From Opitutaceae bacterium (lineage in GTDB: Bacteria; Verrucomicrobiota; Verrucomicrobiia; Opitutales; Opitutaceae), in the NCBI GenBank assembly GCA_030693515.1, contig JAUYAK010000049.1:1-64000 (forward strand): a stretch of DNA of 64,000 nt, given 5' to 3'. Made by a program: the position numbers and the translations under genes. The notes under the pieces are model-generated. The model searched no databases, was not told where the DNA came from, and saw only the letters and a list, made by a program, of their open reading frames with translations. Positions 1-64,000 of the stretch are shown here, in pieces; within the stretch, counting starts at the first letter, position 1, and every line of letters starts with the position of its first letter.

Positions 1-1
1 G

Positions 2-724
2 TGCCTCGGCAAGATGGGCGAAGTCTCGAAGGCCGGGCGCACCGTGCTGTTTGTGAGCCACAACATGGCCGCGACCCGCGCCCTGTGCACGACGGCGATC
101 TGGATGGACCAGGGTGCGGTGAAGGAAATCGGCCGGGTCGCGCCCGTGGCCGACCATTACCTCGCCCGCCTGCACGCCAATCCCTCGCTCGACACCGCGC
201 TGGGCGACCGGCCCCGCGCGCAGCACTTCGGCTCCAAGCTCAAGCTCACCCACGTGCGCCTCAACCAGGGCCGCGGCCTCTGGCACGGCCAGCCCCTCGA
301 GGTCGAGTTTCACTTCGAATGCCCCTCCGCCGTCGAGGAGGTTTCCTTTGGCATCGGCTTCTGCAACCGCGACGGCCCGCCGGTGCTGTGCCTCGACTCG
401 GACATTCCCGGCAAGCGCTGGTCGATTGCCGCCGGGCAATCGGGTTGGGTGCTACTAAAGCTTCCCAGCCTGCACCTGGAGCCTCACTTCTATTCGCTCT
501 ATGTCGGCGCGCGCTCGGGCAACGCCCACATCCTTGATTACCTCCCTCAGGTGGGCGACGTGCTCGTGACCCCCAGTGAGGCGACTCCGGCGATGATCGC
601 TGGCCAAGAGTCCGGCCGCGGCGGTGTCCGCCAACCCTCCGAGGCCAGCCTCACGCTCGATCTTTCCCAGCCTCGCGCCGGGCAAACACGCCCGCCATTC
701 CCCAGCTCACCAGTGCGAGCGTGA
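2..724 (+). CDS. Wzt-like polysaccharide ABC transporter ATP-binding protein (5' truncated by window edge)
   Basis: Only the last 240 or so codons are present; the reading frame is open from base 2. The first residues read CLGKMGEVSKAGRTVLFVSHN, which carries the H-loop (switch) histidine that follows Walker B in the Wzt/KpsT/TagH family of polysaccharide exporters. After a short linker (to about residue 60) comes a beta-rich domain of about 130 residues, matching the Wzt C-terminal carbohydrate-binding domain that recognises the capped glycan. Walker A, signature and Walker B would lie upstream of the window. The last 24 codons overlap the opposite-strand ccoI gene, and the last ~45 residues look like a non-conserved run-on. 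The partner permease should lie upstream. Confidence 0.85.
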   Translation, partial: CLGKMGEVSKAGRTVLFVSHNMAATRALCTTAIWMDQGAVKEIGRVAPVADHYLARLHANPSLDTALGDRPRAQHFGSKLKLTHVRLNQGRGLWHGQPLEVEFHFECPSAVEEVSFGIGFCNRDGPPVLCLDSDIPGKRWSIAAGQSGWVLLKLPSLHLEPHFYSLYVGARSGNAHILDYLPQVGDVLVTPSEATPAMIAGQESGRGGVRQPSEASLTLDLSQPRAGQTRPPFPSSPVRA

Positions 725-3131
725 GCAGGGAGTTCACAGGCATCAGCACTGCGGCGAGCAGCGGGTTCATGCGGCCCGCGACCGCCAGGCCGACGGCGGT
801 CAGGTTGTAGGTAATCGAAAAAACCAAAATCGCGCGCTGCGTGCGGCGGCGCACCGTGTCCACTTCGAAGAGGGCGCGGATGCCGCCGATGCCGCGCCCG
901 AGCCAGTAGAAATCCGCCTTCCCTTCGAGCACCCCGCGATGCACGACCGGCGTGCCACGGCACAGCGCACGGTCGAAGGCCAGGCTGTCGTTGGCTCCGT
1001 CGCCGAGCATCAGCGCGTCGTCGGCCGCGTGACGGCCCAACCAGTCCGCCTTGGCCTGCGGGGCCAAGCCACCACGGGCGTGATCCGCAGGCAGTCCAAT
1101 CTCACGGGCGAGCGCGCCGACCTTGCCGGCGTGATCACCGCTGAGGATAAATACCTCCAGTCCGCGGGCGCGCAGCGCACCGATCTCGTCGCGCGCATCG
1201 GCCCGAGCCGTGTCGGCCAGATCGAAGCGTGCCAGCACCCGGCCCGCCCACGCGAAGATCGTGCCGCCCTCGCCGGCTTCGCCCGCGCGCCAGCCAGCGC
1301 GGCCCAACGACCACGGGCCGCACTCCACCCCGTGGCCAACCGTCTCGCGCACATCGCCGGCGATCGCCGTTTCTGTCCCGTTCTCGCCGAGTAAATTTTC
1401 GAGTAGACACTGGCTGACGGGATGCAGGCTGTCGCGGACGAGCGTGAACAACGCCGCGCGCTCGGCCGGCGCAAGGGCACGCAGCGCCGCGGGATTGCGC
1501 AACACGGGCGTCTCGAGCGTGAGCGTGCCGGTCTTGTCGAAGACGATCTTCCGCACGCGCCCCAGCCGCGCCCACAGCCCGCCGTCGCGCACGAAGACCC
1601 CGCGCCGCCGCAGCGCCACCGTCGCGATCTCGTCGGCGAGGGGGAAGGCCAGGCCGATGGCGCACGGGCACGACACCACGAGCACCGCCGTCACGACCGC
1701 CCCCGCCCGCAACGCATCGCCCGTCGCCAACCACCAGCCGGCGCCGGCGAGCGCTGCGATCGCAAGGATGCCGATGAGATAGCCCTGCACGATCTGTTCG
1801 AGCAACCCGCGGCGATCGCGGGTGCGCTCAGCGGGCGCCAGCAGGCGCGCGAGCAGCGACTCAGCCCATGGTTGCAGGGCTTCAAGCCGACACGCGGCGC
1901 GGCCGAGATTCACCGCGCCTGCCGGCACGCGCTGGCCGTTGCGAAATACGCGGGGCTCCGCCTCGCCGTTGATCGAGGCGAACGAGAAGGCCGCTGCCTC
2001 GCCCGCCAGCCGCGCCTCCACTGGCAGCATTTGGCCGGCGGCGAGCACGAGTCTCTGGCCGGCGAGCACCTGCTCCGGCGGCACCGCCGTGCCGTCGTCG
2101 AGGAGCACCGGCGCGGGTCGCGGCTGGTGCGCGAGCAAGCGCCGCCGGTTGCGCTCCACCGCCGCCACCTGCGCCCAGCGACCGATGAGCATCAGCACGA
2201 TGAACGCGCTGACGAAGTCGAAATACACGAACCGCTCCTCGCCCGCGAGCCACCCGTAGAGCGAGCCGGCGTAGGCGCCCACGATCCCGATCGCAATCGG
2301 CTGGTCGATGTGCAGCGCGCCCTCGCGCGCGGCCTGCACCGCGCGGCCGATGAAATAGCCCCCGCCCACGAGCACACTCAGCGTCCCAAAACCCAACGCG
2401 AGCAGGCCGAACAGCCGCGCATATTCAAACGACGGCTCCATCCCGAAATAAGTCGGGAAAGCGAACAGCATCACGTTCAGCGCAAAGGCCGCGCAGAGCC
2501 CCAGCCGCTTCGCGAGGCCGCGGCTCTCGGGCTCCGCGTCTTGCCCGCCCGCCGGCCCCGTGAGATAGCCCAGCGCCTGAAGCCGCCGCGCAAACTCCGC
2601 GGCGGAAAATTCTCCAGGGCTCCAGCGCAGCCGCATCGTGCCATACTGCGCATTGACGACGATGTCGCGCGCCCCCTGCGCCTGCTGAAAAATCCGCTCA
2701 ATCAGCCACACGCAGCCCGCGCAGGAAATGCCCTGCAGACCGAGCGTGAGTTCCGGGACGTCGAGGTAGGGCCGGCTCTCCGAGCCGGCCTGGGTTGCAG
2801 AGCGATGCGCCGGCTGGAACCCAGGCTCGCCCGGAGAGCGAGCCCCACCCTCGGCCTCGCGCTGCGCGGCTTCGAGCCAGCCGTAATCGCGCGGCTGGAA
2901 AACCGCCGCATCGGCCGGTGCGGTCACCTCGTCCTTGAGTCGATAGTAGCCGGCGAGGCCGTGCTCGTGCACGAGTCGGAAAACGTAGCTGCAGCCCGCG
3001 CAGCAGAAACCCGTCTCGCGCATCCGGGCATCAATAAGGGCGGCGCCGCAATGGCGGCAGATAGGTCGGGGTTTATCCCCGACAGGTGTTGGGCATAAAG
3101 CCCGAGCTACAGGTTCGGCCATCGCACTCAT
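651..3131 (-). CDS. ccoI: CcoI/FixI-type copper-translocating P-type ATPase
   Basis: 826-residue P1B-type ATPase expected to supply copper for cbb3 oxidase assembly. In order it shows a cysteine-rich N-terminal metal-binding region (CRHCGAAL at ~25-32, then FCCAGC at ~42-47), a heavy-metal-associated domain (GISCAGC, ~132-138), transmembrane helices, the ion-path motif SCPCAIGLAFPLAD, the phosphorylation site DKTGTL, and the hinge GDGANDS. The start was taken at 3131, two bases before the upstream gene's stop; a second ATG at 3122 also fits. The longer frame upstream overlaps the exporter gene and was discarded. Two stretches, residues ~7-24 and ~95-123, are encoded by palindromic repeats inserted in frame (see separate entries). 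The 3' end overlaps the convergent Wzt-like gene by 74 bases. Confidence 0.93.
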   Translation of the reverse strand: MSAMAEPVARALCPTPVGDKPRPICRHCGAALIDARMRETGFCCAGCSYVFRLVHEHGLAGYYRLKDEVTAPADAAVFQPRDYGWLEAAQREAEGGARSPGEPGFQPAHRSATQAGSESRPYLDVPELTLGLQGISCAGCVWLIERIFQQAQGARDIVVNAQYGTMRLRWSPGEFSAAEFARRLQALGYLTGPAGGQDAEPESRGLAKRLGLCAAFALNVMLFAFPTYFGMEPSFEYARLFGLLALGFGTLSVLVGGGYFIGRAVQAAREGALHIDQPIAIGIVGAYAGSLYGWLAGEERFVYFDFVSAFIVLMLIGRWAQVAAVERNRRRLLAHQPRPAPVLLDDGTAVPPEQVLAGQRLVLAAGQMLPVEARLAGEAAAFSFASINGEAEPRVFRNGQRVPAGAVNLGRAACRLEALQPWAESLLARLLAPAERTRDRRGLLEQIVQGYLIGILAIAALAGAGWWLATGDALRAGAVVTAVLVVSCPCAIGLAFPLADEIATVALRRRGVFVRDGGLWARLGRVRKIVFDKTGTLTLETPVLRNPAALRALAPAERAALFTLVRDSLHPVSQCLLENLLGENGTETAIAGDVRETVGHGVECGPWSLGRAGWRAGEAGEGGTIFAWAGRVLARFDLADTARADARDEIGALRARGLEVFILSGDHAGKVGALAREIGLPADHARGGLAPQAKADWLGRHAADDALMLGDGANDSLAFDRALCRGTPVVHRGVLEGKADFYWLGRGIGGIRALFEVDTVRRRTQRAILVFSITYNLTAVGLAVAGRMNPLLAAVLMPVNSLLTLALVSWGMAGVFARREAGKDRA
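2766..2848. repeat. Palindromic repeat family A, copy 1, inside ccoI
   Basis: Outer arms read GTAGGGCCGGCTCTCCGAGC and, on the other side, GGAGAGCGAGCCCCAC, with inner TGGGTT/AACCCA arms. The same architecture recurs at 3981-4084 and 35669-35768. Read on the minus strand it encodes ccoI residues ~95-123, between the metal-binding N-terminus and the HMA domain, without breaking the frame. Confidence 0.85.
3062..3112. repeat. Two-stem palindromic repeat (family H) inside the ccoI N-terminus
   Basis: Two adjacent hairpins, GTCGGGGTTTATCCCCGAC and GGGCATAAAGCCC, bounded by AGGT and a GAGCTAC end. On the minus strand it encodes residues ~7-24 of CcoI (around LCPTPVGDKPRP), immediately before the first CxxC. 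The outer GTAGCTC edge matches the edge of another repeat at 42570-42617. Confidence 0.75.
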
Positions 3132-3132
3132 C

Positions 3133-3828
3133 TTAGAAACACACCCACGAAAACGGATCCGGTCCGCTGAAACCCAGCGTGCCGCGCAGCCGCCAGCCCA
3201 TGACGGCCGCCGTGCCGAGGGCGAGACTGAGCCGCGCGCGTTCGAGCCAGAGAGGTGAAAGCTTGCCCCGCACCCAATGGAACTGCGTTTGCGCGAGCCA
3301 CAGCAGCGGCACCGTGCCGAGGCCAAACGCCAGCATGAACTCCACGCCCCGCAGGGCCGAGCCCGACAGCGCCGCCAACGCGACGAGGAAATATAGCGGC
3401 CCGCAGGGCAGCAGCGGCGTCGCCAGCCCCATCACCGCCGCCGCGCCGAGGCGCGAGCCGCCGCGCGCCCGGCGTTGCACACGAAACCCGAGCCGCGCGA
3501 GCCAGAGCGGCTTGGGCAAAAACCGATCCCAGCGCAGCGCGAGCGCGACGAATACCACGACCATCGCCCACGGCAGCCAGCGCAGCACCGGGTGCGAAAA
3601 CCCAACGAGCGCAGCCCCGCCCAGCCCGCCGACGATCCCGCCGATGGTCGCGTAGGCCACCAGCCGCGCGCCGTGATAGGCCGAGCTGACCGCCTGCATC
3701 GAGACCGCGTCGCCGCGCACCGGCAGCAGCGAGCACGCGAGCGGACCGCACATGCCCGCGCAATGCAGGCTCGTGACCAAGCCGGCTACAAATGCGGTCG
3801 CGGGCGAATTGACGGCAGCGAGTTCCAT
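3133..3828 (-). CDS. SafE/TauE-like membrane exporter of the cbb3 operon (COG2836 type)
   Basis: 231-residue polytopic membrane protein. It begins with a helix carrying SLHCAGMCGPLACSLLP, the CxGMCGP signature of the SafE-like proteins that commonly sit in cbb3 oxidase operons. A second conserved helix has ATPLLPCGPLYF. About six membrane segments are visible. Family members are annotated as sulfite exporters, but the cysteine/methionine motif and operon position make copper handling for oxidase assembly plausible (inference). The start was placed at 3828, five bases after the upstream stop; the longer upstream frame lies over the neighbouring gene and is not membrane-like. The ccoI start follows directly. 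Confidence 0.85.
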   Translation of the reverse strand: MELAAVNSPATAFVAGLVTSLHCAGMCGPLACSLLPVRGDAVSMQAVSSAYHGARLVAYATIGGIVGGLGGAALVGFSHPVLRWLPWAMVVVFVALALRWDRFLPKPLWLARLGFRVQRRARGGSRLGAAAVMGLATPLLPCGPLYFLVALAALSGSALRGVEFMLAFGLGTVPLLWLAQTQFHWVRGKLSPLWLERARLSLALGTAAVMGWRLRGTLGFSGPDPFSWVCF

Positions 3829-3833
3829 GGGCG

Positions 3834-4115
3834 TCAGCGCGGACGCGCGGTAGCGAGCGGCACCTCGGCCACCCGGTGTTTCGAGGCAAAGGTGATCCAA
3901 GCGCCCCAGACGAGAACCTGCAGCACGCAGACCGCGGCGAACCACAGCCAAAGGCGCGAGGGTTTCGCCGGATTCGAACGGTGGGGCCCGCTCTCCGAGC
4001 GGGCCTGGGTTGCCGGATGGCTCGCGCGCCCGATCTGCCCATCACCCTGCCATTCAGGCTGGCTCAGAGAGCCGGCCCCACCCACGGAGTCGCAACGTTG
4101 GCGGGGAGTCTTCAT
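3834..4115 (-). CDS. Small single-pass membrane protein in the ccoH position
   Basis: 93 residues, starting in an ATGA overlap with the ccoG stop, so probably translationally coupled. Residues ~11-46 are encoded by a family A palindromic repeat and are probably not original sequence. What remains is a short basic N-terminus, one hydrophobic helix (LWLWFAAVCVLQVLVWGAWI, ~55-74) and a short tail. In proteobacteria the gene between ccoG and ccoI is ccoH, which also starts with a membrane helix, but ccoH products are longer (about 150 residues) and no other similarity is visible. Function unknown; a cbb3 assembly role is inferred from position only. Confidence 0.65.
   Translation of the reverse strand: MKTPRQRCDSVGGAGSLSQPEWQGDGQIGRASHPATQARSESGPHRSNPAKPSRLWLWFAAVCVLQVLVWGAWITFASKHRVAEVPLATARPR
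3981..4084. repeat. Palindromic repeat family A, copy 2, inside the small membrane protein gene
   Basis: Starts GTGGGGCCCGCTCTCCGAGC, continues GGGCCTGGGTT, and closes with GAGAGCCGGCCCCAC. It has the same arms as the copies at 2766-2848 and 35669-35768 but a different ~45-base centre. It is in frame and without stops in the minus-strand gene, encoding residues ~11-46. Confidence 0.85.
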
Positions 4116-5521
4116 CGTCCCGCCTCCTCCTCCCGCAGCAACCGCGCCTCGGGTCCGATAAATTCCACGGTGCGCTCCAGAAAAAACGTCCCGGCCTCGT
4201 CGCGCACACGCACCGCAAAGTCGAACGGACCCGTGTAGCCTGCCCGCGGCTGCTGCAGCACGAGCGGCTGCACAATTTCGCCGAGCGCGGGAATCTCAAG
4301 CGGCGCGTTGAAGCCATGCTGCACAAACCCGGCCGGCGCGCGGCGCAGCTCCACGACAAAGCGCTGCGGCGCGTTGCGCTTGTTCACGATGCGCAGGAGA
4401 AACTGGTTGCGGACATGATCCGCGCTCACGATGTAGGGCGCGCCGGTGATGCGCGTGACGCCCAGATTCGCGGGCCGCACCGTCGAAAGCGCCCACGTCG
4501 CGACCGCTGCTCCCACCGCCAGGAGCACCCCGTAGAGGATGGTGCGCGGCCGCAGCCACCGCGTCCGCTCGCCGATGAAGGCTTTTTGCGAGTCGTAGCG
4601 GATGAGGCCGAGCGGCCGGCGCACGCGCGTCATTACGTCGTCACAGGCGTCGATGCACGCCGTGCAGCCAATGCACTCCATCTGCAGGCCCTGCCGGATG
4701 TCGATGCCGGTGGGACAGACCTGCACGCACTTGTTGCAGGCGATGCAGTCGCCCTCGTCCGGCGGGCCGGTCTTGCCGCGCGGCTCGCCGCGCTTCGCAT
4801 CATACCCGATCACCAGCGAGTGATCGTCGATCAGCGCGGACTGGATGCGTCCGTAGGGGCAGACGACGATGCAGAGCTGCTCGCGGAACCACGCGAAGTT
4901 GAAATACAGGACGCCCGTGCCCGCAGCCATGAAGACAAACGCCCCCCAGTGCGCGCCGGGCGCCTCGCGCATCATCGCCCACACCTCCGGCAACGAAACG
5001 AAGTAGGCCAGGAAGAGGTGAGTGATGCCGGCGGCCGCCAGCAGGTAGAGACCGTGCTTGAGCGCGCGCTTGAAAATCTTCCCGGCATCGAGCGGCGCGG
5101 CGTCGAGCGCCCGGCGCTGCACCGCATCGCCCTCAATCAGGCGCTCGATGCGGCGGAAGACATGATCGAGAAACACCGAGTGCGGGCAGGCCCACCCGCA
5201 CCAGACGCGACCCAGCAGCGCCGTCACAAAGAACAGCGAAAACCCCAGCCCCGTGATGAGGAAGAACAGCAGCCACAAGTCCTGCGCCGCGAGCGTGAGC
5301 CCGAAGAGATGGAAACGCCGGTGCGCCACATCGAGGAACACCGCCGGATGGCCGCCGATCTTGATCCACGGCAGCGCGAGGTAGAAGAGGATCAACCCAT
5401 AGGCCGTCCAGCGGCGCACGCGGGTGAAGCGGCCGCGGGTGTCGGCCGGATGCAGGAACGGCCGCGAGCCATCGGCGCGGATGGTCGTGACCGAATCACG
5501 ATTGGGCAGCGGTGACACCAC
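4112..5521 (-). CDS. ccoG: Cytochrome c oxidase accessory protein CcoG (FixG/RdxA)
   Basis: 469-residue membrane iron-sulfur protein; the family acts in copper reduction and delivery during cbb3 oxidase maturation. Visible parts are an N-terminal membrane helix, the FixG core GRVWCGWACPHSVFLDHVFR, more membrane helices, a cluster-binding region with CIACNKCVQVCPTGIDIRQG and CIGCTACIDACDDVM, a further helix, and a C-terminal immunoglobulin-like FixG domain. Translation starts at a GTG at 5521, nine bases after ccoP. The 3' end overlaps the next gene in an ATGA. Confidence 0.95.
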   Translation of the reverse strand: MVSPLPNRDSVTTIRADGSRPFLHPADTRGRFTRVRRWTAYGLILFYLALPWIKIGGHPAVFLDVAHRRFHLFGLTLAAQDLWLLFFLITGLGFSLFFVTALLGRVWCGWACPHSVFLDHVFRRIERLIEGDAVQRRALDAAPLDAGKIFKRALKHGLYLLAAAGITHLFLAYFVSLPEVWAMMREAPGAHWGAFVFMAAGTGVLYFNFAWFREQLCIVVCPYGRIQSALIDDHSLVIGYDAKRGEPRGKTGPPDEGDCIACNKCVQVCPTGIDIRQGLQMECIGCTACIDACDDVMTRVRRPLGLIRYDSQKAFIGERTRWLRPRTILYGVLLAVGAAVATWALSTVRPANLGVTRITGAPYIVSADHVRNQFLLRIVNKRNAPQRFVVELRRAPAGFVQHGFNAPLEIPALGEIVQPLVLQQPRAGYTGPFDFAVRVRDEAGTFFLERTVEFIGPEARLLREEEAGR

Positions 5522-5530
5522 AGGGCGGCC

Positions 5531-6115
5531 TCATTTGAGTGCGGGGACGATGGGCACCCATGCGTCCTGTTTCTGGATCGGTTCGCCCTCGCGGTGGAAA
5601 CTGAGCATGAACGCCGTGACCTCGGCTGTTTTCTTCGGGCCGATCACCGGACCCCAGGCGGGCATGCCTTTCGCGAGCACACCCTTGTCCACGACGGCCA
5701 ATATCTCCGTGGGGCGCCCGCCATGAACCCAGAGCTGATCCACGAGGTTGGGTCCGATGCCGCCGGTCAGCTTCTCATGGTGGCAACTGGCGCAGGTTGT
5801 CGCGTAAACTGCACGCCCCGCCGCCACAAACACGGCGTTCTGGCTCATCTTCCACAGACTCGCGTCGTCCACCGCCGGTGCGGCGGCCAGGCGCGCCGCC
5901 TCAATCCGCGCGATCTCGACGGTGACTTCCTGCGGGCCGTCGGGCCCGGCGCGGAACCACTCGTAGTAGCCCCAGTAACCGGCCGAGTAGACGATGGTGA
6001 TGAAGAGCGTGAAGAGCCACCAGTTGGGCAGGCGCTTGTCGTATTCCTGGATGCCGTCGTAGACGTGCGGGCGGACGGCGTTGTCGTCGGGCGGCTCAGG
6101 CGGGATCGGCGTCAT
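5531..6115 (-). CDS. ccoP: Monoheme CcoP subunit of cbb3-type cytochrome c oxidase
   Basis: 194 residues: a short cytoplasmic N-terminus with the FixP signature YDGIQEYDKRLPNWW, one membrane helix (~33-53), a linker, and a C-terminal c-type cytochrome domain with a single heme site CASCH. The methionine in AKGMPAWG is the likely distal ligand. Canonical CcoP has two heme domains; here only one is present, so electron transfer into the oxidase would pass one heme fewer. The ATG at 6115 overlaps the ccoQ gene by 20 bases; an upstream extension runs through ccoQ in another frame and was rejected. Confidence 0.92.
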   Translation of the reverse strand: MTPIPPEPPDDNAVRPHVYDGIQEYDKRLPNWWLFTLFITIVYSAGYWGYYEWFRAGPDGPQEVTVEIARIEAARLAAAPAVDDASLWKMSQNAVFVAAGRAVYATTCASCHHEKLTGGIGPNLVDQLWVHGGRPTEILAVVDKGVLAKGMPAWGPVIGPKKTAEVTAFMLSFHREGEPIQKQDAWVPIVPALK

Positions 6116-6287
6116 GGCGGGCGGCGGGGGTGGGCGTGGCGAAAGGCAGGTTTTCAAACCGCTCGATCTGCGGGCGGCGCATGCGCAACGCGCGCCACGC
6201 AAACGCCACGTAGATCGAGGCGGCGGTGATGAAGGCCGCGATCGTGAAGATCGCGGCGTGGTCTTCGAGGAGGAGGCGGCGGAACAT
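6096..6287 (-). CDS. ccoQ: CcoQ-like small subunit of cbb3 oxidase
   Basis: 63-residue protein with one N-terminal membrane helix (about residues 13-31, FTIAAFITAASIYVAFAW) followed by a basic, proline-rich tail. Length, topology and position between the catalytic subunit and ccoP fit CcoQ, which stabilises the oxidase complex. It starts 45 bases after the ccoNO stop and overlaps ccoP by 20 bases. Sequence identity to CcoQ cannot be judged by eye, so the call rests mainly on context. Confidence 0.75.
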   Translation of the reverse strand: MFRRLLLEDHAAIFTIAAFITAASIYVAFAWRALRMRRPQIERFENLPFATPTPAARHDADPA

Positions 6288-6332
6288 GAGAGGAAATTAC
6301 GATTTGGGTCTTACGATTTTAGAGGGCCCGCC

Positions 6333-8660
6333 TCACTGCGCGGCCGCCGCCGGCTTGGCGGGCGCGACCGTTTCATATTTCCCGAGGACCTGCAGGTAGG
6401 CGATCAGGGCGACGACTTCCTTCTCCGGCGCGATGTAGGCGCCGGCGGCGCGGAGATCCTGGGCAATGGCGCGGGCCTGCTCGCTGGCGTGCGTGACGAT
6501 CGCGAGGTCGGACCAATCGGGATACGGCACCCCGAGCGCGCGCTGCGCGGCGATTTTCGCCGGCAACGCCGCCAGATCAGTGTCCTGCGTCAGGAGCCAC
6601 GGGTAGTTGGGCATGTTGGAGTCCGCCGAGATCGAACGCGGATCCTCAAAATGACGGAGGTGCCACACGTGCGGATATTTCCCGCCGATGCGGGCGAGGT
6701 CCGGGCCGGTCCGCTTCGAGCCCCACTGGAACGGATAATCGTAGATCGATTCGCCGAGGCGCGAGTAGTCGCCGTAGCGCAGCACATCGGGCACGAGCGT
6801 GCGGATCATCTGCGAATGGCAGTTGTAGCACCCCTCGCTCACGTAGAGGTCGCGGCCGGCCAGTTCGAGCGGCGTATAGGGGAACTGGCGACGATCCTCC
6901 ACGTTGGCGCCCTGATGGACGAGGACGGTCGGGATGATCTGGATGAGGCCGCCCGCGGAGACCGCGATGAAGGTGAGGATCGTGAACGGCAGCGAGTTCA
7001 CCAGCAGGCGGTCATACCACGCGCCCCAGTGATTCCGGCGCGCCTCGAAATGCGCATAGCCCAGCGCCACGCAAATGAGCGTGCCCACGAGGCCGGCAAG
7101 GCTGATAAAATCGCCGCCAAACATCCACGCGCAGGCGAAGCCCGTGCCGAACACCGAGAACAGGACCGGCGGATTGAAGAACGCGCCCAGGAGCGAGAGT
7201 TTGCCGTCGGCGCCTTGGCTCGCCGTCGGCTCGTCGTCGAAGACCTCGATCGTGCCGTTCACGGGCTGCGCGGTGCGGATCGTCTGCCAGAGATTCCAGG
7301 CCATGAGCAGCCAGCCCACGAGATAGAGCCCGCCGCCGACCACGCGCATCAGCATCATCAGCCGGATGGCGTTCAGGGTGTCGATGAAGTTGGGGTAGGC
7401 GAGGAGGGTGCCGTTTTCCGCCGTGCCGTTGAGCATCACGCCCTGCGTGATCCCGCTCGTCCACATCGCGGCGACATAGAGGAGGATGCCCACCGTCCCG
7501 AGCCAGAAGTGGAGGTTGGCGAGCGGAACCGAGTGCAGCGGCTTGTTCCACAGCCGCGGGAGCAGCCAGTAGATCATGCCGGCGGCCATGAAGCCGTTCC
7601 AACCGAGCGCGCCGGCATGGACGTGGCCGATGATCCAGTCCGTGTAGTGCGCGAGCGCGCTGACCGACTTGATCGAGAGCAGCGGCCCCTCGAAGGTCGC
7701 CATGCCGTAGAAGGTGATCGCCGCGGCGAAGAATTTGAGCACGGGGTCCGTGCGGAGCTTGTGCCACGCGCCGCGGAGCGTGAGCAGGCCGTTCAGCATG
7801 CCGCCCCACGACGGCGCCCAGAGCATGAGCGAAAACGTCATGCCGAGGTTCTGCAGCCAGCCGGGCAGCGCGGTGTTGAGCAGGTGATGCGGCCCGGCCC
7901 AGATGTAAACGAACACGAGCGACCAAAAATGGATCACCGACAGCCGGTAGGAATACACCGGCCGCTCCGCCGCCTTCGGCAGAAAGTAATACATGATGCC
8001 GAGGATCGGCGTGGTGAGGAAGAACGCCACGGCGTTGTGCCCATACCACCACTGCACGAGCGCATCCTGCACGCCGCCGAAGATCGGGTAGCTGTGCGTG
8101 AGCGAGGTCGGCAGCGAGAGGTGGTTGACGATGTAGAGCATCGCCACGGTCACAATCGTCGCGATGTAGAACCAGATCGCGACGTAGAGGCTCGGTTCGC
8201 GGCGCTTGGCGAGTGTCCAGAAAAAGTTCACCGCAAAGACGACCCAGATGAGGGCGACGGCGATGTTGATGGGCCAGATGAGCTCCGCGTATTCCTTGCC
8301 GCGCGAAAACCCGAGCGGAAGCGTGATCGCCGCCGCCACGATGATCGCCTGCCAGCCCCAGAAATGGAGCGCGGAGAGGAAATCGCTCGCGAGCCGCGCC
8401 TTCACGAGGCGCTGTGTCGAGTAATAGACGCCGGCGAACATCATGTTGCCCACGAGGGCGAAGATGACCGCGTTGGTGTGCAGCGGCCGCAGCCGGCCGA
8501 AGGTCAGCCACGGCAAATCGAAGTTGAGCCGCCAGAAGTTCAACTGTGCGGCGATGAGCACGCCCACCAGCATGCCCACCGCGCCCCAGATCACTGAGGC
8601 GAGCAGGAACTGGCGGACAACCTTGTCGTTGAACTCGAGGGTGATTTTGCGATCGGACAT
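6333..8660 (-). CDS. ccoNO: Fused CcoN-CcoO subunit of cbb3-type cytochrome c oxidase
   Basis: 775 residues joining two proteins that are separate in proteobacteria. Residues 1-~470 are CcoN, the 12-helix heme-copper subunit: LRPLHTNAVIFALVGN carries a low-spin heme histidine, WWYGHNAVAFFLT the CuB histidine/tyrosine region, WAGPHHLLNTALP the paired CuB histidines, and IIGHVHAGALGWNGF the high-spin and low-spin heme histidines. After an acidic linker come extra helices and, from ~530, the CcoO domain with a membrane anchor and one c-type heme site (EGCYNCHSQMIRTL). It reduces oxygen to water with proton pumping, with high oxygen affinity. The gene starts 14 bases after the ccoS-like gene. Confidence 0.96.
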   Translation of the reverse strand: MSDRKITLEFNDKVVRQFLLASVIWGAVGMLVGVLIAAQLNFWRLNFDLPWLTFGRLRPLHTNAVIFALVGNMMFAGVYYSTQRLVKARLASDFLSALHFWGWQAIIVAAAITLPLGFSRGKEYAELIWPINIAVALIWVVFAVNFFWTLAKRREPSLYVAIWFYIATIVTVAMLYIVNHLSLPTSLTHSYPIFGGVQDALVQWWYGHNAVAFFLTTPILGIMYYFLPKAAERPVYSYRLSVIHFWSLVFVYIWAGPHHLLNTALPGWLQNLGMTFSLMLWAPSWGGMLNGLLTLRGAWHKLRTDPVLKFFAAAITFYGMATFEGPLLSIKSVSALAHYTDWIIGHVHAGALGWNGFMAAGMIYWLLPRLWNKPLHSVPLANLHFWLGTVGILLYVAAMWTSGITQGVMLNGTAENGTLLAYPNFIDTLNAIRLMMLMRVVGGGLYLVGWLLMAWNLWQTIRTAQPVNGTIEVFDDEPTASQGADGKLSLLGAFFNPPVLFSVFGTGFACAWMFGGDFISLAGLVGTLICVALGYAHFEARRNHWGAWYDRLLVNSLPFTILTFIAVSAGGLIQIIPTVLVHQGANVEDRRQFPYTPLELAGRDLYVSEGCYNCHSQMIRTLVPDVLRYGDYSRLGESIYDYPFQWGSKRTGPDLARIGGKYPHVWHLRHFEDPRSISADSNMPNYPWLLTQDTDLAALPAKIAAQRALGVPYPDWSDLAIVTHASEQARAIAQDLRAAGAYIAPEKEVVALIAYLQVLGKYETVAPAKPAAAAQ

Positions 8661-8674
8661 GGGCGGATAATTTT

Positions 8675-8929
8675 TCAGGCGGCGGGCGGGCGAGGTTTCA
8701 GGCAGCCGGCGCAGGGCGCGCGACGGCCGTCGCGGCAGCCGCAGCCATCGTCATCATCGTCGCGGTGGGCGGGCTTCGCCGCCAGGCGCGGCGTCTCTTC
8801 GGCGAACGGCAGCACCGAGTCGCGCACGGCGTCGCTCGTCCGGCCGCGCGCATGCTGGCGCAGAAAGAAGACCACAAAGACCGCGACCAGCCCGAGGCTG
8901 ATCGCGAGGGTGAGCGGGACTACGGCCAT
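8675..8929 (-). CDS. ccoS: CcoS-like cbb3 oxidase assembly protein with cysteine-rich tail
   Basis: 84 residues: an N-terminal membrane helix (AVVPLTLAISLGLVAVFVVFF), a basic stretch, then an acidic run and a C-terminal CGC...CAGC cluster. A single N-terminal helix and direct linkage to ccoNO match CcoS, needed for cofactor insertion, although CcoS is usually about 50 residues and lacks the cysteine tail. The four cysteines, spaced CxC and CxxC, could bind metal (inference). The ATG at 8929 was preferred to an upstream start because the helix then sits at the N-terminus. Confidence 0.6.
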   Translation of the reverse strand: MAVVPLTLAISLGLVAVFVVFFLRQHARGRTSDAVRDSVLPFAEETPRLAAKPAHRDDDDDGCGCRDGRRAPCAGCLKPRPPAA

Positions 8930-8942
8930 GCGGCGTCCCAGG

Positions 8943-9158
8943 CTACGACGACCGCACCGTGACGGCGGGTCGATGCTTGCCGGGCGCATGCGCGGCGCCG
9001 TGGTGATGGCGGATGACTTCCCTGGCGGCGTGCCAGTTGTCGATCTCGACTCCTTCGAGGCAGCCTCCCTCGACCCAGAGGCGGTAGGCGACCTTCTGGA
9101 TCTCGGCCTCGGTGGGCTCGGCGGCTTCGGCGGGTGAGTGCGGCTTTGGTTTTCTCAT
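8943..9158 (-). CDS. DUF2934 domain protein
   Basis: 71 residues. The core IQKVAYRLWVEGGCLEG followed by NWHAAREVI matches the DUF2934 pattern (an alanine/tyrosine/leucine/tryptophan helix, a glycine turn, then a tryptophan helix). The function of this family is unknown. It is 13 bases upstream of the ccoS-like gene on the same strand and is therefore the likely first gene of the cbb3 operon. The upstream spacer (9159-9336) shows no obvious FNR-type palindrome. Confidence 0.75.
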   Translation of the reverse strand: MRKPKPHSPAEAAEPTEAEIQKVAYRLWVEGGCLEGVEIDNWHAAREVIRHHHGAAHAPGKHRPAVTVRSS

Positions 9159-9336
9159 GGGTGTGGTGGTTTAGTCCAACGCTCCCACCTTACGCCCGCC
9201 GGCGATTTTCCGCTCGGCACGGATTGGCCAAGGCTGCGCATCCCTTGCCCTCCGGTCCCGCGCGCGCGGCAACAAATGCGCGGCCTTCGTCAAGCTATGC
9301 GGAGCCGGGCGCGCCGTTTCCCGCTAGGCTGCGACG

Positions 9337-9870
9337 ATGGAAAAGCCGATCCTGCGCGCGTTGCACGCCCGCCGCCCCGCCATCCGCCGCCAGTGGGAGG
9401 AGCTCTTGCGCCTAGAGGAGCCCGCCAACGCCCTCGCCCACCCTGATACGCTCGTGCGTTTGATCGACTGGACGCTCAACGAGGCGTTTGCCGCGCTGGG
9501 CCACCCCAACCGGCGGGCGGCCCGCCGGCTCAGCCTCCGCCAACGGACGCCCAACTACGATCAGGTGCGCCGCTCATGCGCGTGCGGGCAGAATCCTTTA
9601 ATCGAGTATTTCCTCGCAGGCGAACGCGCGCTGCTTGAGGCCTTGGTGCTCGCCCAGGCCGCGACGCCCGCGGCCGCCGCGGCGGAAAGAGCGACGACTG
9701 CGACCGAGGTCCACCTCACCATGCGCCGCATCGCGCGGCGCGAAGTGGACCTCTTCTGCTCCGTCTGCCAGCATCAAGGCGCGCCCGCCGCCGCCCACTG
9801 CGACCGGGCCTCGGGCAGCGTCTCAAGCAGGACGCCGCGGATGTGCGCCCTCTCCTCCGCCGGCAGGTAG
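9337..9870 (+). CDS. Hypothetical protein with two cysteine pairs
   Basis: 177 residues, not recognised. The N-terminal part is helical (ILRALHARRPAIRRQWEELL, then a helix ending TLNEAFAALG), somewhat like the helical N-terminal domains of sensor proteins. CACGQ near 82 and CSVCQH near 140 give four cysteines that could form a metal site. The last ~32 codons overlap the convergent heme-protein gene and are low in recognisable structure, so the original stop may have been lost. It is divergent from the cbb3 operon across a 178-base spacer. Confidence 0.55.
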   Translation: MEKPILRALHARRPAIRRQWEELLRLEEPANALAHPDTLVRLIDWTLNEAFAALGHPNRRAARRLSLRQRTPNYDQVRRSCACGQNPLIEYFLAGERALLEALVLAQAATPAAAAAERATTATEVHLTMRRIARREVDLFCSVCQHQGAPAAAHCDRASGSVSSRTPRMCALSSAGR

Positions 9871-11072
9871 CCGTAGCGGTTTTTCGGATCGCGGCCCAGG
9901 AGGGCCTCGTCGAGCCGGGCCAGGATCAGGGTCTTGAGCGACGCCGGCAGCGCGGCGAACGTCTCCGAATAGATCAGGTAGCTGCAGCGCAGCGCAAACA
10001 TCCGGCCGTCGAGGCTCAGATCGCGCAGCGAGCGGCCGTCGCTCGCCCGCACCGCACGCTCGGCAAACGCCGCGCGAAACGCCGCCCCGCCGACCACGCC
10101 CTCGGGCAGGCGCGCCTCGTCGCGAAAGAGGAGGCGGTCCGTGACATCCTGGGCGGCGCTGGCGAAGACGCTCTTCACGCTATCGTAGGCGGGCTCATCG
10201 GTCTCGGGCTCCTTGAAGTGCTGCTGCAGCCCGCGCTGGTAGGCGATCATCTTGCGGGCGGCGAAGGCGGCGCGCGTGAGCGCATTTTGCATCGCGGTCT
10301 GGTGCTCGATCACGAGGAGCGCGACGACGTCGCTCGTGGGCGCGAGGTAGGCGCCGGTGTCGAAGAACGCCCCGAGCTCCTCGGGCCGCGCCGCGATCGG
10401 CTCGAACACGAGGCGATCGCCCGCCTCGCGCGCGAGGGTGTTTCCGCGATGCGGGGCCGCGCCGCGATAGCCGGTCACATACCAGCCGCCCCAGCGCTCG
10501 GCGAACGGCGTCTGGTCGTCCACGATGAGCGTGCCGTGGCGGAGCAGCGGCTCGCCGCTCTCGGCCGGAAACACCGAGCGCACAAACACGCCGGGCACAT
10601 CGCGCACAAACACCCCGCCGTGGCAGCTCAGGCATTCGCTGTCGCGGCCGAACTTCGGCGTGCCGCGCCGCGCCTCGCGCAAATCGAGCGCGTAGAACAC
10701 CGGCCCGAGCCGCGGATCGACGACCGTCAGTTCCACCAAGCCGCCCGGCACCCAGCCGACGTAGGCGGTGTCGGAAAAATAAATCACCCGCGGCTGATCC
10801 GGGCGGATGCGGCCGCGCTGGAGGCTCGTCTTGGAAAACACCGCCACCTGGCTCGCGACCGGCACGCGCAGCTCGGCCAGCAGATGCTTCAGCATCTCAA
10901 GATCGGAACCGACGAGGGCAAACTCGCCCGCCGCGATGCGGCGCTGGAGCGCCGCAACCGCATCCGTCGGCGCCGTCTCAGAGTAGCTGATCGGCGGTTT
11001 CTCGTAATCGGGCACGCCCTGGGCGCGCGCGGCCGCCGCAGCGAGGCAGAGGAGCAGCAGACGGAGCATCAT
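9774..11072 (-). CDS. Secreted monoheme c-type cytochrome-like protein of unknown function
   Basis: About 432 residues with an N-terminal signal peptide (MMLRLLLLCLAAAAARAQ). One c-type heme site, CLSCHGG, lies near residue 145 in a surrounding typical of large planctomycete and verrucomicrobial heme proteins. The rest is mixed alpha/beta with no other familiar motif. The role is probably periplasmic electron transfer or a heme-containing enzyme. The start was placed at the ATG pair 11069-11072 because the signal peptide then begins correctly. It lies 48 bases after the regulator gene on the same strand. The 3' end overlaps the convergent hypothetical gene by 97 bases. Confidence 0.75.
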   Translation of the reverse strand: MMLRLLLLCLAAAAARAQGVPDYEKPPISYSETAPTDAVAALQRRIAAGEFALVGSDLEMLKHLLAELRVPVASQVAVFSKTSLQRGRIRPDQPRVIYFSDTAYVGWVPGGLVELTVVDPRLGPVFYALDLREARRGTPKFGRDSECLSCHGGVFVRDVPGVFVRSVFPAESGEPLLRHGTLIVDDQTPFAERWGGWYVTGYRGAAPHRGNTLAREAGDRLVFEPIAARPEELGAFFDTGAYLAPTSDVVALLVIEHQTAMQNALTRAAFAARKMIAYQRGLQQHFKEPETDEPAYDSVKSVFASAAQDVTDRLLFRDEARLPEGVVGGAAFRAAFAERAVRASDGRSLRDLSLDGRMFALRCSYLIYSETFAALPASLKTLILARLDEALLGRDPKNRYGYLPAEERAHIRGVLLETLPEARSQWAAAGAP

Positions 11073-11120
11073 GAGGGCATCCAAGATAGGGCGAAGGGCG
11101 GACGGACACCTTGACGCCCG

Positions 11121-12047
11121 TCAAGACCGCGGTGTTTTCGCGGGCTCGGCGCCGTGCAGCCGATCGCGCCAGACCGACGGCGATTCTCCGACGATGCGGC
11201 GGAACACCCGGTTGAACTGCGAAAGCGACTGGAAACCCACCTCGTAGGCCGCCTCGCTCACGCGCTTGTGCGGGTTGAGCAGCAGGTTCTTCACCTTCTC
11301 GACGCGCAGGCGCGCGAGGTAATCGGTGAAGGTGAGGCCCGTGGCCTTCTTGAAGCTCTTGCAGAAATAGAACGCGCTCATGTTCACCCCGCGCGCCACC
11401 TCCTGCAGCGAAAGTTCGTCGGCGTGGCGCTCGGCGATGAGCACACGGGCGCGCGCCATCGCGGGCGATTCCGCGGCGGCGCCGCGCACCATCAGCTCGT
11501 TGCTGAGGCTCGCAAGATGCTGCGCAAAGATGGTGAGCAGCCGCAGGATCGAGTCGTATTGCCGGCGGTCGAGGACGCGGGTCTGGAAATAGGCCTCTTC
11601 GACGCGCTTGAGATCGACCTCGGTGCCCCATTTCAGGAGCTGCCGTGTGATGCGCGCGAACTCGCTCCGCCCAGGCGTGTGCAGCAGAATCTGGCCGGTC
11701 TGGAGAAACCCGATCAGGTTCTCGCCTACCCGCACGGGCACGGCCGAGTCGCAGAGGCCCGCGAAACACTTGAGCGTCTTGGGCTCGAGTTTAGCCTCCT
11801 CCTCGACGCGCCGCTGGAGCTGGAGGCACGCCGCGCACGATTGGTTGCTCTGCGCCATCAGGGCGCAGAACGGGTTCTCCTTCGGGTCGCCGTGGTGGGG
11901 CAGGTCGAACGCCTCGGTGGGCCGGAGGCTGATGGGCAGGCCGGTCGTGTCGCGAAAAGCTTTCTCGTAGTCGCGGAAGATCTGCGAGCGCTTGAGCTGC
12001 GCGACGAGCGCCCGGCTCTGCGCGGAGGTTGGGCCCGGATCGACCAT
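11121..12047 (-). CDS. PocR-domain AraC-family transcriptional regulator
   Basis: 308 residues. The N-terminal half is a PocR-type sensory domain with cysteines in NPFCALM, QSCAACLQ and LKCFAGLCDSAVPV, which in this family bind small organic ligands. From about residue 205 there is a two-part AraC DNA-binding domain: SLQEVARGVNMSAFYFCKSF, then the second helix-turn-helix VSEAAYEVGFQSLSQFNRVF. The regulated genes are probably neighbours, for instance the downstream heme protein or the upstream coupled trio (inference). The ATG at 12047 is the first in frame that keeps the PocR domain intact. Confidence 0.88.
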   Translation of the reverse strand: MVDPGPTSAQSRALVAQLKRSQIFRDYEKAFRDTTGLPISLRPTEAFDLPHHGDPKENPFCALMAQSNQSCAACLQLQRRVEEEAKLEPKTLKCFAGLCDSAVPVRVGENLIGFLQTGQILLHTPGRSEFARITRQLLKWGTEVDLKRVEEAYFQTRVLDRRQYDSILRLLTIFAQHLASLSNELMVRGAAAESPAMARARVLIAERHADELSLQEVARGVNMSAFYFCKSFKKATGLTFTDYLARLRVEKVKNLLLNPHKRVSEAAYEVGFQSLSQFNRVFRRIVGESPSVWRDRLHGAEPAKTPRS

Positions 12048-12069
12048 GCGGGTGCGGGAACGCGGGGGA

Positions 12070-12336
12070 TCAGACCTTCGCGCTGTTGTCGCACTTGAAG
12101 TGCACCTGATTGCGGCGGAGCATATGGGCGCGCTGCGCCGAGGTCTGCGCACCGACCCGGCGCTCCAGCGCATGGCGCCCGCGCTCCTCCGCCTCCTGCT
12201 GTCCGGCGAGGATGGCGACGCACACCATCGTCTCCGCGCGCGGCGCGAGCCGGCTCGCGGGGAACCGCGCACGCGCGCTGAGCCAGTGCGCAGCAGTCTG
12301 CAGCGAATTCTCGGACGATTGGTCGGAAGAGGTCAT
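12070..12336 (-). CDS. Small hypothetical protein coupled to the ArsC/Spx-like gene
   Basis: 88 residues, not recognised. It begins in an ATGA overlap with the stop of the ArsC/Spx-like gene, which supports it being translated. The sequence is mostly helical and charged, with no signal peptide or membrane helix; a short HFKCDNSAKV tail closes it. It stops 22 bases before the PocR/AraC regulator. Confidence 0.55.
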   Translation of the reverse strand: MTSSDQSSENSLQTAAHWLSARARFPASRLAPRAETMVCVAILAGQQEAEERGRHALERRVGAQTSAQRAHMLRRNQVHFKCDNSAKV

Positions 12337-12689
12337 CGCCGCAAGAGTGCCGCAGCCCACGCCTCCTCGTCAAACCCCGCGAGCGCCACACCCTCGCCGA
12401 CGAGCAGCGGGCGTTTCACGAGGTTGCCGTTGCCCGTGAGCAGCGCGATCGCGGCGGCCGGGGTGAGGCCGGGAAGCTGGGCGCCGAGTTTCTGATCGCG
12501 ATAATCGCGACCGGCGGTGTTGAAGAGCCGCCGCAGCTCGCCGCCGTGCGCCGCGAGCGCCGCCCGCAACTCGGCCGCGCCGGGCGGGGTCTCGCGGATC
12601 GCGCGCTCCTCAAACGCGAGGTCGTGAGCCCGAAGCCATTTCACGGCCTTCCGGCAACTGTCGCAGGTGGCGAGTGTGTAGAGTTTCAT
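12333..12689 (-). CDS. ArsC/Spx/MgsR-family thioredoxin-fold protein
   Basis: 118 residues. The N-terminus MKLYTLATCDSCRKAVKWLR carries the CxxC that marks this family (Spx, YffB, arsenate reductase ArsC), and LPGLTPAAAIALLTGNGNLVKRP matches the conserved LVKRP region. No arsenic genes are nearby, so a general reductase or Spx-like role is likelier than arsenate reduction. Translational coupling is visible on both sides: its ATG overlaps the upstream stop (ATGA at 12686-12689) and its stop overlaps the next ATG. Confidence 0.85.
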   Translation of the reverse strand: MKLYTLATCDSCRKAVKWLRAHDLAFEERAIRETPPGAAELRAALAAHGGELRRLFNTAGRDYRDQKLGAQLPGLTPAAAIALLTGNGNLVKRPLLVGEGVALAGFDEEAWAAALLRR

Positions 12690-14209
12690 TTCACCCAGGA
12701 GGCGTCACGCACCACGAATTGCCAGCGCTCGCGAAACACCCCGAGCTCGCCGAAGAAGCGCATCGTCGCGCCTTCCTTGAAGCGCGCCCGCAGCGTCGCC
12801 CGCTGAGGCGCGTCGTAGCTCCAGACCTCGTAGGTCTCGCCGTTGACCACGACGGCCAGGCGCTCGCCAGCGGCGACGCGGCCCTCGATCCGGAAGATCT
12901 TTCCCTTGTGCGCATCGTCGCGGATCGCGGCCGGTGCGGGGAGCAATTTCGGATCGAGCGCGATGCGATCGAGATCGACCGCCGGCAGGGGCGGAGGCCG
13001 CGGCGGTTCGCTGCGCGCGACCGGCGGCGGCGGTCCGCCGCGATCAATCGAGGGGTTCTTCAGCTCGATCCAGCGGTCGGTCCGGTTGTCGGGCACCGTC
13101 GTAAATTTCGCGACGACCGGAAAATGATCGGAGAAGCCGGCGCCAGCCGGCGGCTCGAAGGTCCACCGCGCGGGGAGGCCGCGGGCGTCGGCGTTGAGGC
13201 CGGGGAATTTCGCGACGGCGAAGGAGTTGTCCACGTATTGCACGCCACGGAAATCATAAAGCCCGCGCGTGATGATCAGATGCATGAGCGTGCCCCACTC
13301 GCCGCGGAAAGTGTCGCTGCCGCGCTCCGGCGGCGGCAGCTCAAGCCAAAGATTGTAGAGATCGTGCTCCGGGCCGCGCACGGCGAGTTCGTCGCCCTGC
13401 GAGCGCAGCACGTCGTTCAACCCGGTGGTTTTCATGTGCGGGTAGCGCTGCTTCTGGTTGTATTGGGAGTTGAAGTCGCCGCCGAGGATGATGTCGGCAT
13501 GGGGATCGGCGCGGAGGATTTCGTCGAGGCGGCGGCGCAGCGTCGTCGCGTTGGCCACGCGGATCGGCTCCGTCTCGGGGTCGCTCGCGCCAGATTTCCA
13601 GTGGTTGACGAAGAGGAACAGCGGGGCGCCCTCGACGTTCACTTGCACTTCGAGGATGGCGCGGGCCTGCGTCGTCGGATGCGACCGGGTGTGCGTGATC
13701 GGCAAGCGCGTGAAGAGCGCGTTCTTGATCTCGGGGGCGCGCTCGCCGGCCGGGGGCTTCACGCCGTCGCCGGTCACGACGCGGTAGCCGGTGAGGCCGG
13801 CGTCCTGAAACGCCTTGAGCAGAAGCGCCTCGGCGGGCAGGTCGGCGATGCGCTTGTCGAATTTCGCGCCGAGCATCTCGTCGAGCGACATCCGCGCATA
13901 GGGCGCGAGCAGCGTCTCGTAATCGGGCGGATTTTTTCCTGGTGTGGCATCGGTCTCGATCTCGCAGAGCATGAGCACATCGGGCCCACGGCCGTCCTCG
14001 AAGCGCGCGACGACTTTGGCGATGTTGCGGAGCTTGGTGAGCGCGTGGGCGCGCGAGTAGCGCGCCGGCTGGTAGTCGTCGTAGCCGGCGACGCCATCAA
14101 GGTCGAAGAGGTTCTCGACGTTGTAGGCCACGACGGTGAAAGGCCGCGCGTGCGCCGCCACCGCAAGGCCGAGTGCGATCAACAGGAGCAGGGTGGCGGG
14201 AAAACGCAT
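12686..14209 (-). CDS. Secreted endonuclease/exonuclease/phosphatase-family protein
   Basis: 507 residues with a signal peptide (MRFPATLLLLIALGLAVAAHA). The EEP fold shows VVAYNVENLFD at the start, LMLCEIE with the metal-binding glutamate, FVNHWKSG, IILGGDFNSQYN, and FSDHFPVVAKF with the catalytic aspartate-histidine. The last ~100 residues form a separate small beta domain after a proline-rich linker, possibly an OB-like fold. Members cleave phosphodiesters in nucleic acids or lipids; the substrate here cannot be told. The ATG at 14209 is set by the signal peptide. It is divergent from the ABC ATPase across 62 bases, and its 3' end is coupled to the ArsC/Spx-like gene. Confidence 0.85.
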   Translation of the reverse strand: MRFPATLLLLIALGLAVAAHARPFTVVAYNVENLFDLDGVAGYDDYQPARYSRAHALTKLRNIAKVVARFEDGRGPDVLMLCEIETDATPGKNPPDYETLLAPYARMSLDEMLGAKFDKRIADLPAEALLLKAFQDAGLTGYRVVTGDGVKPPAGERAPEIKNALFTRLPITHTRSHPTTQARAILEVQVNVEGAPLFLFVNHWKSGASDPETEPIRVANATTLRRRLDEILRADPHADIILGGDFNSQYNQKQRYPHMKTTGLNDVLRSQGDELAVRGPEHDLYNLWLELPPPERGSDTFRGEWGTLMHLIITRGLYDFRGVQYVDNSFAVAKFPGLNADARGLPARWTFEPPAGAGFSDHFPVVAKFTTVPDNRTDRWIELKNPSIDRGGPPPPVARSEPPRPPPLPAVDLDRIALDPKLLPAPAAIRDDAHKGKIFRIEGRVAAGERLAVVVNGETYEVWSYDAPQRATLRARFKEGATMRFFGELGVFRERWQFVVRDASWVK

Positions 14210-14271
14210 CGGGTCAGCGTACGCGGACGGTTGACCGGCGCAACTCTCCGCCCGCAAACTCTCCTTTTCCC

Positions 14272-15057
14272 ATGCCCGCCATCCTCGAAGTCTCCGGCCT
14301 GCGCGTCGAGCGCGGCCGCACCGTGATTCTGCATGACATCGCGTGGCGCGGCGCGCGCGGCGAGCACTGGGCCGTGCTGGGCGCCAACGGCTCCGGCAAG
14401 ACCTCGCTGCTCAAGGCGCTCACCGGCTTCCTCTCGCCGACCAAGGGCGAGTTTTCCGTGCTCGGCCGGCGCTACGGCGCGAGCGACTGGCGCGAGCTGC
14501 GCCTGCAAATCGGCGTGGTCACGAGCGCCTTCGCGATGTCGATCCCGCCCTCGGAGGTGGCGCTCGACACAGTCATCAGCGGCAAATACGCACAGCTCGA
14601 CCTCTGGCACCGGGTGACGCGCGCGGACCGGGCGGCCGGCCTGCGCTTGCTGAAAAAGATCGGCTTGGCGCGGATCGCCGATCGCGAGTGGGCGTATCTC
14701 TCGCAGGGCGAGCGCCAGCGGGTGCTCATCGCGCGCGCCCTGATGGCCCAGCCGCGTCTGCTCATCCTCGACGAGCCGTGCGCCGGCCTCGATCCGGTGG
14801 CGCGGGAGAGTTTCCTCCAGTTCATCGAGGCGCTCGCGCGCAAGCGAAACTCCCCCGCCCTCGTGCTGGTCACGCACCACGTCGAGGAGATCATGCCGGC
14901 TTTCACGCATGCCCTGCTGCTGCGTGAGGGCCGCGTGCTCGCCGCCGGACCGCGCCAGCGCGTGCTCACCTCGGCGCGGCTCTCGCGGGCCTTTGATGCC
15001 CGGCTGCGCCTCGGGCGCGCTGGCCATCGCCTGCGCCTGCACGTCACGCCGGCGTGA
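14272..15057 (+). CDS. ABC transporter ATP-binding protein
   Basis: 261 residues with all ABC motifs: Walker A GANGSGKTSLLKALTG, signature LSQGERQRVLIARAL, Walker B LLILDEPCAGLD, and H-loop VLVTHHVEEIM. It resembles the cytoplasmic ModF/YlmA-type ATPases, and no permease gene is adjacent, so the partner is unknown. The ATG at 14272 follows a C/T-rich leader with no clear ribosome binding site. The stop overlaps the GTG start of the next gene (GTGA), indicating coupling. Confidence 0.9.
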   Translation: MPAILEVSGLRVERGRTVILHDIAWRGARGEHWAVLGANGSGKTSLLKALTGFLSPTKGEFSVLGRRYGASDWRELRLQIGVVTSAFAMSIPPSEVALDTVISGKYAQLDLWHRVTRADRAAGLRLLKKIGLARIADREWAYLSQGERQRVLIARALMAQPRLLILDEPCAGLDPVARESFLQFIEALARKRNSPALVLVTHHVEEIMPAFTHALLLREGRVLAAGPRQRVLTSARLSRAFDARLRLGRAGHRLRLHVTPA

Positions 15058-16061
15058 ATCCCCTCTCGGACGCACTCTCCGCCGCGGGCTACGCCAACGC
15101 GTGGGCCTATCTGGCGCTCTTCTTCGTCGCGTCGCTGCTGATGATCTGGCGGCTGGAGGCGCTGCTCGATCACGGCCTGGAGGGCACGGCGCTCGGCACG
15201 CTCGTCATGCCCTACTGCTCGGGCCTCGGAAACCTGATCTTTGTGGCGTTAACGGCGCAGCGGGACAGGGGCGGCGCGGAGGTGCTGACCAACTGTCTGG
15301 TCAACAACGTCACCAATCTCACGCTGCTGCTCGGTCTGCCGGCGTTGTTCTGGGGCCTGCGCCTCGGGCGGGGAAAAGCCGGTGCCAGAAAAAAATCCGC
15401 CGCTCGCTCCGCCGCCACCGTCGAACAGCACGTCAGCCGCCTTTCGATCCTGCTCACGCTCGGCGCGGTGCTGGTCTTCGCGAGCATCACCTGGGCCCTC
15501 GCCGCCGACGGCATGCTTGATGCGAGCGACGGACTCGTGCTCGTGGCGCTGTTTCTTTTTTGGCAGGGCTTCCAGGTCTTCGATGTGATGAAGCACAACC
15601 TCCGGCAGCGGGTGCGCTTCGGCGCGCGTTTCGCGATCGATGTGGCACTCGTCCTGGCTGGCGCCTACGGGCTGTATGTGAGCTTGGACTGGCTGGTCGC
15701 CTGGCTGATGGCCCAGGAGGGCGGCTTTATCAGCGCGAAGAATCTCGGCTGGCTCAGCGGCTGGCTGATGGTGCTGCCCAACGCCGTGATCGCGTTCTTC
15801 TACGCCGCGCGTCGCCGGGCCGACATCGCCTATGCCTCACAGGTCGGCGACGGGCATATTTGCATCCCCCTCTGCGTCGGCCTGGCCGCGCTGCTCCACC
15901 CGATCGCGGTGCCGGAGTTCTTCGCGACGGGGCTCACCATCCTCGCCGCGGCCGCGCTGGCGCATGCGTTTTGCCTGCTCGCCTCCGACGGCCTGCCGCG
16001 GTGGATGGGCTGGCCGCTGCTGGCGGCCTACGCGTGGTTTCTCGCCGCAGGATTGATGTAG
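15054..16061 (+). CDS. Sodium/calcium exchanger-family (CaCA-like) membrane protein
   Basis: 335 residues with roughly ten hydrophobic helices. The stretch GTLVMPYCSGLGNLIFVALT followed by NNVTNLTLLLGLPALFWG resembles the first alpha-repeat of the CaCA family (conserved glycine/asparagine and the NxxTN helix). The second half, PNAVIAFFYAARRRADIAYA followed by GDGHICIPLCVGLAAL, would be a diverged second repeat. The typical acidic ion-binding residues are weak, so ion specificity is uncertain. It starts at a GTG coupled to the ABC ATPase stop. Confidence 0.7.
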   Translation: MNPLSDALSAAGYANAWAYLALFFVASLLMIWRLEALLDHGLEGTALGTLVMPYCSGLGNLIFVALTAQRDRGGAEVLTNCLVNNVTNLTLLLGLPALFWGLRLGRGKAGARKKSAARSAATVEQHVSRLSILLTLGAVLVFASITWALAADGMLDASDGLVLVALFLFWQGFQVFDVMKHNLRQRVRFGARFAIDVALVLAGAYGLYVSLDWLVAWLMAQEGGFISAKNLGWLSGWLMVLPNAVIAFFYAARRRADIAYASQVGDGHICIPLCVGLAALLHPIAVPEFFATGLTILAAAALAHAFCLLASDGLPRWMGWPLLAAYAWFLAAGLM

Positions 16062-16090
16062 CACCGGGCCGCGGGCGCGCCTCAATTCGA

Positions 16091-16114
16091 GGCGCAGCAA
16101 GCCTGCGCCCCTAC
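16091..16114. repeat. Half-palindrome repeat, family D
   Basis: GGCGCAGCAAGCCTGCGCCCCTAC between the exchanger gene and the convergent hypothetical gene. Near-identical copies lie at 29283-29307 and 29473-29497 (as an inverted pair) and at 44950-44974. Confidence 0.7.
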
Positions 16115-16117
16115 AAC

Positions 16118-16537
16118 TTACGATTCGAGCGGGTCGGCGCGGAATTTCTCGCTCAACTCGAAAAGCACCCCCTGTGCCTTGAGCCATTTCTTGTCGGCGC
16201 GGATATCATTCATTGTTTTGGCCGTGTGATTGAGCACGAGATAGCTCGCAGGGCCGATCTTCATGAAGGCGTCGTAGTGGGTGTCGGCCGCATCGGGCAC
16301 AAACTCCAGATCGCCTTCCCCGAGCTTCTTCCCGGCGGCGGCGGCGCGCAGGGGCTCGGCGTCGCGCGGCAGCAGGCGGCGGAACTCCTCCGCGCGTGCC
16401 CCGCTGTAGGCGAGCACCCCGCCGGCCTTCACCGGCACGGCGAGAATCGCCCATTCGCCGAACACCGGCTGCAGATAGCAGGCCTCCATGCGCTTGAGAC
16501 AGTCGATGATGTGGCGGCGGGCGGTTTCCAAATCCAT
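16118..16537 (-). CDS. Conserved-looking hypothetical protein
   Basis: 139 residues without signal peptide or membrane helix. Composition and periodicity are those of a folded alpha/beta protein (HIIDCLKRMEACYLQPVFGE; ASYLVLNHTAKTMNDIRADK), but no family was recognised. It is transcribed away from the symporter gene across a 170-base spacer and ends three bases after a family D repeat. Confidence 0.65.
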   Translation of the reverse strand: MDLETARRHIIDCLKRMEACYLQPVFGEWAILAVPVKAGGVLAYSGARAEEFRRLLPRDAEPLRAAAAGKKLGEGDLEFVPDAADTHYDAFMKIGPASYLVLNHTAKTMNDIRADKKWLKAQGVLFELSEKFRADPLES

Positions 16538-16661
16538 GGGCCGCGAGCAAGACGCGAAATCGCACCGCTTGGCAAGCCACCGGGGACCGTTTCATGCTCG
16601 GTTGACGCCTGCGCCCACCCCGCCCGTCCCGCTCCGGGCATAGAAATATTCCCTTGCTGTA

Positions 16662-16673
16662 TGATAATTATTA
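16662..16673 (+). promoter_or_regulatory. AT-rich candidate operator/-10 region upstream of the symporter
   Basis: TGATAATTATTA, close to a perfect palindrome, lies 34 bases before the symporter ATG in otherwise GC-rich DNA and overlaps a good -10 match (TATGAT). An 11/12 match, TGATAACTATTA, lies 26 bases before the TonB receptor ATG at 48398. Confidence 0.4.
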
Positions 16674-16707
16674 AAAAGAGTTCCCCACCCGTTCCGCTCT
16701 CCGCCCC

Positions 16708-18474
16708 ATGACCCCTTTCGACTACGCTGTCCTCGTTTTCTACTTCGTCTTCATGGTGGCGATCAGCTGGATCTTTCGGCGCTTCGTCACCAACGTGAGC
16801 GACTATTTCCGCGGCGGTGGCAAGGCCCTGTGGTGGATGGTGGGCGGCTCGGCGTTCATGGTGCAGTTCAGCGCGTGGACCTTCACCGGCGCGGCGAGCA
16901 AGGCCTACAGCGACGGCTGGCCCATCGCGGTGATTTACCTCGGCAACGTCGTCGGCTTCACGCTGAGTGCGATTCACTTCGCGCCCCGCTACCGCCAGCT
17001 CCGGGTCGTGACGGGAATGGAGGCCATCCGCCAGCGATTCGGCCGCGTGAGCGAACAATTCTTCACCTGGCTGCAGCTGCCGTTCGGCCTGTTGCAGGCC
17101 GGCATCTGGCTCAACTCCCTCGCGGTATTTTTCGCCGCCGTCTTCAGCATCGATCTCACGCTGACGATCGTGTTGACCGGCTTGGTGGTGCTTGTGATGG
17201 CGCTCATCGGCGGAAGTTGGGCCGTGCTCGCCAGCGACTTCATCCAAGTCGTAATTCTCATGCCCGTGTGCCTCGTGGTGACGGTGCTCGCCGTGATCAA
17301 AATCGGCGGCCCGGCTTCCTTTATCGCGCAGGCGCCCGCACACCACCTCGATCTCGGGCAGGTCTTTTCCACGGACTTCCTCGGCCTGTGGTGCGTGGCG
17401 ATGATCCTGAAGCAAATCCACACGACCAACAACCTGGGCGACGCCAACCGCTACCTCTGCGTCAAGGACGGCTCGCACGCGCGGCGGGCCGGTTTCCTCG
17501 GCGCGGGGCTCTTCCTCGGCGGCATTCTGATCTGGTTTATCCCGCCGATGATCGCGGCGATCCGCTTCCCGGATTTGGGCGCGATGTTTCCGCATCTCCG
17601 CAATCCCGAGGAGGCGGCGTTCATCGCCATCGCGCGCGACGTCATGCCGGTCGGCATGATGGGGCTGCTGGTGAGCGGCATCTTCGCCGCCACCATGTCG
17701 TCGATGGATTCCGGGCTGAACAAGAACACCGGTTTCTTCATCAAGAATTTCTACCAGCCCGTGCTCCGTCCCCAAGCGACCGACGGCCAGCTGCTCACGG
17801 TCGGAAAAATCACCACCGCCGTATTCGGCCTGATGATCATCTTTGTCGCGCTGGGGATGAGCCAGCTGAAGGGACTCACGCTCTTCCAGCTGACCCAGCG
17901 GCTGAGCATCCTCATCGGCATCCCGATCATCGTGCCGTTGTTCCTCGGCCTGCTGATCAAGCGCACCCCGCCCTGGTCGGCGTGGAGCACCGTGGTCGTG
18001 GGCTTCCTCAGCTCCCTCTTCATCACCCGCTACCTCACGCCGGAATGGGCCGCGGAATTCTTCGGCCGCGGCCGCGCCCTCGACGCCACCTCTGCCGAAT
18101 ACTGGCGGCAATCAGCCGAGCTTCTCGGCAACGTCGCCATCTGCTCGCTGTGGTTTATCGGCACCAAGTTCTTCTGGTCGCGCGCTTCGGCCGACACGCA
18201 CGCCCGCGTCGCGGAATTTTTCCATCGCCTCAACACCCCGGTTGATTTCAACCGCGAAGAGGGCGCGGGCGCGGCCAATGACGACCGACAGTCCCGCGTC
18301 GTCGGCTGGCTCTGCGTCGCGTATGGCGCGTTTATCGCGCTGCTCGCGATCATCCCCAATCCCCTCGGCGGCCGCCTAGCCTTCGTCGGCTGCGGCGCCG
18401 TCGTGCTCGCCATCGGCTGGGCCCTCGTCGCCGCCTCCCGCAAAGGCGCCGCCGCCACCACCCCGGCCGCGTGA
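16708..18474 (+). CDS. Sodium/solute symporter (SSS family)
   Basis: 588 residues, about 14 membrane helices. It begins with a short helix (FDYAVLVFYFVFMVAISWIF) and the family signature SDYFRGGGKALWWMVGGSAF, then a segment FTGAASKAYSDGWP typical of sugar-type SSS transporters. MSSMDSGLNKNTGFFIKNFY is the conserved helix-8 sodium-site region. The substrate is not readable, but the next genes (mannose-6-phosphate isomerase, dehydrogenase, lyase) suggest a sugar or uronate. The stop overlaps a GTG of the isomerase gene (GTGA). Confidence 0.9.
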   Translation: MTPFDYAVLVFYFVFMVAISWIFRRFVTNVSDYFRGGGKALWWMVGGSAFMVQFSAWTFTGAASKAYSDGWPIAVIYLGNVVGFTLSAIHFAPRYRQLRVVTGMEAIRQRFGRVSEQFFTWLQLPFGLLQAGIWLNSLAVFFAAVFSIDLTLTIVLTGLVVLVMALIGGSWAVLASDFIQVVILMPVCLVVTVLAVIKIGGPASFIAQAPAHHLDLGQVFSTDFLGLWCVAMILKQIHTTNNLGDANRYLCVKDGSHARRAGFLGAGLFLGGILIWFIPPMIAAIRFPDLGAMFPHLRNPEEAAFIAIARDVMPVGMMGLLVSGIFAATMSSMDSGLNKNTGFFIKNFYQPVLRPQATDGQLLTVGKITTAVFGLMIIFVALGMSQLKGLTLFQLTQRLSILIGIPIIVPLFLGLLIKRTPPWSAWSTVVVGFLSSLFITRYLTPEWAAEFFGRGRALDATSAEYWRQSAELLGNVAICSLWFIGTKFFWSRASADTHARVAEFFHRLNTPVDFNREEGAGAANDDRQSRVVGWLCVAYGAFIALLAIIPNPLGGRLAFVGCGAVVLAIGWALVAASRKGAAATTPAA

Positions 18475-18494
18475 GCCTCCTGCCCCACCCTGCG

Positions 18495-19580
18495 ATGTCG
18501 CACCGCGGCAAAATCATCCTCCTCCCGCCCAACCGCGTGTGGCGCACCTATCCCGGCGGGCGCACTCTCGAGGCGCTCGCGGGCGTCGCGACGCCGGCCG
18601 ACTCCCACTTCGCCGAGGATTGGATCGCCTCGACCACGCGCGCCGCCAACCGGGGCCGCGAACCCATCGCCGAGGGCGTCTCGGAGGTCCGCCTCGGCCA
18701 CGATCCCACGCCGCACGATTTTGCCGCCCTGCTGGCGAGCGACGCGGAGTATTTCCTCGGGGCCGCGCACGCGGCCCGCTACGGCGCGCAGCCCCAGCTC
18801 CTCGTGAAGTTCCTGGACAGCGGCACGCGCCTGCACTTCCAGGTCCACCCCACGCGCGAATTCGCCCAGCGCGTGCTCGGCGCCCCGAGCGGCAAGACCG
18901 AGGCTTACCACGTCCTCGCCACACGCGATCCGGAGAATGCGTTTATCTATGTCGGCTTCCAGCGGCCGCCCACGCCCGCTCAGCTCCGCGACCATATCGT
19001 CAACCAAAACATCGCCGCCCTCGAGGCGTGCTTCGACAAGATCCCGGTGCGGCCCGGCGACACGTTCATCATCCCCGGCGGCACGCCCCACGCGCTCGGC
19101 GCCGGCTTGTTCCTCGTCGAGGTCCAGGAGCCGAGCGATCTCGTGGTGCGCTTCGAGTTCGAGCGCGCCGGCTACGTCCTGCCCGAGGCGGCGCGCTTCA
19201 TGGGCCGCGATGTGGATTTCGCGCTCACCGTCTTCAACCTCACGCCGCTCACCGCCGGCGATCTCGCGACGCGCGTCCGGTGCACCCCGCGCCGCGTGCG
19301 TGCCCTCGGCCCCAGTTCGCATCAGGACGAGCTGATCGGCCCAAATCAGACCGACTGTTTCCGCGTCCTGCATTCCACGCTCGCCGCGACCGTCACCAAG
19401 CAGGAGTCGGCCCCGGTGATCGGGATCGTCACCGCCGGCACGCTCACGGCGGAGGCGGGCGGTGAAACCCACCTCTTCCGGACCTACGACAAATATTTCC
19501 TGCCCGCCGGCCTCGGTCCCGTGCACCTCACGCCCGGCTCCGCGGGGTGCGAACTCCTCGAATGCCTGCCGCCCGCCTGA
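18495..19580 (+). CDS. manA: Class I mannose-6-phosphate isomerase
   Basis: About 361 residues of the cupin-type zinc isomerase that interconverts mannose-6-phosphate and fructose-6-phosphate. Motifs: LLVKFLDSGTRLHFQVHPT (zinc ligands including the histidine), GKTEAYHVL (glutamate ligand; the usual residues after it are methionine/tryptophan), and IPGGTPHALGAGLFLVEVQE (histidine ligand and active-site region). Two starts are possible: GTG at 18471, which overlaps the symporter stop, or ATG at 18495; the ATG was chosen but the GTG would give coupling. It lies inside a carbohydrate operon. Confidence 0.88.
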   Translation: MSHRGKIILLPPNRVWRTYPGGRTLEALAGVATPADSHFAEDWIASTTRAANRGREPIAEGVSEVRLGHDPTPHDFAALLASDAEYFLGAAHAARYGAQPQLLVKFLDSGTRLHFQVHPTREFAQRVLGAPSGKTEAYHVLATRDPENAFIYVGFQRPPTPAQLRDHIVNQNIAALEACFDKIPVRPGDTFIIPGGTPHALGAGLFLVEVQEPSDLVVRFEFERAGYVLPEAARFMGRDVDFALTVFNLTPLTAGDLATRVRCTPRRVRALGPSSHQDELIGPNQTDCFRVLHSTLAATVTKQESAPVIGIVTAGTLTAEAGGETHLFRTYDKYFLPAGLGPVHLTPGSAGCELLECLPPA

Positions 19581-19625
19581 CTTCTCTCCGTCTTTCTCTC
19601 TTCCCGTCTTCCCTTTCTTCCTGCG

Positions 19626-20636
19626 ATGTCCCGCATTCCGTCCCTCGTCACCGCGCTCGCTCCCGCGGATCTCGCTGCCTTTTTCCCCGAGCCGATGCTC
19701 GCCGAGCTCCGCGCCGTCACGGCCGATTTCCGCACGCTCGATCCCACCGCGCATCCCGCGGCCGACTTCGCCCGCGCTCTGGCCGCCGCGGACCCCGCCG
19801 TGCTGGTCACAGGCTGGAAGACGCCTCATCTCCCCGCGGCGCTGCCGCCGCGCCTGCGCTACGTCTGCCACGTCACCGGTTCGGTGAAGAAACTCGTCTC
19901 GCGCGCCCACCTCGATGGCGGTCTCGCCGTCTCCAACTGGGGCGGCTCGATCAGCCGCACCGTCGCCGAAGGCGCGCTCTTCCACATCCTCGCCTGTCTG
20001 CGCCACGCCTCGCACTGGGCGGTGGCGATGCACCAGCCCGGTGTCGCCGCGTGGAAAAACGGCCTCTCCGATGTGCGCTCCCTCTTCGGCCGCACGGTCG
20101 GCATCCACGGCTTCGGACTCGTCGCCCGCGAACTCGTCGCGCTGCTCCGGCCCTGGGGCTGCCGCGTGACGGTGTTTGCGCCCGACGCCAGCGCCACGCT
20201 CGCCGCGGCCTACGGCGTCGCATGCGCCGGTTCGCTTGAAGAGCTTTTTTCCGCAAACGAGATCATCGTCGAGCTCGCTCCGCTCACCCCGTCCACCACC
20301 GGCATCGTCACCGAGGCCCTCCTCCGCCTCATCCGGCCCGGCGGCACGTTCGTCAACGTCGGCCGCGGCGCCGTGGTGGACGAGGCCGCGCTCCTGCGCG
20401 TCGCCCGCGAGGGTCGGATCAACGTCGGCCTCGACGTTTACACCACCGAGCCCCTGTCCGCCGACAGCGGCTTCCGGGCCCTGCCGCGCGTGAACCTCAC
20501 GCCGCACAACTCCGGGCCGACCTTCGATCACTACCCGGTCGCGGGCGCCTTCGCCCTCAGGAACCTCCGCGCCTTCGCCGCCGGCCAGCCGATCGAAGCC
20601 CTTATCACCCCCGCCATCTACGACGCCTCCTCATGA
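19626..20636 (+). CDS. D-isomer-specific 2-hydroxyacid dehydrogenase family protein
   Basis: 336 residues. The nucleotide-binding domain shows GRTVGIHGFGLVARELVALL (glycine motif), VELAPLTPSTTGIV, and NVGRGAVVDEAALLRVAREG with the catalytic arginine region; the C-terminal PHNSGPTF holds the catalytic histidine. It probably reduces or oxidises a 2-keto/2-hydroxy acid from sugar or uronate breakdown (inference from its operon). It starts after a 45-base run of C and T and no recognisable Shine-Dalgarno. Its stop overlaps the lyase ATG (ATGA at 20633-20636). Confidence 0.88.
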   Translation: MSRIPSLVTALAPADLAAFFPEPMLAELRAVTADFRTLDPTAHPAADFARALAAADPAVLVTGWKTPHLPAALPPRLRYVCHVTGSVKKLVSRAHLDGGLAVSNWGGSISRTVAEGALFHILACLRHASHWAVAMHQPGVAAWKNGLSDVRSLFGRTVGIHGFGLVARELVALLRPWGCRVTVFAPDASATLAAAYGVACAGSLEELFSANEIIVELAPLTPSTTGIVTEALLRLIRPGGTFVNVGRGAVVDEAALLRVAREGRINVGLDVYTTEPLSADSGFRALPRVNLTPHNSGPTFDHYPVAGAFALRNLRAFAAGQPIEALITPAIYDASS

Positions 20637-22774
20637 AAACCCTTCGCGTCTTCCTCCACGCGGCTGCGGCCGCTTGTTTCTCCCTCGCCCCCCTCGGTTG
20701 CGCCGCCGCCACGCCGGCGAACCCGGTGCCCGCCGCCGCGCCGCGCACCCTCGTGCTGGCCGGCCGGCATGAGGCGTTTCGCGCCTACTGCACCACGGGC
20801 GCCGGCGCCGCCGCCTTCGCCCGTCTCCGTGCCGACCTCGATCGCGAGTGGCTCGCTTGGCCGTTTCCCGCCGAACCCGTCACCTACGGCGATCCCTCGC
20901 CGTCGAAGCGCACCTCCGACATGGCCGACCGCTGGCGCGCGCAGCAGGACACCACGGGCCGCATCTCCGGCGTCGCCGAAGCCGCCGCGCTCTGCTGGAT
21001 CGTGACCGGGGAGGAAAAATACTTCACCAAGGCCCGCGACTTCCTCGTCGCCGCCAGCGCGTGGCACTTCGCCCCCGATTGGAAATCCGGCGCCGTGCCC
21101 GGCGCCGCCGACATCTACTACAACGACGAGGCCCACTTCCGCCTCTGGCGAAAGCTCCCGCTCGTTTACGACCAGCTCCGCGCCCAGCTCTCCGCCGCCG
21201 ACCGCGCCACGATCCTCGCGCACTTCAAGCTCCGCGGCACGCGTTCCTTCGAATGGATTAAGAAGCAGGGCGACATCGCCAGCATCCGCCGCAACACCAT
21301 CGCCGGCGCCAATCTCTCCTCGCACCCGATTCGCTTCATGCCGATGACGGGGCTCACCGGCCTGGCCCTCTGGGACGATCTGCCCGAGGCCCGCGAGTGG
21401 TGGGCCTTTTCCTACGCCTTCTACCGCGATCAATTCACTCCGTGGGGCGGCGACGACGGCGGCTGGGGCGAAGGCAGCGCCTACTGGCGCGGCACGTTCG
21501 AGCACGCGGCGTTTCAAGACGCGCTCCTCGCGCTCGGCGATCCGCTCGCCTACGCCACGCCGTTTTGGAAAAACTCCCCGCTGTTCGCGCTCTATAATGT
21601 GCAGCCCTACCTGCACACCATCTTCGGCGACGCCTCCAATGCCGGCCGCTTTAACCTCGAACCCGTCATCGCCGACTACTTCGAGCACATGGCGCGCGTG
21701 CAGCAAAACGGCCTCTTCCGCAGCTACGCCGCGCTCAGCACCGACCGCCGGCCCCGCCCGATCGACAAGGGCCTCGCCGGCCTCGACCGCGGCTATCCCA
21801 CGGCCGCGGAATTTCTCGTGCGCAACTTCATCGTCAGCGCCCGCCCGCTGCCCGCCCCGCGCCCGCTCGCCGAGATGCCGCCGCACCGCTATTTCGCCGA
21901 TGTCGGCTGGGCCTCCCTCCACTCCGCGCTCGGCCGGCCGGCCGACGACGTCCAGCTCACGTTTCGCGCCTCGCCCTACGGCTCGTTCAGCCACAGCCAC
22001 GCCGACCAACTCGGCTTCATCCTCAACGCCTACGGCGAAGGCCTCGCCATCAATTCCGCCTACCGCGAATTCCACAATTCCCCCCACCACGAGCAATGGA
22101 CCCGCCAGTCGATCTCGAAAAACGTCCTCCTGATCGATGGCGTCGGCCAGAAGGCGAAATCGAAGGAAGCCACCGGCAAGATCACGCGCTTCGAGCAGAC
22201 GCCCCGCACGGTCTGGACCACCGGCGACGCCACCGCCGCCTACCAGGCCGCGCAGAAGGACAAGGCCCGCGTGCAGCGCGTGACGCGCGACATCGTCTTC
22301 GTCGATCAGCGCTACTTCGTCCTGCGTGATCGCGTGACGCTCGCGACCCCGGGAAACATTTCCTGGCTGCTCCACGCGGAAAAAAATCTCTCCTGGGACG
22401 AGGCCACCGCCACCGCCGTCATCCGCGGCGCCGAAGGCAAGGCCACGCTCACCGCGCGCCTGCTCGCCGCTGGCGTCACGTTCCGCGGCACGACGACCAC
22501 GACCTTCCCCGTCCCCGTCGATCCGAAATACACCAAGGCGGCGGCTGGCTCGGCCTACGTCACCGGCGCCTGGCACGACCAGGCCCACCTCACCGCCACG
22601 AGCGCCGAGTCGGCGAAGGAATTCACCGTGTATGCGATCCTCTGGCCCGAACGCGGCACCCAACCCGCCGCCGTTTCCGCCACGCTCAGCCGCGACGGAG
22701 CCATCGTCTTCCGCCGCCCCGACGGGAAGACCGACACCCTCGTGGTCACCGACACCGGCCTCACCCTGCGGTAA
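20633..22774 (+). CDS. Heparinase II/III-like polysaccharide lyase lipoprotein (DUF4962 type)
   Basis: 713 residues. The N-terminus is a signal sequence with a possible lipobox (APLGCAAA), so a membrane-anchored lipoprotein is likely. Residues ~50-400 look like the alpha/alpha toroid of DUF4962/oligoalginate-lyase proteins (IYYNDEAHFRLWRKLPLVYD; TPWGGDDGGWGEGSAYWRGT). Residues ~420-700 are the heparinase II/III beta domain, with the conserved SFSHSHADQLGFILNAYGE and HHEQWTRQSISKN. Such enzymes cleave uronic-acid polysaccharides (alginate, heparin-like, ulvan) by beta-elimination. It is the last gene of the symporter-isomerase-dehydrogenase operon. Confidence 0.87.
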   Translation: MKTLRVFLHAAAAACFSLAPLGCAAATPANPVPAAAPRTLVLAGRHEAFRAYCTTGAGAAAFARLRADLDREWLAWPFPAEPVTYGDPSPSKRTSDMADRWRAQQDTTGRISGVAEAAALCWIVTGEEKYFTKARDFLVAASAWHFAPDWKSGAVPGAADIYYNDEAHFRLWRKLPLVYDQLRAQLSAADRATILAHFKLRGTRSFEWIKKQGDIASIRRNTIAGANLSSHPIRFMPMTGLTGLALWDDLPEAREWWAFSYAFYRDQFTPWGGDDGGWGEGSAYWRGTFEHAAFQDALLALGDPLAYATPFWKNSPLFALYNVQPYLHTIFGDASNAGRFNLEPVIADYFEHMARVQQNGLFRSYAALSTDRRPRPIDKGLAGLDRGYPTAAEFLVRNFIVSARPLPAPRPLAEMPPHRYFADVGWASLHSALGRPADDVQLTFRASPYGSFSHSHADQLGFILNAYGEGLAINSAYREFHNSPHHEQWTRQSISKNVLLIDGVGQKAKSKEATGKITRFEQTPRTVWTTGDATAAYQAAQKDKARVQRVTRDIVFVDQRYFVLRDRVTLATPGNISWLLHAEKNLSWDEATATAVIRGAEGKATLTARLLAAGVTFRGTTTTTFPVPVDPKYTKAAAGSAYVTGAWHDQAHLTATSAESAKEFTVYAILWPERGTQPAAVSATLSRDGAIVFRRPDGKTDTLVVTDTGLTLR

Positions 22775-22785
22775 ACGCCCGCCGC

Positions 22786-23337
22786 CTAACGGCAGCGCAG
22801 CTCCCGCAGATAAGCGATCAGCTCGGCCATCACCGCGTCGGCCACAAACGCCTGCGCATCGGTGCGAGTCGCGCCCGGGCACTCCACGCGGCCGCTGCGC
22901 ACCACCACAAATTTTCCGCCGGCCCTGCCCGCGGTGAGTCGCGTCGAACCGAGCCTGCCAAACGGGCGCCGACGATGCGCGATCGCCCACCACGCGAACG
23001 GCTCCGCGATTTTCAACGTCGCATTCGGCTCCGCGTAGCCCGTGGTCGCCACGCTCAGATCGCTGCCGAACAGTTCGCACGCCCCGCGCGCCATCTCCTC
23101 CGCCACAGCGGCGGACACGCCGTTGACCTTCCGGGCCGCGGCACGGTTCACACCGAGATGCGCCACCTTTTGCTCAAGGGCGTAGGCCGTGATTCCCCCG
23201 AGGAAAAAATCCGACGCGCCCGAAATCTCCCCCGCGCGCGCCTGCACGCGCCCGCAGGTCATGCTCTCTGCCGCGGCCAGCGTGAGCGCCGGCGCCCGGA
23301 GCATGAGCGTCTTCAGCTCGCTGCGACCCTTGTTCAT
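22786..23337 (-). CDS. CinA C-terminal domain protein (PncC-type nicotinamide-nucleotide amidase)
   Basis: 183 residues, a stand-alone CinA C-terminal domain. Motifs are LTLAAAESMTCGRVQARAGE (usual form ESxTGG; here the first glycine position is cysteine), GASDFFLGGITAYALEQKVAHLGV, and LSVATTGYAEPN. The family deamidates NMN in pyridine nucleotide recycling. The substitution in the ESMTCG loop may affect activity. Its ATG overlaps the exonuclease stop (ATGA). Its end is 11 bases from the convergent lyase gene. Confidence 0.85.
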   Translation of the reverse strand: MNKGRSELKTLMLRAPALTLAAAESMTCGRVQARAGEISGASDFFLGGITAYALEQKVAHLGVNRAAARKVNGVSAAVAEEMARGACELFGSDLSVATTGYAEPNATLKIAEPFAWWAIAHRRRPFGRLGSTRLTAGRAGGKFVVVRSGRVECPGATRTDAQAFVADAVMAELIAYLRELRCR

Positions 23338-24089
23338 TTCAGCTCCACCCCTACCGGACAGTGATCGCTGCCGAGCACGTGCGGCTCGATCCACGCGCGT
23401 TTCAGGCGCGGCTGCAGCGCCGCGCTGGCCATCACGTAGTCGATCCGCCAGCCGATGTTGCGCTCGCGCGCGCCGGCCCGATACGTCCACCAGCTGTAGT
23501 GGCCGGGGCCCTTCTCGAAATGGCGGAAGGTGTCCACGAAGCCGGCGCTGACAAAGTCCCGGAACCCCGCGCGCTCCTGATCGGAGAAGCCGGGGTTGCC
23601 CACGTTCTCCTTCGGCCGCGCGAGATCGATTTCCTCGTGGGCGACGTTCAGGTCGCCGCAGATCAACACGGGCTTCTTTTTCTCCAGCCGCTTCGCGTAG
23701 GCGAGCAGCGCGCGGTCCCATTCCTGGCGGAAGCCGAGGCGCACCAGCTCGGGCTGCGCGTTGGGCACATAGACGCCGACGACGTAGCAGTCGTCGAACT
23801 CGGCCGTGACCGCTCGGCCTTCGGCGTCGTGTGCGGGCGAGCCGATGCCCTTCGTGAGGTTGAGCGGCTTGCGCCGCGTGAGCAGCGCAGTGCCGCTGTA
23901 GCCCTTTTTCTCGGCGGAGTTCCAGAGGAGCTCGTAGCCCTTGGGCCAGACGACGTGCTGCACATCACCGGGCATGGCCTTCACCTCCTGCAGGCAAATC
24001 ACATCGGCCTGGCCCGCGTCCATCCAGCCGAGCAGGCCCTTGCCGAGCGCGGCGCGCACGCCGTTGACGTTCCACGAGAGGAGTTTCAT
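23334..24089 (-). CDS. xth: Exodeoxyribonuclease III
   Basis: 251 residues of the AP endonuclease/exonuclease III type, which repairs abasic sites. Motifs: MKLLSWNVNGVRAALGKG, ICLQEVKA with the metal-binding glutamate, NSAEKKGYSGTALLTR, LICGDLNVAHEEIDL, and the terminal GSDHCPVGVEL with the catalytic aspartate-histidine. The ATG at 24089 gives the canonical N-terminus; it is divergent from the PLP enzyme across ~155 bases and coupled to the CinA-C gene downstream. Confidence 0.95.
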   Translation of the reverse strand: MKLLSWNVNGVRAALGKGLLGWMDAGQADVICLQEVKAMPGDVQHVVWPKGYELLWNSAEKKGYSGTALLTRRKPLNLTKGIGSPAHDAEGRAVTAEFDDCYVVGVYVPNAQPELVRLGFRQEWDRALLAYAKRLEKKKPVLICGDLNVAHEEIDLARPKENVGNPGFSDQERAGFRDFVSAGFVDTFRHFEKGPGHYSWWTYRAGARERNIGWRIDYVMASAALQPRLKRAWIEPHVLGSDHCPVGVELK

Positions 24090-24206
24090 GCGCCGCGGTT
24101 CAACGCCCCGCCGGCCCAGGGTGCAACGGGAAACTCGCCGCGCCGCGCGCCCCGTCATGACACGCGTGACGCAGCGCACGCTCGCCCCGCCCTTGCCTCT
24201 TCTGCT

Positions 24207-24234
24207 CTCTCAGCTCTCAACTCTCAGCTCTCAG
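24207..24234 (+). repeat. Tandem heptamer repeat upstream of the PLP enzyme
   Basis: Four consecutive seven-base units CTCTCAG/CTCTCAA ending nine bases before the ATG at 24244, in place of a ribosome binding site. Slippage in such a tract could alter spacing. Confidence 0.7.
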
Positions 24235-24243
24235 CTTTTCCCG

Positions 24244-25752
24244 ATGTCCTTCACCCATCTGCCTCTCGGCCAGCCCATCCCGTCCAGCCCGCACGCGGTC
24301 TCGTGCAGCCTGCCCACGATGCGCGATGTGCGCGGCTACGAGGAGAAGCACCCGGAGACGATGCGCGCCCTCAGCTCGGGCTATCCGCGCTTTGTCGTGC
24401 ATCCGTTTGCGCGGCAGCTCGCGGCGCATTTCGCGGCCACCCGCCCTGCGCTGGCCGGCCGCACGCTCTGGCTGGCGTCGTCGCGCGGAATGGCGGAGCT
24501 GCTTGCGACGCACCTGGGCGGCGCCGCGGCCAGCGCGGAGAGTTTTTCCCAGGCCGGACTCCACGGCACCTCGCACCCGCCGGGCCCCGCGCTCGCCGCG
24601 CGCGCGAAGACCTTTCTCCAAAACATCGGCGGCTTCCTCTCCTCGCGCGAGGCCGAGGATGCGCTCGTGCGCCTCGGGCTGATCGAGGCGCCCTTCGCCG
24701 AAGCGACCTTTGCCGGTGACGCCGGCATGGAGGTTCGCCGCGTGCTCCGCCGCGCCCTGCCCGCGTGCGCTGACACCGACCTGCTCCTCGCCCCCTCGGG
24801 CATGAACGCCATCCACGCCGCGTTCCGCGCCTCCGCCGATCTGCAAGCCGCGCGCGGCCGCACGGTCTGGCTCCAACTCGGCTGGCTCTACCTCGACACC
24901 ATCGCGATCCTCAAAAAATTCACGGCCGCGCCGGCCGACTACGTTTACGTGCGCGACCCGCTCGACCACGAAGGCATCGCGCGCATCTTTGAAAAGCACG
25001 GCGCGCGCATCGCTGGCGTCTTCGCCGAGCTACCGACCAATCCCCTCCTCCAGACGCCCGACCTCGCCGCGCTCTCCGCCCTCTGCCGCCGGCACGGCGC
25101 CCACCTCCTCGTCGATCCCTCGGTCGCCTCGGTCTTCAACGTCGACGTCCTCCCGCACGCCGACGCCGTCGTCTCCAGCCTCACCAAATACACCGCCAGC
25201 GAGGGCGACCTCACCGCCGGCCTCGTCGCGATCAATCCCGCGGGCCCCGACGCCGCCGAACTGCGCCGCCGCACCGCCGCCGCGCTCGAACCCGTTTACC
25301 CGCGCGACCTCGCCCGCCTCGCCGCGCAAATCGGCGAGACGGAGACCGTCCTCCAAAAAATCCACGCCAACACCGCGCAAGTCGCCGCGTTTCTCGCCGC
25401 CCATCCGAAAGTGCGCGACGTCTTCTGGGCGCTGCACCCCGCGTCGCGCGAGAATTATCTCCGCCTCGCCCGCACGCCCGACGCCACCGGCGGCATGATC
25501 ACGTTCACCCTGCGCGGCCCGATGGAGCCCTTCCACGACCAGCTGCGGCTGCCCAAAGGCCCGAGCTTCGGCATGAAGACCACGCTCATCTGCCCCTTCA
25601 TGTATCTCGCCCACTACGATCTCGTGACGACCCCCGCCGGCCTCGCCGAACTCGCCGCAAGCCAGCTCGACCCCGATCTCCTCCGCCTCTGCGTCGGCAT
25701 CGAGCCGGTGGAGGAAATCATTCAAGCCATCGCAGAAGCACTCGAAGAATAG
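24244..25752 (+). CDS. PLP-dependent Cys/Met-metabolism family enzyme (cystathionine gamma-synthase-like)
   Basis: 502 residues, type I PLP fold. LLLAPSGMNAIHAAFRASAD is the cofactor-phosphate loop, HLLVDPSVASVFNVDVL includes the aspartate that pairs with the pyridine nitrogen, and VVSSLTKYTASEGDLTAGLV carries the Schiff-base lysine. The C-terminal segment MKTTLICPFMYLAHYDL and LCVGIEPVEEIIQAIAEAL matches the end of MetB/MetC proteins. It is longer than typical MetB (~390) because of an N-terminal extension seen in fungal-type and some bacterial cystathionine gamma-synthases. No SAM riboswitch is visible in the short upstream region. Confidence 0.85.
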   Translation: MSFTHLPLGQPIPSSPHAVSCSLPTMRDVRGYEEKHPETMRALSSGYPRFVVHPFARQLAAHFAATRPALAGRTLWLASSRGMAELLATHLGGAAASAESFSQAGLHGTSHPPGPALAARAKTFLQNIGGFLSSREAEDALVRLGLIEAPFAEATFAGDAGMEVRRVLRRALPACADTDLLLAPSGMNAIHAAFRASADLQAARGRTVWLQLGWLYLDTIAILKKFTAAPADYVYVRDPLDHEGIARIFEKHGARIAGVFAELPTNPLLQTPDLAALSALCRRHGAHLLVDPSVASVFNVDVLPHADAVVSSLTKYTASEGDLTAGLVAINPAGPDAAELRRRTAAALEPVYPRDLARLAAQIGETETVLQKIHANTAQVAAFLAAHPKVRDVFWALHPASRENYLRLARTPDATGGMITFTLRGPMEPFHDQLRLPKGPSFGMKTTLICPFMYLAHYDLVTTPAGLAELAASQLDPDLLRLCVGIEPVEEIIQAIAEALEE

Positions 25753-25767
25753 AGGGAATCGTTACAC

Positions 25768-26436
25768 GTGAAACCGCTGCACCTCATTCTACTAGTCGCC
25801 CTTCTTCTCTTGGGCTCAGGTTGTGAGCAAAGGATTCTCGGGGAGCTGCGCGTTGCGGCCGAAGGTGACAAATATTGGGCCGATTGTTTCACGATGCCTT
25901 CGGCCCGGATCTACAAGACGTGGGGGCAGTCCACCCACGCGGAAAGGCGGGATATCTTCGGCACGAGGTTTGCCACCGAGGTGATATTGTCTGATATCGT
26001 ATGGAACGGCGTGGCAGACTCCCTCCGGCCAAGTGGTGTTGAGCTGGGCAACGCACGCGAGTGGCGAACTCGCCATTTTGCAGTCGCGAGTGGAACGGTG
26101 CTGCCCGAAGAACCGCGCGATGCTGCCGGCCTACTGCAAGTCGAGTTTATAGGCATCGAACGCCCTCTCGCCGAGCGAGTCATAGCCGCCCTCGAGCAGA
26201 ATTATCGGACGGTCCATTCTCAGGTGATGTCGGCCGCTGTCCAAAACAACATCTCTCATTTCCGCAGTGAAGCGGCCGAAATCACAAACAAGCTGGCTCG
26301 CTCCGATTTGACGATCACTCAATCCGACTACCTGAACAAGTTGCTCGCAGCGACCAGAGAACACTTGGCCGAGAACGAAGAAGCGGCCCGCGGCCTCCTG
26401 CTCAATCGCCAACTCAAATCGGCCAGGCTCCGCTAG
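25768..26436 (+). CDS. Hypothetical lipoprotein
   Basis: 222 residues starting with GTG at 25768, 15 bases after the PLP gene. The signal sequence HLILLVALLLLGSGCEQ has a clear lipobox (GSGC), so it should be lipid-anchored. A compact N-terminal domain is followed from ~150 by a long, probably coiled-coil helical region rich in charged residues and asparagine. No family was recognised. Codon use is less GC-biased than in neighbouring genes, hinting at later acquisition. Confidence 0.75.
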   Translation: MKPLHLILLVALLLLGSGCEQRILGELRVAAEGDKYWADCFTMPSARIYKTWGQSTHAERRDIFGTRFATEVILSDIVWNGVADSLRPSGVELGNAREWRTRHFAVASGTVLPEEPRDAAGLLQVEFIGIERPLAERVIAALEQNYRTVHSQVMSAAVQNNISHFRSEAAEITNKLARSDLTITQSDYLNKLLAATREHLAENEEAARGLLLNRQLKSARLR

Positions 26437-26441
26437 GCAGC

Positions 26442-26717
26442 GTGCAACCTGCGCCCTCCTGCACCCTTCCCATCAAAGCCATCCCCAACGCCCCGCGCAG
26501 CGCGGTCGTCGGCTGGCTCGGTGACGCGCTGAAGATCAAAGTCCACGCCCCCGCGCTGGAGGGCCGGGCCAACGACGCACTCTGCGAATTTATCGCCGCC
26601 ACCCTCGGCCTCCCGCGTCGCGCCGTGACTGTCGCGCACGGCGACAAGTCCCGCCAGAAACTCCTCCGCATCGCCGGCCTCACCCTCGCCGAAGTGGAGG
26701 CGAAACTTGGCGTGTAG
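26442..26717 (+). CDS. DUF167 (YggU) family protein
   Basis: 91 residues. IKAIPNAPRSAVVGW, LKIKVHAPALEGRANDALCEFIA and VTVAHGDKSRQKLLRIAGL are the three conserved blocks of DUF167, a small alpha/beta family of unknown function. A GTG start at 26442 gives the usual length and lies six bases after the lipoprotein stop. Confidence 0.88.
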   Translation: MQPAPSCTLPIKAIPNAPRSAVVGWLGDALKIKVHAPALEGRANDALCEFIAATLGLPRRAVTVAHGDKSRQKLLRIAGLTLAEVEAKLGV

Positions 26718-26735
26718 GCGAACGAGCGTCGGCCA

Positions 26736-26814
26736 GTAGGGCGGGTCTGTGACCCGCCCATTCGCGCGTTGAGTGTTCGAGGGCGGGTCGCAGACCCGCC
26801 CTACTGCACGCAAT
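26736..26814. repeat. Palindromic repeat family B, copy 1
   Basis: GTAGGGCGGGTCTGTGACCC forms the left arm and GGGTCGCAGACCCGCCCTAC the right, around a TTCGCGCGTTGAGTGTTCGA centre. The copy at 43649-43723 keeps both arms and most of the centre. Confidence 0.85.
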
Positions 26815-26829
26815 CACCCCGAAGCCCTA

Positions 26830-26872
26830 CGTGTTTTCTCTGTGTCCTCCGTGTCCTCGGTGGTGAAAACAA
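26830..26872. repeat. GTGTCCTC-type repeat (family E)
   Basis: TTCTCTGTGTCCTCCGTGTC followed by CTCGGTGGTGAAAAC. A related stretch lies near 29377-29420 (CTCTGTGGCCTCGGTGTC). The rest of 26815-26965 shows no gene. Confidence 0.5.
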
Positions 26873-26965
26873 GACGGCGCTCGGCCCTTCATCCTCTGTT
26901 CGCCGGGGAAAACGCCCCGGTGATTCCTCGCATCCTTGGCCAACTCCCGTCCGTATCACACGACC

Positions 26966-27880
26966 ATGACTTCATCCCGCCACCTTGCCCTGTTGGTGCT
27001 GCTCTCCGTGCTCGCGTCCGCCTCCGGCACGCTCGCCCAACCCGCCGGCGGCCGGCCCTCCCACTCCCTGATCTCGCTGACGGTCGACGGCGCCTTCACG
27101 GGTCGCACGGACTTTGAGGCCCGCGGGCAGGGCGCGGGGGACGTGGCGGTGATGCAGACCGGGGTGAAGTTGTCCGTGCCGCTGCCGCCGCTCGGCTCGC
27201 AGTGGTTCTCGTCGATCGGCCTCGAATATCGCGACTACGAACTGGACCGCTCGCCCGGCACACCGGTGCCGGAGACGCTCCGGAGCCTCGGCGCGTCCCT
27301 CTCGGTCTTCGGCGCGCTCACCCCGGACTGGAAATTCATCGGCCGCGTCTCCCCCAGCTTGGCCAACGCCGGCGGCGGGTTCACCTCGCGCGGCTTGGGC
27401 GTCGGCGTGCTCGCGCTGGCGACCCGGCGGTTCAGCCCGGAGTTTGGCGGCGGGTTTGGCGTCGTGTATGATTCGCTGGCTCGCGGCACGGGCCGGCTGC
27501 TGCCCATCGCGACGTTTGACTGGGCACCGGCGCCGGCGTGGCGCTTGTTTCTCGGATTTCCGCGCACCGGCGCGTCGTGGCAGGCGGCGCCCAGCTTGCT
27601 CGCCGAGTTCGTGGCCGAGGCCGACTTCGGCTCGTTCTACGTGACCGATGATCCGGCGCCGCGCGCTGCCGGCCGGCCCGCCCTCGACCGCACGCGACTC
27701 GAATATCGCGCCGTGCGCGTAGGACCGGCGCTGACTTGGAACTATAATCCCGCGGCCCACGTGCGCCTCGCCGCCGGCGTGCTGCCGGTGCTCGAAGTCG
27801 ATTACCACCGCCGCGGCTACAAGCTAAAATCCGACGGCGCTCCCGCCTACGCCTCCCTCGAGCTGGAGTGGAAATTCTAG
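26966..27880 (+). CDS. Putative outer-membrane beta-barrel protein (DUF6268-like)
   Basis: 304 residues with a signal peptide (ALLVLLSVLASASGTLAQ). The rest alternates polar and hydrophobic residues in short strands with aromatic girdles (WFSSIGLEYRDYELDRSPGT; LGASLSVFGALTPDWKFIGR) and ends ASLELEWKF, an aromatic C-terminus typical of outer-membrane barrels. The DUF6268 label is a best guess. The ATG at 26966 gives a proper signal peptide. Its TAG overlaps the stop of the convergent MATE gene by three bases. Confidence 0.75.
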   Translation: MTSSRHLALLVLLSVLASASGTLAQPAGGRPSHSLISLTVDGAFTGRTDFEARGQGAGDVAVMQTGVKLSVPLPPLGSQWFSSIGLEYRDYELDRSPGTPVPETLRSLGASLSVFGALTPDWKFIGRVSPSLANAGGGFTSRGLGVGVLALATRRFSPEFGGGFGVVYDSLARGTGRLLPIATFDWAPAPAWRLFLGFPRTGASWQAAPSLLAEFVAEADFGSFYVTDDPAPRAAGRPALDRTRLEYRAVRVGPALTWNYNPAAHVRLAAGVLPVLEVDYHRRGYKLKSDGAPAYASLELEWKF

Positions 27881-29214
27881 GGATTGCGTCCCGTCAGCCG
27901 CGCAAACCGCACCGTCAAGAACACCGCGGCAAACGTCAGTCCGCCCGCGATGCCGGTCCACACGCCCGTCGCGCCCCACGTCCCCCGGATGCCGAGCGCG
28001 TAGCCGAGCGGCAGCGCCACGCCCCAGTAGGCCAGCAGCGTGATGAAGGCGGGCACCTTCACATCCGAGGCCCCGCGCAGCGCCGCCGAGGCGATCACCT
28101 GCACGCCATCGACCATCTGGAAGAGCGCCGCCACCACGAGCAGCTGCACCGCGACGGCGATCACCGCCGCGTCGTCCACAAACCAGCCAGCAATCGCCCG
28201 CCCGCCCAGCCCAAACGTTGCCGCGAAGATCGCCGTCACCGCGAGCCCGACCACCAGCGCGCCAAACCCGATCACCCGCAGCCGTTCGCGCTCCGCCGCG
28301 CCCACCGCGTGGCTTACGCGCATGCCCGTCGCAATCGAGAGACCCAGCGGAAACATGAACGCCAGCGACGCGCAGCTGATCGCGATTTGATGGGCGGCCA
28401 GCGGCACCGCGCCCAGCCAGCCGATCATGATGCCGGAGAAGGCAAACGCCGTCGTCTCGAACAGCAGCATCCCCGAGGCCGGCAGCCCAATCCCGAGCAT
28501 CTCGCGCAGGCGCGCCCGCGAAAAATTTCCCCGCCACGCCACCGGCCACGCCGCGCGGAGGCCCGCCTCGCGCCGCAGCCAGGCAAAGATCACCACGGTC
28601 CCAAGCGTGCGCGAGAGCAGCGTCGCGATGCCGGCGCCCGTGAGGCCGAGCGCGGGCACGCCGAGGTGGCCGTAGATGAAGACCCAGTTGAGCCCGGCGT
28701 TGAGGCCCACGCCCGCCAGCATGATGAACATCGGCATCCATGGATGCCCCATCGCCTCGGCAAATTGCCGGAGCACGAGATAAACCAGCGCCGGCACAAT
28801 CGACGCCGCGTAGAGCAGAAAAAACGGCGTCACGATCGCGACGACCTCCGGCGGCTGGCCAAAGCGGTGCAGCTGTGTGCTCAACGCCGCCATCGCCAGC
28901 ATTTCGAACAGGCCGCAGCCCAAGGCCACGGCCACACCGTGCCGGAGATAGGCCGCCGCTTCCGCCGGCTGCCGCGCCCCGCGCGCCCGCGCCACGAAGA
29001 TCGCCACCGGGATCGTCAGGCCGATGCCGGCCACGAAGAAGATGTTGAAGATGTTGTTGCCGAACGCCGACGCCGCGAGCGGCACCGTGCCCGCGTGCCC
29101 AATCATCGCGCTGTCCGTCACGCCCATCAGCATCTGGCACACGTGCCCGACCACGATCGGCGCCGCGAGCGTGAGCGTCGGGCGGAGTTCGCGGAGCAGG
29201 GCGGCGCGGGACAT
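27877..29214 (-). CDS. MATE family multidrug/toxin efflux transporter
   Basis: 445 residues, twelve hydrophobic helices in two related halves. LAAPIVVGHVCQMLMGVTDSAMIGHAG is the conserved first helix of the NorM/DinF-type MATE pumps, and residues ~240-265 carry the corresponding start of the second half. It exchanges sodium or protons for organic cations. Convergent with the outer-membrane protein gene, sharing stop-codon bases. Confidence 0.92.
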   Translation of the reverse strand: MSRAALLRELRPTLTLAAPIVVGHVCQMLMGVTDSAMIGHAGTVPLAASAFGNNIFNIFFVAGIGLTIPVAIFVARARGARQPAEAAAYLRHGVAVALGCGLFEMLAMAALSTQLHRFGQPPEVVAIVTPFFLLYAASIVPALVYLVLRQFAEAMGHPWMPMFIMLAGVGLNAGLNWVFIYGHLGVPALGLTGAGIATLLSRTLGTVVIFAWLRREAGLRAAWPVAWRGNFSRARLREMLGIGLPASGMLLFETTAFAFSGIMIGWLGAVPLAAHQIAISCASLAFMFPLGLSIATGMRVSHAVGAAERERLRVIGFGALVVGLAVTAIFAATFGLGGRAIAGWFVDDAAVIAVAVQLLVVAALFQMVDGVQVIASAALRGASDVKVPAFITLLAYWGVALPLGYALGIRGTWGATGVWTGIAGGLTFAAVFLTVRFARLTGRNP

Positions 29215-29282
29215 GCGGGAGAAGGCTCACGCCCCGCGCACGGAGCGTCGATGCGTTTCGCGAAACAGTCGCCCGCCTTTTC

Positions 29283-29497
29283 GTAGGGGCGCAGTCTTGC
29301 TGCGCCCTGGGCCCTTTTCGCCCCAGAGCGCACAGCGCCCCGACACCGAGTTCACGAAGCCGAACACCCGGCCTTGCTCTGTGGCCTCGGTGTCATCGCT
29401 CCGTGCCCTCTGTGGCCACGCCTTGGTCTTTTCCGGAACATCCGATCTGGCTTAGCGCCGCCCCCCCTCCTTGGGCGCAGCAAGACTGCGCCCCTAC
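29283..29497. repeat. Inverted pair of family D repeats around a 165-base spacer
   Basis: GTAGGGGCGCAGTCTTGCTG at 29283 and its complement ending CAAGACTGCGCCCCTAC at 29497 are perfect 25-base inverted arms. The spacer contains a family E-like stretch (29377-29420) and no gene. This explains the 322-base gap between the MATE gene and the first S9 peptidase. Confidence 0.75.
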
Positions 29498-29536
29498 ACG
29501 TTTGCCAGCCGCCGTCCGCGCGCCCACGGTCGCGCC

Positions 29537-31978
29537 ATGCGTTTACGCTTCCCCGTTCTCGTCGTCTGCCTCCTGTTCGCCGGTGCCTCGCTCCTCCCCG
29601 CCCAGGGCGATGCCACCTACCGCCAGCCCAGCCCCGCGCTCGCCGCCATCGTCGAGGCGCCGCTCACGCCGCTCGTCAGCCTCAGTCCTGACCGCAAGAA
29701 TCTCCTCCTCCTCGAACGTCCGTCGCTGCCGCCCGTCGCCGAGCTGGCCGAGCCCGAGCTGCGCCTTGCCGGCCTGCGCATCAATCCCGCCACCAACGGC
29801 CCGAGCCGCGAGACCTACTACACCGGCCTCGTCGTGAAACCGCTCGCGGGCGGCGCGGAGCAGCGCATCGCCGGCTTTCCCGCCGGCGCGCGCCTCACGA
29901 GCCTCGCGTGGTCGCGCGACAGCCGCCACCTCGCGGTCACAGTCACGCTGCCGTCGCGGCTGGAACTCTGGCTCGTCGAGCTCGCCTCCGCCCGCGCCCG
30001 CCGGCTCACCGATCGCGCGCTCAACGGCGTCATGGACACGCCCACGTGGGTCGATGATGCGACGCTCGTCGTCTCCCTCCTCCCCGCCGGCCGCGGCCCC
30101 GCGCCCGCGGCGCCCACGGTGCCGAGCGGCCCCGTCGTGCAGGAGAATCTCACCGGCAAGCGCCCCGCGCGCACGTATGCCGACATGCTCGCGAGCGCCC
30201 ACAACGAGGCGCTCTTCGAGCACTACGCCACCGCCGAACTCGCGCTCGTCGGGACCGATGGAAAAAATTCCCCGCTCGGCCTCCGCGGCCTGATCGGCAA
30301 CGCCCTGCCCTCGCCCGACGGCCGCCTGCTGCTCGTGACCACGTGGTCGCGCCCCTATTCGTATCTCGTCCCGGTGAGCCGCTTCCCCACCAAAATCACG
30401 ATCCACGATCGCGCGGGCAAACTGGTCCACACCGCCGCCGATCTGCCGCTCGCGGAGAGCATCCCGATTCCCACCGGCTCCGTGCGCACCGGGCCGCGCA
30501 GCGTCACGTGGCGCGCCGATACACCCGCCACGCTGAGCTGGATGCAGGCGCTCGACGGCGGCGACGCCGGCCGCGAGGCCGCGCTGCGCGACGAGTGGTT
30601 CACGCACGCCGCGCCGTTCACCGGCGCGCCGGTCTCGCAGCAGAAGTTCGCGCTGCGCGCCGGCGCCGTCACCTGGGGCGACGACCAGCGCGCGATCGTC
30701 TCCGAATCGTGGACCAAGACCCGCAAGATCCGCACTTGGCTCGTCGCCCCTGGCTCACCCGGCGTCGCGCCCACGCTGCTCTTCGACCGCTCCTCCGAGG
30801 ATCGCTACAACGCCCCTGGCACGCCCGTGCTCGCGCGCAATGCCTTCGGCCGCGCCGTGCTCTTCATGAGCGCCGACAAGTCCAAGTTCTACTACGACGG
30901 CGCCGGTGCCTCGCCCGAGGGCGACCGCCCGTTCCTCGACGAACTCGATCTCGCGACGAAGCAGACCCGCCGCCTCTGGCGCAGCACCGCGCCGCACTAC
31001 GAGACCTTCGTCGCGCACCTCGATCCGGCGTTCACGCGCATCGTCACCTCGCGCGAGTCGGTCACCGAGCCCGCGAATTATTTCATCCGCACGCTCGGCG
31101 TCGCCGACGACGCGCAGGCCCTCGCGCCGATCACGCGTTTTCCGAATCCGTTCCCCCAGTTTGCCGCGGTGAAGAAGGAAGTCATCACCTACAAACGCGC
31201 CGATGGCGTCGCGCTCTCCGGCACCCTCTATCTGCCGCCCGGCCGCACCGCGCTCGACGGCCCGCTGCCCACGCTGCTCTGGGCCTACCCGCGCGAGTTC
31301 AAGGACGCCGACGCCGCCGGCCAGGTGAAGGAGTCGCCGTATCGCTTCATCCGCGTGAGCCCGCTCGGCCCGCTGCCCTTCGTGCTCGCCGGCTACGCCG
31401 TGCTCGACGATCCCACGATGCCAATCATCGGTGCCGGCAAGACGGAGCCCAACGACACCTACGTGCCCCAGCTCGTCGCCAGCGCCAAGGCCGCGAACGA
31501 CGAACTCGTGCGCCGCGGCGTCACCGACCCGAAGCGCGTCGCCGTCGCGGGCCACAGCTACGGCGCGTTCATGACGGCGAATCTCCTCGCGCACTCGGAC
31601 CTCTTCGCCGCCGGCATCGCGCGCAGCGGCGCCTACAACCGCACGCTCACGCCGTTCGGGTTTCAGGCCGAGGAGCGCACGTTCTGGCAGGCGCCCGAGG
31701 TGTATGCCGCGATGTCGCCCTTCAACCACGCCAACAAAATCAAGTCGCCGCTCCTCCTCGTGCACGGCGCCGTGGACAACAACCCCGGCACCTTCCCCAT
31801 CCAGAGCGAGCGCTTCTACAACGCCCTCAAGGGCCACGGCGCGACGACGCGCTACATCCAGCTCCCACACGAATCCCACGGCTACCGCGGCCGCGAAAAC
31901 GTCCTGCACCTCCTCTGGGAAACGGAAAAGTGGCTCGACACCTACGTGAAGCCGGCGGCAAAGGATGGGAAGAAGTGA
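29537..31978 (+). CDS. S9-family (prolyl-oligopeptidase type) serine peptidase, paralogue 1
   Basis: 813 residues with a signal peptide (MRLRFPVLVVCLLFAGASLL). The N-terminal ~530 residues look like a beta-propeller; the C-terminal alpha/beta hydrolase has the nucleophile in GHSYGAFMTANLLAH (Ser ~674), the aspartate in VHGAVDNNPGTFP and the histidine in LPHESHGYRGRENVL. It resembles glutamyl endopeptidase/acylaminoacyl-peptidase-like secreted S9 enzymes. A close paralogue lies 0.8 kb downstream on the same strand, with near-identical catalytic blocks. The ATG at 29537 sets the signal peptide. Confidence 0.92.
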   Translation: MRLRFPVLVVCLLFAGASLLPAQGDATYRQPSPALAAIVEAPLTPLVSLSPDRKNLLLLERPSLPPVAELAEPELRLAGLRINPATNGPSRETYYTGLVVKPLAGGAEQRIAGFPAGARLTSLAWSRDSRHLAVTVTLPSRLELWLVELASARARRLTDRALNGVMDTPTWVDDATLVVSLLPAGRGPAPAAPTVPSGPVVQENLTGKRPARTYADMLASAHNEALFEHYATAELALVGTDGKNSPLGLRGLIGNALPSPDGRLLLVTTWSRPYSYLVPVSRFPTKITIHDRAGKLVHTAADLPLAESIPIPTGSVRTGPRSVTWRADTPATLSWMQALDGGDAGREAALRDEWFTHAAPFTGAPVSQQKFALRAGAVTWGDDQRAIVSESWTKTRKIRTWLVAPGSPGVAPTLLFDRSSEDRYNAPGTPVLARNAFGRAVLFMSADKSKFYYDGAGASPEGDRPFLDELDLATKQTRRLWRSTAPHYETFVAHLDPAFTRIVTSRESVTEPANYFIRTLGVADDAQALAPITRFPNPFPQFAAVKKEVITYKRADGVALSGTLYLPPGRTALDGPLPTLLWAYPREFKDADAAGQVKESPYRFIRVSPLGPLPFVLAGYAVLDDPTMPIIGAGKTEPNDTYVPQLVASAKAANDELVRRGVTDPKRVAVAGHSYGAFMTANLLAHSDLFAAGIARSGAYNRTLTPFGFQAEERTFWQAPEVYAAMSPFNHANKIKSPLLLVHGAVDNNPGTFPIQSERFYNALKGHGATTRYIQLPHESHGYRGRENVLHLLWETEKWLDTYVKPAAKDGKK

Positions 31979-32040
31979 ACTCGCCGCGGCACGCTTGCGA
32001 AGCAAAGTTCCACACTCTTCATCGAAAGGAAATCTGACAC

Positions 32041-32706
32041 ATGAATCCCCAACGACGGATCTATGTCTGTGCATTGCTGATGTTCAGTGGCGTCGCACGT
32101 GCAGAACGCTACTCAATCCTAGTTCCTGATATTCCGCGCCCGGTCACGATTGCATTCCCTGACGGTTTTACCCCACCGGATTCGACTGCCGCCCGCGAGC
32201 GGCGCGAAAGTTTTTTAGAGTTCTACCGCCAAAATCCCGCCATGAAGGGCAAGTATTGTGAGGTGCTGCTCCGAGATTGGAAAAATGCAAAACGCCTTCC
32301 CCAGATCGTGATTGGTGTCTTGGGATCGACCGAGAAAAATCAGGGCAAGATCACGCCAAGTGATTGGAGCAAGCTTCGGGCGCTGTTCCTGAAAGCAAGC
32401 GCCACAGAAGTTACCAAGATCCGAGACAGGATGCGTCCCGAAATTGAAGCTGGAAGCCCGATTACTAATCGAACTCATCAAGAACTCATCTGGCTCGAAG
32501 ATCAGAAAGAAATGAACTCGGTGATTGTTATGGCCCAAATGCGTTCTCAACTCGGCGATGATCGAGATGACGTGTTTTCTGCACGAAAGATCATCTACCA
32601 CAAAGGATATTTGGTGTTCGCGAATGTGGTTGTTGATTCATCGAAGCCAGACGCTCTGTCCGAAATTCGATCATATCTTTCTGCGATCAAAGTTGAGAGC
32701 ATATGA
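32041..32706 (+). CDS. AT-richer secreted hypothetical protein between the two peptidases
   Basis: 221 residues with a cleavable signal sequence (RRIYVCALLMFSGVARAE). The rest shows helix-rich segments (DSTAARERRESFLEFYRQNP) and a C-terminal strand-rich part (YLVFANVVVDSSKPDALSEI). No family recognised. The DNA is clearly AT-richer and has different codon use from both flanking genes, which are themselves paralogues; this suggests insertion of foreign DNA between the duplicated copies. Its stop overlaps an ATG (ATGA) of a longer frame of the next gene, but that extension is not signal-peptide-like. Confidence 0.7.
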   Translation: MNPQRRIYVCALLMFSGVARAERYSILVPDIPRPVTIAFPDGFTPPDSTAARERRESFLEFYRQNPAMKGKYCEVLLRDWKNAKRLPQIVIGVLGSTEKNQGKITPSDWSKLRALFLKASATEVTKIRDRMRPEIEAGSPITNRTHQELIWLEDQKEMNSVIVMAQMRSQLGDDRDDVFSARKIIYHKGYLVFANVVVDSSKPDALSEIRSYLSAIKVESI

Positions 32707-32807
32707 AAGATGAGAGCGACGGGGCTTGGATGAGATGCCGTCTTCCCAACCGATCGTATACCCGGCGTGATCGTTGTCATCGCCACTGCGTCGCCCCAAC
32801 ATCCGCC

Positions 32808-35234
32808 ATGCTTCGCCCCGCCTCTCGTCGCATCGGTTTCCTCTCCCTCGTTATTTTGCTCGCCCCGTTCGCCGGGAGTTCGGCTGACGGTTATCGCACG
32901 CCCTCGCCCGCGCTTGCGGCGATTGTCGATGCGCCGCTGCCGCCCGCGGCGGTGTTGAGCCCCGACCGGAAGTGGCTCCTGCTCCTCGACCGGCCGGATG
33001 CGCCGCCGATCGCGGAGCTGGCGCAACCGGAACTGCGGCTCGCGGGCTTGCGCGTGAATCCCTCGACCAACGGCCCGAGCCGCGCCACGCACTTCACGGG
33101 CCTCGCGTTGCAACCCCTCGCCGGCGGCGCGGCCCGGCGCATCGCCGGCCTGCCGGCCGGGGTGCGTATCGCCAATTATGAGTGGAGTCGCGATGCGCGG
33201 CATCTCGCGTTCGTGGTCGTCGCGGCCGAGGGCCTCGAACTCTGGCTCGCGGCGGCCGACACCGCCACGGCCCGCCGCCTCACCGGCCCAATCCTCAACG
33301 CCATGCTCGGCGATCCGCTGGCGTGGCTCGACGATGCCACGCTCCTCATCCGTCGCGTGCCGCCCGATCGCGGAGCGGTGCCGGCGGCCTCGACCACGCC
33401 CACCGGCCCGGTCGTGCAGGAGAACCTCGGCAAACGCGCGCCGGCGCGCACCTACGACGGGTTGCTCGCGAGCCCGCACGACGAGGCGCTCTTCGAACAC
33501 TACGGCGCGAGTGAGCTGGCGCTCGTCAAATTCGACGGACGGCTCACCCCGCTGTCCGTGCGCGGCCTGCTCACGTTTGTCGCGCCCTCGCCCGACGGAC
33601 AGCACGTGATCGTTTCTCAGCTGAAAAAACCGTTCTCGTATCTTGTGCCGTCGAGCCGATTCCCCACGACGGTCGCGGTCTATGATCGGGCGGGGCGGCG
33701 CGAACATCTCGTGGTCGAGCGGGCGTTGTCCGAAGGCACGGCGACCGAAGCGGTCACGCCCGGCCCGCGCTCCGTCACGTGGCGCGCCGATGCGCCGGCG
33801 ACGCTGAGCTGGGTGCAATCGCTCCCGCGCGGCACCACGCTGCCCGACAAGAAGACCATCGCGCGCGACGCGTGGTTCACGCTCGCCGCGCCCTTCGCCG
33901 CCAAGCCCACCGAGCAGCAGCGCTTCGAGTATCGCGTGAGCGGCGTGCAGTGGAGCGACGACACACTCGCACTCGTCACCGAGTCGTGGACCACCACCCG
34001 CACCGCGCGCACGTGGTCCGTGTCGCCGGGAAAACCCCAAGGCGAGCGCACGCTCCTCGCGCAGCGCCACACCGAGGACCGCTACGCCGACCCCGGCCGG
34101 CCGGTGACGGGACGCGACGCGCGCGGCCGCATCGTCGTGCAGCGCAGCGCGGACGGGAAAAAGATCTTCCTCACCGGTGCCGGCGCCTCGGCTGAGGGCG
34201 ACCGACCGTTTCTGGACGAGCTGGACTTGGCCACGAAAGCCACGCGCCGCGTCTGGCGCTCCGCGCCGCCGCACTACGAGGAGTTCGTCGCGTTTGCCGA
34301 TGCCGCGCTCACGCGCGCGGTCGTCGCCCGCGAGTCGCCCGCGGAACCGACCAACTACTTCGTGCGCACGCTCGCAACCGGCGGGCTCACGCCGCTCACC
34401 GCGTTTCCCAATCCCTACCCGCAGCTCACCGGCGCGAAGCAGGAGGTCATCCGCTACCAGCGCGCCGATGGCGTCGCGCTCTCCGGCACGCTCCACCTGC
34501 CGCCGGGCTGGACGCCGGCCAGCGGCCCGCTGCCCACGCTGCTCTGGGCCTACCCGCGCGAATTCCAGAGTGAGGAGGCCGCCTCGCAGGTGAAGGCCAC
34601 GCCCGAGCGCTTCGCGCGCGTGAGCGCCACCGGCCCGCTGCCCTTCCTCCTCGCCGGCTACGCCGTGCTCAACGATCCCGCGATGCCCATCGTCGCGAAG
34701 AAAGGCCAGCGCCCCAACGACAGCTACGTCGCGCAGCTCATCGCCAGCGCGCAGGCCGCCGTGGATGAGCTCGTGCGCCGGGGCGTCGCCGATCCCAAGC
34801 GCATCGCCGTCGCCGGCCACAGCTACGGCGCCTTCATGACCGCGAACCTCCTCGCGCACTCGGATCTGTTTCGCGCGGGCATCGCGCGCAGCGGCGCCTA
34901 CAACCGCACGCTCACGCCCTTCGGATTCCAGAGCGAGCGCCGCAATTTCTGGGAAGCGCCCGCGGTGTATGCCGCGATGTCGCCCTTCAACTTCGCCGAC
35001 AAGGTGAACGAGCCGCTGCTCCTCATCCACGGCGCCGCCGACAACAACTCCGGCACGTTTCCCATCCAGAGCGAGCGCTTCTACGCCGCACTCAAGGGCC
35101 ACGGCGCGACGACGCGCCTCACCCTCCTCCCGCACGAAGCCCACGGCTACCGCGCCCGCGAAAGCCTGCTGCACATGCTCTGGGAAATGGAGACGTGGCT
35201 CGACACGCATGTGAAAAGCGCGGCTAAAAAGTAG
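32808..35234 (+). CDS. S9-family serine peptidase, paralogue 2
   Basis: 808 residues, signal peptide RIGFLSLVILLAPFAGSSA. Same architecture as the 29537-31978 gene: propeller, then hydrolase with GHSYGAFMTANLLAH (Ser ~672), IHGAADNNSGTFP and LPHEAHGYRARESLL. Identity to paralogue 1 is highest in the hydrolase part and lower in the N-terminal third, as after tandem duplication with possible conversion at the 3' end. The ATG at 32808 was chosen over an upstream in-frame ATG (32703) because it begins the signal peptide. Its TAG is the edge of a GTAGCGCGGTGCTTCAG repeat. Confidence 0.92.
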   Translation: MLRPASRRIGFLSLVILLAPFAGSSADGYRTPSPALAAIVDAPLPPAAVLSPDRKWLLLLDRPDAPPIAELAQPELRLAGLRVNPSTNGPSRATHFTGLALQPLAGGAARRIAGLPAGVRIANYEWSRDARHLAFVVVAAEGLELWLAAADTATARRLTGPILNAMLGDPLAWLDDATLLIRRVPPDRGAVPAASTTPTGPVVQENLGKRAPARTYDGLLASPHDEALFEHYGASELALVKFDGRLTPLSVRGLLTFVAPSPDGQHVIVSQLKKPFSYLVPSSRFPTTVAVYDRAGRREHLVVERALSEGTATEAVTPGPRSVTWRADAPATLSWVQSLPRGTTLPDKKTIARDAWFTLAAPFAAKPTEQQRFEYRVSGVQWSDDTLALVTESWTTTRTARTWSVSPGKPQGERTLLAQRHTEDRYADPGRPVTGRDARGRIVVQRSADGKKIFLTGAGASAEGDRPFLDELDLATKATRRVWRSAPPHYEEFVAFADAALTRAVVARESPAEPTNYFVRTLATGGLTPLTAFPNPYPQLTGAKQEVIRYQRADGVALSGTLHLPPGWTPASGPLPTLLWAYPREFQSEEAASQVKATPERFARVSATGPLPFLLAGYAVLNDPAMPIVAKKGQRPNDSYVAQLIASAQAAVDELVRRGVADPKRIAVAGHSYGAFMTANLLAHSDLFRAGIARSGAYNRTLTPFGFQSERRNFWEAPAVYAAMSPFNFADKVNEPLLLIHGAADNNSGTFPIQSERFYAALKGHGATTRLTLLPHEAHGYRARESLLHMLWEMETWLDTHVKSAAKK

Positions 35235-35360
35235 CGCGGTGCTTCAGTCCGCGCCGAGAACCCGCAAGCCTCGACCACGGATTGCACGGATGATCACGGA
35301 TAGAGTCTTGGCCGGGTGAATCCATCCGTGGGATCCGTGGTTCATTTTTTCCATGGGTTC
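35231..35360. repeat. Family G and CACGGAT-type (family F) repeats
   Basis: GTAGCGCGGTGCTTCAGTCC at 35231 (also at 42349-42372) is followed by CCACGGATTGCACGGATGAT and, inverted, CATCCGTGGGATCCGTGGTT, forming a long imperfect palindrome. The family G edge provides the stop codon of the preceding peptidase gene. Confidence 0.65.
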
Positions 35361-35438
35361 CGTGGGCGCACTGGATCGAAGACCGCCTTCGCGCTGGCGT
35401 TGGGCGGAGCACGCCCACACTTTCCCGCACTCCCCCGC

Positions 35439-35651
35439 ATGAAAGACCGCCTCTTCCTCCTCGCCATGCTGCTGGTCGCCGGGGCGGCGCTGTATATCGG
35501 TCTGGTGCAGCCCAACCTCTCCAAGGTGCCGCCGCACATCCGCGAGGCGGTCGATGACCTCAAGCCCGTGATCCCGCCGCTCGAGCCGCCGACGCTCGTG
35601 ATTCCGACGATCCCGGCAATCGAACTGCCACCGCCGGGCAGTCAAAAATAG
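35439..35651 (+). CDS. Small single-pass, proline-rich membrane protein
   Basis: 70 residues: an N-terminal hydrophobic helix (FLLAMLLVAGAALYIGL) followed by a proline-rich periplasmic tail with repeated P-x-x-P/I motifs (VIPPLEPPTLVIPTIPAIEL). It could be an uncleaved anchor or a secreted small protein. Function unknown. The ATG follows a C/T-rich leader; it is flanked on both sides by palindromic repeats. Confidence 0.5.
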   Translation: MKDRLFLLAMLLVAGAALYIGLVQPNLSKVPPHIREAVDDLKPVIPPLEPPTLVIPTIPAIELPPPGSQK

Positions 35652-35668
35652 TCCGAGCATTCCGGGCG

Positions 35669-35768
35669 GTGGAGCCCGCTCTCCGATCGGGCCTGGGTTG
35701 CAACGCAACCCCCGCTTGCAGGCGCAGACGAAACTCAAACCCAAGCCAGTTCGGAGAACCGGCCCCAC
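35669..35768. repeat. Palindromic repeat family A, copy 3 (intergenic)
   Basis: GTGGAGCCCGCTCTCCGATC at the left and CGGAGAACCGGCCCCAC at the right, with inner CCTGGGTTG / CAAACCCAAGCC arms. It is the non-coding counterpart of the copies inside the ccoI and ccoH-position genes. Confidence 0.8.
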
Positions 35769-35837
35769 CTCAGCCGGAAGGGTGCAGTTGAAACAAGATC
35801 ACCCTCTGTTCGGCGCGATCCCGGGGGCCCGAGCAGC

Positions 35838-36067
35838 TCGCCATCCGGCGGGTGGCGAGCGCGGCGGTGCGGTCGCGCTTCTTCCGCGGGCTCACCTCGA
35901 CAGGCCAGAACCTGGCGTGCTTCCGGCCGCTGTGGCACGGGTGGCTGGACCGGCAGCCTTCACGGCCGGGCGGTTACACCCTCGATCTCGATTCGACCCG
36001 CTTGCTCCATGAAGAGGGTCGTCCGGACGGCGTGCGCGCGCCTAATCCGCGCTCGCCAGCGCGCTGA
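35838..36067 (+). pseudogene. IS1380-type transposase remnant
   Basis: A translated fragment reads AVRSRFFRGL, then FRPLWHGWLDRQPSRPGGYT and LDLDSTRLLHEEGRPDGV, which matches the central catalytic block of IS1380-family transposases (LDLDST with the first catalytic aspartate region, then the EGxxxGV segment). There is no start, no C-terminal half and no intact terminal repeats, so it is a decayed remnant of about 75 codons. Together with the adjacent family A repeat it fills most of the 460-base gap between the small membrane protein and the PVC heme protein genes. Confidence 0.65.
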
Positions 36068-36112
36068 CCACCGCAAATCCAACGGCCGAAATGGGCATTT
36101 CGCCGGCCCGGC

Positions 36113-38632
36113 CTAATTTTTCCCCGGCGGCTCGATCAGCAAAAACGTCATCAGGTCCCGCTGTTCCTGCGTCGAAAGATTCTGCCACAGGCCCGGCGGC
36201 ATGAGCGACAGGGCCGAGGCTTTCAGGCTCGCGATGGCCGGGCGCGGGATCGTGCGTTTGGCGCCGGTGGCGTCCGCGAGCACGATCGCGTCGGGCGATT
36301 CGTCGAGCACCACGCCGGCGGCGGCGGTGCCGTCCTTCAGCTCGACGACGTAGGCGATGCGGTCCGGGTTGATCGCGGCGCTGGGCTCCACGATGTCCTG
36401 CAGCACGGACGCGTAATCGCGATGCACGAGATTCGAGAGATCAGGGCCGACGATGCCGCCCTCGCCTCGCACCTGGTGGCACACGGCGCACGCGGCCTGC
36501 GCGCTCGCAAACACCGCCCGCCCCCGCTGCCAGTCGCCGCCCGCGATCTCCGGGATGCGGCGCTCCGTCGCCACGGGCGCAGCCGTCTCCGGTTGCGCCC
36601 AGGGCAGCAGCACCCGGCGCAGCGGCAGCGCGCGCGACCGGTGGTCCTCCGCCGTGTGCCAGGCGACATCAAGCTGGGGCGCCGTGGCCCCGCCCGTCGC
36701 CAGTGAAATATCGAGGGGGAGCCAGCCATGCTCCTTCGCTTCGGCGGTTACGCGCATTTCGCCCGCGCCACCCGCCGCGATGCGGCCGGCCGGCGAGGTG
36801 TTGAGCCGAAGGCCATCCGCGCCCGCGGTGCGGAGCGTCACGGTGACGGTCTCCACCGGATATTCAAAATCCAGCTTCGCCCCCGGCTGGATCGCGGGGC
36901 GGAGCATCAGGTGCAGGTCGAGCTGGGCGCGGAGCGCGAGCTGGCCGGGCGTTTGCAGCAGCGCAAAGAGCCGCGCGTGCTCCTCGCTCGCGGCGGTGAG
37001 TTCGCGCGCGACCTTGAGGTCGAGGTGCGGCAGCCAACCGCGCCATTGCACGGCGCCCGCCGCGTCGCGCCACTCCGCGGCCACGCCGGTGAGATCGGTG
37101 AGCAGGTCGATGGCGGCCTGCTGCGGCAACTCGCCGCGCGCGGCGTCGCGGGCGCGCTCCGCGGCCGGGCCCTCGGGCAGTTTCACGGCGTAGTTCGTGG
37201 CCGCGGTGCGCGGCGCGGTGCGCAGCGTGAGCGAGCGCAGGTCCGGCGCGAGCACCGCGGAGAGCACCGGCACCTCACTGCGCGCCACCGTGCGCTGGTC
37301 CTTCACGACCTGATAGCCCGGCGCAAACGATTCGAACCGATCGCCCGCCGCCACGTGCCGGCCCTGGGTGATCGCGCTTTGTTTCGCGAGCGTGCGCCAC
37401 TGCGCCGGATCGAGCGCGCGGTCGAAGATCACGCGCGTCTCGGTCGGGCTCGCGGCGTAGGCGAGCACGGGCTGCGGCGCGGATCGGCCGGTGTAGGTGA
37501 GCTTGTAGAGTTTGCCGATGCCCTGCGGGCCGGTGCCCCAGTCGGGTTTGCCGGTGTGGCCGCACACGAGCAGGTCGCCCGCGGGCGTGGGCACCGCGTC
37601 GAGCACGAGCAGGTTGATCCCCGCGATGAGATCGTTCTTCGCCACGTAGCCGGCGGCGCTTTTCACGAGCTTGGTGCGCCAGATTTTTCCGCGCGACTCG
37701 CCGGCCACGAAGACATCGCCGCGCCACCACGCCGGCCCGAAGATCGCGGTGCCGCCCGCGACGGGTTCGTTGAAATGCACGCCGCAGGTGGACTGGTGCT
37801 GCGGGCCGTAGTCGAAGACGCTCGGCTCATCGATCACGCCGGGCAGGTGGCGCGGGTGCCGTGGCGGAAAGCCGTAGTGCCGGCCCGGCTGGATATGCAG
37901 CAGCTCGTCGAAGGGGTTGCCGTTGGGCAGCCACGTCGCGCCCTCCTGGTCGCTGCAAAACAGATCGCCTGCAGCGTTGAACGCGAGCGACACCGGGAAG
38001 CGCAGGCCCGTCGCGATGATGTCGCGGCGCTTCCAGTCCGGCGAAAGGCGGATGATCGTGCCGCGTTCGCTGGCGACGTTGTAGTCGGAGATGCCCGTCT
38101 TGGGATCGACGCGATAGGCGCTGCGCCACGCATCGGCCCCGAGGCCAAACCAGATGTTGCCCTTTGCGTCCACGGCGAGGCCGACGGCGTCGAGATTCGA
38201 GCCCGCGGCGATCGTCGGCGCCTGCCAGCCGCTCGTCACGGTCTGCAATTCGGCGGTGCCATCGCCCTTGTCGCGCAGGTGCAGGATTTTTCCGCGGCTC
38301 GCGATGTAGAGTCCGCCGGGGCCCCACGCCATGCCGATGCTGGCGGGGATCTCGCTGCCTTTGTTGTCCCAGAAAAGCGTCGAGCTGTCCTCGAGCCCGT
38401 CGCCGTCGGTGTCGCGGAGCTGGTGGACGTTGCCGTCGTAGCCGAGCGCGAAGAGGCGGCCGTCGGGCGCATAGACGAGATTGTTGAGATTGCGCAGCCG
38501 CACCGGCAGCTCGCGCACCGTGAAGCCCGGCACGAGCACCTGCACGGGCGGGATGGCGTCGGCCGCGACGGCGCGCGACGCGAGGCAGGCAGCGAGGGTG
38601 GAGAACACGAGCCGCGGGATCATCATTTTCAT
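36113..38632 (-). CDS. PVC-type heme-binding membrane-bound dehydrogenase-like protein
   Basis: 839 residues, signal peptide in IPRLVFSTLAACLASRAVAA. The N-terminal ~400 residues form a sorbosone/glucose-dehydrogenase-like six-bladed propeller (LNNLVYAPDGRLFALGYDGN; GNPFDELLHIQPGRHYGFPP). A middle region of strands follows, and from ~690 a c-type cytochrome domain with CAVCHQVRGEGGIVGPDLSN (axial methionine likely in the C-terminal LMPPGLWQNLS). Such propeller-cytochrome proteins are abundant in Planctomycetes and Verrucomicrobia and are thought to oxidise carbohydrates in the periplasm. It is divergent from the Tat epimerase gene. Confidence 0.88.
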   Translation of the reverse strand: MKMMIPRLVFSTLAACLASRAVAADAIPPVQVLVPGFTVRELPVRLRNLNNLVYAPDGRLFALGYDGNVHQLRDTDGDGLEDSSTLFWDNKGSEIPASIGMAWGPGGLYIASRGKILHLRDKGDGTAELQTVTSGWQAPTIAAGSNLDAVGLAVDAKGNIWFGLGADAWRSAYRVDPKTGISDYNVASERGTIIRLSPDWKRRDIIATGLRFPVSLAFNAAGDLFCSDQEGATWLPNGNPFDELLHIQPGRHYGFPPRHPRHLPGVIDEPSVFDYGPQHQSTCGVHFNEPVAGGTAIFGPAWWRGDVFVAGESRGKIWRTKLVKSAAGYVAKNDLIAGINLLVLDAVPTPAGDLLVCGHTGKPDWGTGPQGIGKLYKLTYTGRSAPQPVLAYAASPTETRVIFDRALDPAQWRTLAKQSAITQGRHVAAGDRFESFAPGYQVVKDQRTVARSEVPVLSAVLAPDLRSLTLRTAPRTAATNYAVKLPEGPAAERARDAARGELPQQAAIDLLTDLTGVAAEWRDAAGAVQWRGWLPHLDLKVARELTAASEEHARLFALLQTPGQLALRAQLDLHLMLRPAIQPGAKLDFEYPVETVTVTLRTAGADGLRLNTSPAGRIAAGGAGEMRVTAEAKEHGWLPLDISLATGGATAPQLDVAWHTAEDHRSRALPLRRVLLPWAQPETAAPVATERRIPEIAGGDWQRGRAVFASAQAACAVCHQVRGEGGIVGPDLSNLVHRDYASVLQDIVEPSAAINPDRIAYVVELKDGTAAAGVVLDESPDAIVLADATGAKRTIPRPAIASLKASALSLMPPGLWQNLSTQEQRDLMTFLLIEPPGKN

Positions 38633-38754
38633 GGGGAAAGCGCCGCGACACTGGCAGCCCCGTCGACGGCCACGCAAGGCTCGCGGTGCGCCGCGCATTT
38701 TTCCGCGCGACATTCCGCGCCGTCCGCCCCAGAAATCGCGCACCCCACCCCGCC

Positions 38755-39720
38755 ATGCCCCACGATCGCCGCGCCTTCCTGTCCACCCTCACCGCCGCCG
38801 GCGCCGCCGCGCTGCTCGGCCGCCCGCCGCTCCTCGCGGCCGCGCCCACCCCGCCCCCCCGCCCGCGCGTGCGCCTCGCCATCGCGAGCTACTCCTACTG
38901 GCACTTTCGCACCGCCAAGGTCCCGATCGAGACCGTGATGGACCGCGCCGCGGACCTCGGCGTCGCGGGCGTGGACATCCTCCACCGCCAGATGGACCTC
39001 ACGGAGCGCGCGCCGCTCGATGCCGCCGGCCGCGCGTATCTGCGCGGGCTCAAGCGCCACGCGTTTCGCCGCGGCCTGGAGATTTGCTGCGTCTCCACGC
39101 ACCAGAGTTTCGTGAAGGCCGACCCGGGCGAACTCACCGCCGAGGTCGAGCACACCAAGAAGTGCATCGAGCTCGCCGCCGAGCTCGGCTGCCCCTCCAT
39201 CCGCATCAACACCGGCCGCTGGGGCACCACGCGCAGCTTCGACGAGCTGATGAAGAACCGCGGCATCGAGCCCATCCTCCCCGGCCGCACCGAGGATGAA
39301 GGCTTCAAATGGTGCATCGACGGCATCACGCGCTGCCTGCCCAAGGCCGAGGAGTGCGGCGTCGTGCTCGCGCTCGAAAACCACTGGGGCCTCGCCCGCA
39401 CCGCCGCCGGCCTCCTCCGCATCCTCAACGCGATCAAGTCGCCCTGGCTCGGCGGCCTGCTGGACACCGGCAATTTCCTCGACGACATCTACGCCCAGCA
39501 AGAGGCGATCGCGCCGCACACGGTTTACGTGCAGGCCAAGACCTACCCCGGCGGCGGCGAATGGTATTCCCTCGATCTCGACTACCCGCGCATCGCCGCG
39601 CTGCTCGGCCGCGCCGGCTACCAAGGCTGGGTCGCGCTCGAGATGGAGGGCAAGGAAGACTCCGCCACCGCCGTGCCCAAGAGCCTCGCGACGCTGCGCG
39701 CGGCGTTTGGCGTCGGGTGA
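38755..39720 (+). CDS. Tat-exported sugar phosphate isomerase/epimerase (TIM barrel)
   Basis: 321 residues with a twin-arginine signal (HDRRAFLSTLTAAGAAALLG). The AP-endonuclease-2/xylose-isomerase-like barrel shows VRLAIASYSYWHFRTAKVP, LALENHWGLARTAAGL (metal-binding glutamate-asparagine-histidine), GGLLDTGNF (aspartate), and VYVQAKTYPGGGEWYSLDLD (lysine region). The usual role is isomerising or cleaving modified sugars or inositols. A diverged copy of about 55 bases of its 3' part recurs at 41192-41247. It shares a divergent promoter region with the PVC heme protein gene. Confidence 0.88.
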   Translation: MPHDRRAFLSTLTAAGAAALLGRPPLLAAAPTPPPRPRVRLAIASYSYWHFRTAKVPIETVMDRAADLGVAGVDILHRQMDLTERAPLDAAGRAYLRGLKRHAFRRGLEICCVSTHQSFVKADPGELTAEVEHTKKCIELAAELGCPSIRINTGRWGTTRSFDELMKNRGIEPILPGRTEDEGFKWCIDGITRCLPKAEECGVVLALENHWGLARTAAGLLRILNAIKSPWLGGLLDTGNFLDDIYAQQEAIAPHTVYVQAKTYPGGGEWYSLDLDYPRIAALLGRAGYQGWVALEMEGKEDSATAVPKSLATLRAAFGVG

Positions 39721-39966
39721 GCTGACCATGCGTCATTCCCGTTTCGCACCTTGCCTTGACCGGTTCGCAAATTACCCCTTCTCAAGGATGAACGTCCCAG
39801 ATGACCGCTAAGTTTATGCAGTGAGCGCTGCTTACCCAGGACCAGCATCCACCGTAAAAAGTCGCACCCAGCCCGTTTCTTACGGGCAAGATTGTCCCAA
39901 ACGACCTCAACTCAGTTTCCAGCAAAATCTGCACTGAGTGCGGAGCAGGCACTGCTCGGCAAAGAA
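39721..39966. other. Intergenic, AT-richer, no gene seen
   Basis: The base composition drops visibly after the epimerase stop. TTTCTTACGGGCAAGATTG and other short stretches show no palindromic repeat of the families seen elsewhere, and no credible ORF. It marks the left side of an AT-richer patch running to about 40.6 kb. Confidence 0.5.
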
Positions 39967-40335
39967 ATGAAAACCATCCTACTCCTGTTTGCATCTACGA
40001 TCACCCTGCCGTTCGTCGGGTGCACGACGTCCGCGCCGGTTCCGCCTACTTCGCTACCGCTGGCAAAGCCGTCTTTTGTGCCTCCTTCACCAGTCTACAT
40101 GACAAACCCCTTACTTCCTCCCGCAGTGAAGGCGGCCGGTGTGCGCGGCGTAGTATTAGTAGAATGGCTCGTGGGCGAAACCGGCGACGTGAAAGAAGTA
40201 AAGATCATCGAGTCGCCTGATCCTCGGCTTTCCGCGCTCGTCACACAGGCGGTATTAAATTGGAAGTTTAAGCCTGCGATGCGCGACGGGAAGCCTGTCG
40301 AGAATCGAATGCGCTTGGACATCCGTTTCGACTGA
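39967..40335 (+). CDS. TonB C-terminal domain lipoprotein
   Basis: 122 residues. The signal MKTILLLFASTITLPFVGCT ends in a lipobox-like FVGC, followed by a proline-rich linker and one TonB C-terminal domain (LPPAVKAAGVRGVVLVEWLV, then VTQAVLNWKFKPAMRDGKPV). Classical TonB is anchored in the inner membrane with ExbB/ExbD; a lipid-anchored single domain is unusual. The ATG at 39967 sets the lipoprotein signal; an upstream in-frame start adds 25 unrelated residues. DNA is AT-richer than the surrounding genes. Confidence 0.75.
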   Translation: MKTILLLFASTITLPFVGCTTSAPVPPTSLPLAKPSFVPPSPVYMTNPLLPPAVKAAGVRGVVLVEWLVGETGDVKEVKIIESPDPRLSALVTQAVLNWKFKPAMRDGKPVENRMRLDIRFD

Positions 40336-40634
40336 AGAAAGAGCCCAACCAGTAGGAATCAGAAGGCGGACGAGGATCGCGCGGCAACGCGTGATGTTCA
40401 AATTCACGCCTCATGAGCCCCGCCGAAAGCTCGCGACTGGAATAGACCTTGGGGACCGCCGCCACACCACCGAGGCTGCGCACTCGTCGTGGATGATCCG
40501 CTTTCTCGCCGCGCGTGGACCAACGCCCGCAAGCTCCGCGCCGTCTCGCAAAGCCGTGCAAACCCCAAAGTCTCGGGCGCATCTCCGCGCCAGCCAATCC
40601 TCGAACTCCTGCCCCTCTAGGTCATCCTGCTGCC
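40336..40634. other. 299 bases without a convincing gene
   Basis: An open plus-strand frame ending at the TAG near 40618 reads ...DDPLSRRAWTNARKLRAVSQ with no start and no recognised family; a minus-strand frame over the same bases is arginine-rich and not protein-like. Possibly the eroded end of an inserted gene. Confidence 0.4.
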
Positions 40635-40862
40635 ATGAATCTCCTTGAGCGCATCACGATCAAGCCGGGACGTCGGAGCGGCAAGCCGTGCATCCGTGAA
40701 ACGCGGATTACGGTCTATGATGTCCTCGGTTATCTTGCCGCGGGCACAACCGAGGGCGAGTTGCTCGCGGAGTTTCCGGACCTGAGCCACGAGGACATCC
40801 TCGCCTGCTTTGCCTTCGCCGCGGAGCGTGATCGGAGGAAGTTCGCTTCCCACGCCGCGTGA
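40635..40862 (+). CDS. DUF433 antitoxin (VapB-like)
   Basis: 75 residues. ERITIKPGRRSGKPCIRETR, then ITVYDVLGYLAAGTTEGELL and FPDLSHEDILACFAFAAERD match the DUF433 family throughout, including the winged-helix DNA-binding part. DUF433 proteins usually pair with DUF5615 PIN-like toxins and repress their operon. The stop overlaps the GTG of the toxin gene (GTGA), the standard arrangement. The antitoxin looks intact although the partner is not. Confidence 0.9.
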   Translation: MNLLERITIKPGRRSGKPCIRETRITVYDVLGYLAAGTTEGELLAEFPDLSHEDILACFAFAAERDRRKFASHAA

Positions 40863-41190
40863 GACGGCTCTTCGACGAGAATCTCTCGCCCGATCTGCCG
40901 CGCCTGCTCGCGGCGAGTTTCCGGATTCCGCGCATCTGCGCGATCTCGGCCTGACCGGCGCCGACGACTCGGTGATCTGGCAGGCCGCGGCGGCGCAGGG
41001 TTTCGTGCTCGTCACCAAGGACGACGATTTCCTTGAGCTGGCGATCCTGCGCGGCGCGCCGCCGAAGGTCGTCGTCATCGGTCTCGGCAACTGCCGCACG
41101 GCCGCAGTCGCGGCGTTGCTCCGATCCGCCAGAGACCGAATGGAGCGATTCGCCCGCGATCCGCACGCCTCATTGTTGAAACTGCCGTAG
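40859..41190 (+). pseudogene. DUF5615 PIN-like toxin, frameshifted
   Basis: Translation from GTG 40859 reads RRLFDENLSPDLPRLLAA, the canonical DUF5615 N-terminus with its metal-binding aspartate, then runs into a TGA at 40952. The continuing family sequence (FPDSAHLRDLGLTGADDSVI, then GFVLVTKDDDFLELAILRGA) is in another frame up to 41190. One missing base near 40908-40918 (GCGGCGAG) explains it. Candidate catalytic acids (D in FDEN, D in TKDDDF) are all present across the two frames. Either an inactivated toxin, a sequencing error or, less likely, frameshift-controlled expression. Confidence 0.8.
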
Positions 41191-41191
41191 G

Positions 41192-41247
41192 GCAAGACCT
41201 ACCCCGGCGGCGGCGACTGTTATTCGCTCGATCTGGACTACCCGCGT
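41192..41247 (+). pseudogene. Fragment of a Tat-epimerase paralogue
   Basis: GCAAGACCTACCCCGGCGGC through GACTACCCGCG repeats 39536-39590 of the epimerase gene with about five differences; its translation reads KTYPGGGDCYSLDLDYPR. It has no start or continuation. This is the sole remnant of a second, diverged copy whose remainder is missing. Confidence 0.75.
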
Positions 41248-41295
41248 GAGCCGCGCCGCTTGCGTCGGGGCGTGGGCACGCTTTTCTCCGCCGCC

Positions 41296-42321
41296 ATGGA
41301 TCCTGTCACCCACGTCCTGCTCGGCGCCAATCTCGCGCACGCGGCCTTCGGCCGGCGGCTGGGGCGCGCCGCGGCGCTCGTGGGTGGGCTCGCGGCGTTT
41401 GCGCCGGATGCGGACGTCTTCATCCACAGCGCCGCCGATCCGCTCGTCGCCATCGCGCACCATCGCGGGTTCACGCATTCGCTGGCGTTTGCGCCCGTGG
41501 GCGCGGCGGTGGTGGCGGCCCTGTGGCTCGTGCGGCCGACGTGGCGCGACCGGAGCCGCTGGCTGCCGCTCTGGGCCGCGGCCACCCTCGCTTGGTTGAG
41601 CCATGCGCTCCTCGACGCAGCGACGAGCTACGGCACGCAACTGCTCTGGCCGTTTTCCACCGCGCGCGCCGGCTGGGACCTGATCGCGATCATCGATCCG
41701 GTGTTCACGCTCGCGCTGCTGGCCGGGCTGGTGGCCGCGCTGTGGCGCGGCACGGCGCGGCCGGCGGTGGTGGCGCTCGCTTTTGCCGCGGCGTATCTCG
41801 CGCTGGGCGGCGTGCAGCATGGCCGCGCGCGCGCGGCGCAGGAGCGGCTCGCGGCCAGCCGCGGCCACGCGCCGGTGCGCGCCGAGATCATGCCCACGCT
41901 GGCCAACAACCTCGTGTGGCGCGCGCTCTACGAGCACGACGGGCGCATCCATGCCGACCGCATCCGCGTGGGCTGGTTTTCCGGCGCGACGGTGCGCGAA
42001 GGCTGGTCGCTGCCGCTCGTGCGTGCGGCCGATCTCACGCCGGCCGAGATCGCGCGCGACCGGCGGAACTCGTTTGCGCGGTTTGCGTGGTTTTCGGACG
42101 GCTGGGTCGCCCGCAGCCCGGCCGAGCCCGCGCTGCTGGCCGACATGCGCTACACGCTCAGCGCGGAGGCCTTCGATCCCATCTGGGGCATCCGGTTCAC
42201 GGCCGAAGGCGCGCCCACCGAGGTCGAATGGCTCAACCGCGCGCGCGATCGCCGCGTGAACCTAGGCGACACCTGGCGCGAAATCTCCGGGGCGGACGAG
42301 CACTTCCGGGTCTTGCCGTAG
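41296..42321 (+). CDS. DUF457/YdjM-like membrane-bound metal-dependent hydrolase
   Basis: 341 residues. The N-terminal two-thirds is membrane-embedded with the family's histidine/aspartate pattern: DPVTHVLLGANLAHAAFG, FAPDADVFIHS, IAHHRGFTHSLAF and WLSHALLDAATSYGTQLLWP. The C-terminal third (~200-341) is a soluble domain with tryptophan-rich strands. The family is related to YdjM, an inner-membrane hydrolase linked to the SOS response; the substrate is unknown. The ATG at 41296 starts the metal-site motif. The TAG is the outer edge of a GTAGCCCGCCTCGGAAGAG repeat. Confidence 0.85.
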   Translation: MDPVTHVLLGANLAHAAFGRRLGRAAALVGGLAAFAPDADVFIHSAADPLVAIAHHRGFTHSLAFAPVGAAVVAALWLVRPTWRDRSRWLPLWAAATLAWLSHALLDAATSYGTQLLWPFSTARAGWDLIAIIDPVFTLALLAGLVAALWRGTARPAVVALAFAAAYLALGGVQHGRARAAQERLAASRGHAPVRAEIMPTLANNLVWRALYEHDGRIHADRIRVGWFSGATVREGWSLPLVRAADLTPAEIARDRRNSFARFAWFSDGWVARSPAEPALLADMRYTLSAEAFDPIWGIRFTAEGAPTEVEWLNRARDRRVNLGDTWREISGADEHFRVLP

Positions 42322-42617
42322 CCCGCCTCGGAAGAGGCGGGATGGGAGGTAGCGCGGTGCTTCAGCCCGCGCAGCGATGCCAACACCTCAACCCGCTCCA
42401 ACGCGTGGCTGATACCAACCGCCCAATGGTTTTACCCGTAGGGCCGGACCTTGGTCCGCGCCTCGGCTGGACGCCCACGACGGAGGCATCGACCAAGGTC
42501 GAGCCCTACCAAGATGCAAAAGCATTGGGCGTTTGGCAGGAAGCCTCGCGCTACCCCGAACCGTCCCTGCTATTCCGCGCAGGGCCACCAAGCCGCGCTT
42601 CGCTCACGCGGAGCTAC
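42319..42617. repeat. Cluster of four palindromic repeats between genes
   Basis: In order: CCCGCCTCGGAAGAGGCGGG hairpin (42319-42345), a family G copy GTAGCGCGGTGCTTCAGCCC (42349-42372), an inverted pair GTAGGGCCGGACCTTGGTCC ... GACCAAGGTCGAGCCCTAC (42438-42509), and CCGCGCAGGGCCACCAAG ... CACGCGGAGCTAC (42570-42617). Together they occupy nearly all of the 292-base gap. The first provides the stop of the DUF457 gene and the last the stop of the minus-strand kinase-like gene. Confidence 0.7.
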
Positions 42618-43549
42618 AACTCCTCATCCCGCGCCCCCGGCAGCGCGGTCGCGTGCGGGTCGTGGCGCACGCGCTCGGTCCACGCATCGATCTCGGCGTG
42701 CTCGCCGGGGGCGGGCCACGGCGCGGCCACGAGGTCGATCACGCGCAGCGCGCCGTCGGCGCAGCGGACGAAATTCCGCGCGTGCAGATCGGCCACGAGC
42801 CACGCGCGGCCGTCGTAAAAAAACAGCCGCGGGTGATCGCGGTTGGCGCGGAGGTAGCGCGAGGGAATCTCGATGAGGCCGGCCGGCAGCAAGGCCGACA
42901 TGTCGTCGCCCTGTGGCAGCGAATCGCCGAGCGCCTGCTTGGCGACGAGGATGCCTTCGGGCGTGACGGCCACGACCTCCGTCGCCATGCCGCCGAGCGC
43001 GTGAATGAGGAGGAGTTTTTCGAGCAGCGCACGGTAGTCGCCGAGGCCGGCCTCGGCCGCGAGCGCGGCCTCCTCGCCGCGGCGAAAACCAAACGCGCTG
43101 CCGATGCGCTTGCCCTCGCGCGGCAGGTAGAACTTGTAGGCCGAGCCGTCGTGCGTCGCGGCAAAGGCCCAGGCCTCCACGCCGCCGCCGATGCGGTGCA
43201 GGCTTTCGTTGGGCTCCTCCAGCGGATTCTCGATCGCCTCGCCCGCGGGGAAGCCGAAATCCGCGAGCGTCCGCAGCGGCAGCAGCGCCCGAAACGCGCG
43301 GATGGCGGCGCCGAGCTCCGCCCACTCGCCCCCGGTGGGCTCGAGCAGGGCTACTTCGTCTTCGCCGAGCGTGACGAGATCGCGGTCCGAATCTTCTCCG
43401 ACACCGCATTGGGCTGCCGCCGCGCCGAGGCGAGCGAGCGCTTCCAGTCTTCGCCGGTGATCGTGTTGAAGAGCGGCGCGGTCGTCCGGTCCCGGGAGGT
43501 GCCGGCCGCGGAGGCGCGTGGTTTGGCCGGTGAAGGGGTCTGCTTGCAT
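42614..43549 (-). CDS. Kinase-fold protein (polyvalent-protein kinase/phosphotransferase-like), N-terminus uncertain
   Basis: Up to 311 codons. The C-terminal 240 residues are protein-like: WAFAATHDGSAYKFYLPREG (nucleotide-binding strands with lysine), LLPAGLIEIPSRYL, and WLVADLHARNFVRCADGALR followed by VIDLVAAP, a kinase catalytic loop (D-x-H-x-x-N) and metal-binding D in IDL, as in kinase domains of polyvalent proteins. The first ~60 residues from the only ATG are arginine-rich and shadow-like, whereas an overlapping frame (43351-43566) looks genuine, so a frameshift near 43350-43380 is likely. The TAG stop comes from a repeat edge. Confidence 0.6.
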   Translation of the reverse strand: MQADPFTGQTTRLRGRHLPGPDDRAALQHDHRRRLEALARLGAAAAQCGVGEDSDRDLVTLGEDEVALLEPTGGEWAELGAAIRAFRALLPLRTLADFGFPAGEAIENPLEEPNESLHRIGGGVEAWAFAATHDGSAYKFYLPREGKRIGSAFGFRRGEEAALAAEAGLGDYRALLEKLLLIHALGGMATEVVAVTPEGILVAKQALGDSLPQGDDMSALLPAGLIEIPSRYLRANRDHPRLFFYDGRAWLVADLHARNFVRCADGALRVIDLVAAPWPAPGEHAEIDAWTERVRHDPHATALPGARDEEL

Positions 43550-43566
43550 GAGGCGTCCGCGGACAT
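43351..43566 (-). CDS. Small ORF, or displaced N-terminus of the kinase-fold gene
   Basis: 71 residues starting MSADASCKQTPSPAKPRASA and ending with a folded-looking NTITGEDWKRSLASARRQPN. It overlaps the start of the kinase-like frame on the same strand and may be its true N-terminus, shifted by one base. About 35 bases immediately upstream (CGGCCCGCGCGATGGCAAAG ...) recur near 48470. Confidence 0.4.
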   Translation of the reverse strand: MSADASCKQTPSPAKPRASAAGTSRDRTTAPLFNTITGEDWKRSLASARRQPNAVSEKIRTAISSRSAKTK

Positions 43567-43621
43567 GGGCGGACCGTCGCGCGCGGCCCGCGCGATGGCA
43601 AAGGGTTTTTTGGGCGCGCGT

Positions 43622-43755
43622 GTAGCAACGGCGTCTCTGCCCGCCGAGGTAGGGCGGGTCTGTGACCCGCCCTTTCGCGCGTAGAGCATTCGAACCAAGG
43701 GCGCGCCGCAGACCCGCCCCACTCTAAACACCGGCGGCAGGGACGCCGTTGCTAC
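43622..43755. repeat. Composite repeat: family B nested inside family C
   Basis: Family C left arm GTAGCAACGGCGTCTCTGCC (43622) and its inverted right arm GGCAGGGACGCCGTTGCTAC (to 43755) enclose a full family B copy (43649-43723). The right arm supplies the TAG that ends the lyase gene. The plain family C element at 55872-55947 shows what the uninterrupted form looks like. Confidence 0.75.
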
Positions 43756-44942
43756 CGCGACCACCAGAGCCGCCACTGCTCACCCTCGACGGGCGCGCCG
43801 CCGAAGCGCGCGAGCAAATCACGGTAGCCGGGATCATCGCCGTGGCGCAGGGCCTCGACGAGCAGGGGCAAAACGCGTGCGCGGTTCTCCGGGCTGACAT
43901 CCTCCTTGGGCCAGACCTTCGCCGGATCGACATAAGGCGCGGCGACGCGCAGGGCGGCGCGCAAGCTGCGGCCGTCGGGCGTGGAGAACTGCCAGAGATC
44001 AACGCCCACGTGGTCGCCGAGGCGCGCGAGGAGCGTGAGGGCCTCAAGGTTGAAGAGGACGTAGTTGAGCGAGCGCGTGCGGCGCAGCTCGTGCGGCTGC
44101 GAACCGTCGGGCTCGATCTGGCGGGGAATGCGGTCGGCGCGGACGGTCTCGACGATTTTCTTCGCGTCGGCGGTGCGGCCGAGGACGAGGGCGAGGTGCG
44201 CGACTTGCGCCGCGAACCACGAGCCGTGGTTGTTTTGTGCGGCGGCTTCATCGGCGGCGTTCTTGCTCGTGGTGAGCCAACCGTAGAACTCGGCCAGCCA
44301 AGCGCGCATGGCCTGCTCGTCGGCGGTCGGCCAGGCGCGGGAGCCAGAGATCAGGGCGAGCCCGTCGTTGAGCGTCATCAGGTGGCGCGCCTCGATCAGA
44401 CCGGTGCCGCGGCCGGGGCTGATGCCGGGGATGCCCTGCGCGTGCTGGAAGTTCGGATTCATGCGCGTGGCGGGGTCGAGGAACCACCCGCGCGTGAGCT
44501 GGGCGGCCTTCCGGGCGTAGCGTTCGTCGGCCGTGAAAAAGAACGCGAGGCCCAGCGTGCGGACGGATTCGCCGGTGCGGCGAAAGGCGAGCATGTCGCC
44601 GCTGGTGCGGCTCTCGGGATTCACCACGCCATCGCGCTGCACGTAGGGCAAGCCGCCGGGCTTCGTCGGATCGGGCCACCAGTAGGGGCCGGCGCTGTAG
44701 TAGTCACGGGGGTCGCCGCTGGCGGCGACGCCCGGGCTGTCGAGCACGGAGGCGGGCTTGAGCGCGAGGAGCTTGTCCGCCTCGGCCCGGAGCGCGGCGA
44801 CCTCACGCGCGAGGGCCGCGTCGCCGCGCGCCAGGCGGGCGCGGTTGGCGAGCAGGCCGGGCGCGTCGAGGGCAAACGTGCGCGGGGCCTCGGCGGCGTG
44901 GACGCCAAGAACGGCGAGGAGGAAGAGCAGCGCGAGGCGCAT
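43752..44942 (-). CDS. Alginate lyase family protein (PF05426 type)
   Basis: 396 residues with a signal peptide (MRLALLFLLAVLGVHAAEA). The all-helical alginate_lyase fold shows YYSAGPYWWPDPTKPGGLPY, RKAAQLTRGWFLDPATRMNP, and AAQNNHGSWFAAQVAHLALV, where asparagine-asparagine-histidine matches the active-site motif of this family. It cleaves uronate polysaccharides such as alginate or glucuronan by beta-elimination (substrate not determinable). Directly downstream of the TonB receptor gene (45 bases), so likely co-transcribed. The stop codon lies in a repeat edge. Confidence 0.88.
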   Translation of the reverse strand: MRLALLFLLAVLGVHAAEAPRTFALDAPGLLANRARLARGDAALAREVAALRAEADKLLALKPASVLDSPGVAASGDPRDYYSAGPYWWPDPTKPGGLPYVQRDGVVNPESRTSGDMLAFRRTGESVRTLGLAFFFTADERYARKAAQLTRGWFLDPATRMNPNFQHAQGIPGISPGRGTGLIEARHLMTLNDGLALISGSRAWPTADEQAMRAWLAEFYGWLTTSKNAADEAAAQNNHGSWFAAQVAHLALVLGRTADAKKIVETVRADRIPRQIEPDGSQPHELRRTRSLNYVLFNLEALTLLARLGDHVGVDLWQFSTPDGRSLRAALRVAAPYVDPAKVWPKEDVSPENRARVLPLLVEALRHGDDPGYRDLLARFGGAPVEGEQWRLWWSR

Positions 44943-44949
44943 AGGGGAA

Positions 44950-44974
44950 GGGCGCAGCAAGCCTGCGCCCCTAC
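44950..44974. repeat. Family D half-palindrome
   Basis: GGGCGCAGCAAGCCTGCGCC then CCTAC, between the receptor stop and the lyase ATG; could act as a hairpin within the shared transcript. Confidence 0.7.
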
Positions 44975-44987
44975 GGGATTCAGGGGC

Positions 44988-47900
44988 TCAGAAGCTGAAC
45001 GTGTTCGTGAGATACCAGCGGCGCTCGGGGGCGAGGCGCGTGGTGGCGACTTCGCCCCAAGGCTGGATCGTGACCGGCAGCAGCGAGTCGCTGCCGATGG
45101 CGTTGCGCACGTTCAACTGCATCTTCCACTTGATGCGGTTCTGAAAGATCGGGCGGCTGTAGCTGGTCGAGAGATCGACGTTGGTGTTGGCCGAGCCCCA
45201 GTAGGGATTGGCGATGTCGATGAGGACGCCGCCATCGGGCTTGCGCGTGGTGCGGTAGCCAAGGGCGTATTTGTCCTGCCAGCGCACGCCGGCGCCGACG
45301 GCCCAGCCCTTGAGCGCGAGGCCGAGGAACGGTTCGGAGCCGAAGGCGTAGTTGGTGACCAGATTCGCGCGCCACTTCCGCTGCTCGGCGCTCACGGAGC
45401 CCTCGGTCGCGAGCACGGTCGCGAGCGGCACGTAGAGATTCGAGTCCAGCCACTGGCCGTAGGTCTGCGTCGTGGCGGGCAACGGGGCGCCCGGGACGTA
45501 GCCGGTCGGGTAGTTGCCGCGCGGGGTGCTCGCGAGCTTGTCGAAGGTTGGCTTCATGAGCGCGACGAAAGCCTTCATGAACGGGAGCGAGTTGCTCTGC
45601 ACGGTCTCCTGCTTCGCGACGTTCATCAGAATGCGCCAGCGGGGCGCGGGGTTGAAGACGATGTCGGCCTCGAGGCCCTTGGCCGTGGTGTCGGTGGTGT
45701 CGGTCGCGCCGGCGAGGCCCGTATTGAGAATACCGGAGACCGAAAGGTTGGGCGCGGTGCCGTTGATCCGGAAATTGTGCAGGGTGCGATAATTGGCGGG
45801 GAGCGGCGCGAACAGCGTCTCGATGTCGGCGGCGCGCTGTGCGGCCATGACGGGGTTGATGTTGCCCTCGACGGCCCACGCGGCGGCGGCACCGAAGATG
45901 TTGTTCACGGTGGCGGCGGTGAAATTGCTCCAGCTGTAGCTGGCGCCCTTGATCGCGGTTTCAAACCGGTTGAGGCGGATGCTGAACCGGTCGTTGAGCA
46001 TGGAGAAGTTGAGGCCGTGCTCCTTGGTCTCGCCCTGGGGCGAGGCCCAGCTGACGCCGAACGGACTGATACGGCCGCCGAGCGGCGTGAAGTTTTCGGA
46101 ACGGTTGCCGAACACGCTCAGATCGGTGCCGGCCGGGAGGCGGAACCAGGCCTGCGGCCAGCGCAGCACGGCGCCGACGCTCTTGATTTCCTTCGCGGCG
46201 AAGGGCGGCGGCCGGCCGTTGAACAGCTCGAAGTCGCCGAAGCCGAAGTGCGCCTTGCCGGGATCGAGCCGGTTCGCGGGATTGACCGAGTAGGCGGTGC
46301 TCCGGTTGGCGGAGAAATTCTCATCCCGGCGCCAGCTGAGCGTGGTGATCAGATGATCCAGCAGCCAGTTGCTCTGGAGCACGAAGGCCTGCGACTTGAT
46401 CACCTCGCGGGAGGCGGAGCCGGGACCGGCGAGATCGATGAGTGTGGACGGGGCGGAGACGAAGCTGCCGGGGTCGGTGGCGTTGCCCTCGCGCTTGAAA
46501 TAGCTGATCGGGATCATCGGGCCGGCCTGGATGCCGGGCGTGCGGATCGATTCGAGACGGAGGGGGTTGTTGTTTCCGATGATCGACGGGCCCATGTAGA
46601 CGATGATGCCGGGCCGGCGGAGGTTGATGCCGAGGTCGCCGGTGGTGGTGGCGTCAAGCGCCTCGCCCAAGGTCGAGGTGACGGGGCGCTGGTCGAGGAG
46701 GTTGACGCGGCTCTCCTCGTAGAGGCCGGTGAGCGAGTGGCGGCCGAGCCAGCGCGTCCAGCCCTTGTTGAGTTCCTTGAAATCGTAGCGGAGGAAGCCG
46801 GTGGCGTGCCCCGCCTCGCGCGCCTCGAAGCGCTCGCGCCAGTTGGAGAGGCCATAGACGGCGTAGGGCCGCCCGAGGTTGGGGTTGGCCTGGCCGTTGG
46901 GCAGCGTGACGGAGGTGTCGAGGAAGACGTGGTTGGCGTTGTTGATCGAGAAGAAGGAATTTCGCGAACGGCGATCGGCGCGCTGCACATCGTAGGCGAG
47001 CTCGAAGCCGGCGCGGTTCTGCCAAAAACTCTGCTCGAGGCGGACATTGAACGCGTGGAACGACTCATTCTGCCGCGACGACTCGTCGATGAGGCGGTTC
47101 TTCCAGTCGAACGCCGAAAAATCGGTGAACCCCTGCGCCTTGATGCCGGCGGGGACGAAACCGGGCAACTGGCCGGGCGGCACATTTGCCCCGGTCCAAT
47201 AGCCGGCGGGGAAATCGAAGATGTTCTGCGTATGCAGAAACCGGATCGAATCGGTGAGCAGGTTGCGGTTCGCGACGGCATTGAAGACCTGCGACTTGAC
47301 GGCGTTGGCGGCGTTCGCGGTCGTGCTCGGCGTGGTGGACATGAACGCGATCGAGGGCGCGCGATCGGTGGGGTTGCTGTAAACGAAGGTCGGCCCGAGC
47401 GTGATCGAGTTGCTGATGAAGAACCCCTCGGTCGCGGTGCCGTGGTTGGTGGGGCTGGGGTTGAGCACGGGGTCGTCGTAGAAGCGCCAGTCGTAGCTCG
47501 GCCGGCCGGCGGCATGCCACGGTGCCGAAATGCTGTTGTAGGGCACCGAAATCAGCGGGCGGTTGGCCGTGGTCCGGCCCGACTCGAAATTGGCGCGGAT
47601 CGTGGTGGTCTTCGTCGGCTTGATGGTGAGCGCGCCATAGATGCGCTTTTTATCCTCGAATGCCGGGCGCTGGTTGAATTCCTCGCGGTCGCGGAGGAGG
47701 GCGAGGCGGAAGGCCACGACCTTGGGCACGATCAGGAAGTTAAAATCTGTGGAGGCGCGCAGGCTGTCGTTGTTGCCGTAGCGGAAGGAGACCGCGTGCT
47801 TGTTGCCGCGAAACTCCGGCTCGAGGAGCGAGGTATCCACGATGCCGGCCGCACTGCCAACACCGAAGAGCGCGGCGTTGGGGCCGCGGTTCACGGTCAC

Positions 47901-48398
47901 GGTGCCGGTGTTGTAGGAGTCGAAGGGAATCGAGGTGGCGAAATAGCCGCGGGTGAACGTCGGCGAAGCGAGACCGCGCGAGCGGCTCGACCCCTGCGGA
48001 TCGATGCGGGCGGCGTTGCCGTTGGGGCGCGCCTCGTTGATGTCGTTGTTCGCGCCGGAAAAATTTCCGCCCGCGCCCGCGGCATCCATGCCGGTGGCAA
48101 AGATGAGGAGGTCCGACGAGCTGGTCGCGCCGAGGTCCTCGATAAAATCTTTCGTGTAAATCGAGATCGAGGCGGCGAGCTCCTTGACCGGCGTGTTGAG
48201 GCGCGTGCCGGCGAGTGTGGAGGTGGCCTGATAGCCGGTGTCCTTGTCCGACTGGACCACGAAGGGCGAGAGCACCTCGATCGGTTCGGCATTGGCAGGC
48301 TTGGCCGGGACGGTCGATTGCGCCCGCAGCGAAGGGGCGAGTAAAATAACGACGGCAGCGGCGACTCCGCCGATTAAAGGGCAGGGGCTGATTTTCAT
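44988..48398 (-). CDS. TonB-dependent outer-membrane receptor
   Basis: 1136 residues, signal peptide SPCPLIGGVAAAVVILLAPS. The N-terminus has the TonB-box/plug region: EPIEVLSPFVVQSDKDTGYQ, TRLNTPVKELAASISIYTKD, and VNRGPNAALFGVGSAAGIVD closing the plug. The rest is a long beta barrel ending YLTNTFSF, aromatic at the terminus as required for outer-membrane insertion. It belongs to the very large TonB receptors typical of Opitutaceae glycan loci and probably imports oligouronides or related sugars (inference from the neighbouring lyase). The ATG at 48398 begins the signal peptide; AT-rich DNA with a shared 12-mer lies just upstream. Confidence 0.93.
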   Translation of the reverse strand: MKISPCPLIGGVAAAVVILLAPSLRAQSTVPAKPANAEPIEVLSPFVVQSDKDTGYQATSTLAGTRLNTPVKELAASISIYTKDFIEDLGATSSSDLLIFATGMDAAGAGGNFSGANNDINEARPNGNAARIDPQGSSRSRGLASPTFTRGYFATSIPFDSYNTGTVTVNRGPNAALFGVGSAAGIVDTSLLEPEFRGNKHAVSFRYGNNDSLRASTDFNFLIVPKVVAFRLALLRDREEFNQRPAFEDKKRIYGALTIKPTKTTTIRANFESGRTTANRPLISVPYNSISAPWHAAGRPSYDWRFYDDPVLNPSPTNHGTATEGFFISNSITLGPTFVYSNPTDRAPSIAFMSTTPSTTANAANAVKSQVFNAVANRNLLTDSIRFLHTQNIFDFPAGYWTGANVPPGQLPGFVPAGIKAQGFTDFSAFDWKNRLIDESSRQNESFHAFNVRLEQSFWQNRAGFELAYDVQRADRRSRNSFFSINNANHVFLDTSVTLPNGQANPNLGRPYAVYGLSNWRERFEAREAGHATGFLRYDFKELNKGWTRWLGRHSLTGLYEESRVNLLDQRPVTSTLGEALDATTTGDLGINLRRPGIIVYMGPSIIGNNNPLRLESIRTPGIQAGPMIPISYFKREGNATDPGSFVSAPSTLIDLAGPGSASREVIKSQAFVLQSNWLLDHLITTLSWRRDENFSANRSTAYSVNPANRLDPGKAHFGFGDFELFNGRPPPFAAKEIKSVGAVLRWPQAWFRLPAGTDLSVFGNRSENFTPLGGRISPFGVSWASPQGETKEHGLNFSMLNDRFSIRLNRFETAIKGASYSWSNFTAATVNNIFGAAAAWAVEGNINPVMAAQRAADIETLFAPLPANYRTLHNFRINGTAPNLSVSGILNTGLAGATDTTDTTAKGLEADIVFNPAPRWRILMNVAKQETVQSNSLPFMKAFVALMKPTFDKLASTPRGNYPTGYVPGAPLPATTQTYGQWLDSNLYVPLATVLATEGSVSAEQRKWRANLVTNYAFGSEPFLGLALKGWAVGAGVRWQDKYALGYRTTRKPDGGVLIDIANPYWGSANTNVDLSTSYSRPIFQNRIKWKMQLNVRNAIGSDSLLPVTIQPWGEVATTRLAPERRWYLTNTFSF

Positions 48399-48424
48399 GG
48401 GGCGCGGCCAGCCAAACCAATTAT

Positions 48425-48436
48425 TAATAGTTATCA
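48425..48436 (-). promoter_or_regulatory. AT-rich candidate operator/-10 region upstream of the TonB receptor
   Basis: TGATAACTATTA on the minus strand differs by one base from TGATAATTATTA in front of the symporter gene (16662-16673). Located 26 bases before the receptor ATG in a short AT-rich island. Confidence 0.4.
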
Positions 48437-48449
48437 AGAAAAACTAGCC

Positions 48450-48580
48450 ACAGCGTCCCTGCCAGCTCCGGCCCGCGCGATGGCAAAGGTTTTTCACGCG
48501 CAGCACCGGCCGGCGTCCCTGCCCGCCGGTTCAGGCTTTCCAAACCACGGCGAGCAGGGCCGCCCGCCGCTGCGCGCTAC
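48450..48580. repeat. Family C-like degenerate repeats
   Basis: GGCGTCCCTGCCCGCCGGTT followed by CAAACCACGGCGAGCAGGGC and CGCCCGCCGC...CTAC, similar to 55872-55947. The upstream part CGGCCCGCGCGATGGCAAAG also occurs at 43586-43605, in front of the other family C copy. Confidence 0.6.
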
Positions 48581-48583
48581 GCC

Positions 48584-49882
48584 TCACACCGCGCCCGGGG
48601 CGACGAGTTTCTCGTAGTGTGGCAGCGGCGCGAAGATGCCGCCGCTGCGCGCGTAATAGTCGGCATCGAGCTCAAACACGCCGCCGCGCGGGGTGGCCCA
48701 CGGGGCGTCGGGCGCGCTGTGGTGGCTGCGCATGGTCGTCCAGTTTTTGTAATTCTGGTGGCCGTTGGTCTCGACGAGGCCGAGCCCGAGGCCGGGGAAC
48801 GGCGCGAGGCGCGCGGCCACGGCCTTGTTCCACTCCACGAGCAGCGGGTTCACGGTGAGATCGGCGCAGAAGCACGGCACGCCGCGCTCGTGCGCGAGCT
48901 GCGCAATCTTGAGCGACATCGAGAAGGTCTTCGCGATCGGCTTCAGCGCGATGGCGGTGTAGCCCATCTGGATGCGGGCGAGCGCATCCTTGTCCGTGTG
49001 CGCGCTCTCGTCGGCGGCGACGCGCGCCGGGATGTCGCGGATATCGATCTCGAGTTCCTCGGGGAACGGCTCCTCGACGACCGCGATCTGGTCGAAGGCG
49101 CCGATGGCGCGCGTGTGGTCGAGCAGGCGCAGCAGGGTGTCCTTGGATTCGTAGCGGCCGTTGGCGTCGAAATAATAGGGCAGCTTCCCGCTCGCAGTGT
49201 AGGGCGTGCGCGCGTGGCCGATGGCGGCGTGGATGGCGGTGATGCGCGCCTTATCCTTCTCCAGCATCTCCGCCTGCGCGCCGGGCTGGCCGAGCTTGAT
49301 TTTGATGAAGAACGATCCCGCCTCGACCATCGCGCGGATCTCCTCGATCGGGATCGCGTAGGCGGCGAGTGGGATGCTCGCGACGCGCGCGTGGCGGTGG
49401 GCCAGCGCCGGGCGATACGCCGCGGGCACGAGATCGTCGAACGCCGTGATGCCGTGCTCGGCCGCGTAGAGCAGCCACGCCGCGAAATCGACGCCCACGA
49501 GGGCGTTGAGCGCGAAGGTCTCGCGCAGCCCGGCGTGGCCGGTGATTTTTTTTGCGTAGGCCAGCACCTCGTGCCGCGTCGCCTCGAGCAGCGCGATCGG
49601 ATCGGTGAACGACTGGCCCTTGAGCATCTGCAGCGCGCGCTCGGTCACGGCATACATGAGGGCGTTGCCGCCGCTCTCGCTGTGGCTGGCGAAGACGTGC
49701 GCATCGCTCCACAGCACGCCCTGCGTGCAAAGCCCCAGGCCGCGCTTCCCCGCGGCGCTCTCCAGCAGCGCCGCGCTCTGCCAAATCTCGGTCTGGTAGC
49801 CGCCCTTGAAGCCAAACGGCCGCACGAGCGGCTCGCGCTCAAAGTTGGAGCCCACGCGGGCGATGGTGATGGATTTCGGCAT
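48584..49882 (-). CDS. Enolase-superfamily (mandelate racemase/muconate cycloisomerase-like) enzyme
   Basis: 432 residues. After an N-terminal capping domain, the barrel shows SFFIKIKLGQPG (K-x-K acid/base motif), FDANGRYES (first metal aspartate), IAVVEEPFPEEL (glutamate) and VAADESAHTDKDAL (third ligand). Such enzymes abstract a proton next to a carboxylate, as in uronate or sugar-acid dehydration and dipeptide epimerisation. The specific reaction is unknown, but the neighbourhood (lyase, receptor, epimerase) supports sugar-acid metabolism. Same strand as the TonB-repeat genes upstream, 21 bases away. Confidence 0.88.
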   Translation of the reverse strand: MPKSITIARVGSNFEREPLVRPFGFKGGYQTEIWQSAALLESAAGKRGLGLCTQGVLWSDAHVFASHSESGGNALMYAVTERALQMLKGQSFTDPIALLEATRHEVLAYAKKITGHAGLRETFALNALVGVDFAAWLLYAAEHGITAFDDLVPAAYRPALAHRHARVASIPLAAYAIPIEEIRAMVEAGSFFIKIKLGQPGAQAEMLEKDKARITAIHAAIGHARTPYTASGKLPYYFDANGRYESKDTLLRLLDHTRAIGAFDQIAVVEEPFPEELEIDIRDIPARVAADESAHTDKDALARIQMGYTAIALKPIAKTFSMSLKIAQLAHERGVPCFCADLTVNPLLVEWNKAVAARLAPFPGLGLGLVETNGHQNYKNWTTMRSHHSAPDAPWATPRGGVFELDADYYARSGGIFAPLPHYEKLVAPGAV

Positions 49883-49903
49883 GGAAAGCGGCAGCAGGCG
49901 GGT

Positions 49904-51277
49904 TCAGTCGGACGGCGGCGAGAAGCGAAACGGGATGCGCACGAGGACATCCGTAGGCGCCCCGCCGCGCCGCGGCGCGCGAAACACCCACTGCTGGATC
50001 GCGGTCGCCGCCGCCCATCCAAAAGCGTCGTGCGTGGCCGACACCACCCGCGGCAGGCGTCCCCGCCCCTCCCGGTCGATTACAAACTCCACAATCGCCT
50101 CACCCTCCGGTTTGCCGGCTGAGCGGAGGGCCGCCGGATAGACTGGCGACACTCGGTAAACTGGCGACAGCGGCGCATCAAGCCCATCGGCGCCGCGGAT
50201 CGCGTCGGCGCGGGCCAGGACCAAGAGCCGCGCCAGCGGATCGGTCTTCTCGTCGGCGGCCGCGGGGGGCGTAAACTCGGCGCGCTTCAGCAGCGTGACC
50301 TCGACCGGCCCGGCGCGGCCCTCGGCCGGCTCGAACACCCACGCCTCCATCGCCGCGGCCAGGGCGTGGCCAAACTCCGGTGCGCTGGCCTCGCGGACTT
50401 TGACTTCGCCGACCGTGCCGTTCGACCGCACGATCAGCTCGACGCTCGCTGATCCCTTTTCGCCCTTGAGCAAGGCCGCGTGCGGCCAGACCGGATCCAC
50501 GACGATGTCGGGGCGGGGTGCATCAGCCGGAGCGGTGCCGTCCGGGGCCGTGAGTCGGTTGGCCGCGAGCACGGCCGCGCGCGTAGTGCGGGGTGCATCG
50601 AAGGACACCGCGCCCCTGAGTTCGGCCCGCACGGGCAGATCACCTTGGCGGGCTGGCTTGAATTCCCAACGCTGGCTGCCTTCGAGAGCGGGCGGCACAA
50701 AGTCGGCATGTGTCGCGCCCAGCACGCGCACCTGGCCGGCCCGCCCCTCAGCCGTGACCTCGCACTCAAAGACCACGCGGCCCGCGAGCTTGCGGTCGCG
50801 CAGGCTCTCCGGGTAGTCGCCGAGCGGCGAGGCGGTCAGCTCGGCGGGCTCGCGGGGCGCAGGTTTGGGCAGCAAATACGCCGGCGGCAGCAAGCCGGGC
50901 TTCTTCGGCTCAGGCTTCGACGGATCAAAGTTGAAAGGAACATCGAGGCTCATCGCGACGGCCCGTCCGGCATCGCGCGCAGGCGCGAAACCCCAGGTGC
51001 GCACGGCGGTCACCGCATTCTCGCCGAGCCTCGGATCGGTCTCATCAAGCACGCGCGCCTGCGTGACGCGGCCCGCTTCGTCGACCACGATGCGCACTGT
51101 CACAAAGCCGCCGACGCGCGCGCTCCGCGCCTCGGGCGGATAGACGGCGGGCGTCCACGTCTGGAGGAGTGGAGCGCTATCGGCGACCGCAGCATTGTCG
51201 GGCCGCTGTGGAGTCGATGCGCCGAAACCATCTGCCACCATCGCAAGCAAGCCTAGCAGCAAAAGAGCATTCTTCAT
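49904..51277 (-). CDS. Four tandem TonB C-terminal domains, secreted
   Basis: 457 residues with a signal-like N-terminus (KNALLLLGLLAMVADGFGAS). Four TonB_C-type repeats follow, each opening with a Y-P or W-P and closing with an aromatic-F/A pair: YPPEARSARVGGFVTVRIVV ... VRTWGFAPARD; YPESLRDRKLAGRVVFECEV ... SQRWEFKPARQ; VWPHAALLKGEKGSASVELI ... MEAWVFEPAEG; VYPAALRSAGKPEGEAIVEF ... IQQWVFRAPRR. Normal TonB has one such domain, a proline linker and an inner-membrane helix. Here no anchor other than the signal is seen. The adjacent gene has five such repeats; spacing is seven bases. Confidence 0.85.
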   Translation of the reverse strand: MKNALLLLGLLAMVADGFGASTPQRPDNAAVADSAPLLQTWTPAVYPPEARSARVGGFVTVRIVVDEAGRVTQARVLDETDPRLGENAVTAVRTWGFAPARDAGRAVAMSLDVPFNFDPSKPEPKKPGLLPPAYLLPKPAPREPAELTASPLGDYPESLRDRKLAGRVVFECEVTAEGRAGQVRVLGATHADFVPPALEGSQRWEFKPARQGDLPVRAELRGAVSFDAPRTTRAAVLAANRLTAPDGTAPADAPRPDIVVDPVWPHAALLKGEKGSASVELIVRSNGTVGEVKVREASAPEFGHALAAAMEAWVFEPAEGRAGPVEVTLLKRAEFTPPAAADEKTDPLARLLVLARADAIRGADGLDAPLSPVYRVSPVYPAALRSAGKPEGEAIVEFVIDREGRGRLPRVVSATHDAFGWAAATAIQQWVFRAPRRGGAPTDVLVRIPFRFSPPSD

Positions 51278-51284
51278 GCGTGAG

Positions 51285-52964
51285 TCATTTTGCCGCAGGA
51301 TCATTATCAAAATCGAAAGGAATCCTCACCCGCACAGCCACGGGGCTGCCACCACGCGTAGGCGGCTCGTAGCGCCACGCCGCCACAGCCTGCACGGCCG
51401 CATAGCCAAACGCCTCTTCCGTAGCCGATACGATCCGCGGCAACCGGGCCCGTCCCTCCTCATCGAGGATGAATTCGACGATGGCTTGGCCCTTCACAAC
51501 GGTCTCGGGGATGGAGGCCGGAAACTGCGGCGGCCTCCGAGACCGGGGCACCGGCGCCGCGTCGAGATCCTTGAGGGAAAAAATCGTCTCCGGCCTTTTT
51601 TCCTCGCGCCGCAAAAGCGCGCGATCGTCGTCGCTCACGAGCTGCCAGGCGCGATCCTCGCTGAACTCCTGAAGAAAGCCCTCGAGGGCCGGGCCGGGCT
51701 TCCCGGACTTGATCGCGGGCTCAAAAGTGAAGCACTCCACCGCCGCCTGCAGCGCGCGGCCAAACTCAGGTGCGGTGGCCTCGCGCACGTCCGCGCGCAC
51801 CACGCGACCGCGCACATCAACGATGTAGGCGACCGAGGCCTTGCCCTTAACCCGCGCGCGCAGCTGCTCGTAGGGATAGACGGCAAGCACCGTGCCCCGC
51901 GGCTTGGGCGGGGTGTCGTAGCGAAACGCCTCGGGCAGCTTCGAGAGGTCGCGCTTTCGAACCTCGGAAAGGGGCCCACCGCCACCGTCGCGTTCGCCAT
52001 CCAAAGTGAAGATAATCGGAACCTGCATGTGCATCGACACCGGGCGATTGCCGACACGGGCCGGCTCAAACTTCCACTGCCGGACTGCCTCAATCGCAGG
52101 ATCATCAAATGCCGGATTGAGCGAACGTGCGGCGTAGGCGTTGCGGACACGGCCCTCGATATCGACGATGAAGTCGACCACCACCTCGCCTCGCAGGCCG
52201 CTGGCCCGCATCTCGCGCGGGTAGACCGGGCGAGCCTGGGTGATCGCCCGCGGCGGCATCTTCGTGCCAGCACCCACGCCTACTTCCTCGCTGCCCGTGA
52301 CGACGACAAACGCAGTCCTCAACTCGGCCGCAACCGCGGCGCCACCGCGCCTCGCTGGTGCAAATCTCCACGCGCTCGCCGCAATCTCGATCGGACGCTG
52401 CAACTCCGGCGCCACGCCTCGCACCGCCGCGATTCGCCCGGTCTCGTCAACCGTCACATCTGCGGACACGACAATGTCGGGAAACACGTCGGTCGTTTTT
52501 CGGTTCTTCAGCCCAGGCACGCGTGCAACGGCCACTTCGGTCAACCGGGGCGTGGCATCAGGTATCTTGTCGGCCGCTGAGGCCGGGTTGAAAATAACCG
52601 CAAATGAGGTGGCCGTGTTGACGCCTCTTTTTTCACGACGACCGGGTGACCACGAATAGCCTCGATCAAGCATGTGCGCCGCACGTTCAAATGCCAGCTG
52701 CGTCGCGTGGGGATGAAAGACCAGCGTCTGGCCCTTTTCATCAAGGATGACATCGAAAACGACGTAGCCAATCTCGCCACTGCCGCGCATGGCCTCCGGA
52801 TAAACGATCCGGGGGGCGCTTTTCAGCACGGGTAATTCGTCGGGCGCGTCGTGCGCAACCCTCCACACCGGTTTCGTGATGGTGACATCCTGCGCACCCA
52901 GCGCGCCGAGGACGAGCAGCGGCAGCACGCCGCGGCGAAGCAGGTCGAACAAATGCATGGCCAT
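51285..52964 (-). CDS. Five tandem TonB C-terminal-like domains, secreted
   Basis: 559 residues, N-terminal signal (LFDLLRRGVLPLLVLGALGA). Five repeats are visible, starting near IVYPEAMRGSGEIGYVVFDV, VFPDIVVSADVTVDETGRIA, PVYPREMRASGLRGEVVVDF, AVYPYEQLRARVKGKASVAY and PQFPASIPETVVKGQAIVEF; each contains the V-D-x-x-G-R turn and a late W/F-x-F/Y-x-P strand. The second and fourth are the most diverged. It probably arose with the neighbouring four-repeat gene by duplication. Start at 52964; a second ATG at 52958 is equally possible. Confidence 0.83.
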   Translation of the reverse strand: MAMHLFDLLRRGVLPLLVLGALGAQDVTITKPVWRVAHDAPDELPVLKSAPRIVYPEAMRGSGEIGYVVFDVILDEKGQTLVFHPHATQLAFERAAHMLDRGYSWSPGRREKRGVNTATSFAVIFNPASAADKIPDATPRLTEVAVARVPGLKNRKTTDVFPDIVVSADVTVDETGRIAAVRGVAPELQRPIEIAASAWRFAPARRGGAAVAAELRTAFVVVTGSEEVGVGAGTKMPPRAITQARPVYPREMRASGLRGEVVVDFIVDIEGRVRNAYAARSLNPAFDDPAIEAVRQWKFEPARVGNRPVSMHMQVPIIFTLDGERDGGGGPLSEVRKRDLSKLPEAFRYDTPPKPRGTVLAVYPYEQLRARVKGKASVAYIVDVRGRVVRADVREATAPEFGRALQAAVECFTFEPAIKSGKPGPALEGFLQEFSEDRAWQLVSDDDRALLRREEKRPETIFSLKDLDAAPVPRSRRPPQFPASIPETVVKGQAIVEFILDEEGRARLPRIVSATEEAFGYAAVQAVAAWRYEPPTRGGSPVAVRVRIPFDFDNDPAAK

Positions 52965-52982
52965 GCCTCAGGTTGACTGCTC

Positions 52983-54002
52983 TCAGCCCAGCCCCGCCTT
53001 CGCGAGGTGGCCCTTCAGCACGGCGAGATCACTTTTCATCAGCGCTTTCATCTGCGTGACACGATCAGCGGAGCTCAGCGTCGCGGGCGGGCGCTCGAAG
53101 GGCGGATACTCCAGGTGCACTGAGATCGGACCGCCGAGGCCGAGTTCCTTCACCAGCTTGTAATACGCGTCGAAGGGCACGATGCCCTCGCCGAGCGGCA
53201 CGTTCTCGATCGCAGCCTTGCCGGGCGATTGCTGCCACTTGAAATCTTTGATGTCGGTGCAGCGGATCCAGGGGGCGAGGAGCTTGAGCGCGAGCGGCCA
53301 GGACTGGCCGCCCTCCGCGATCGCGTGCCGGATGTCGTATTGCACGCCGAGGGCGCGCGGATCGATGTCCTTGAGCAGGTGGTAAAGATCCCAGATCGGG
53401 CCGCCCACCCGGGGGCCGGCGTGGTTCTGGATGGCGCCGTGGATGCCGAGCGAGGCGTTGAGCGCGGCAAGTTCCTTCAGCGCGGGCTGCAGTTTCTCGA
53501 GGGAGCCGGTGATGCCGAGCTTGGCATCGTAGGAGAAATTGCCGAGGCGGTAAACCTTCACGCCGTGCGCCGCGGCGGTGCGGAGGACGGCCTCGGTGTG
53601 CTCGGCGCGCGCGCTGGTGATCTCGGTGGTGATCATCTCGACCTTCAGGCCGGCGGCGCGGGCGGCGTCGATGGCGCGGGGCAGCTCCTCCTTCACCTTG
53701 GCCGGCAGCACGTGGGGCTGGCCGGTGCGCACGGTCAGATCAATGCCGCCGTAGCCGCACTCGGCGATGATCTTCGCCGTCTCGGCGACGGAGAACATGT
53801 GCAGCGGCTTCGAGAAGACGTGGATGGTGCCCGGGGTGGCCGGTTTGCCGGCCATGGCGGGCGCGGCGGATTTTTTCTCCGCGGCAAAGGCGGAGGAAAC
53901 GGCGCCGGCCAGCGGGAGCGCGGCGGCGGTCGCGGCGAGGCGCGTGACGAAATCACGGCGCGTGCAGGCGGTGGCGGAGGAATGGGCAGGATGGGTTTTC
54001 AT
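52983..54002 (-). CDS. Tat-exported sugar phosphate isomerase/epimerase (TIM barrel)
   Basis: 339 residues with a twin-arginine signal (CTRRDFVTRLAATAAALPLA). The barrel has GYGGIDLTVRTGQPHVLPAK, GIHGAIQNHAGPRVGGPIWD (ligand residues), LGVQYDIRHAIAEGG (aspartate/histidine) and IRCTDIKDFKWQ (lysine). It is paralogous in fold, but not close in sequence, to the 38755-39720 enzyme. Gene order places it just upstream of the TonB-repeat genes, so it may be the first gene of a minus-strand operon running to the lyase. Confidence 0.87.
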   Translation of the reverse strand: MKTHPAHSSATACTRRDFVTRLAATAAALPLAGAVSSAFAAEKKSAAPAMAGKPATPGTIHVFSKPLHMFSVAETAKIIAECGYGGIDLTVRTGQPHVLPAKVKEELPRAIDAARAAGLKVEMITTEITSARAEHTEAVLRTAAAHGVKVYRLGNFSYDAKLGITGSLEKLQPALKELAALNASLGIHGAIQNHAGPRVGGPIWDLYHLLKDIDPRALGVQYDIRHAIAEGGQSWPLALKLLAPWIRCTDIKDFKWQQSPGKAAIENVPLGEGIVPFDAYYKLVKELGLGGPISVHLEYPPFERPPATLSSADRVTQMKALMKSDLAVLKGHLAKAGLG

Positions 54003-54058
54003 GGGGAAAAGCAGGGTGAAGCGGACGCGGGGAAACGGAAAATCGGCCGGCGCGGCGC

Positions 54059-54511
54059 TCAGCCTTTGCCGCCGCGGAGCACGACGACGTGATCGACGCC
54101 CTTGGTCTCGAACTCGCGCCAGTAGCTGTCCTCGATCGCGGCGAGGCGCTCCTCCTCGTCGTCGGTCAGCTCGTCGCCGAGCTTGGTGGGGCCGAGGTCG
54201 GCGCGCAGGTCGCGCTCGGCGAGGCGCCCGACGAGCTCGCCCCAGAACATGTCGTCAATGAACTCGTCGAGTTTGGCCTGCGCGGGGCCGCCCACGAGCT
54301 TCTCGTTGGGGAAAAACTGGCCGTTCACGTCCTGCTCGACGAGGTCGGCGCAGCCAAATGGCTGGGCGAGGCCGAAGACTTTCTGCGCCACGTCCGCGTA
54401 GCGCTCCGGCATCGTGGCCGGATCCTCGGGCCGCGAACCCACGACGTAGAGCCCGAGATGGGCGAGCTCGAGCAGGCGCGCGTATTCCTTCTGGGTGAAC
54501 GAAACCTTCAT
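54059..54511 (-). CDS. Acidic hypothetical protein
   Basis: 150 residues, acidic and helical (SFTQKEYARLLELAHLGLYV; LDEFIDDMFWGELVGRLAER), without signal peptide or membrane helix. No family recognised. The ATG at 54511 follows GAAACC... with no obvious ribosome binding site; a longer frame upstream is basic and shadow-like. It is 57 bases downstream of the Tat epimerase start and divergent from the acyltransferase gene. Confidence 0.65.
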   Translation of the reverse strand: MKVSFTQKEYARLLELAHLGLYVVGSRPEDPATMPERYADVAQKVFGLAQPFGCADLVEQDVNGQFFPNEKLVGGPAQAKLDEFIDDMFWGELVGRLAERDLRADLGPTKLGDELTDDEEERLAAIEDSYWREFETKGVDHVVVLRGGKG

Positions 54512-54628
54512 GCGGCCCCGACACGAAGGGCGAAACGCGCCGCGTTCAACGCAGATCGTCGCGCGTGCGAGGTGCGCATTGACCGCGCGGGTCGCTTGCG
54601 CCGTGCTCCCCATTCGCCGCGCCCCCGC

Positions 54629-55870
54629 ATGAATCCGCCCGCCGCCCCCTCGCCCGCCACGGCCCTCCCACCCAAGCCCCCGCGCCTGCTCTCGCTCGAT
54701 GCGCTGCGCGGCTTCGACATGTGCTGGATCCTCGGCGGCGATGCGGCGCTCCGCGCACTCGGGAAAATCGTGCCCGCCGGGCCGCTACCGGCGCTTGCGG
54801 GGCAGTTCGAGCACAAGGACTGGGCGGGCTTCGCGTTCTACGATCTGATTTTTCCGCTGTTTCTTTTCATCGTCGGCGTGTCGTCGGTCTTTTCGCTGTC
54901 GCGGCTCGTCGAGCAGCACGACCGCGCGACGGCGATCAAGCGCGTGCTGCTGCGCACGGCGATCCTCTACGCGCTGGGGCTGTTCTATGCCGGCGGGATG
55001 ACTCAGCCTTGGCCGGGCCTGCGGCTCGTCGGCGTGCTCCCGCGCATCGCGCTCGCCTACGGCGCGACGGGGCTGCTGTTCATCTTCTTCAAGCCGCGCA
55101 CCCTCGCCGGGATCGCGGCGGCGATTCTCGTGGGCTACTGGGCGCTGCTTACGTTTGTGCCGATCCGGGATTTTCAACTGGAGAAGACCGCCATCGCCGC
55201 GCGCCTCGGCACCGACAAGGCCACGCCCGCGCAGATCGCGGCGGCGTTTGAGGCGACGACCGCGCGCGTCACCGGTGGCTACGAGCCCGGGAAGAATCTA
55301 GCCAACCATCTCGACTTCCAGTTCCTGCCCGGCCGCAAATACGACGTTTATTGGGATCCCGAAGGCTATCTGAGCACGCTGCCCGCGATCGCGACGTGCC
55401 TGCTCGGGGTCTTCGCCGGCCTCTTGCTGCGGCGCACGGATCGCACCGATGCGCAGAAACTCGCCGCCCTCGCGATCGGCGGCGGGGCGGCGCTGGCGGC
55501 CGGGCACCTTTGGGGCCTGCAGTTTCCGATCATCAAAAAAATCTGGACCTCGTCGTTCGTGCTGGTGGCGGGCGGGTGGAGCCTGCTGCTGCTGGCGGCG
55601 TTCTACTGGGTGATAGATGTGCGCGGGGCGCGGCGCTGGTGCACGCCGTTCGTGTGGGTGGGGCTCAACCCGATCACGCTCTACCTGATCTCGGGCATCG
55701 TGGGCTACCGTGCGTTGGCCAATCGGATCGTCGGCGGCGACGTGCGGGCGTGGCTTGACCGCGTGCTCGGCCCCGGCGGCGGCGATCTCGGCACGAACCT
55801 CGGCGCGATGGCCGTGATGTTCACGATCGCGTGGTTCCTGCACCAGCGGCGGATCTATCTGCGGGCGTAG
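54629..55870 (+). CDS. HGSNAT-like membrane acyltransferase (DUF5009/DUF1624)
   Basis: 413 residues with about ten membrane helices. LSLDALRGFDMCWILGGDAA followed by FYDLIFPLFLFIVGVSSVFS is the signature of the heparan-alpha-glucosaminide N-acetyltransferase family, in which a histidine-bearing loop transfers acetyl groups to sugars; conserved RLVGVLPRIALAYG follows. A glycan-modifying role would fit the locus. The ATG at 54629 comes after a C-rich leader. A family C repeat starts right after the stop. Confidence 0.88.
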   Translation: MNPPAAPSPATALPPKPPRLLSLDALRGFDMCWILGGDAALRALGKIVPAGPLPALAGQFEHKDWAGFAFYDLIFPLFLFIVGVSSVFSLSRLVEQHDRATAIKRVLLRTAILYALGLFYAGGMTQPWPGLRLVGVLPRIALAYGATGLLFIFFKPRTLAGIAAAILVGYWALLTFVPIRDFQLEKTAIAARLGTDKATPAQIAAAFEATTARVTGGYEPGKNLANHLDFQFLPGRKYDVYWDPEGYLSTLPAIATCLLGVFAGLLLRRTDRTDAQKLAALAIGGGAALAAGHLWGLQFPIIKKIWTSSFVLVAGGWSLLLLAAFYWVIDVRGARRWCTPFVWVGLNPITLYLISGIVGYRALANRIVGGDVRAWLDRVLGPGGGDLGTNLGAMAVMFTIAWFLHQRRIYLRA

Positions 55871-55871
55871 G

Positions 55872-55947
55872 GTAGCAACGGCGGGCGTCCCTGCCCGCCG
55901 GTTCAGGACTTTCACCAAGCCACGGCGGGCGGGACGCCCGCCGCTAC
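55872..55947. repeat. Palindromic repeat family C, intact copy
   Basis: GTAGCAACGGCGGGCGTCCC and the inverted GGGACGCCCGCCGCTAC around a GGTTCAGGACTTTCACCAAG centre. Its right edge provides the TAG stop of the minus-strand thioredoxin-fold gene, and it could act as a bidirectional hairpin between convergent genes. Confidence 0.8.
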
Positions 55948-57113
55948 GGTTTGGCCGCAAGCGCATCGAGGAGTTCGGGACGCTCCGCGCGCTCGATGGC
56001 CCGGCGTAGCAGCGCGCGCGTCTCTGCGGAAGGCTCGACGGCCAGAATCTGGCCGATGAGCTCGCGCGCCGCCGCCAGCTCGCCGGCGCCGGCGAGCATC
56101 TCGACGTGAGGGAGCTGAAGCCTGATGCTGGACCGCTTCGCCGTCAGATCGGCACCGCCGGACTGCAGCCGCGAGAGGGTCGAATCCGCCACCCGCAGGA
56201 TGCTGGCCGGCGGCATCGCCTCCAGCGCCTCCGCGTAGCGCCGCGCCGCGATAAGCTGCGGCTGAACCCTCGTGCCAAAGCCCCGGCGCCGCGGATCGCC
56301 CGCGGGCAGTTGGTCGAACATCGCGAGATTCGCCGCCCGATCCCCGAGGGCCTCGTTGAGCGCGGCAAAATCACTGGCCGCGCGGGCGTCGCCGCCCAGC
56401 AGGCGGGTCTTCGCGTCGTCGCGACGCGTGACGAGCGCCGCACGGGCCGGCGGATAATTCGCCGCCAGCCGGCCCAAATCGCCGGTGAGAAAACTGGTGC
56501 GGACCCCCGTGAAGCTGCTGACTTTGATCATCCCCTCGTCGAAACACCAGAGGTAGTGCTCGAGCGCCTCGGCCGACTGGCCGGCGCGCGCGAGCGTCTT
56601 CGCGAGATCATAACGGGCACGGACGGCTTCCCGGCTGTCGGCCGAGGCCGAGGTCACGGCATCGTGCGCGCGCACCAAGGTGGGCCGGCCGGCGACGCCC
56701 GCGGCAAAATCCGCGATGAACCGCGCCGGATCGCGAAAGCCGACGATGCGATCGACCTCCGTGCCGTCGGGCTTGAGCACGAGCAGCGTCGGGTAGGCGG
56801 CGATGGCGTAGTGTTTCGCGGCGGCGCGGCCCTCCTTCTCGGCATCAAGCTTGAGGGCGACGGCCTTGGCGTTGACGAGTTCGCCGACCTTGGGGTCCGT
56901 CCAGGTCTGCTGGTCGAGGAGTTTGCAGGGCGCGCACCACGTGGTGAAGAAATCAATGAACACGAGTTTGCGCTCCGCTTGGGCGGCAGCAAACGCACCC
57001 TCGAGGCTGAGGGGACGGAAGGCCACGGCGGATTTTGTTTCCTGGGCGACGGCCGGCGGAAGCGCCAGACCGGAGAACACGGCAAAGAGACCGACAAGGC
57101 TTCTGGGGTGCAT
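55944..57113 (-). CDS. Secreted thioredoxin-fold protein with helical C-terminal region
   Basis: 389 residues. Signal peptide (LVGLFAVFSGLALPPAVAQ), then a thioredoxin domain with FFTTWCAPCKLLDQQTW (CxxC) and the cis-proline region AIAAYPTLLVLKPDGTEV. Residues ~160-389 are helical, TPR-like repeats (SREAVRARYDLAKTLARAGQ; GELAAARELIGQILAVEPSA). It probably handles periplasmic disulfides; a DsbD-type reductase is encoded further along (61772-63916). The stop TAG lies in the adjacent family C repeat. Confidence 0.87.
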   Translation of the reverse strand: MHPRSLVGLFAVFSGLALPPAVAQETKSAVAFRPLSLEGAFAAAQAERKLVFIDFFTTWCAPCKLLDQQTWTDPKVGELVNAKAVALKLDAEKEGRAAAKHYAIAAYPTLLVLKPDGTEVDRIVGFRDPARFIADFAAGVAGRPTLVRAHDAVTSASADSREAVRARYDLAKTLARAGQSAEALEHYLWCFDEGMIKVSSFTGVRTSFLTGDLGRLAANYPPARAALVTRRDDAKTRLLGGDARAASDFAALNEALGDRAANLAMFDQLPAGDPRRRGFGTRVQPQLIAARRYAEALEAMPPASILRVADSTLSRLQSGGADLTAKRSSIRLQLPHVEMLAGAGELAAARELIGQILAVEPSAETRALLRRAIERAERPELLDALAAKP

Positions 57114-57341
57114 GGGAGTAAAAGACGCTCGCTACGGCCCGCGGAGGTGGGCCGCGACCTCATCGGCGATAAAGCCGGGGTCGCCCGTGGGACGCGCTTT
57201 CATGCCGCCAACGGTGCGCGAGCGCCGCCCTCCACGCAAGCTGGCGCTGCGCCGTGGCCGCCGCTGTCAAGCGGCCGGGCGAATTTTTTTTGCGCGCCGT
57301 CGCGGAACATTTTCGGCGCCGGTTCCATCTCTCCTAGCACT

Positions 57342-57872
57342 ATGAAAACCATCCGACTTCTCTCCCTCTTCGCCCTGGGCTTCGCGACCTTGGCTCCTTG
57401 GGCCGGCGCGCTGGAAAAACCCGCCGACAAGACCCCCCGCCCCGTCCGCCTGCAGCTGCGCGTCGACCTGCCGTTCAGCATGAACCCGATCCGGGACGAC
57501 GACATCGCCGAGGCGTTTGCCCACCGCGTCGTGACCGCGCTGCACGAGCAGGGCTTCAAGGGCCGCATCAAATATGTCGAGAACGGCGACCGGGTGGACG
57601 AGACCGTGCCCGTGCTCGATGTCCGCATCTTTGAGTGGCGCGTGAACCGCATCGGCCACACGGACTGCGTCTTCTCCGCCGCACTCAAGTCGCCGCGCGG
57701 CGAGCAGAACCTCGGCATGTTTTCCGGGACCTCGATCATGACGTGGATGCGCCGCGACTGGTTCGCGCGCGCCGACAGCTTCGACGACGCCGCCCGCGAC
57801 GCGCTGGGCAATCTCAAGGCCCGGCTCGATGCAACCGATTTGATCGAGCCGGCGGTGACGATGAAAAAGTAG
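57342..57872 (+). CDS. Secreted hypothetical protein
   Basis: 176 residues with a signal peptide (IRLLSLFALGFATLAPWAGA). The mature part is a single alpha/beta domain (PVRLQLRVDLPFSMNPIRDD; AFAHRVVTALHEQGFKGRIK), not assigned to a family; the pattern resembles small periplasmic proteins of about 160 residues seen in Opitutaceae. The ATG at 57342 follows CTCTCCTAGCACT. It converges on the NodJ-like permease gene, 12 bases apart. Confidence 0.68.
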   Translation: MKTIRLLSLFALGFATLAPWAGALEKPADKTPRPVRLQLRVDLPFSMNPIRDDDIAEAFAHRVVTALHEQGFKGRIKYVENGDRVDETVPVLDVRIFEWRVNRIGHTDCVFSAALKSPRGEQNLGMFSGTSIMTWMRRDWFARADSFDDAARDALGNLKARLDATDLIEPAVTMKK

Positions 57873-57884
57873 CGCCGCCGCGCC

Positions 57885-58706
57885 TCACGCGTCGCCAAAG
57901 ACGCGTTTGCGCAGCAGGCGCAGATCAATGGGCACGAGCAGGAGCAGCATCACGGCGCTCAACGCCGCGGCGTAGGCGAGGTGCGTCGTCGGCGTGCCGC
58001 GCAGCAGTAGCCAGCGCAGACCCTCGGCGAGGTGATGCAGCGGGTTCGCCAGCACGAGCGTCTCCAGCCACGGCAGCGCCGGCAGCGGGAAATACGTGCT
58101 GCTCGTGAACCCGATCGGCAGGATCACGAGGAAGAACGGGAGCCCCATGTGATCCATGCTGGGCAAAATCGCGGTGAAGAAGAGCCCCACGGAGGCAAAC
58201 GCCACCGCCGCGAGAAACAGCAACGGGATCGCGAGCGGCAGCCACGTCCAGTGCAGCTGCAACACACCGGCGACGCCGAAGCCCGCGAGCACGAGGCACA
58301 CGACCACCGCGTAGAAGGTCGCGAGCGTCGCCGCCCAGAGCATCTCCGCCCAGACGACGTGCTCCAGCCGCACCTGTGTCGTAAGCTGGCCCTCCCAAGA
58401 TTTCTGGTAGTGCATCCGCATGTAGGCGGAGAAAATCGATTGGAAGAACGCGGTCATGAACACCGTGTAGGCCAGAATGCCCGGCGCGAGATAGGGCAGA
58501 TAATCCGCCGGCGCGCCGCCCCACACGAGGTTCCCGATCTGGCTGCCGAGGCCGACACCGAAGGCGAGCAGCATCACGAGCGGCTCGGCCAGCGGCGGGA
58601 TGACCGCCGTGTGCCAGTTGCGCAGATGCACGCGCAGGTGCCGCGCGAGCACGGCGCGGCTCTGCCACGCCAATGCGGGTCCGAAGATGCGGCGCACGGC
58701 ACTCAT
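57885..58706 (-). CDS. ABC-2 type permease (NodJ-like)
   Basis: 273 residues, six membrane helices. HLRVHLRNWHTAVIPPLAEP and GILAYTVFMTAFFQSIFSAY are the conserved first-helix and loop features of NodJ/ABC-2 permeases, and GFTSSTYFPLPALPWLETLV is the typical late helix. It forms an exporter with the ATPase encoded just upstream, whose stop overlaps its ATG (ATGA). The substrate (lipid-linked sugar or drug) is unknown. Confidence 0.9.
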   Translation of the reverse strand: MSAVRRIFGPALAWQSRAVLARHLRVHLRNWHTAVIPPLAEPLVMLLAFGVGLGSQIGNLVWGGAPADYLPYLAPGILAYTVFMTAFFQSIFSAYMRMHYQKSWEGQLTTQVRLEHVVWAEMLWAATLATFYAVVVCLVLAGFGVAGVLQLHWTWLPLAIPLLFLAAVAFASVGLFFTAILPSMDHMGLPFFLVILPIGFTSSTYFPLPALPWLETLVLANPLHHLAEGLRWLLLRGTPTTHLAYAAALSAVMLLLLVPIDLRLLRKRVFGDA

Positions 58707-59644
58707 CGGCGGCCCTCCCGCTCCAGCGCGAGAAACAAGTCGTCGAGGTTCGGCGGGCGCACTTCGTAGCGCAGGCCCGGAAACGCCGCGACAAACGCCG
58801 CCAGCCCCGCCGCGTCGAGCGCCACATGCCAGTCGCTGAGCACCGCCGTGAGCGGATCGCCCCGGGCGCGCAACCAGTCCGCGGCGGACCCGGCCTCGGG
58901 CGCGGCGTGCGCGAGGATGACGACGTGCTCGCCCACGACATCGCCGAGCAGCACGCGCGTGGTGCCGCTCGCGCGCACCTTGCCATCCTGCAACAGCACC
59001 AGCCGGTCGGAGAGACGTTCCGCTTCGTCCATGTAGTGCGTCGTGAGGACGACCGCCATGCCCTCCGCGCGGAGCCGGGCGACGAGTTCCCACACCGCCA
59101 TGCGCGCCTGCGGATCGAGGCCGGTGGTGGGCTCGTCGAGAAACACCACCTGCGGGCCATGCACCACGGAGCGCGCGATCATCAGGCGGCGCTTGAAGCC
59201 GCCGGAGAGCCGATCGGGCTTCTGGTCTGCGTATTCCTCGAGGCCGAATTGCGCGAGGAGCGCGTCGATGCGCGCCGCGAGGTTTTCGATCTTCGGGCGG
59301 TAGTAGCGCGCGGTCTGCTCGAGGTTACCGCGCACGGTGAAGTCCGTGTCGAACGTGTCGTCCTGCGTGCAGACGCCCAGCGCGCGGCGCGCGCGATCGC
59401 CGTCGGTCGCGAGATCGTGGCCAGCGATGCGGATGCTGCCCGCCTCGGGCCGGAGAAACCCGTAGCACATGCGGAGCGTGGTGGTCTTGCCCGCGCCGTT
59501 GGGGCCGAGCAGCCCGATCACCTCGCCGGCGCGGCACGTGAGATCGACGCCGTTGACGACGGGCTTGCCACCTAGGTGTTTTACGAGGCCACGGACTTCA
59601 AGCAATGGGGCAGCGGGAGTAACGGAAGGCAGGAGGGATTTCAT
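58703..59644 (-). CDS. ABC transporter ATP-binding protein (NodI-like)
   Basis: 313 residues. Walker A LLGPNGAGKTTTLRM, signature DRLSGGFKRRLMIARSV (SGG rather than SGGQ, as in NodI/DrrA), Walker B VVFLDEPTTGLDP and H-loop TTHYMDEAERLSD. The C-terminal ~75 residues match the DrrA/NodI extension. It pairs with the downstream permease; genes overlap by four bases. Confidence 0.92.
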   Translation of the reverse strand: MKSLLPSVTPAAPLLEVRGLVKHLGGKPVVNGVDLTCRAGEVIGLLGPNGAGKTTTLRMCYGFLRPEAGSIRIAGHDLATDGDRARRALGVCTQDDTFDTDFTVRGNLEQTARYYRPKIENLAARIDALLAQFGLEEYADQKPDRLSGGFKRRLMIARSVVHGPQVVFLDEPTTGLDPQARMAVWELVARLRAEGMAVVLTTHYMDEAERLSDRLVLLQDGKVRASGTTRVLLGDVVGEHVVILAHAAPEAGSAADWLRARGDPLTAVLSDWHVALDAAGLAAFVAAFPGLRYEVRPPNLDDLFLALEREGRR

Positions 59645-59663
59645 TCTTCAGGACGGAAAGGCT

Positions 59664-59753
59664 TCACTTCTCCTCGTTGGGATCGTCGGACGCCCCGCGA
59701 TCCGTCGCCACAAGGACGACGATCAGAAGCAGGACGATGGCGACGGGCAGCAT
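59664..59753 (-). CDS. Possible small single-helix protein
   Basis: 29 codons, MLPVAIVLLLIVVLVATDRG followed by a short acidic tail, in the 168-base gap between the peptidase-like lipoprotein and the NodI-like gene. The all-hydrophobic helix then acidic end is a credible small membrane protein, but there is no visible ribosome binding site. Low confidence. Confidence 0.3.
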   Translation of the reverse strand: MLPVAIVLLLIVVLVATDRGASDDPNEEK

Positions 59754-59812
59754 GGGAAGATGCGGTGCAATCAATCGACGAACAAGATCGCGCGTTCCGG
59801 ACAACCGAAAAA

Positions 59813-61645
59813 CTAATTAGCTCCCACCAGCGGGAGCGGAGTGCCCTCGATCGCGGTGAGCGCTCCGATCTCGGCCAAGGCCTCGCGCGCGCCGGTCGCG
59901 GTCAGGAATTCCCAGGCGGCGAGCACCCGACGGTAGAAGAGCACACGCTCGGCGGCGGTCTGGCGGCTGAGGGCGCGAGCCGGTTCGTCGGCCAGCGCGG
60001 GGGCGGGGCCGATTTTTTCGGCGGCGGCGCGCACGGCGGGATCGGCGGCGGCTTTGCCCCATGCGACGATCCGAGTGCGGCGCTCCGCGCCCCAGCGGGC
60101 GGCGGCCTCGGCGCGCGGACGATCGAGCGTGGCGGGGTTTGCATAGCCGGAGCGCCAGTAGATTTCGTTGATGAGCGCATCGCCGCCGCCGCGCGGGAGG
60201 AAAAAATCACGGCCGCCATCCTCGAGGCCGAGGAGGTGTTTTTCCAAATCGAGCGCGCCGCCAGCGAGCCCGGGCACGTCGCCGCGGAGCACGGCGGCTT
60301 TCCAGGCGGGGCGGAGGGTATCGGTCCAGACTTTGCGCAGCTCGGCGAGCTGGCCGCGCCGCGCCCCGCCGCGGGGGCCGCCGCCGGCGGGGCGCTCGCC
60401 GCGGCCGCGGATCGCGGCATCAAGCTGCGCGCGCGTGCCGGTGAGCAGGAGTTCCTTGGCGGCGGGAACCTGCTCCGCGAGCCGTGCCGTGAAGCGGGCA
60501 AACAACGCCTGCTTTTCGCGCAGGGCGGGATCGGCAGGGTGCGCCGCGAGGCGTCCGGTATCGACGGCGCGCTGATAGGCGGCGACGGCCTGAAGCACGG
60601 CTGGATCGGCTTCCAGCGTGGCGACGAGGCGGGTCTCGATGAAGCGCGCCCATCCGTCGAGCAAGTGATCGGACGTGGTGCGCGGCTTGTCGATGGTGCG
60701 ATCGACGAGGGTGGCGGCTTCGTGGGCGGCGACATAAGTGGGCGCCGCGGGGCCGAGCGCGGCGCCCGTCATGAGATCGCGGCCGAGGATGGCCTCGGGG
60801 AGAAAGCGTTCGTAGCCCGCCCAGCGCTCGGGAATCGGATCGGCATCGCAGCCGGCGGCGAGGGAATCCTCGTCGGTCGCGGTGAAGCCGGCGATCGGCA
60901 GGCGGGGATACTTGCTTTTCACCGCAGCCCACGCCGGCAGGCGGGCAAACCATTCGCGCGGCGGCACGGGCTCGCGCGCGACGCCGAGTTCGTGGAAGCC
61001 GCCGGAGTGGCACTGCGTCATGCAAAACACGACGCGCCCCCGGCCGAGGCCGGTGGCGAGCACGCGGCGCAGCTCGGCCACGCCGAGGATCTCCTTGTCG
61101 TCGGTGATCCAGCCGCTGCCGCGGCGGCCGGGCTTGAGCTGCCACAGAGTGATGGCGCTCTCGCGGGCGTCGCCCTTGCCCGCGAGTTCGCCGTGGTCGC
61201 CGACGAAGAGGTGCAGCGTGCCGCCGTCGCGCACGCGCGGGAGAATCTCGTCGCGCAGGGCGCGGAGGAAATTATCGCGCGTGGCGGCGCGGTTATGGGG
61301 CAGAACGCCCGGCTCCCAGGATTGAAGCACGAGGCCGTCGCGCCGCGTCTCGCGGCGGGCGTCGGCGAGGATCAGCGGAGCATCGGGGCGGTTGCCCGCG
61401 CCGAAAAAGATCCACACGGCCTCCGGTGGGCAGGCGCGCCCGAGGTGTTCGGCGAGGGCGCGGGCCTGGAGGTATTGCGAGTAGTTGTTGGAGAGCGGCG
61501 TGCCGCCACCGGAGAGCAGCACGTAGGCGTCGCGCGGAGCAGACACTGGCAGAGCCCCCGGCGACGACGCGCGGTCCGCGGAGGTCGAGCAGCCGGCCAG
61601 CAGGGCCGCGGCGACGACGAGAAACACAGTGAGAAGGCGCGGCAC
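59813..61645 (-). CDS. Lipoprotein with clan CD-like (C13/C14-type) peptidase domain
   Basis: 610 residues. Signal with lipobox (LLTVFLVVAAALLAGCSTSA). The first ~250 residues form a caspase/legumain-like fold: AYVLLSGGGTPLSNNYSQYL, TLHLFVGDHGELAG with a histidine-glycine, then VVFCMTQCHSGGFHELG with a cysteine in the C-x-S-G-G context expected for the nucleophile. The rest (~330-610) is helical and alanine-rich, possibly a substrate or partner domain. The cleavage specificity is unknown. Divergent from the DsbD-type gene. Confidence 0.75.
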   Translation of the reverse strand: MPRLLTVFLVVAAALLAGCSTSADRASSPGALPVSAPRDAYVLLSGGGTPLSNNYSQYLQARALAEHLGRACPPEAVWIFFGAGNRPDAPLILADARRETRRDGLVLQSWEPGVLPHNRAATRDNFLRALRDEILPRVRDGGTLHLFVGDHGELAGKGDARESAITLWQLKPGRRGSGWITDDKEILGVAELRRVLATGLGRGRVVFCMTQCHSGGFHELGVAREPVPPREWFARLPAWAAVKSKYPRLPIAGFTATDEDSLAAGCDADPIPERWAGYERFLPEAILGRDLMTGAALGPAAPTYVAAHEAATLVDRTIDKPRTTSDHLLDGWARFIETRLVATLEADPAVLQAVAAYQRAVDTGRLAAHPADPALREKQALFARFTARLAEQVPAAKELLLTGTRAQLDAAIRGRGERPAGGGPRGGARRGQLAELRKVWTDTLRPAWKAAVLRGDVPGLAGGALDLEKHLLGLEDGGRDFFLPRGGGDALINEIYWRSGYANPATLDRPRAEAAARWGAERRTRIVAWGKAAADPAVRAAAEKIGPAPALADEPARALSRQTAAERVLFYRRVLAAWEFLTATGAREALAEIGALTAIEGTPLPLVGAN

Positions 61646-61771
61646 GGGGTATTGCTAGCGGCGGAGCGCAGGCGGGCGCAAACGGGAAAACCGGCCGCGC
61701 CGCGACGCGGGCTCCAGGAACAAACCGCGGGGTTTGCACCTCGCACGAAAACCTCCACGCTCCCTCCACCC

Positions 61772-63916
61772 ATGATGCTCCGCCGTCTCGCCGCCTTTTT
61801 TCTGATCAGTTGGTCCAGCCTGCCGGGCGGCGCCGCGCTGTTGAAGGCGGCAACGCCGTCGCATGTGAAGGCGGCGCTCGTCGCCGCGGAGGCGAGCGTG
61901 CAGCCGGGGCGGCCCGTCACCGTCGCGCTGCACCTCATGCACGACCTCCACTGGCACACGTATTGGTCCAATCCCGGCACGGGCCTGCCGACGACGCTCG
62001 AGTGGAAACTGCCCGCGGGCTGGAGCGCCGGCCCGATCCAGTGGCCCGCGCCGATTCTACTGAAGGACAAGCGCGGCAACATCGTCGGCCAAGGTTACGA
62101 GGCTGAATTACTGCTGCCCGTCACGCTGACGCCGCCGGCCGACCTGAAACCCGGCGAAACGATCGAGCTGAGCGCCCGCGCCGATTGGCTGATGTGCGAG
62201 GAAATCTGCATCCCGGGCGGTGCGACCGTGACCCTGCGGCTACCCGTCACCGCCGGAGCGCCGACGTCTGATGCCACATGGGGCGAAAAAATCCGCGCCA
62301 CGGTGGCGGGACTGCCGCGCGACGACGCGGCCTGGACCGCCCGCGCGGTGCGGACGGGCAAGAGCGTCACGCTCACGCTCACCCCGGCGGCGACCGGAGC
62401 CGGCGAGCCGAAGGCGCCGCATTTTTTCACCGCGGATGGCTTCATCGCTTATGACCTGCCGCAAACGGCCAAGCGCGATGACCGCGGGGCGTGGGTCCTT
62501 ACGCTGCCGGTGGCGAGCGACGGACCGGCAGACACGAAGCAGCTCATCGGTGTCGTGACGGCCACCGGTGGCTGGCTGCCGGGCGGAGCGCTGCGCGGTC
62601 TGAGCGTGGCGGCCGACCTCGCCGCCGGAGCCGGCGGCGCGGCCGCGACCGCAAAGGCTGGCGCGAGCGGTGGCGCGGAAGCCCCGGGCCTCGCTACAGC
62701 CAGTCTGCCGAGCACGCTGGCGCTCGCGTTTCTTGGCGGGCTGATCCTGAACCTCATGCCCTGCGTGTTTCCGGTGCTTGGCATCAAGATACTCGGGTTC
62801 GTCAATCAGGCCGGCCAGCGGCGCAGCGCGGTCGTGGTGCACGGGGTCGTGTTTACGCTTGGCGTGCTGCTTTCGTTCTGGGCGCTCGCGACGGCACTGG
62901 CGGTCCTCCGCGCGGGCGGGGATCAGCTCGGCTGGGGGTTTCAGCTGCAATCGCCGGCGTTTGTTTACGCGGTGGCGGTGCTGATGCTGGTGTTTGCGCT
63001 CAACCTGAGCGGAGTCTTCGAGTTCGGGCTGCGGGCGACGGCCGTAGGCGGAAAACTGCAGTCCAAGGACGGCTACGCCGGTTCGTTTTTCACCGGTATC
63101 CTCGCGACGGTGGTGGCGACGCCGTGCAGCGCACCGTTTCTCGCGCCGGCGCTGGGCACGGCACTGGCCGTCTCGACCGTGGAATCGTTCGTGATCTTCA
63201 CCGCCATCGCCCTCGGGCTCTCCGCGCCGTATCTGCTGCTGTCGATTTTCCCGCGAGCCGTGAAGGTGCTGCCGCGACCGGGCGCGTGGATGGAGACGTT
63301 CAAGCAGTTCATGGCTTTTCCGCTCTATGCCACCGTGGGGGCGCTCGTCTGGGTGCTCGCGGCTCAGTTGAGCGAGGATGGTTTTCTCATGGCGCTGCTC
63401 AGCCTCGTGCTCATCGCGATGGCGGTGTGGGTGTATGGCCGCTGGGCCAAGCCGGGGGCAGCGCGGAAACGCGTGCGGTTCGGCGTGGCCGGGCTCGTGG
63501 TGGTGGGGGCGCTGGGCCTGTGGCTGGGATGGCCGCGCGCTGCCATCGCGGCTGGCTCGGGTGCGGGCGGCGTGCCGGCCGTTGTCTGGGAGCCGTGGAG
63601 CCCGGAGGCGGTCGCAAAATATCGCGCCGAAGGCCGCATCGTTTACGTGGACTTCACCGCGCGCTGGTGCGCGACCTGCCAGACGAACAAGAAACTCGTT
63701 TTCGGCTCGGAGGACGTGCTGCGGACACTGGCCGAAAAGAAGGTCGTCACCCTAAAAGCCGATTGGACCAACCAGGACCCGCGCATCACGGCGGAGCTGG
63801 CGCGCTACGGTCGGTCAGCCGTGCCCTTCAACCTAGTGTGGATGCCCGGGCAGGACACCCCTGCAATTTTGCCTGAAATCCTCACGCCCGGCATCGTAGT
63901 GGACGCGTTGCGATAG
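61772..63916 (+). CDS. dsbD: DsbD-type thiol:disulfide interchange protein
   Basis: 714 residues. Signal, then an N-terminal DsbD-alpha domain with MCEEICIPGG (active-site cysteines), an eight-helix DsbD-beta domain with FLGGLILNLMPCVFPVLGIK and ATPCSAPFLAPALGTALAV (cysteines that relay electrons through the membrane), and a C-terminal thioredoxin-like DsbD-gamma domain with DFTARWCATCQTNKKL. It carries reducing power from cytoplasmic thioredoxin to periplasmic thiol proteins and c-type cytochrome maturation, of which this window has several. The ATG at 61772 is the first that gives a signal peptide. Nothing is seen in the last 84 bases of the window. Confidence 0.93.
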   Translation: MMLRRLAAFFLISWSSLPGGAALLKAATPSHVKAALVAAEASVQPGRPVTVALHLMHDLHWHTYWSNPGTGLPTTLEWKLPAGWSAGPIQWPAPILLKDKRGNIVGQGYEAELLLPVTLTPPADLKPGETIELSARADWLMCEEICIPGGATVTLRLPVTAGAPTSDATWGEKIRATVAGLPRDDAAWTARAVRTGKSVTLTLTPAATGAGEPKAPHFFTADGFIAYDLPQTAKRDDRGAWVLTLPVASDGPADTKQLIGVVTATGGWLPGGALRGLSVAADLAAGAGGAAATAKAGASGGAEAPGLATASLPSTLALAFLGGLILNLMPCVFPVLGIKILGFVNQAGQRRSAVVVHGVVFTLGVLLSFWALATALAVLRAGGDQLGWGFQLQSPAFVYAVAVLMLVFALNLSGVFEFGLRATAVGGKLQSKDGYAGSFFTGILATVVATPCSAPFLAPALGTALAVSTVESFVIFTAIALGLSAPYLLLSIFPRAVKVLPRPGAWMETFKQFMAFPLYATVGALVWVLAAQLSEDGFLMALLSLVLIAMAVWVYGRWAKPGAARKRVRFGVAGLVVVGALGLWLGWPRAAIAAGSGAGGVPAVVWEPWSPEAVAKYRAEGRIVYVDFTARWCATCQTNKKLVFGSEDVLRTLAEKKVVTLKADWTNQDPRITAELARYGRSAVPFNLVWMPGQDTPAILPEILTPGIVVDALR

Positions 63917-64000
63917 GCCCTATTCACCGTAGATACGGGTTCAGGTAGCAAACCGAGGTCAGCGCGTGCGAAGGAACCCATTGAATAAGCCCATTTGCTT

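Follow-up and report, generated by a model that had tools for sequence, protein, structure and literature searches.

The window analysed here, which spans 64000 bases from the start of a 99681-bp contig in a genome of 6.65 Mb (G000), carries a gene for a ccoI-like P-type ATPase, recognised from its translation and from Pfam matches above cut-off to E1-E2_ATPase, Hydrolase and ATPase-cat_bd (HMA falls under its cut-off), together with a small gene that we name from its position as the ccoH-position gene and for which a Pfam search returned no match. The closest named relatives of this CcoI belong to the Opitutaceae and other Verrucomicrobiota. Three palindromic elements lie within the two genes and a fourth is intergenic (Table 1). 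All four are found where the original prediction had placed them, with their ends now refined, and, as it had also claimed, A1 and H in the CcoI frame and A2 in that of the ccoH-position gene are open and free of stop codons. The 29 residues that it assigned to A1 are indeed encoded (GGARSPGEPGFQPAHRSATQAGSESRPYL), while the 18 given for H and the 36 given for A2 have to be amended to 17 (PVARALCPTPVGDKPRP) and 35, respectively. Within CcoI, A1 separates the N-terminal metal-binding domain (residues 25-75) from the HMA domain (132-189). No promoter-like site was found within positions 2600-4300, where terminator-like sites number 2 as compared to 1.5 in shuffled sequences.

Table 1. Genes and palindromic elements in the window.
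Feature	Start	End	Strand	Size	Description
ccoI	651	3131	-	826 aa	ccoI-like P-type ATPase gene, host of A1 and H
A1	2765	2849	-	85 bp	Family A REPIN, in frame in ccoI
H	3063	3111	-		GTAG-tagged REP dimer, in frame near the CcoI N-terminus
ccoH-position gene	3834	4115	-	93 aa	Host of A2
A2	3980	4082	-	103 bp	Family A REPIN, in frame near the N-terminus of the ccoH-position gene
A3	35668	35769	.	102 bp	Family A REPIN, intergenic; strand unassigned

The family A element is built of two inverted REP units of ~32 nt, which read GGTGGGGC, hairpin, CCTGGGTT, and its anatomy is that of a REPIN. Its ends are mostly GGTGGGGC, with some GGTAGGG; at the fourth position (GGTx), the 116 ends of 58 pairs have G in 109 cases and A in 7. 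A covariance model of the REP unit, built on 18 units and used to search the genome at E values up to 1, identified at least 133 family A units in 74 clusters with scoring confined to the best 150 among 7527 first-look candidates, the last few of the units being weak. Both halves of A1, A2 and A3 were recovered in this genome-wide search with E values of 1.5e-10 to 2.4e-7; their units are among the 18 used for model building, so that their own scores, though not those of the other copies, are partly circular. The hairpin pairs covary amongst the 18 units, with 14 cells altered on both sides and none of 500 shuffles scoring as high, a figure that is not a probability since the copies are related. 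Folded as single strands, A1, A2, A3 and H give z-scores of -4.0, -2.2, -2.3 and -5.2, respectively, with 5 of 200 shuffles folding as well as A2 and 6 of 200 as well as A3.

The units are arranged with great regularity. All 59 pairs stand in the order + - (15 of the 74 clusters hold a single detected unit), the pairs span mostly 80-92 or 102-104 bp, and the spacers measure 20-23 or 38-40 nt in 55 of the 59, the other four being 16, 26, 28 and 202 nt. One pair spans 266 bp and was omitted from the frame and flank counts, which therefore use 58 of the 59 pairs. Used as the sole BLAST query, A1 returns 63 matches on both strands. Amongst the pairs examined there is no direct flank duplication of 2-8 bases, and flank matches occur only in inverted form, 16 of them of at least 2 bases. 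The mobility of family A had been proposed from the intergenic third copy; A3 does lie between genes, and the copies are dispersed over the 74 clusters. A BLAST search for family H revealed 4 genomic places, of which two lie inside genes as judged from translation and codon score, namely ccoI and an oxidoreductase-like gene (L120).

Across 57 genomes, searched with stricter filters, family A units number at least 122 in G000, at least 75 in G018, at least 24 in G003 and at least 10 in G025, and each of the other 53 genomes has 0-2 among the matches listed. Two weak matches come from genome G029, which we take to be Opitutus terrae. For 12 of the 71 G000 clusters, the corresponding G018 site also bears a family A element, and for a thirteenth it bears a half unit; this comparison used 36 G018 contexts. 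The G018 regions were picked from 63 of its at least 75 units, and two more regions were added later.

Orthologues allow the insertions to be examined directly. The CcoI search gave matches in 51 of the 57 genomes, the own genome and paralogues included, and the N-terminal alignment covers 21 of 30 CcoI loci, again including its own, the 9 omitted being those without the alignment motif. A1 is present in G000 and G018 (86% identical) and absent from 19 of the 21 aligned rows, and H is confined to G000, being absent from 20 of the 21; at the place of H, another GTAG REP dimer, likewise in frame, occurs in G018 and G016. Of the 20 loci in which the ccoH-position gene was located, its own included, the 19 others all lack A2. 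A family A unit at this place occurs in G000 only, and there is none in G018 or in the other ccoI loci searched. A1, H and A2 are thus, on the evidence of these alignments, insertions, and the original suggestion that N-terminal and linker positions had received inserted repeats rather than ancestral protein sequence agrees with orthologues that mostly lack them.

A model search of 55 CcoI loci also showed that the distant L153 (JACRKC010000005.1, 70% identical) has a family A REPIN with the same nucleotide position, frame and length as A1, a different spacer and 20 differences in 85 bases. Among 14 other 85-bp copies in G000, one is nearer to the L153 element than A1 is (18 differences). In a 38-row tree, from which L151, 3 duplicate rows and the loci whose frame was too short were omitted, neither L153 nor G000 plus G018 has a sister that carries the element, and at least two changes are forced by well supported branches. 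The alignment labelled A4 omits 8 of the 25 related loci (L155, L159, L166, L167 and L169-L172). The history of the A1 site may comprise either a twofold gain at one nucleotide or a single gain followed by losses. These data bear on the view that the segments are ancestral protein sequence, repetitive by chance, which could draw on the presence of A1 in G018 and on the element at the same nucleotide and in the same frame in L153. We consider this view very improbable, given the 19 of 21 rows without A1, the element-free sisters of both carrier lineages, with at least two changes forced, and the dispersal of the same DNA over 74 clusters; the orthologues rule it out for H and, apart from an old gain with several losses, for A1 also.

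Family A is mainly extragenic. A rule based on a codon model trained on the available sequence places 5 of 71 clusters within genes, one of which (L060) is a weak unit, as against 360 of 500 random window intervals of 85 bp and 389 of 500 of 32 bp, and the notion of a repeat family that spreads chiefly through genes, as put forward originally, is not supported. The weak clusters 47, 51 and 63 of the 74 were omitted to give the 71 counted. The rule misses the short ccoH-position gene and a unit near a signal peptide (L099), both of which we added by eye, the former from translation and orthologues and the latter from translation. Beyond ccoI, the hosts in G000 include a DinG-like helicase (L070), a DNA-methylase-like protein (L078) and an unnamed protein (L074), the gene names for the rule hits here and below being our own reading of the translations. 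In G018 the rule selects 5 of 42 entries, which lie in ccoI (L205), at the same site as L074 (L177), in a response regulator (L179), in a membrane protein (L207) and, in frame 1, in a 73-codon frame that we judge to be spurious (L209). A further 29 entries from G003, G025 and G018 yield 2, both from G003: a helicase (L253), whose frame is uncounted since the right-hand unit alone remains, and an HrpA-like gene (L259).

The intragenic copies appear to favour one reading frame. Of nine sites in G000, G018 and G003, seven are in frame 0, which reads GGT GGG, two (L099 and L259) are in frame 1 and none is in frame 2, with a binomial value of 0.011 relative to the stop-free frames of the G000 family A copies. 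The count involves judgement, in that the weak L060 (frame 0) and L209 (frame 1) were left out and the ccoH-position gene and L099 put in; the addition of L060 gives 8 of 10 (0.005), that of L209 gives 7 of 10 (0.026) and that of both gives 8 of 11 (0.012). A preferred frame is therefore likely, though thinly supported by so few sites.

Some of these places have a varied history. In the helicase linker, for which the search pattern matched 9 of 13 loci, family A is present in G000, as one unit in G003 and not at all in G018, and in the response-regulator linker G018 has family A, G003 and G017 have a different palindrome and G000 has no family A. Clean empty sites were not obtained for either insertion because the linkers are hypervariable. 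Such a distribution raises the question of whether insertion is site-directed, with linkers re-hit on account of a target and not through tolerance alone. The helicase linker would fit this, as would the use of the same nucleotide in L153 and in G000 and G018 with at least two changes forced, but the flanks of 116 ends show a weak purine preference beside the element and nothing more, and a single gain with losses could account for the shared nucleotide. We regard target choice of this kind as rather unlikely.

Comparison of A1 between G000 and G018 shows differences at 6 of 87 sites, as compared to 17.7% in the rest of ccoI. For synonymous sites pS is 0.042 in A1 and 0.44 in the remainder of the gene, and for nonsynonymous sites pN is 0.079 and 0.081; five of the six changed codons are nonsynonymous. 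Sliding ccoI windows are as low in all changes in 56 of 2128 cases, such that the A1 total alone is not extreme, and its synonymous share depends on one change in ~24 sites. As far as these few changes can tell, the peptide gives no sign of constraint. The scarcity of synonymous changes is, nonetheless, not predicted for an old neutral insert and in this respect counts against the explanation that we favour below. Pooled over nine full REPINs shared by the two genomes, 49 of 765 sites differ, against 587 of 5015 in the 300-bp flanks, and copy by copy four of the nine change less than both of their own flanks, four lie between them and one changes more than both. Slow change may thus be a trait of the family, though not of every copy.

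These observations also bear on the proposal that the elements are retained for a function of the peptide or of a DNA or RNA hairpin, for example in tuning the expression of a cbb3 assembly gene. It would account for the lower synonymous change of A1 relative to the rest of ccoI, for the REP dimers of two families that the ccoI N-terminus bears across three genomes and for family A in the ccoI linker of two separate lineages. Set against this are the predominance of nonsynonymous codons among those changed in A1, the behaviour of the pooled shared copies, which indicates that slow change is not special to ccoI, and the lack of the insert in most aligned orthologues; retention for function is, in our estimation, improbable.

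A structure model of CcoI, built on 18 rows, has a mean pLDDT of 68 and falls below 50 at residues 1-20, 97-123 and five other stretches, the first two of which lie near the H (residues 7-23) and A1 (95-123) segments. Low pLDDT is to be expected there because hardly any other row shares the segments: besides L153's copy, one other of the 18 (L151) has the A1 segment in place, and none has H. The model is therefore weak evidence for disorder of the inserted segments, which probably sit in flexible parts of the protein.

From the directly observed repeat anatomy, copy number, orientation, lineage-specific presence, positions between domains and scarcity in genes, we think it probable that A1, H and A2 are REP-dimer insertions that were mobilised by a RAYT-like enzyme and survived selection in tolerant parts of their proteins. 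Family A is a REPIN population, probably of GTAG-class REP dimers with a predominantly GTGG tag, and H would belong to a second GTAG-class family. A Y1/HUH transposase of the RAYT kind most likely produces the copies and inserts them in single-stranded form. Selection would mostly purge the copies that land in genes, leaving those that preserve the reading frame and occupy flexible N-termini or interdomain linkers; the more frequent frame among them would be GGT GGG GCn, which would be translated into a peptide rich in Gly, Ser, Pro and Arg. A1, A2 and H would be such survivors, tolerated by the protein rather than useful to it. They provide orthologue-based cases of REPINs turned coding sequence, and linkers that have been hit more than once make the choice between re-use by tolerance and choice of a target a testable one.

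In-frame REP inserts are a known kind of element and are already reported from this bacterial family (Di Nocera et al. 2013, PMC3733652). That account describes intragenic GTAG REPs as most abundant in Opitutus terrae, where more than half of the GTAG REP inserts encode 20-30 aa, and accepts the GTGG tag as the one found in most O. terrae GTAG-20 elements. Family A resembles these dimers in its presence within genes, and REP ends give rise to TAG stop codons both there and in a metG-like gene here. The host genes differ, however, and insertion is demonstrated here via orthologues. With the Pseudomonas REPINs (PMC3116915) family A shares inverted REP pairs, a preferred spacing and a mostly extragenic location, and differs in the small fraction that lies in frame in genes and in that no cognate RAYT emerged from the Y1_Tnp matches in the genome. 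The Rickettsia palindromic elements, which the original prediction took as the closest precedent, are similarly inserted in frame in unrelated genes (PMC10969869). Those of R. conorii are reported to end in CGTC (PMC3733652) and to be unusually frequent in genes, whereas family A ends in GTGG or GTAG and is mostly extragenic. The GTAG-class REP dimers, of which intragenic ones are published for O. terrae, are the closer precedent. As far as the literature searched extends, the family A REPIN that a distant relative has at the identical ccoI nucleotide, a preferred reading frame (at few sites) and the few synonymous changes in A1 are new.

The genome has 7 matches to Y1_Tnp. One RAYT (C42) lies ~100 bp from a REPIN, but its role as the mobiliser of family A is unsupported, as it has no match in G018, which has at least 75 units; another (C6) has family A REPINs on both flanks and a reading interrupted by a stop. 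A further match lies outside the window, inside an alaS reading frame of 1127 codons with no stop, and is partial (positions 6-84 of 121, 29.9 bits against a cut-off of 23). AlaS orthologues align up to residue ~420 and again from ~600-619, and in 20 aligned rows no residue between 412 and 621 is invariant. An AlaS search matched 36 of 38 genomes; besides the own genome, 34 match parts of AlaS and G005 the transposase part only, none of the matches listed runs through the insert, and the 5 matches in the own genome include no second alaS. The linker measures 17-76 aa in the 15 relatives caught by a pattern applied to 29 loci. The insert may be an assembly error. If real, it would be a case of an essential enzyme that carries a whole transposase domain, and the in-frame presence of a REP-type transposase within the one alaS detected would be new as far as the literature searched reaches: no such case was met there, judged by titles and the beginnings of abstracts and with most subscription journals outside its scope. 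Unexpectedly long transposases are, in PMC6006769, ascribed to gene fusions or annotation errors and discarded.

A broader reading, which we hold tentatively and consider somewhat unlikely, is that the REP elements of this clade are in part gene-resident, recolonising the same linkers in a preferred frame, with a transposase and its terminal hairpins translated inside the essential alaS as a further instance. The linkers recolonised would be that of ccoI (family A, in two lineages), the ccoI N-terminus (two families) and those of the helicase and the response regulator. The alaS insert has two hairpins at either end, and three further places hold these ends as ~112-bp dimers; the two places that were inspected both lie outside genes by codon score.

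The alaS gene of the source genome, the sole copy found, has a transposase of the REP type (Y1_Tnp) inserted within its reading frame, and hairpins lie at the ends of the insert; the insert is absent from all of the relatives' matches among those listed. On another contig, a transposase gene with a family A REPIN on either side has a reading frame broken by a stop codon.

Besides families A and H, six more REP groups were recognised by eye in 0.61 Mb of the genome's own sequence. One long protein gene contains both an in-frame dimer of another REP family and a lone family A unit, the latter near the signal peptide, and a gene that reads like metG takes its stop codon, TAG, from a family A unit (GGTAGGG). 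In two relatives (G003 and G017) the response-regulator linker contains a palindrome of the form TTGTCATCCATTArATGACAA.

Coordinates of the features (G000, source genome; C, its contigs; L, fetched loci with their own numbering)
Feature	Position	Remark
alaS with transposase	G000:C44:24304-27597 (= L116:2624-5917)	outside window
Transposase gene between REPINs	L052:4001-4667 (= G000:C6:53059-53725)	
GTAG REP dimer, neither A nor H	window 26736-26804	GTAGGGCGGGTCTGTGACCCGCCC
Other-family REP dimer	L099:2466-2528	
Single family A unit	L099:4001-4032	
Family A unit with TAG	L079:1823-1907	
Linker palindrome	L225 and L227
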